Both the position numbers and the translations under genes were made by a program. A stretch of DNA of 13,907 nucleotides from Methanobacteriota archaeon (GTDB lineage: Archaea; Hydrothermarchaeota; Hydrothermarchaeia; Hydrothermarchaeales; SZUA-236), in NCBI GenBank assembly GCA_003230355.1, contig QIDD01000005.1:1-13907 (forward strand), read 5' to 3'. The notes below the pieces were generated by a model. The model had not been told where the DNA came from, ran no database searches, and was given only the letters and a program-made list of their open reading frames with translations. Shown here piece by piece: positions 1 through 13,907 of the stretch (position 1 is its first letter; each line of letters opens with the position of its first letter).

Positions 1-331
1 TCAGGTCTTTTGGTATCAACTTGAATAGGCCTTTTGTATCATCTATGAACTCAATAGCAACCTGTTCAGCTTCTTCTTTAGACGTGATGTTCATGCCAAT
101 AGAATAGTGTCCAGAGAGGATGGAAGGTGTAAGAGGGACATTCGAGTAATTATTCCAACTTAATATTCGCCAGTTCGTACCATATTTTGCTGTGAACTTA
201 TCCCATTCGTCCTGCATCTCAGGCGGAACCGTGTATTCGGAAGCAGCAATCGGAGCTATAATTATCATCCACAGAATAACAGTAATAAATAACTTTTTTT
301 GCAGTGTTTCAATAGTCCTCAGCATTGCCAT
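1..331 (-). CDS. Secreted or membrane-anchored protein, N-terminal part (runs off left edge)
   Basis: An uninterrupted minus-strand frame enters the window at its left edge, so only the first ~110 residues are visible. They begin with a short basic stretch (RTIETLQKK) and a hydrophobic core (LFITVILWMIIIAPIAA) ending in a small-residue site, which is a typical signal peptide or N-terminal anchor. The exported part has aromatic-rich sequence (DEWDKFTAKYGTNW, WNNYSN) and then a helix (KEEAEQVAIEFIDDTKGLFKL) resembling the start of FTP/thermolysin-type propeptides. That resemblance is loose and no catalytic region is in view. GGCGAGG lies just upstream of ATG 331, and an in-frame ATG at 325 has better spacing. 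An in-frame ATG at 370 is less likely because a TATA-like stretch (368-378) sits there. Function unknown. Confidence 0.7.
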   Translation of the reverse strand, partial: MAMLRTIETLQKKLFITVILWMIIIAPIAASEYTVPPEMQDEWDKFTAKYGTNWRILSWNNYSNVPLTPSILSGHYSIGMNITSKEEAEQVAIEFIDDTKGLFKLIPKDL

Positions 332-367
332 TTCCCTCGCCTTAAGGTAGGAGTTCAGCTTCGAATT

Positions 368-378
368 CATATATTTTT
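368..378 (-). promoter_or_regulatory. Putative TATA box for the secreted-protein gene
   Basis: On the minus strand this reads AAAAATATATG. It lies about 40 nt before the ATG at 331, which places a predicted start of transcription near 347 and leaves a leader of about 16 nt that contains the GGCGAGG element. This is inferred from spacing only. Confidence 0.35.
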
Positions 379-418
379 CGAATGCATAAAATAAGGGAGC
401 TTGAAATCTATATGTAAG

Positions 419-433
419 AAAAATAAAAAAAAA
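419..433 (-). terminator. Oligo-T terminator of the ftsZ cluster
   Basis: Read on the minus strand, a long T tract interrupted by one A lies about 30 nt beyond the stop codon of the last small gene (464). Archaeal transcription commonly ends at such T tracts without a hairpin. No stable stem is evident upstream of it. The 332-463 gap otherwise holds only the promoter of the next gene. Confidence 0.5.
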
Positions 434-463
434 GAGGGGGAAAAATGGAGTGAAAAAGAGCGA

Positions 464-565
464 CTATTCAGAGTGTTGTTCTTCTTCACCTTTGGCCGCG
501 CTGTTTTCAAAGTCGACGACGATGTACCAGTCCTGCCTGCTTAAGTGTGGTGTGTCTGTGTTCAT
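464..565 (-). CDS. 33-aa microprotein at the end of the ftsZ cluster
   Basis: ATG at 565 to TAG at 464 encodes 33 residues. The sequence starts MNTDTPHLSRQDW, has a short hydrophobic strand (YIVVDFEN) and ends in an acidic tail (KGEEEQHSE). It is too short for routine gene calling. It is supported by the ATGA overlap with the stop of the upstream gene (TGA at 562-564), the arrangement expected for translational coupling, and by the T-tract terminator just downstream. SRQDW at residues 9-13 loosely echoes NREEW in the upstream protein. There is no signal peptide or transmembrane segment. Function unknown; it may be a partner of the upstream protein. Chance is possible, but overlap, position and plausible composition together favour a real gene. 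Confidence 0.5.
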   Translation of the reverse strand: MNTDTPHLSRQDWYIVVDFENSAAKGEEEQHSE

Positions 566-1023
566 GAGCTGAATCCTTTTTTAGCGGTCAAGAGTTTTAT
601 CGCAATCTCCGGATCGATGTCAAAAACAATGAGATCATCCGGCCCAGGCGCAGCGTCACGGGGCTCCATGTTTTTATTTGTCTGAGTGTTTCTGCTCTGT
701 CCAAGCACAGGCTTTCCTCTGTCAAGCTCAGAGCGCAGGTCAGGGATTTGAACCACGGGAGTGTTTAACGAGGTTTTTTCAGACCCCTTTGCGAGACGTG
801 CCCTTTTCTCTGTAAGCCAGAGACCCGCGAATTTTTCAAGCCACTCCTCCCTGTTAAGTGAAGCCTCAGTCTGCGTCTTTTCAACTGAAACCTCCCTAGT
901 TTCAGACACATCCATATTCACACTTGGCTTAGTGATAGGTTCTATCGAGTGGACAAACTCTCCACCCTGTTCGCCTGCAAGCCAGAGGTTTGTAAACCGA
1001 TTCTGCCATTTCTCTTCATCCAT
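562..1023 (-). CDS. Uncharacterised 153-aa protein with two W-x2-[RK]F-x2-LWL motifs
   Basis: I do not recognise a family. The N-terminal half holds two copies of a short amphipathic motif: EEKWQNRFTNLWLAGE at residues 3-18 and REEWLEKFAGLWLTEK at 58-73. They are separated by about 40 residues rich in S, T, E and K that look disordered. A polar linker follows (75-125), then a hydrophobic C-terminal element (DDLIVFDIDPEIAIKLLTAKKG, about 129-150) that could be a small folded or docking segment. No membrane span or signal peptide is visible. The start is set at ATG 1023 because GAGGTGA lies 7 nt upstream; a TTG at 1029 would sit against that element. Only 12 nt separate it from the preceding gene, whose TGA is part of the ribosome-binding site. 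Inference: paired aromatic helices on a flexible chain suggest an adaptor or cross-linker, perhaps for FtsZ. Confidence 0.75.
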   Translation of the reverse strand: MDEEKWQNRFTNLWLAGEQGGEFVHSIEPITKPSVNMDVSETREVSVEKTQTEASLNREEWLEKFAGLWLTEKRARLAKGSEKTSLNTPVVQIPDLRSELDRGKPVLGQSRNTQTNKNMEPRDAAPGPDDLIVFDIDPEIAIKLLTAKKGFSS

Positions 1024-1035
1024 ACACAATTCACC

Positions 1036-1467
1036 TCAACAATTGATCCGTCCTAGAAAATCGATGAGCCGCTCTGCAAAGTCCGCGCGCACAAGCGATC
1101 CGCAGACAATACTATTTCCAAAGCTGTTGAACTCAGCCGTTTTCCTGTCGTCAAAAAGTATTATACAGGGCATCTCATGTTTCACAGTGGATATCGCTGT
1201 GTGATCATTTTTTGAAACACCCACCTTCGAGTCCACCACAAAAACTCCTGCATCAAGTCCCCCCGGCGGCGCAGCATATCTCTTTTTCACATGTTTTTCA
1301 AGGGATGCGTAGAGATGCAGCCGTCTCTGATTTGAAACAGTCACACCCAGATCCATCCACTCACCTGCGTCGTTAAAATCAACTTCAGTATTCTTCAAGA
1401 TATTTTTTATAAGCTGGGTCTTGCACTCATATCCCCCGCCCATAATCCCGATCCGTATCTCCTCCAT
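1036..1467 (-). CDS. Degenerate translational-GTPase-like (EF-Tu/SelB-type) G-domain protein
   Basis: The 143-aa product looks like a shortened P-loop G domain. Residues 4-24 (beta strand, GIMGGGYECKTQL, helix) match G1, but the last glycine of GxxxxGK[ST] is Cys15. GVTV at 41-44 fits G2 (RGITI in EF-Tu). ASLEKHV at 54-60 fits the DCPGH G3 region but lacks its Asp and Gly. LDAGVFVVDSKVGVSKND (71-88) fits the strand and loop before the G4 helix (MDGAILVVSAADGPMPQT in EF-Tu), and CIILFDDRK (101-109) sits where NKxD should be. GTP specificity residues are therefore missing, and domains II and III are absent. ATG 1467 is preferred over GTG 1470 because AGGTGA is then 6 nt upstream. Inference: a pseudo-GTPase with a structural or sensing role beside FtsZ. 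The family assignment rests on motif alignment by eye. Confidence 0.6.
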   Translation of the reverse strand: MEEIRIGIMGGGYECKTQLIKNILKNTEVDFNDAGEWMDLGVTVSNQRRLHLYASLEKHVKKRYAAPPGGLDAGVFVVDSKVGVSKNDHTAISTVKHEMPCIILFDDRKTAEFNSFGNSIVCGSLVRADFAERLIDFLGRINC

Positions 1468-1483
1468 CACAAATCACCTATGC

Positions 1484-1506
1484 ATAAAAATAAAAAAGAA
1501 AAAAAG
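1484..1506 (-). terminator. T-rich tract inside the ftsZ cluster (possible partial terminator)
   Basis: Between the winged-helix gene and the degenerate G-domain gene the minus strand carries consecutive T runs (T7, T6 and T5 separated by single bases). In archaea such a tract can cause partial termination, and its A/T-rich right part could also act as a weak TATA element for the three downstream genes. It may therefore set different expression levels for ftsZ and the distal genes. No hairpin was seen. Confidence 0.3.
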
Positions 1507-1513
1507 GGAGAGT

Positions 1514-1732
1514 TCATACGGCGAAGTACTTGTTAACGCCCTGACTCTTCTCCTTCATCAGGTACTGATACTGCATGTGATAGTAGATGAACATCTTAAG
1601 GTTCCCTTCATCCACAGCGTACCCGAGTTTTTTTATCCTTTTAGACACTTCCTTTCCATCTAGTTTCTCATCATTTTCAAAAACGCTCATAATCACGTTT
1701 ATCTTGTTGGAAGCGTTAGAGAATTTCTTCAT
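1514..1732 (-). CDS. Small winged-helix protein (72 aa)
   Basis: The protein reads as one winged helix-turn-helix domain. A first helix (KINVIMSVFENDEK) is followed by the HTH (LDGKEVSKRIKKLGYAVDEGNLKMFIYYHM, about 24-53) and a short wing (YQYLMKEKSQGVNKYFAV). The pattern 'DGKE(V/I)...(D)EGN....YHM...YL' recalls small archaeal wHTH regulators of the ArsR/MarR type that consist of little more than the DNA-binding domain. GGGGGT, the same ribosome-binding sequence used by ftsZ, lies 8 nt before the ATG. The gene starts 22 nt after the ftsZ stop and is surely co-transcribed with it. A job as autoregulator of the ftsZ cluster is plausible, but a wHTH can also serve in protein-protein contact. There is no effector-binding domain. 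Confidence 0.75.
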   Translation of the reverse strand: MKKFSNASNKINVIMSVFENDEKLDGKEVSKRIKKLGYAVDEGNLKMFIYYHMQYQYLMKEKSQGVNKYFAV

Positions 1733-1754
1733 TATTCCATACCCCCTGAAAAAC

Positions 1755-2942
1755 CTATAGAATATAGTCTATATCCAGCTTCGCCATTATTCCCTGCTTC
1801 TCCTCTGGTGGCAGCGGATCAAACCTTCGGCTCGGTCCTTCCCATGCCAGCTGGGTGGGTCTTCTTGGATTACGTTTCGGAGCTGAGAAATCTCGCGACG
1901 GAACTGTAATCGAAGTGCCTGATCCAACAATATCTGGGGATGAGACTCCTGTCATGATTATCATAACTTGAATCCTCTTTTCGAACTCTGGATCGATTCT
2001 TGCTCCCCAGATGACGTTTGCGTTGTCTCTGAGATAGGTTGTGGCTATTTCACCTATGGTGCTTGCCTCTTCGAGTGTGAGGTCTGGTCCGCCTGTGATG
2101 TGGATAAGCGCGCCTGTTGCCCCTCTATAGTCGACGTTGAGAAGCGGGTTTTCAAGGGCGTTGTTTACGGCTTCTATTGCGCGGTCTTTTCCTTCACCTT
2201 CTCCAAGCCCGATCATGGCGACTCCCTTGCCGACGCCGTCTCGCATCACGGCTCTTACGTCTGCGAAGTCGAGGTTTACAAGGCTTGGGATGGATATGGT
2301 TTCGCTTATGCCTTTTACCATTCTTGCAAGTATTTCATCGGCCACTCCGAATGCTTGGTCCACCGGCAGGTCCGGCACATAGCTGAGGAGTTTGTTGTTG
2401 TCAATGACGACCACGCTGTCGGCTGCGTCTTTCAGCTTGGTGAGCGCTTCCTTGGCCTTTACAATCCTTGCTCTTTCGATTTTGAAGGGCATTGTGACTG
2501 CGCCAACGACGACGGCTCCGTTTTCCTTTGCGATGTCGGCGATTATGGGAAGGCTTCCTGTCCCTGTGCCACCACCGAGTCCGGCTGTTACAAAGACGAG
2601 GTCTGCCTCTGACAGGACGTCTTTAAATACTGTTTTTGCGTCCAGTGCTGCCTGTCGTCCTACTTCTGGATATCCTCCGGCTCCCAGTCCTCTTGTGTTC
2701 TCATAGCCGATGAGGATCTTTTTGTCTGCCTTGGTGCGCTCTAGCTGCTGTTTGTCTGTGTTTACAGCAATTAGTTCTGCGCCGTCGATTCCGATGTTAC
2801 CAAGTCGGTTTAGGGTGTTGTTTCCTCCACCGCCTGATCCCACGACGACAATTCTTGCTTCCCCGAAATCGGCTGAATTCGCTTTCCTATTTTCCAGCTC
2901 TTTTTGTGTGTTTTCTTTTGCTTTTTTGTACAGAAATTCCAT
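1755..2942 (-). CDS. ftsZ: Cell-division GTPase FtsZ (archaeal)
   Basis: Tubulin-superfamily GTPase that polymerises into the division ring. All core elements are present: the N-terminal nucleotide-binding glycine loop GSGGGGNNT (35-43), NTD (61-63), TRGLGAGG (83-90), the tubulin signature GGGTGTGS (123-130) and the T7 synergy loop NLDFADVRAV (223-232), whose acidic residues complete the active site of the neighbouring subunit. It should therefore be a working, polymerising GTPase, unlike the degenerate G-domain protein encoded downstream. GATGALIHITGG (275-286) belongs to the C-terminal domain. From about 335 a proline/arginine-rich linker leads to a conserved-looking tip, KLDIDYIL, the probable docking peptide. 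I cannot tell from the sequence whether it is FtsZ1- or FtsZ2-type. AGGGGGT lies 5 nt before the ATG. First gene of a five-gene cluster and divergent from a wHTH gene. Confidence 0.97.
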   Translation of the reverse strand: MEFLYKKAKENTQKELENRKANSADFGEARIVVVGSGGGGNNTLNRLGNIGIDGAELIAVNTDKQQLERTKADKKILIGYENTRGLGAGGYPEVGRQAALDAKTVFKDVLSEADLVFVTAGLGGGTGTGSLPIIADIAKENGAVVVGAVTMPFKIERARIVKAKEALTKLKDAADSVVVIDNNKLLSYVPDLPVDQAFGVADEILARMVKGISETISIPSLVNLDFADVRAVMRDGVGKGVAMIGLGEGEGKDRAIEAVNNALENPLLNVDYRGATGALIHITGGPDLTLEEASTIGEIATTYLRDNANVIWGARIDPEFEKRIQVMIIMTGVSSPDIVGSGTSITVPSRDFSAPKRNPRRPTQLAWEGPSRRFDPLPPEEKQGIMAKLDIDYIL

Positions 2943-2947
2943 TGTTT

Positions 2948-3005
2948 ACCCCCTATATAGTTTGTGAATATGTGAACAAGTGTGAATACAACTAATATAT
3001 ATATC
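2948..3005 (-). promoter_or_regulatory. Promoter and ribosome-binding region of the ftsZ cluster
   Basis: The minus strand carries GATATATATATTAG (2992-3005), a good TATA box centred near 2999. The predicted transcription start is near 2973, giving a leader of about 30 nt that holds the ribosome-binding sequence AGGGGGT (2948-2954) before the ATG at 2942. Three direct repeats (listed separately) lie over the predicted start site. Confidence 0.55.
2963..2988. repeat. Three tandem TGTGAAYA repeats at the ftsZ start site (candidate operator)
   Basis: On the plus strand TGTGAATA (2963-2970), TGTGAACA (2971-2978) and TGTGAATA (2981-2988) follow one another with spacings of 0 and 2 bp. They sit between the ftsZ TATA box and the ftsZ start codon, where a bound protein would block initiation. 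The two flanking genes encoding winged-helix proteins are obvious candidates for the binder. The array is seen directly; its function is inferred. Confidence 0.45.
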
Positions 3006-3120
3006 TTTCTGATAATTCTAAATCGAAACATATTTATATCCAGGAGCTAAAATTGGATTTTCAAATCAAATAAACAGATGAACATGATAACACGACAACA
3101 AGTTAATAAACAAGTATCAA

Positions 3121-3131
3121 TATAATATAAA
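3121..3131 (+). promoter_or_regulatory. TATA box of the leaderless 139-aa wHTH gene
   Basis: TATAATATAAA is centred about 26 nt upstream of ATG 3152, exactly where an archaeal TATA box sits relative to the transcription start. The transcript should therefore begin at or within a few bases of the start codon, in keeping with the absence of a purine-rich ribosome-binding site in front of it. Confidence 0.6.
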
Positions 3132-3151
3132 AGGATTACGGTGAAAACCCC

Positions 3152-3571
3152 ATGAAGATAAAAATTGAAATCTCAGACGGGAAAACCAAAACAAACCTCC
3201 TAATCGAAGGTGAGGACCACTTCACAGCAAAACAAAAAATAGACCACTTCATCGACTTCGCATACAACACACCCAAAACAACGATTATCCCGAAATTCAC
3301 GCCTGAAATACTCCCTGGATGGCTCATGGAATACGATATGAAAAACCTCTCCCAAAAGGAAAAACTAAGTATTCTACTAGAGCGAGAGCACATAGGCGAA
3401 TGGGTCCGTTCACAAGACCTAAAAGAAGAATACGAACAGATATGGGGCGGCGAGATAAAACTCAGCTCAGTCTCAACCTACCTAGCGCGCTTCTACGAAG
3501 AAGGCAGAATTGAGCGCCAAGGGTCACGGGCTCAGAGAGAATACAAATTCACAGAAGAAATCCAAGTCTAG
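3152..3571 (+). CDS. Winged-helix protein with a beta-rich N-terminal domain (139 aa)
   Basis: Residues 1-35 alternate strand and helix (MKIKIEISDGKTKTNLLIEG, then HFTAKQKIDHFIDFA). A charged helix (about 63-87) follows, and the C-terminal ~55 residues form a winged helix: GEWVRSQDLKEEYEQIWG, SSVSTYLARFYEEGRIERQG and the wing RAQREYKF. Proteins of this shape are common in archaea as transcription factors, but I cannot name the family. The gene is divergent from ftsZ and shares its 209-bp control region, so it could regulate the ftsZ cluster, itself, or both. Its TATA box predicts a leaderless mRNA. The last three bases of its TAG are shared with the oppositely directed DUF447 stop, with both stops lying in one CTAG palindrome. 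Sure as a gene, moderate on DNA-binding, low on target. Confidence 0.85.
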   Translation: MKIKIEISDGKTKTNLLIEGEDHFTAKQKIDHFIDFAYNTPKTTIIPKFTPEILPGWLMEYDMKNLSQKEKLSILLEREHIGEWVRSQDLKEEYEQIWGGEIKLSSVSTYLARFYEEGRIERQGSRAQREYKFTEEIQV

Positions 3572-4176
3572 CCGACAAAGCTGTTCACAAAATCAACCAC
3601 CGCCTCCGACTCCTCCGGCGGCAGCGTCTTTTTCACAACCTCCAAATACCCCTGGACATCTTTTTCCATGCCCCGCGAAAGGGAAACAGCGATTTCAATC
3701 GCTGCAAAAAGTCCCCGGTTCGGAGCCACGGGAAAAGGAGATAAAACAACAATGTTCACCGCCTTTAAGGTCATCTTCGCAACCGACGCAGGGCCGAAAC
3801 TGTCCCTCCTGTTAACATATTCACAACTCAGCAGCTCAGCCTCAACATAGGTGTTTGTGCCTTTAATATAAGGTGCAGAAACAACCTTCGCCCGCAGCAC
3901 ATCCAAAGTCTCAACAACCTTAGAACCCTTGTGCCTGCCAACAAGAGCGCATCGCAAAAAAAGCAGAGGATCAAAAACAACGTTAACAACGCAGCACCCC
4001 TCTCGCCTGATGTTTTCAAAAGTATCAGTGTCCCGATGAACCTTTAGCAAAATATTGTCGCCTCCAAGACCTAAAACACCCATCGGAGCCGCATTAGGCG
4101 CTCCATCGCTGTGATAGGTTGTAACAATCACCTCAGAAAGACGTCCCCTGCAAATCCCGATACTTGAAAGCACCAT
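3568..4176 (-). CDS. DUF447-family flavoprotein (FMN-binding split-barrel)
   Basis: The N-terminal region LSEVIVTTYHSDGAPNAAPMGV is the hallmark of the archaeal DUF447 family, which has a flavoredoxin-like FMN-binding split-barrel fold. In family members the segment around NAAPMGV and the later R-EGCCVVNVVFDPLLF (about 57-73) build the flavin pocket and dimer. The C-terminal third (about 150-200) is helical. The natural substrate is not established; the gene often occurs among archaeal cofactor-biosynthesis genes, which does not apply here. Length (202 aa) is normal. AGGAGGT lies 9 nt before the ATG. It starts 24 nt after the stop of the response regulator and should be on the same transcript. 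Its stop overlaps that of the convergent winged-helix gene by four bases. Confidence 0.85.
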   Translation of the reverse strand: MVLSSIGICRGRLSEVIVTTYHSDGAPNAAPMGVLGLGGDNILLKVHRDTDTFENIRREGCCVVNVVFDPLLFLRCALVGRHKGSKVVETLDVLRAKVVSAPYIKGTNTYVEAELLSCEYVNRRDSFGPASVAKMTLKAVNIVVLSPFPVAPNRGLFAAIEIAVSLSRGMEKDVQGYLEVVKKTLPPEESEAVVDFVNSFVG

Positions 4177-4200
4177 AGGATAAAAACCTCCTAATAACCC

Positions 4201-5841
4201 TTATTTTGCGGCCAATATCCCTGCATGCTTCAAAGAGTGTTTGACCAAGATCTTATCAGCCCAGTCAATGGCGTCTTCAAGAGGCATAACATCAGCCAGG
4301 AATACAAAGGCTATCTCGCTGATCTTCTTTTTCAGATCCTCGTTTTCAAGCATCTTTTCAGTGGAGATGAACTCGTCAAAAACAGTGATGATAATACGGG
4401 TTGCCTCCTCCTCTCCATAGAAAACTCCCAGCGATTCTGAAAGCTCGTCAAAAACGCCGGTAACCTTGGAGAGCCCACTCTTCTCAGCGAGCTTAATATA
4501 CCTATTAAAAGACTCGATTTTCGATGTTGCCACAGGATTCGGTGGTGAGACAACCTTGAAATCAGGCGTAATCGAAAGAACAGTTGAAACAGTGTCCTTC
4601 ATCTTAAAGAGCAGCTCGTCTAGTTTCCTCCCAGTGTCGGTGAGATAATAGATGCCTTTATGATCCTGATCGATAATCCCCACTTGCTTGAGAATCTTGA
4701 GGTGAAAGCTAAGCTTCGAAGGATTTGAGTAGCCAAGGCTCTGCAGCATATCGGTAAATGTGGATTTACCAGCCATCTTAAGGATATCAAGTATGTCTTT
4801 ACGCTGAGGGTTTGAAATCGCCTTCACAATCGCTTCGATCTGAACACTTGCAAGATAGTTGAAGATCTGCATCTGCTGATCCCGACGCAGATCACCCACA
4901 TAAACCGTTATACCCGCGTTTTTCTCAATCGATATTCCGTGGAGCTTGTCAATAAACTTAAGAACCTCTGGAAAAGGCGTTTTATCAACAGCATCTAAAA
5001 GTGATTCAATAAAGACAACAGAACTTGGATTTGCCTTTACAAAAGACTTGATCTCAGATTCAACCTCCCCTAGATCACGGGTGTCATGGACCTCTACACC
5101 CTCAACGTTGATTTGGGACTTTTCCTTAGATGCTGCAAATGAAATTCCTTTGCTCCCATCGAAAACAGCCCGTGTAAACTCGTTTATACCCTCCAGATTT
5201 TCTTCCTCACCCAGGAGATGGATGAAGTTTTTCTTCTCCTCCTTTGCAGGGTTGAAAACAAGGCATGTGTCGATTGTTTCTTTACGCTTTTTACAATAGG
5301 AGACCTTCACACACTCTAGGCAGCTGTTCACAGCCTGCTTTATAGTGCACTCGTTTACAATGCATGTGTCCTTTCTATCTACCAGGCAGCCCTTGCATAT
5401 TTCATAAACAAACTGGTCGCATACACGGCAGTCGATACCGCACTTTGATGGAATAGACCCGGCGTCAAAATGGGGTTCACCAAGGACCCAGCGCACTGCT
5501 TTGAGAAGTTTTTCCTTATTCACAGGCTTTGTGATATATCCGTCGCACTGGGCATGTTGAAAACTCTTGAGCTTGAAATCCTGCTGAAACTTGATGGTAA
5601 GCATCATAATCGGGATGTGCTTCAGATCTTCATCGGCTTTAATAGTCTTTGCAACATCCCATCCATCCATCTCAGGCATCATAATATCGAGAAGTATGAG
5701 ATCAGGATTTTCTACCTTCACAAGATCAAGCGCCTCACGGCCGCTGTGCGCTTCCACCGCGGAAAAACCCTCTTTTTCCAGTATCTTTCTGATAATGAAC
5801 GTAAACTCCGGCTCATCATCAACAAGCATTATCTTGGTCAT
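4201..5841 (-). CDS. Response regulator: REC - Cys-rich (DUF3795-like) - DUF835-like - ArsR HTH - helical tail
   Basis: Residues 1-120 are a complete receiver domain: acidic D8/D9, phospho-acceptor D52 in LLDIMMPEMDG, T82 and K105 in TKP. Residues 134-193 hold eleven cysteines (CGIDCRVC, CKGC, C160, C165, CLEC, C183, C193), a pattern like DUF3795 and probably binding zinc or an Fe-S cluster. Residues ~245-335 resemble DUF835 (SSVVFIESLLDAV, FPEVLKFIDKL). Residues ~336-410 form an ArsR-type winged helix (NPQRKDILDILKM, SNPSKLSFHLKILKQVGII, GIYYLTDTGRK). A helical C-terminus of ~130 aa is unassigned. The protein should join phosphorelay, metal/redox sensing and DNA binding in one chain. ATG 5841 puts the usual MTKIMLVDDE start first; a TTG at 5847 is the alternative. 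No histidine kinase is nearby. DUF447 follows in the same operon. Confidence 0.9.
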   Translation of the reverse strand: MTKIMLVDDEPEFTFIIRKILEKEGFSAVEAHSGREALDLVKVENPDLILLDIMMPEMDGWDVAKTIKADEDLKHIPIMMLTIKFQQDFKLKSFQHAQCDGYITKPVNKEKLLKAVRWVLGEPHFDAGSIPSKCGIDCRVCDQFVYEICKGCLVDRKDTCIVNECTIKQAVNSCLECVKVSYCKKRKETIDTCLVFNPAKEEKKNFIHLLGEEENLEGINEFTRAVFDGSKGISFAASKEKSQINVEGVEVHDTRDLGEVESEIKSFVKANPSSVVFIESLLDAVDKTPFPEVLKFIDKLHGISIEKNAGITVYVGDLRRDQQMQIFNYLASVQIEAIVKAISNPQRKDILDILKMAGKSTFTDMLQSLGYSNPSKLSFHLKILKQVGIIDQDHKGIYYLTDTGRKLDELLFKMKDTVSTVLSITPDFKVVSPPNPVATSKIESFNRYIKLAEKSGLSKVTGVFDELSESLGVFYGEEEATRIIITVFDEFISTEKMLENEDLKKKISEIAFVFLADVMPLEDAIDWADKILVKHSLKHAGILAAK

Positions 5842-5874
5842 CTTCAAAACCCAAGCTAAATTAACGTACTACAA

Positions 5875-5886
5875 CAAATATATTTT
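5875..5886 (-). promoter_or_regulatory. Putative TATA box of the response-regulator/DUF447 operon
   Basis: The minus strand reads AAAATATATTTG here, about 39 nt before ATG 5841. This predicts a start near 5855 and a leader of roughly 14 nt. Confidence 0.4.
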
Positions 5887-6019
5887 GGTTAATAAAAGTA
5901 GTTTTCTATGTTTTGTGGAAGGGGGGAGGCGGTGGAAAAAAAGGACATGGGTGTAAAGTATGGGATGTCAGTTTCACACCACCGCGTTCTTCCCTAGCCA
6001 AATTTTTTAGCGGCTGGAT

Positions 6020-6082
6020 ATTATATAACGATTTGTTCAATTAAATTTGAATGGCTCCGGTTTTCTGGGCAATTTATTTATT
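6020..6082 (+). promoter_or_regulatory. Promoter region of the aminotransferase operon
   Basis: Two TATA-like elements precede ATG 6106. ATTATATAAC (6020-6029) would give a leader of about 50 nt, and TTTATTTATT (6073-6082) lies about 29 nt before the ATG and would give a leaderless or nearly leaderless transcript. No strong ribosome-binding sequence precedes the ATG, which favours the nearer element. The rest of the 5848-6105 divergent gap shows nothing I can name. Confidence 0.4.
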
Positions 6083-6105
6083 ACAGATGCTAGAAAATCA
6101 TCTCA

Positions 6106-7278
6106 ATGAAATTTTCGAAGAGAACCTCTTACATCGATATCTCCGGTATCAGGCGGATGTTTGAGCTTTCAAAAGGAGAGGGCACCATCAACCTCGGCCT
6201 TGGCGAGCCGGATTTTCCGATTCCACTGGAGTCGAAAGAAGCGGTTAGGCAGGCGTTGGATGCAGATTTTACTCATTACACGCCTGGCAAAGGCATAATC
6301 GAGCTTCGAGAGGGGATTGTAAAAAAACTTAAGAGAAACGGAATCAGCACGGACTCTGAGGAAATTATCGTAACCTCCGGCGCGTCTGAGGCATTAGAAA
6401 TCGCGCTCCTCACGCTTGTTGACAGCGGTGATGAAGTGATAATCCCTGACCCAGGCTTTGTGTCATACGCGCCGCTCACACGCATAGCAGGCGGCGTGCC
6501 AGTCTCCTTTGAGGTGAAGGAAGACAGTAGTTTTGAGTTTGACCCGGCTGCAATCGGGGAGAAGATCACCGACCGCACAAAAGCAATAATCTTGAATTCG
6601 CCTGGTAATCCCACAGGCTCTGTTTCCAGTAAAAAAGCTGTAAAAGAGATCGCAGGACTTGCTGATGACCACGGCGTATATGTGATTTCAGACGAGGTCT
6701 ATGACGAGATAATCTACGAAGGAGAGCACTACAGCATCGGGAGATACACAGATATGGCGATCACCATTAACAGCTTTTCCAAAACATATGCAATGACAGG
6801 TCTTCGATTGGGGTATCTGCAGGCAAAGCTGGAGGTGGTTGAGGAGATTTTCAAGATTCATCAGTATGTTCAGGCCAGCACCTGCTCGCTTTCACAGGCG
6901 GCCGCCTTGGCTGCATTAACATCAGAGTCAGATTACACCTCTGGGATGGTGAAAACACTGGGAAAACGCAGGAATTTGATTGTAGATTTACTCAACGAAA
7001 TCGAAGGAATCCGGTGTCTGAAACCTGGGGGTGCGTTTTATGTGTTTCCAAATACCGCTGAACTAGGCAAGTCGGCTGAGCTTGCAATGTCGATTCTGAA
7101 AAACACAGGAGTCATCGTAACGCCGGGAACTGCCTTCGGAAAGGGCGGCGAGGGATTTATCAGGCTATCATACGCCACATCCGAGGAAAACATAATAGAG
7201 GGATTGAAGCGGATATCAGAATACCTCAATATTTATATGGAGCAGACGATAAGAGGAAAAGGAGGTTACTTAAAATGA
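6106..7278 (+). CDS. PLP-dependent class I/II aminotransferase
   Basis: Fold-type I transaminase of the aspartate aminotransferase superfamily. Visible landmarks are NLGLGEPDFPIP (29-40), Y58-TPGKG for the cofactor region, VTSGASEAL (89-97), the NSPGNPTG loop (164-171), SDEVYD with D196 and Y199 holding the pyridine ring, the Schiff-base lysine K226 in NSFSKTYAMTGLRLGY, the phosphate-binding arginine in TGLRLGY, and a substrate-carboxylate arginine in GFIRLSYA near the C-terminus. Length (390 aa) is standard and all key residues are intact. The amino-acid specificity cannot be read from the sequence; aspartate, alanine or aromatic substrates are all possible. First gene of a three-gene operon; its TGA overlaps the ATG of the next gene by four bases. 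Confidence 0.95.
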   Translation: MKFSKRTSYIDISGIRRMFELSKGEGTINLGLGEPDFPIPLESKEAVRQALDADFTHYTPGKGIIELREGIVKKLKRNGISTDSEEIIVTSGASEALEIALLTLVDSGDEVIIPDPGFVSYAPLTRIAGGVPVSFEVKEDSSFEFDPAAIGEKITDRTKAIILNSPGNPTGSVSSKKAVKEIAGLADDHGVYVISDEVYDEIIYEGEHYSIGRYTDMAITINSFSKTYAMTGLRLGYLQAKLEVVEEIFKIHQYVQASTCSLSQAAALAALTSESDYTSGMVKTLGKRRNLIVDLLNEIEGIRCLKPGGAFYVFPNTAELGKSAELAMSILKNTGVIVTPGTAFGKGGEGFIRLSYATSEENIIEGLKRISEYLNIYMEQTIRGKGGYLK

Positions 7279-8297
7279 TCAAGCTCATAAAAAGGCTATC
7301 CGAAGCCCACGGCGTCCCTGGGAATGAAGATGAGATAAGATCGATAATAGAATCAGAGCTAAAGGGCTGCTGCGAAATCGAGATCGATGTCATGGGCAAT
7401 CTCATCGCAAAGCGGGGGAATGGGAAAAAGAAGGTGATGCTTGCTGCACATATGGACGAGATCGGCCTTATGGTGCGCCACATCGACGAGAACGGGTTCA
7501 TCAAGTTCATAACATTGGGCGGTTTTTTCGACCAGACACTACTCAATCAGCCCGTGGTTGTGCATACAAAGAACGGGAGGATACCAGGTGTCATCGGATC
7601 GAAGCCGCCTCACCTCATGGAGGAAAAGGAGCGGGACAAAGTGGTGAAGGCCAAGGACATGTTCATCGACGTGGGCGCAGGTGATTCTAAGGCTGCGAAG
7701 AAACTCGGTGTCACAATAGGCGACTATATTACATTTGACATGCCCTTTAAGGAGCTGAAATCAGGCCTTGTTTCTGGTAAGTCCTTTGACAACCGCCTGG
7801 GCTGCGCGGTGATGATCGAGGTTATGAAAACTGTGAAAACAAATCATACAGTTGTTGCCGTGGGCACGGTGCAGGAGGAGGTTGGGCTTAAGGGTGCGCG
7901 AACCGCGGCATTTAAAATTGAGCCTGATGTAGCACTTGCATTGGATGTTGCGCCGGCTGGGGATTTTCCGGGTACAAAGCCTGAGGAATCGAGGATAAAG
8001 CTTGGCGGCGGGCCTGTGATAACGGTTGCCGATGGAAAGGGCCGCGGGATCATCACCCACCCATCGGTGCGGGACAGTTTAATCGCCGCGGCAAAGAAGG
8101 GGAAGATCCAATATCAGGTGGAGGTTGGTGACGGTGGGACAACAGACGCAACAGCGATTCAGCTCACAAGGGGCGGCGTGCTCTCAGGCGTTGTATCTGT
8201 GCCGACACGTTACATTCACACCCCGGTTGAGGTTGCAGGTAAAAAGGATGTCTCTGACACTGTAAAACTGGTTGTCGCATATATTGAAAGCCTTTAA
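7275..8297 (+). CDS. M42-family aminopeptidase (TET-type glutamyl aminopeptidase/endoglucanase-like)
   Basis: A dimetal aminopeptidase of clan MH that in archaea forms large tetrahedral (TET) cytosolic assemblies trimming peptides released by the proteasome. The expected metal and catalytic residues are present: H59 and D61 in AAHMDEIG, D172 in KSFDNRLG, E201 (general base) and E202 in VGTVQEEVGLKG, D224 in LALDVAP, and H315 in TRYIHTPVEV. GDGGTTDAT (286-294) is the usual substrate-side loop. Length (340 aa) is typical. GGAGGT lies about 8 nt before the ATG, inside the end of the aminotransferase gene. Residue preference (acidic, basic or neutral) is not predictable here. Pairing with an aminotransferase suggests a role in amino-acid recycling. 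Confidence 0.93.
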   Translation: MIKLIKRLSEAHGVPGNEDEIRSIIESELKGCCEIEIDVMGNLIAKRGNGKKKVMLAAHMDEIGLMVRHIDENGFIKFITLGGFFDQTLLNQPVVVHTKNGRIPGVIGSKPPHLMEEKERDKVVKAKDMFIDVGAGDSKAAKKLGVTIGDYITFDMPFKELKSGLVSGKSFDNRLGCAVMIEVMKTVKTNHTVVAVGTVQEEVGLKGARTAAFKIEPDVALALDVAPAGDFPGTKPEESRIKLGGGPVITVADGKGRGIITHPSVRDSLIAAAKKGKIQYQVEVGDGGTTDATAIQLTRGGVLSGVVSVPTRYIHTPVEVAGKKDVSDTVKLVVAYIESL

Positions 8298-8316
8298 ACG
8301 GCTCATGGGTAGTTAG

Positions 8317-9093
8317 ATGGAGCAAGATCAGGTTAACATTTTTTTCGTGGGAACCGCGGGCAGCGGCAAAACCGCTCTTACACAAGCCTATTATGAATGG
8401 CTGAAAGAACGGGGGCTGGACGTGCTCATTGTCAACCTCGACCCGGGGGTTGAGCTTCTGCCTTATGCGCCGGAAATTGATGTGCGCGAGTGGATAACAA
8501 CGCGGGATGTGATGGAGAAATATGGCGTTGGCCCTAACGGCGCGCAGATACTGGCGGCTGATCTTCTGGCTGTGCAGTTTCGGGAGATACAGGATCTTCT
8601 TGAGGAGCAGCGCGCCCAATATGTGCTCTTTGACACCCCCGGTCAGATCGAGCTCTTCGCATACAGGCAGGCGAGCAAAGTAGTTTTAGAGGCTGTGGGC
8701 GAGCAAAACTCGATTATCTCATTTTTATTCGACCCTGTTCTATCGAGCACGCCATCCGGCTTTGTGTCTCTTCTCATGCTTTCAGCGTCGATTCAATTCA
8801 GGTTTCAAACACCTTTTCTAAACCTGCTCTCAAAATCTGACCTTTTGGGCGAGGAAAAAGTTGGGGATGCATTAGACTGGGCGTCTGATCTGAGCACTCT
8901 CTATGACGCGCTTCTCTCTGAAACCCATACAATGCAGAATGAGGCGAACATCGAGTTTTTCAGGGCACTTGAAGGCATGGGCAGCGCAAGCGGGCTCACA
9001 CCTGTCTCGGCTAAAACCTATGTGGGACTTGAAGACCTTTATACCTCGATTCAGCAGACCTTCTTTGCAGGCGAAGACAACATGCCGGACTGA
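8317..9093 (+). CDS. GPN-loop GTPase
   Basis: SIMIBI-class GTPase of the archaeal/eukaryotic GPN family. Motifs in order: P-loop GTAGSGKT (12-19), NLDPGVELLPY (40-50), the family-defining insertion GPNG (72-75), G3 DTPGQIELF (106-114) and G4 SKSD (172-175), with SAKTY as G5. The eukaryotic relatives (GPN1-3) help assemble RNA polymerase II; the archaeal protein forms a homodimer in which the GPN loop reaches across to the other active site, and its cellular role is less clear. Length (258 aa) is normal. It starts 19 nt after the aminopeptidase stop with only a weak GGGT upstream, and is likely the last gene of the operon. Its stop lies only 9 nt before a copy of the rnpB promoter, which suggests rnpB was originally its immediate neighbour. 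Confidence 0.95.
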   Translation: MEQDQVNIFFVGTAGSGKTALTQAYYEWLKERGLDVLIVNLDPGVELLPYAPEIDVREWITTRDVMEKYGVGPNGAQILAADLLAVQFREIQDLLEEQRAQYVLFDTPGQIELFAYRQASKVVLEAVGEQNSIISFLFDPVLSSTPSGFVSLLMLSASIQFRFQTPFLNLLSKSDLLGEEKVGDALDWASDLSTLYDALLSETHTMQNEANIEFFRALEGMGSASGLTPVSAKTYVGLEDLYTSIQQTFFAGEDNMPD

Positions 9094-9102
9094 ACGATTT
9101 CA

Positions 9103-9157
9103 TCATCATTAGTTTTTTTATACGTTAATCTGGAGATGTTATTCGGCGAGCCGCAGG
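9103..9157 (+). repeat. Left 55-bp direct repeat: orphan rnpB promoter plus first 13 nt of rnpB
   Basis: This stretch matches 13412-13465 base for base except that its T run has seven T (9113-9119) instead of six. It contains the TATA box, the start site and GGCGAGCCGCAGG, the first 13 nt of RNase P RNA, and then diverges. No RNase P RNA follows it. The T7 run may also end the GPN-operon transcript. As a pair with the right copy it outlines an inserted segment. Confidence 0.9.
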
Positions 9158-9369
9158 AAATTTATACACATCATATTTTTTTGTTTCAATTCTGCATGTC
9201 CAGCTACTGAGGTGGCAGGCTGTGGTACAATCATTAAAAGCTGGCAGCAGTGAATAGGACTAACATCGTATTGAAATTAACAGCGTAAACATAACCTCAG
9301 ATTAATTACGTCTCCGGTATAACTTTGTCTCAGATGAAATCTCTACTTTCCCCGCTCTCAGAGTAGTTT
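9158..9369. other. Non-coding stretch between the left repeat and the helicase stop
   Basis: No gene is visible. A T7 run at 9176-9182 could terminate transcripts coming from the orphan rnpB promoter after about 30-35 nt, or those from the GPN operon. CCAGCT and AGCTGG form a 6-bp inverted repeat with a wide spacing around 9200-9245. Nothing here resembles rnpB sequence past nucleotide 13 of the RNA. Confidence 0.4.
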
Positions 9370-12138
9370 TTATGAAAGTAACCCCAATTTCTTCAGTCTT
9401 GATTTAATACCACTTCTTTGTCTTCCGAATAATTCCATAAGCTCTTCTATTGTTTTACCAGATTTGTACTCGACAATTAACTTTTCATCTTCTTCTTTTG
9501 TCCATGGCTCATACGCTCGGGGCTGTATTCTTTGAATTTCCTTTACTGAATAGGTCTTGGATCTATCAGATACCTCCTCTTTGAATGAGAAAGTGGTTTT
9601 ATCTTCAACTGTTCTGGGCTCAATACGATGTTTATTGCAATAATCAACGATTTCTTTTAAAAATAAGCCTCCGTATTTCTCTAACTTTCTTTCACCAACA
9701 CCGTTAATCCTTTGAAAGTCCGATAGACTTCGCGGGAAGTGAGTTGCCATCGCTTTCAAACTCAAATCATGAAAGATGATATACGGTGGCACGCCCTCTG
9801 CATCACCGAGCTCTTTTCTCAAACTTCTTAAAATTTCAAATAAACCTCGATCGAAGTCATCATCAAAATATTTTCGTGTTATCTGAACTTCTTCTGTCGG
9901 CTTGGTCAACAAAACCCTTTCTTTTCCGGATAAAATATCGTGACTCTTTTGACTTAGTTTTACGATGGGGTATCTGTCACCTTCCGATTTCAGATAACCA
10001 AGTTGAATGAGTTCCCTGATAAAAACTTGCCACTGCTTTTTTGAGTATTCTCTGCCAGTGCCATAAGCTGTTAGAGTATCGTGCTGATTGCGAATTATCT
10101 TTTGACTTCTTGAGCCATATAAAACATCAGCAATGTAATTTACTCCAAATCTCTCTTTAACCTGGGAAACGCACGATATGATTTTCTGAGCGATATCGGT
10201 TCCATCGATCGTTTCTTTCGGCTCAAGACAACTATCACAATTTCCACATTTCACTTCATCGAATCGCTCACCAAAGTAATTCAATAAAATTTTTCTGCGA
10301 CAGCCCCGACACTCACAAAACTCAACCATATCATGCAACTTTTTATACGCAATTCGTTTCTCCCTTTCATCCGATTTCTGCTCGATGAAATACTCTATTT
10401 TTCTCTTGTCGCCATGACTAAAAAAGAGAACGCAATCACTTCTAAGTCCGTCTCTTCCTGCCCTCCCTGTCTCTTGATAATAGCTTTCAAGATTCTTTGG
10501 CAGGTCATAATGGATCACAAAACGTATATTCGACTTATCTACCCCCATTCCAAAAGCTATTGTTGCCACGATTATCTCAACATCGTCTCTAACAAATTTA
10601 TCCTGCGTTTCAGTCCTTAAATCAGATTCCAACCCTGCATGATAAGGCAAAACACGATGTCCCTCTTTTTGTAGTTTGTTTGATAAATTGTCAGCGGATT
10701 TACGGCTGTAACAATAAATTATCCCTGGATCCTTTTTATGGTTCTTTAAATACTGGAGTAATTGATGATAGGCGTTATCATTTGGTTTGACCTGATAGAA
10801 TAGATTTTCTCGGTTTAAACTCGCTTTATATATCTTTGGATTGGCTAGCTTCAACTGTGTTATAATATCCTTTTGTACCTCGATGATAGCGGTTGCTGTA
10901 AGTGCAATTAAAGGAATTTGTGGGAAATGCTCTTTAAGCGATTTCAACTGACGGTATTCGGGTCTAAACTCGTGTCCCCATTCTGAGATACAATGGGCTT
11001 CGTCAACGGCAATCAAGTTGATATTCAAACTCTGTAAAAATGACAAGAAGTCGGGTAGCATTATTCTTTCGGGAGCCACATAAAGAATGCTGATTCTGTT
11101 TTCCCGCAATTCCGTTTTTATGTGTTGTATTTCATCAAAACTCAATGAGCTGTTGATATAGGCTGCAGCAATCCCATTTGCTCGCAAACCATCAACCTGG
11201 TCCTTCATTAAGGCGATAAGCGGTGAAACAACGATCGTTACGCCATCGAAAAGAAGGGCTGGTAATTGATAGCATAAAGATTTACCGCCACCAGTTGGCA
11301 TTAGGACAAAAACATCGTTTTTTAGCAGAATGTCCTTGATGATATCCTCTTGAAGAGGAAGAAATGAAGTATAACCAAAGTATTTTTGTAGCACTTGATG
11401 CGCAGACTCCATGTTAACTTCCTTTCCGTAACCCTCCTCTCTATAATCCGGAAATGCATATAAGCCGGAGACTTGTAGCCAGTGCACATCTTTAAAGAGC
11501 CTTGTGAGCCCAACACGAAGGAAGAGATCGCTTTGGTTCAACCTCCGTCGTAGTTCGTCGCTAATAGAACCCGGATTCTTACCCATTTGAATCCGTTGAA
11601 CATCACAGTACTCCCTAAAAGCACAATCCGTGACTTGCAAATTGTAAATCTCTCCGCCCATATCCGAAAATGTTATCCTGTATTTGTATTTCCCTTCTTC
11701 CTCCATCGAATAATTAATATCCAAGAGATTTGCTACTTTTATCGTTCCCAATGATCTTCTTCCTTTCCCTGGATTTGTATATCGTCCCTCATGAATCTCC
11801 ACTCCAAATATCTCCTTAACCGATCCATCCGATATACTTTCCAAGAACTTTTTCCTTTCCTCTTCCGAGAGAAATCCTATTAATCTCGGTCTATAGTTCA
11901 TATTTATCTCCCAGTCCTCTGTATGTGGTGGTTTAGGTAAAGGACTGAGAAAATCAAATTCAATTTTTGCAAAGGGTTTTATGATTTGCCTACCTTCTCC
12001 ATCAAAAAGATAACTCTCTCGAATACTAGGATAAGGGATTTCGGGTCTTATTGGTCTCCCTTCTTCATCAATCCCAAATATGCAGACTCTACCACCGTGC
12101 ATCTTACTTAAGTCGGTGATAATCACCTCTTTTTTCAT
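9370..12138 (-). CDS. Multidomain RecQ-family helicase with N-terminal dual-OB-like and C-terminal Myb/SANT-like domains
   Basis: A 922-aa superfamily 2 DNA helicase. Residues ~1-225 do not belong to normal RecQ; ITDLSKMHGGRVCIFGIDEEG, PPHTEDW and the two beta-rich halves fit a dual-OB (DuOB) nucleic-acid-binding module, a tentative call. The RecQ core starts near 245: Walker A PTGGGKS (281-287), DEAHCISEWGHEFRPEY (379-395), ALTATA (412-417), QETGRAGRDG (555-564). The zinc subdomain has C613, C631, C634 and C637 (CGNCDSC). An RQC winged helix (~645-740) and an HRDC domain (~760-835, with INGVGERKLEKYG) follow. The end (878-922, EPWTKEEDEKLIVEY, GRQRSGIKSRLKKLGL) is a Myb/SANT-like HTH. All catalytic motifs are intact. 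Last gene of a three-gene operon, overlapping the previous stop by ATGA. Inference: DNA unwinding in defence or repair rather than housekeeping. Confidence 0.93.
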   Translation of the reverse strand: MKKEVIITDLSKMHGGRVCIFGIDEEGRPIRPEIPYPSIRESYLFDGEGRQIIKPFAKIEFDFLSPLPKPPHTEDWEINMNYRPRLIGFLSEEERKKFLESISDGSVKEIFGVEIHEGRYTNPGKGRRSLGTIKVANLLDINYSMEEEGKYKYRITFSDMGGEIYNLQVTDCAFREYCDVQRIQMGKNPGSISDELRRRLNQSDLFLRVGLTRLFKDVHWLQVSGLYAFPDYREEGYGKEVNMESAHQVLQKYFGYTSFLPLQEDIIKDILLKNDVFVLMPTGGGKSLCYQLPALLFDGVTIVVSPLIALMKDQVDGLRANGIAAAYINSSLSFDEIQHIKTELRENRISILYVAPERIMLPDFLSFLQSLNINLIAVDEAHCISEWGHEFRPEYRQLKSLKEHFPQIPLIALTATAIIEVQKDIITQLKLANPKIYKASLNRENLFYQVKPNDNAYHQLLQYLKNHKKDPGIIYCYSRKSADNLSNKLQKEGHRVLPYHAGLESDLRTETQDKFVRDDVEIIVATIAFGMGVDKSNIRFVIHYDLPKNLESYYQETGRAGRDGLRSDCVLFFSHGDKRKIEYFIEQKSDEREKRIAYKKLHDMVEFCECRGCRRKILLNYFGERFDEVKCGNCDSCLEPKETIDGTDIAQKIISCVSQVKERFGVNYIADVLYGSRSQKIIRNQHDTLTAYGTGREYSKKQWQVFIRELIQLGYLKSEGDRYPIVKLSQKSHDILSGKERVLLTKPTEEVQITRKYFDDDFDRGLFEILRSLRKELGDAEGVPPYIIFHDLSLKAMATHFPRSLSDFQRINGVGERKLEKYGGLFLKEIVDYCNKHRIEPRTVEDKTTFSFKEEVSDRSKTYSVKEIQRIQPRAYEPWTKEEDEKLIVEYKSGKTIEELMELFGRQRSGIKSRLKKLGLLS

Positions 12139-12569
12139 AGATGCACCGCTTCAACATCGTCCCAATGCTCCTTAAGATATTCTACCAATAATCGCCTATG
12201 ACAATGATCCGCTGTTGGTTCGCTGCAGAGAAAACATGTTTTCTTCTTAAAAAACGATTTATCGAGCTTATCTAAGACTTTTCTGATCTTAAGGAGTTCG
12301 ATATACTCTTTAACATAAACATTCCAATCTTTACTTTTGATATATCGGTTTCGCATCTCTTTTGTTGGCGCAAGAAACTGGAAGAGATAGTAACCAATAT
12401 CACATAACTCCTTTAAAAAATACTCCAAATCACCCTTTTTCGTAAATCCAGCGAGTTGAGATGTAGTATTAAGCCTTATATCTACTACTTGTTCGATATT
12501 GTTTCTCTTCAATGCTTCAAAGAATTCTCTTGCGCTCTTTTTAGTAAAACCAACTGTATAAATCCTCAT
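12135..12569 (-). CDS. DUF488-family protein, second copy (144 aa)
   Basis: Family landmarks are YTVGFTKKS (4-12) near the N-terminus, VVDIRLNT (28-35) and the C-terminal CFLCSEPTADHCHRRLL (112-128). The spaced Cys, Glu, Cys, His and Arg of the last motif look like a conserved active or metal-binding site. The biochemical activity of DUF488 is not established to my knowledge. It differs strongly from the neighbouring DUF488 protein outside these motifs, so the two are old paralogues or were recruited separately, not a recent duplication. Both of its ends overlap neighbours by ATGA (12566-12569 and 12135-12138), so translation of all three genes is probably coupled and stoichiometric. C115 and C123 are the family cysteines; C112 is extra. 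Confidence 0.88.
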   Translation of the reverse strand: MRIYTVGFTKKSAREFFEALKRNNIEQVVDIRLNTTSQLAGFTKKGDLEYFLKELCDIGYYLFQFLAPTKEMRNRYIKSKDWNVYVKEYIELLKIRKVLDKLDKSFFKKKTCFLCSEPTADHCHRRLLVEYLKEHWDDVEAVHL

Positions 12570-13090
12570 ATTAGCGGAAGTTGAATCATCTTCTTTTCTG
12601 GTTTTTCTATTCTCTCATTGGTTCCATCCCCCCGTATATGAAAGACTGTAATACCTTCCCTCAACAAGCTCTGTGAAATTAAGTGATGCCTATGACACGC
12701 ATAAGGATCTTCTTCGCTACACATTATCACGGTTCGCTTCTTATTTGCGAAGTCAATCAATGCCGAGATGCCCTCTTTATACCATCCTTTTTTCATTACA
12801 GTTCCATAAACTATTTTCCCATTTTCATAACAGTCTTCATCTTTCGGTTTCCCTCCAAGAACGTTTCCCACATATTCATCTTCTATAAAAACATACTCAA
12901 TCCCCTTCGCTTCGAGTTTCCTTTTTATATTTTTAATATTGAACTGAGGGGCATATTTACTAAACGGGGTGCTCCTTACATCCACCAACACCTTGATTCC
13001 GTTCAATAAGCTCAAAAACTTTTCAAATTCAACGTTGCTGTGTCCGACTGTATAAATAGTAGCTTGATTTAAGACTTTCTCTGATTGCAT
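12566..13090 (-). CDS. DUF488-family protein, first copy (174 aa)
   Basis: IYTVGHSNVEFEKFLSLL (12-29) and VLVDVRSTPFSKYAPQFN (34-51) are the classic DUF488 N-terminal motifs, and VIMCSEEDPYACHRHHLIS (121-139) is the classic C-terminal one. GNVLGGKPKD (75-84) is a longer insert also seen in larger family members. The tail (about 150-174) is polar and ends in LPLI. The protein is soluble, without signal or membrane segments. First gene of the operon, with a TATA box about 34 nt upstream and no clear ribosome-binding sequence, so a very short leader is likely. Its TGA overlaps the ATG of the second DUF488. Two DUF488 proteins ahead of a DuOB-like RecQ suggest one complex acting on nucleic acid. 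That is inference from gene order only. Confidence 0.9.
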   Translation of the reverse strand: MQSEKVLNQATIYTVGHSNVEFEKFLSLLNGIKVLVDVRSTPFSKYAPQFNIKNIKRKLEAKGIEYVFIEDEYVGNVLGGKPKDEDCYENGKIVYGTVMKKGWYKEGISALIDFANKKRTVIMCSEEDPYACHRHHLISQSLLREGITVFHIRGDGTNERIEKPEKKMIQLPLI

Positions 13091-13120
13091 TTTATCATTC
13101 TTTTAGTTGTTGTGTTTCCA

Positions 13121-13127
13121 TATAAAA
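13121..13127 (-). promoter_or_regulatory. TATA box of the DUF488-DUF488-RecQ operon
   Basis: TTTTATA on the minus strand is centred about 34 nt before ATG 13090, giving a predicted start near 13098 and a leader of about 8 nt. The lack of a ribosome-binding sequence fits that. Confidence 0.5.
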
Positions 13128-13411
13128 CTATCCGATATGAGTCTGAAAAGCAGTTTCAGTAAAACAAGGATCATGCCATTATAAACTCCTCCTCGAGAAT
13201 ACTACTTCCCTAGTCGCATTGCGACTATCAATTCCTTCGGAATTAAGATTGGGATGAATTGAGGCCGTCTCACGAACTCTTCTCTTGCCCCCCATACTTT
13301 CCGCTTTATAGCTCCTATTAAGAATCCCCGGCCCCTATTAACTGTTGTTAATATCACGTTATGATTCTTCATAACTCTGTGCCGTGGGCGGATGTCAATT
13401 CTAGTAAAACT
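13128..13411. other. Gene-free stretch with several small hairpins
   Basis: No coding region or tRNA is visible. TAGTCGC-att-GCGACTA (13211-13227) and AATTCC-ttc-GGAATT (13230-13244) are adjacent perfect hairpins. TCAATTC (13229-13235) can instead pair with GAATTGA (13256-13262), so two exclusive folds exist. ATTAAC and GTTAAT (13337-13352) form a further hairpin. No repeat unit recurs, so this is not a CRISPR array. It could be a small structured RNA or the inner end of the island. Confidence 0.35.
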
Positions 13412-13465
13412 TCATCATTAGTTTTTTATACGTTAATCTGGAGATGTTATTCGGCGAGCCGCAGG
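13412..13465 (+). repeat. Right 54-bp direct repeat, overlapping promoter and 5' end of intact rnpB
   Basis: Identical to 9103-9157 apart from one fewer T in the T run (T6 at 13422-13427). The match starts at TCATCATTAG and stops 13 nt into rnpB, where the left copy goes on to AAATTT and this one to GCACC. It supplies the working promoter of rnpB. Confidence 0.9.
13422..13431 (+). promoter_or_regulatory. TATA box of rnpB
   Basis: TTTTTTATAC is centred about 26 nt before the predicted first nucleotide of RNase P RNA (13453), which is the ideal archaeal spacing. Confidence 0.65.
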
Positions 13466-13814
13466 GCACCTCACCCTGATAAAGCATATTTGCTTTTGAA
13501 ATAGTTTGCTTCGGCAAACTAGGGGAGGAAACTCTGCCCATCGTGCAAAAAACCCGACAAACACCTGAGAAGGTGGGCTCTGGAGCAGAAATGATATTTT
13601 CCGCCTGTGCACATATATGTTGATGATGACGCAGGTCTGAAACGCTGGGCGGGAAAGTGAAACGTGCCATCCTCGGGGATGCAAGCCCAAACAAGCTGCC
13701 AGTGACAATTTTGCAGGAGGCGCGTGGTAGGGCGCTTAGACGAATGGTGCCAAACTGGGAAATCACGTTCAATCGTGATCCTATGAACAGAAGGCAGGTT
13801 ACTCGCGGCACGCC
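13453..13814 (+). ncRNA. rnpB: RNase P RNA
   Basis: The catalytic RNA that trims tRNA 5' leaders. Helix P1 closes the molecule: GGCGAGCCGC (13453-13462) pairs with GCGGCACGCC (13805-13814) over ten positions with one A-A mismatch. CR-I is GAGGAAACTC (13525-13534). Helix P4 forms between AACTCTGCC (13530-13538) and GGCAGGTT (13793-13800) and keeps the universal bulged U (13533). CR-III reads GATGCAAGCCCAAAC (13678-13692), CR-IV lies at about 13736-13751 (TTAGACGAATGG) and CR-V contains ACAGAAGGCAGGTTA (13787-13801). GTTTGC-TTCG-GCAAAC (13504-13519) is a strong UUCG hairpin in the P3 position. About 362 nt, normal for archaea. All protein-coding frames across it are incidental. Confidence 0.93.
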
Positions 13815-13844
13815 ACCCTAAATTCATAAATCGAAAGTGAGAGC

Positions 13845-13907
13845 TTAGTAAAATTTGAAGAAGACGTTTAACACAAGTCCAAGTGTAACTGCTGCGGTTA
13901 AAAACCA
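13845..13907 (-). CDS. C-terminal end of a probable membrane protein (runs off right edge)
   Basis: An open minus-strand frame enters from the right edge and ends at TAA (13845-13847) after 20 codons. The residues WFLTAAVTLGLVLNVFFKFY are strongly hydrophobic and end in K-F-Y, as for a last transmembrane helix with a short cytoplasmic end. The gene would converge on rnpB with a 30-nt gap. With so little in view this is a composition-based call. Confidence 0.45.
   Translation of the reverse strand, partial: WFLTAAVTLGLVLNVFFKFY

Follow-up and report, generated by a model that had tools for sequence, protein, structure and literature searches.

Between the gene for a GPN-loop GTPase (GPN) and rnpB, the gene for RNase P RNA, the genome of a deep-sea hydrothermarchaeal archaeon carries a three-gene island that is bounded at both ends by a direct repeat of the rnpB promoter region and the first 12 or so nucleotides of the RNA (Table 1). 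The explanation that we favour, with moderate confidence, is that an island without an integrase entered long ago at the 5' end of rnpB by site-specific recombination. The window, that is, the whole stretch of DNA that was analysed, is 13,907 nucleotides long and corresponds to contig C5 of the source genome (G000).

Table 1. Features of the rnpB island and its borders (positions in the window)
Feature	Position	Strand	Remarks
GPN-loop GTPase, left host neighbour	8317..9093	+	last ~160 bp within tract common to sister species
Direct repeat copy 1 (55 nt), duplicate of rnpB promoter + first ~12-13 nt	9103..9157	+	also in sister species G001
Non-coding left island end, AT-rich	9158..9369		95.3% identity to sister species, in recombination tract
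RecQ helicase with N-terminal DuOB domain, 922 aa	9370..12138	-	DEAD, Helicase_C, Zn-binding, RQC, HRDC
Segment missing in G001 (most of DuOB, both DUF488 genes)	11424..13078		1.65 kb; read as derived deletion
DUF488 protein, PADLOC PDC-M45C, 144 aa	12135..12569	-	profile match
DUF488 protein, PADLOC PDC-M45B, 174 aa	12566..13090	-	profile match
Non-coding right island end	13091..13411		88% identity to G001
Direct repeat copy 2 (54 nt), leading into rnpB	13412..13465	+	sequence comparison
rnpB, archaeal RNase P RNA	13454..13813	+	RF00373

An earlier, sequence-only reading of this DNA had held that the two repeat copies are identical but for one T and that only the second runs into RNase P RNA, and both statements proved correct. 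The sole difference is one T within a T-run (one indel), and the copies have in common an exact 44-mer (at 9114 and 13422), the longest exact direct repeat of the window. As the next-longest one outside the repeat measures only 15 bp, the 55/54-bp repeat is far beyond chance; it also exceeds the target duplications known for transposases. Both of its edges are abrupt, with unrelated flanking sequence outside. Copy 1, which begins nine nucleotides after the end of GPN, contains a T-rich stretch (TTTTTTTATACG) that we take to be TATA-like and is cut off from rnpB. The RNA gene continues from copy 2 only, where the archaeal RNase P RNA family (RNaseP_arch, RF00373) matches with 156.4 bits (cut-off 84 bits) over model positions 1-288 of 288, so that the target gene is restored at one end of an island with target-core direct repeats at both. 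Twelve nucleotides of the RNA as defined by Rfam lie within the repeat (13 if counted from 13453). The proposal that an element appears to have restored the promoter and the first 13 nucleotides of rnpB agrees with the span of the repeat, the integration itself being only partly supported. Elsewhere in the 1.27-Mb assembly of the source genome (about 81% complete) the repeat is absent.

The sister species (G001), the only other member of the genus compared, has GPN, repeat, RecQ, repeat and rnpB in this order too, and there again the repeat is confined to the two ends of the island. We take this species to be archaeon BMS3Abin16 (Ca. Hydrothermarchaeota); BDTI01000095.1 carries the 95%-identical GPN of the sister species, and BMS3Abin16 is described as a Ca. 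Hydrothermarchaeota metagenome-assembled genome from a sub-seafloor massive sulfide, with BMS3Bbin16 (BDTZ01) as a second such genome in its subgroup (PMC6759336). Its two repeat copies are three substitutions and one indel apart, and positions 1002-11423 of the window align in one piece to its contig. Both genomes are metagenome assemblies with short contigs, which is the ground there is for regarding the repeat as an assembly artefact. Two separate assemblies nevertheless agree in gene order while the substitutions in their copies differ, and the alignment is long and uninterrupted. We therefore rejected a misassembly, which the sequence-only reading had named as a finding that would overturn it, as extremely improbable.

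The interior of the island is indeed AT-richer, as noticed before, with a GC content of 38.5% versus 46.8% over 1001-9093 and 51.9% in rnpB, and it holds a single minus-strand operon of three genes, encoding two DUF488 proteins and a RecQ helicase with an N-terminal DuOB domain. The DUF488 genes are adjacent on the same strand, and the best PADLOC hits of their products are PDC-M45B (E = 2.1e-47) and PDC-M45C (E = 3.7e-55; hereafter DUF488-B and DUF488-C), so that an M45B and an M45C protein are encoded within one operon. Searched by itself, DuOB gave no match to any PADLOC model, and no M45 match was found for RecQ among 25 of its 41 PADLOC hits. From the PADLOC labels and the domain content we regard the cargo as a candidate defence cassette, with viruses as the suspected target. 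It is also foreign to the host. Among the 23 genomes searched for the helicase (own, genus, family, order and class), 22 have some match, a close one (E = 0) being found only in the two members of the genus and the next-best (37% identical) in G004; the closest homologues among the matches listed (best 120 per list) come from metagenomes, ANME/Syntrophoarchaeum and Nitrospiraceae. A relative of DUF488-B at E <= 1e-20 is present in 6 of 394 genomes, its own genome included, and no exact repeat of 20 bp or more flanks the genes at the 5 other loci (one of which, L223, spans just 3.5 kb). At two of these loci, L224 and L226, repeats were seen on one side only.

The sister species lacks most of DuOB and both DUF488 genes, and its RecQ open reading frame starts MQSEGVNMGSAYQ..., with the first codons of DUF488-B joined to RecQ. 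In the homologues P0001, P0003, P0004, P0006 and P0008 DuOB is present and the proteins align to the window protein over its full length, and the order DUF488-B, DUF488-C, DuOB recurs in genome G254, which argues for reading the loss in the sister species as a derived deletion.

The similarity between the two species changes within the locus. Identity is 85.6% over 1002-8929, 96.3% over 8930-9093 (the end of GPN), 95.3% over 9158-9369 and 97.8% over 9370-10230, followed by a patch (10231-10330) that is just 78% identical. The best single change point lies inside GPN, at 8932 (log-likelihood gain 87.6). Similarly, divergence at fourfold sites is 0.28-0.43 in six host gene segments versus 3 of 91 in the C-terminal part of RecQ, with 4 of 25 sites differing in the 3' end of GPN and 15 of 119 in the part of RecQ next to its C-terminal part. 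The right island end is as divergent (88% identity) as the host genes, which argues that the right junction is old. Taken together, the high-identity tract that starts at 8932 and the ordinary divergence at the right end make it most likely that the island was present before the species split and that homologous recombination, entering via GPN (around 8932) and not at the repeat, replaced its left part at a later time by exchange between the species.

The repeat copies seem to have a history of exchange as well. At columns 41 and 43 of the repeat each genome has one and the same base in both of its copies, and this base is not the one found in the other genome; columns 3, 32, 35 and 37 distinguish copy 2 of the sister species and column 11 is the extra T present in window copy 1 only. 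The simplest reading, based on two sites, is that the two copies have exchanged sequence within each genome. Alternatively, copy 1 may have been kept as a working promoter, the duplication being useful for a short transcript or as a GPN terminator, with the island being incidental. The copies in the source genome are one indel apart though the island seems to predate the split of the species, the chance of 54 unchanged bases at about 13% divergence is about 0.0005, and the sequence right after copy 1 is well conserved, all of which would fit such a role. That conservation is, however, explained by the recombination tract, which includes copy 1 and about 160 bp of GPN, and gene conversion between the copies would explain their similarity. 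Moreover, Rfam searches after copy 1 and in the right island end gave nothing above the cut-offs (best matches E = 0.73 and 1.7), and the folding energy of 9140-9320 is no better than that of shuffled sequence (z 0.95), for which reason a structured RNA in either place was rejected. We consider a retained promoter improbable.

We found no integrase to go with the island, in line with what had been noted at the outset: none of its three proteins matches any recombinase family. A search for PF00589 at E <= 0.001 was negative in the sister species and in G002, a member of the same family, and yielded a single protein in the source genome, encoded on a 4.8-kb contig with neither a tRNA gene nor the repeat. 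There is no tRNA gene in the window either. Cores of 40-60 bp are described as usual for several archaeal integrase families, with sites that may be as short as 8 bp (PMC8371274). A sharp repeat of about 55 bp at both ends together with a restored target is the trace that archaeal tyrosine integrases leave.

From this trace we infer an integrase mechanism, a circular intermediate and a replacement of the promoter. The island would have entered an ancestor of the hydrothermarchaeal genus at the 5' end of rnpB, most likely by a single site-specific recombination that joined a core of about 55 bp in a circular element to the matching core at the rnpB promoter. The promoter and the first 12 or so nucleotides borne by the element (copy 2) would now drive rnpB, and copy 1 beside GPN would be the displaced half-site of the host, the recombinase having been lost or having acted in trans. 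The island would have been inherited vertically since, with partial exchange between the sister species by homologous recombination through GPN, with shortening by deletion in one of them (G001) and with exchange of sequence between the repeat copies within each genome.

An empty site, predicted by the sequence-only reading as the GPN stop followed by some 9 nucleotides, one promoter and rnpB, was not found in the genomes searched. In the sister species the site is occupied as well, and in the family member G002, from which the repeat is absent, GPN and rnpB have other neighbours. There, 62 bp separate rnpB from a radical SAM gene that is divergent to it, ThiS and TtuA-type genes come downstream of rnpB, and the genes after GPN encode a TrkA-N protein and a Na/H exchanger. 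In the source genome the radical SAM gene is on a different contig from rnpB, with no rnpB-like sequence seen before it, and the TrkA-N gene is on other contigs in both members of the genus (preceded by a Fic gene in the sister species). In the 12 other rnpB loci compared, the upstream neighbour varies, GPN being upstream only in the sister species, and a TtuA-type gene is downstream in 5 of the 12 (G001, G002, G005, G006 and G007, by eye except for G002). GPN and rnpB are on one contig in 3 of the 20 genomes that have both (G000, G001 and G006), and in G006 they are about 540 kb apart. Adjacency of the two was not seen outside the genus among these 20 genomes, some of which are drafts with the genes on two contigs, where a break could hide it. 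The order GPN-RecQ-DUF488-rnpB without repeats in distant relatives, which had been put forward as evidence that would count against an insertion, was not encountered. Gene order is loose at family distance.

These different neighbours (the radical SAM and TrkA-N genes of G002) also lend weight to the main rival explanation, a rearrangement without a site-specific recombinase, by which the 55 bp would have been duplicated, with the cassette either carried along or acquired afterwards; for instance, a segment with rnpB may have moved beside GPN, or a circle with the rnpB promoter may have recombined by homology. Homologous recombination did act at the locus, and the lack of an integrase is in keeping with this course of events. 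Sharp 55-bp repeats at both ends of the island are nevertheless what site-specific integration is expected to give, and a rearrangement requires at least two coincidences, namely that the breaks fell precisely at the repeat and that a foreign cassette ended up precisely between its copies. We regard it as possible, if on the doubtful side.

We also surveyed 133 archaeal rnpB neighbourhoods, one per genome (the window plus 12 plus 120 loci). An rnpB match was present in 238 of 257 genomes, and the survey drew on the matches listed, less some that mostly lay on short contigs or close to the edge of a contig. The stretches reached at least 4.4 kb upstream in 121 of the 133 and 9 kb in 101, a mask covered the 150 bp adjoining rnpB, and cores of about 20 bp or less could escape. 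A direct repeat reaching into rnpB was found in 2 of the 133, both from this genus, and these represent a single event, recorded in two related draft genomes. Repeats at E <= 1e-3 at 12 other rnpB loci all lie outside the RNA, some of them inverted. The idea that rnpB is a common archaeal hotspot was therefore rejected. Other islands ending in the 55-mer, which the sequence-only reading had advised looking for, did not turn up: there is no further copy of the core in G000, G001 or G002, the strongest match to the repeat or the island ends in 214 other loci (2.69 Mb) had E = 0.04 (over 29 bp, in a different contig of the source genome), and a 20-base piece of the core is absent from the viral contigs searched. 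For the Hydrothermarchaeota we tentatively propose that rnpB can serve as an integration site for mobile elements, where an element would capture an essential RNA with its own copy of the promoter and of the first 12 or so nucleotides, excision or loss of the element would reset rnpB transcription, and the promoter copies would keep exchanging sequence.

Limited searches of the open-licence literature turned up no account of rnpB being used for attachment and no paper pairing any two of DUF488, RecQ and DuOB. The main text of a review of archaeal tyrosine recombinases does not contain the term RNase P (PMC8371274), and in the available text of two further papers rnpB is just a marker or part of a cited title (PMC2516327, PMC4256840). 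If the integration is true, the process would be of a known kind and its target new, with RNase P RNA joining tRNA and tmRNA among the essential RNA genes at which elements dock. The route would be unusual in that insertion takes place at the 5' end and replaces the promoter, and a candidate defence cassette would sit on a single-copy, always-needed gene that hosts cannot easily lose. Even if a rearrangement was at work, the locus shows how a defence-like cassette that has no mobility genes can persist and pass from one species to another through ordinary recombination.

The island resembles several known systems in part. With PDC-M45, a candidate defence system of PADLOC, it has in common the two DUF488 proteins (M45B and M45C best hits), but in the island DuOB and RecQ form a single protein, an arrangement also found in several homologues. 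The pTN3-like integrases act on tRNA genes in their 5' half; the insertion leaves the gene complete, with the element's integrase promoter driving it (PMC8371274). The island is like these elements in that the 5' part of an RNA gene is targeted and restored, and unlike them in that its target is rnpB and not a tRNA gene, most of the repeat falls within the promoter region, and an integrase, of the pTN3 type or any other, is lacking. Bacterial islands insert at the 5' end of dusA by means of integrases (PMC4482086); in these the target is protein-coding and an integrase is present, whereas the insertion into the 5' end of a housekeeping gene is the same as proposed here for rnpB.

Between the window and the sister species archaeon BMS3Abin16, the left part of the island and the adjoining host sequence are mostly 93-98% identical against a background of ~86%, with an included patch of only 78% identity, a pattern that points to recent recombination between the two species and to a mosaic within RecQ. 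Further to the right, the BMS3Abin16 stretch lacks the two DUF488 genes and the greater part of DuOB, and the start of DUF488-B is fused in frame to RecQ; judged from the sequences, the difference is a deletion in BMS3Abin16 that would have left a plain RecQ.

Coordinates of the features discussed
Feature	Sequence	Positions
Tract of raised identity	window	8930-11423
Divergent patch	window	10231-10330
Segment absent from BMS3Abin16 (L053)	window	11424-13078
HEARO RNA (RF02033)	L018	207-432
RecQ-like helicase	L216 (G004)	4497-7007

The window's own genome has a single PF00589 match, a tyrosine recombinase of 441 aa (phrog_1) on the 4.8-kb contig G000:C97 (L082 / L214), next to a DUF4258 protein and a small protein that is weakly MqsA-like, with a score under Pfam's cut-off.

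Repeats near rnpB were also observed in other archaea. In G251 (L184), an inverted repeat (98%) lies ~1 kb upstream of rnpB and mirrors the stretch 97-150 bp upstream of that gene; its 54 bp may fall short of the true length, as the query stopped at the end of the stretch, and it is possibly the end of a mobile element. In G177 (contig C33, L153), imperfect repeats directly downstream of rnpB recur many times within 19 kb.

A HEARO RNA (98.5 bits) was found close to a GPN gene in an archaeal draft genome. G004 encodes a distinct RecQ-like helicase that shares 37% identity with a portion of the RecQ in the window and has an N-terminal part that looks unrelated; this helicase may represent another defence system.
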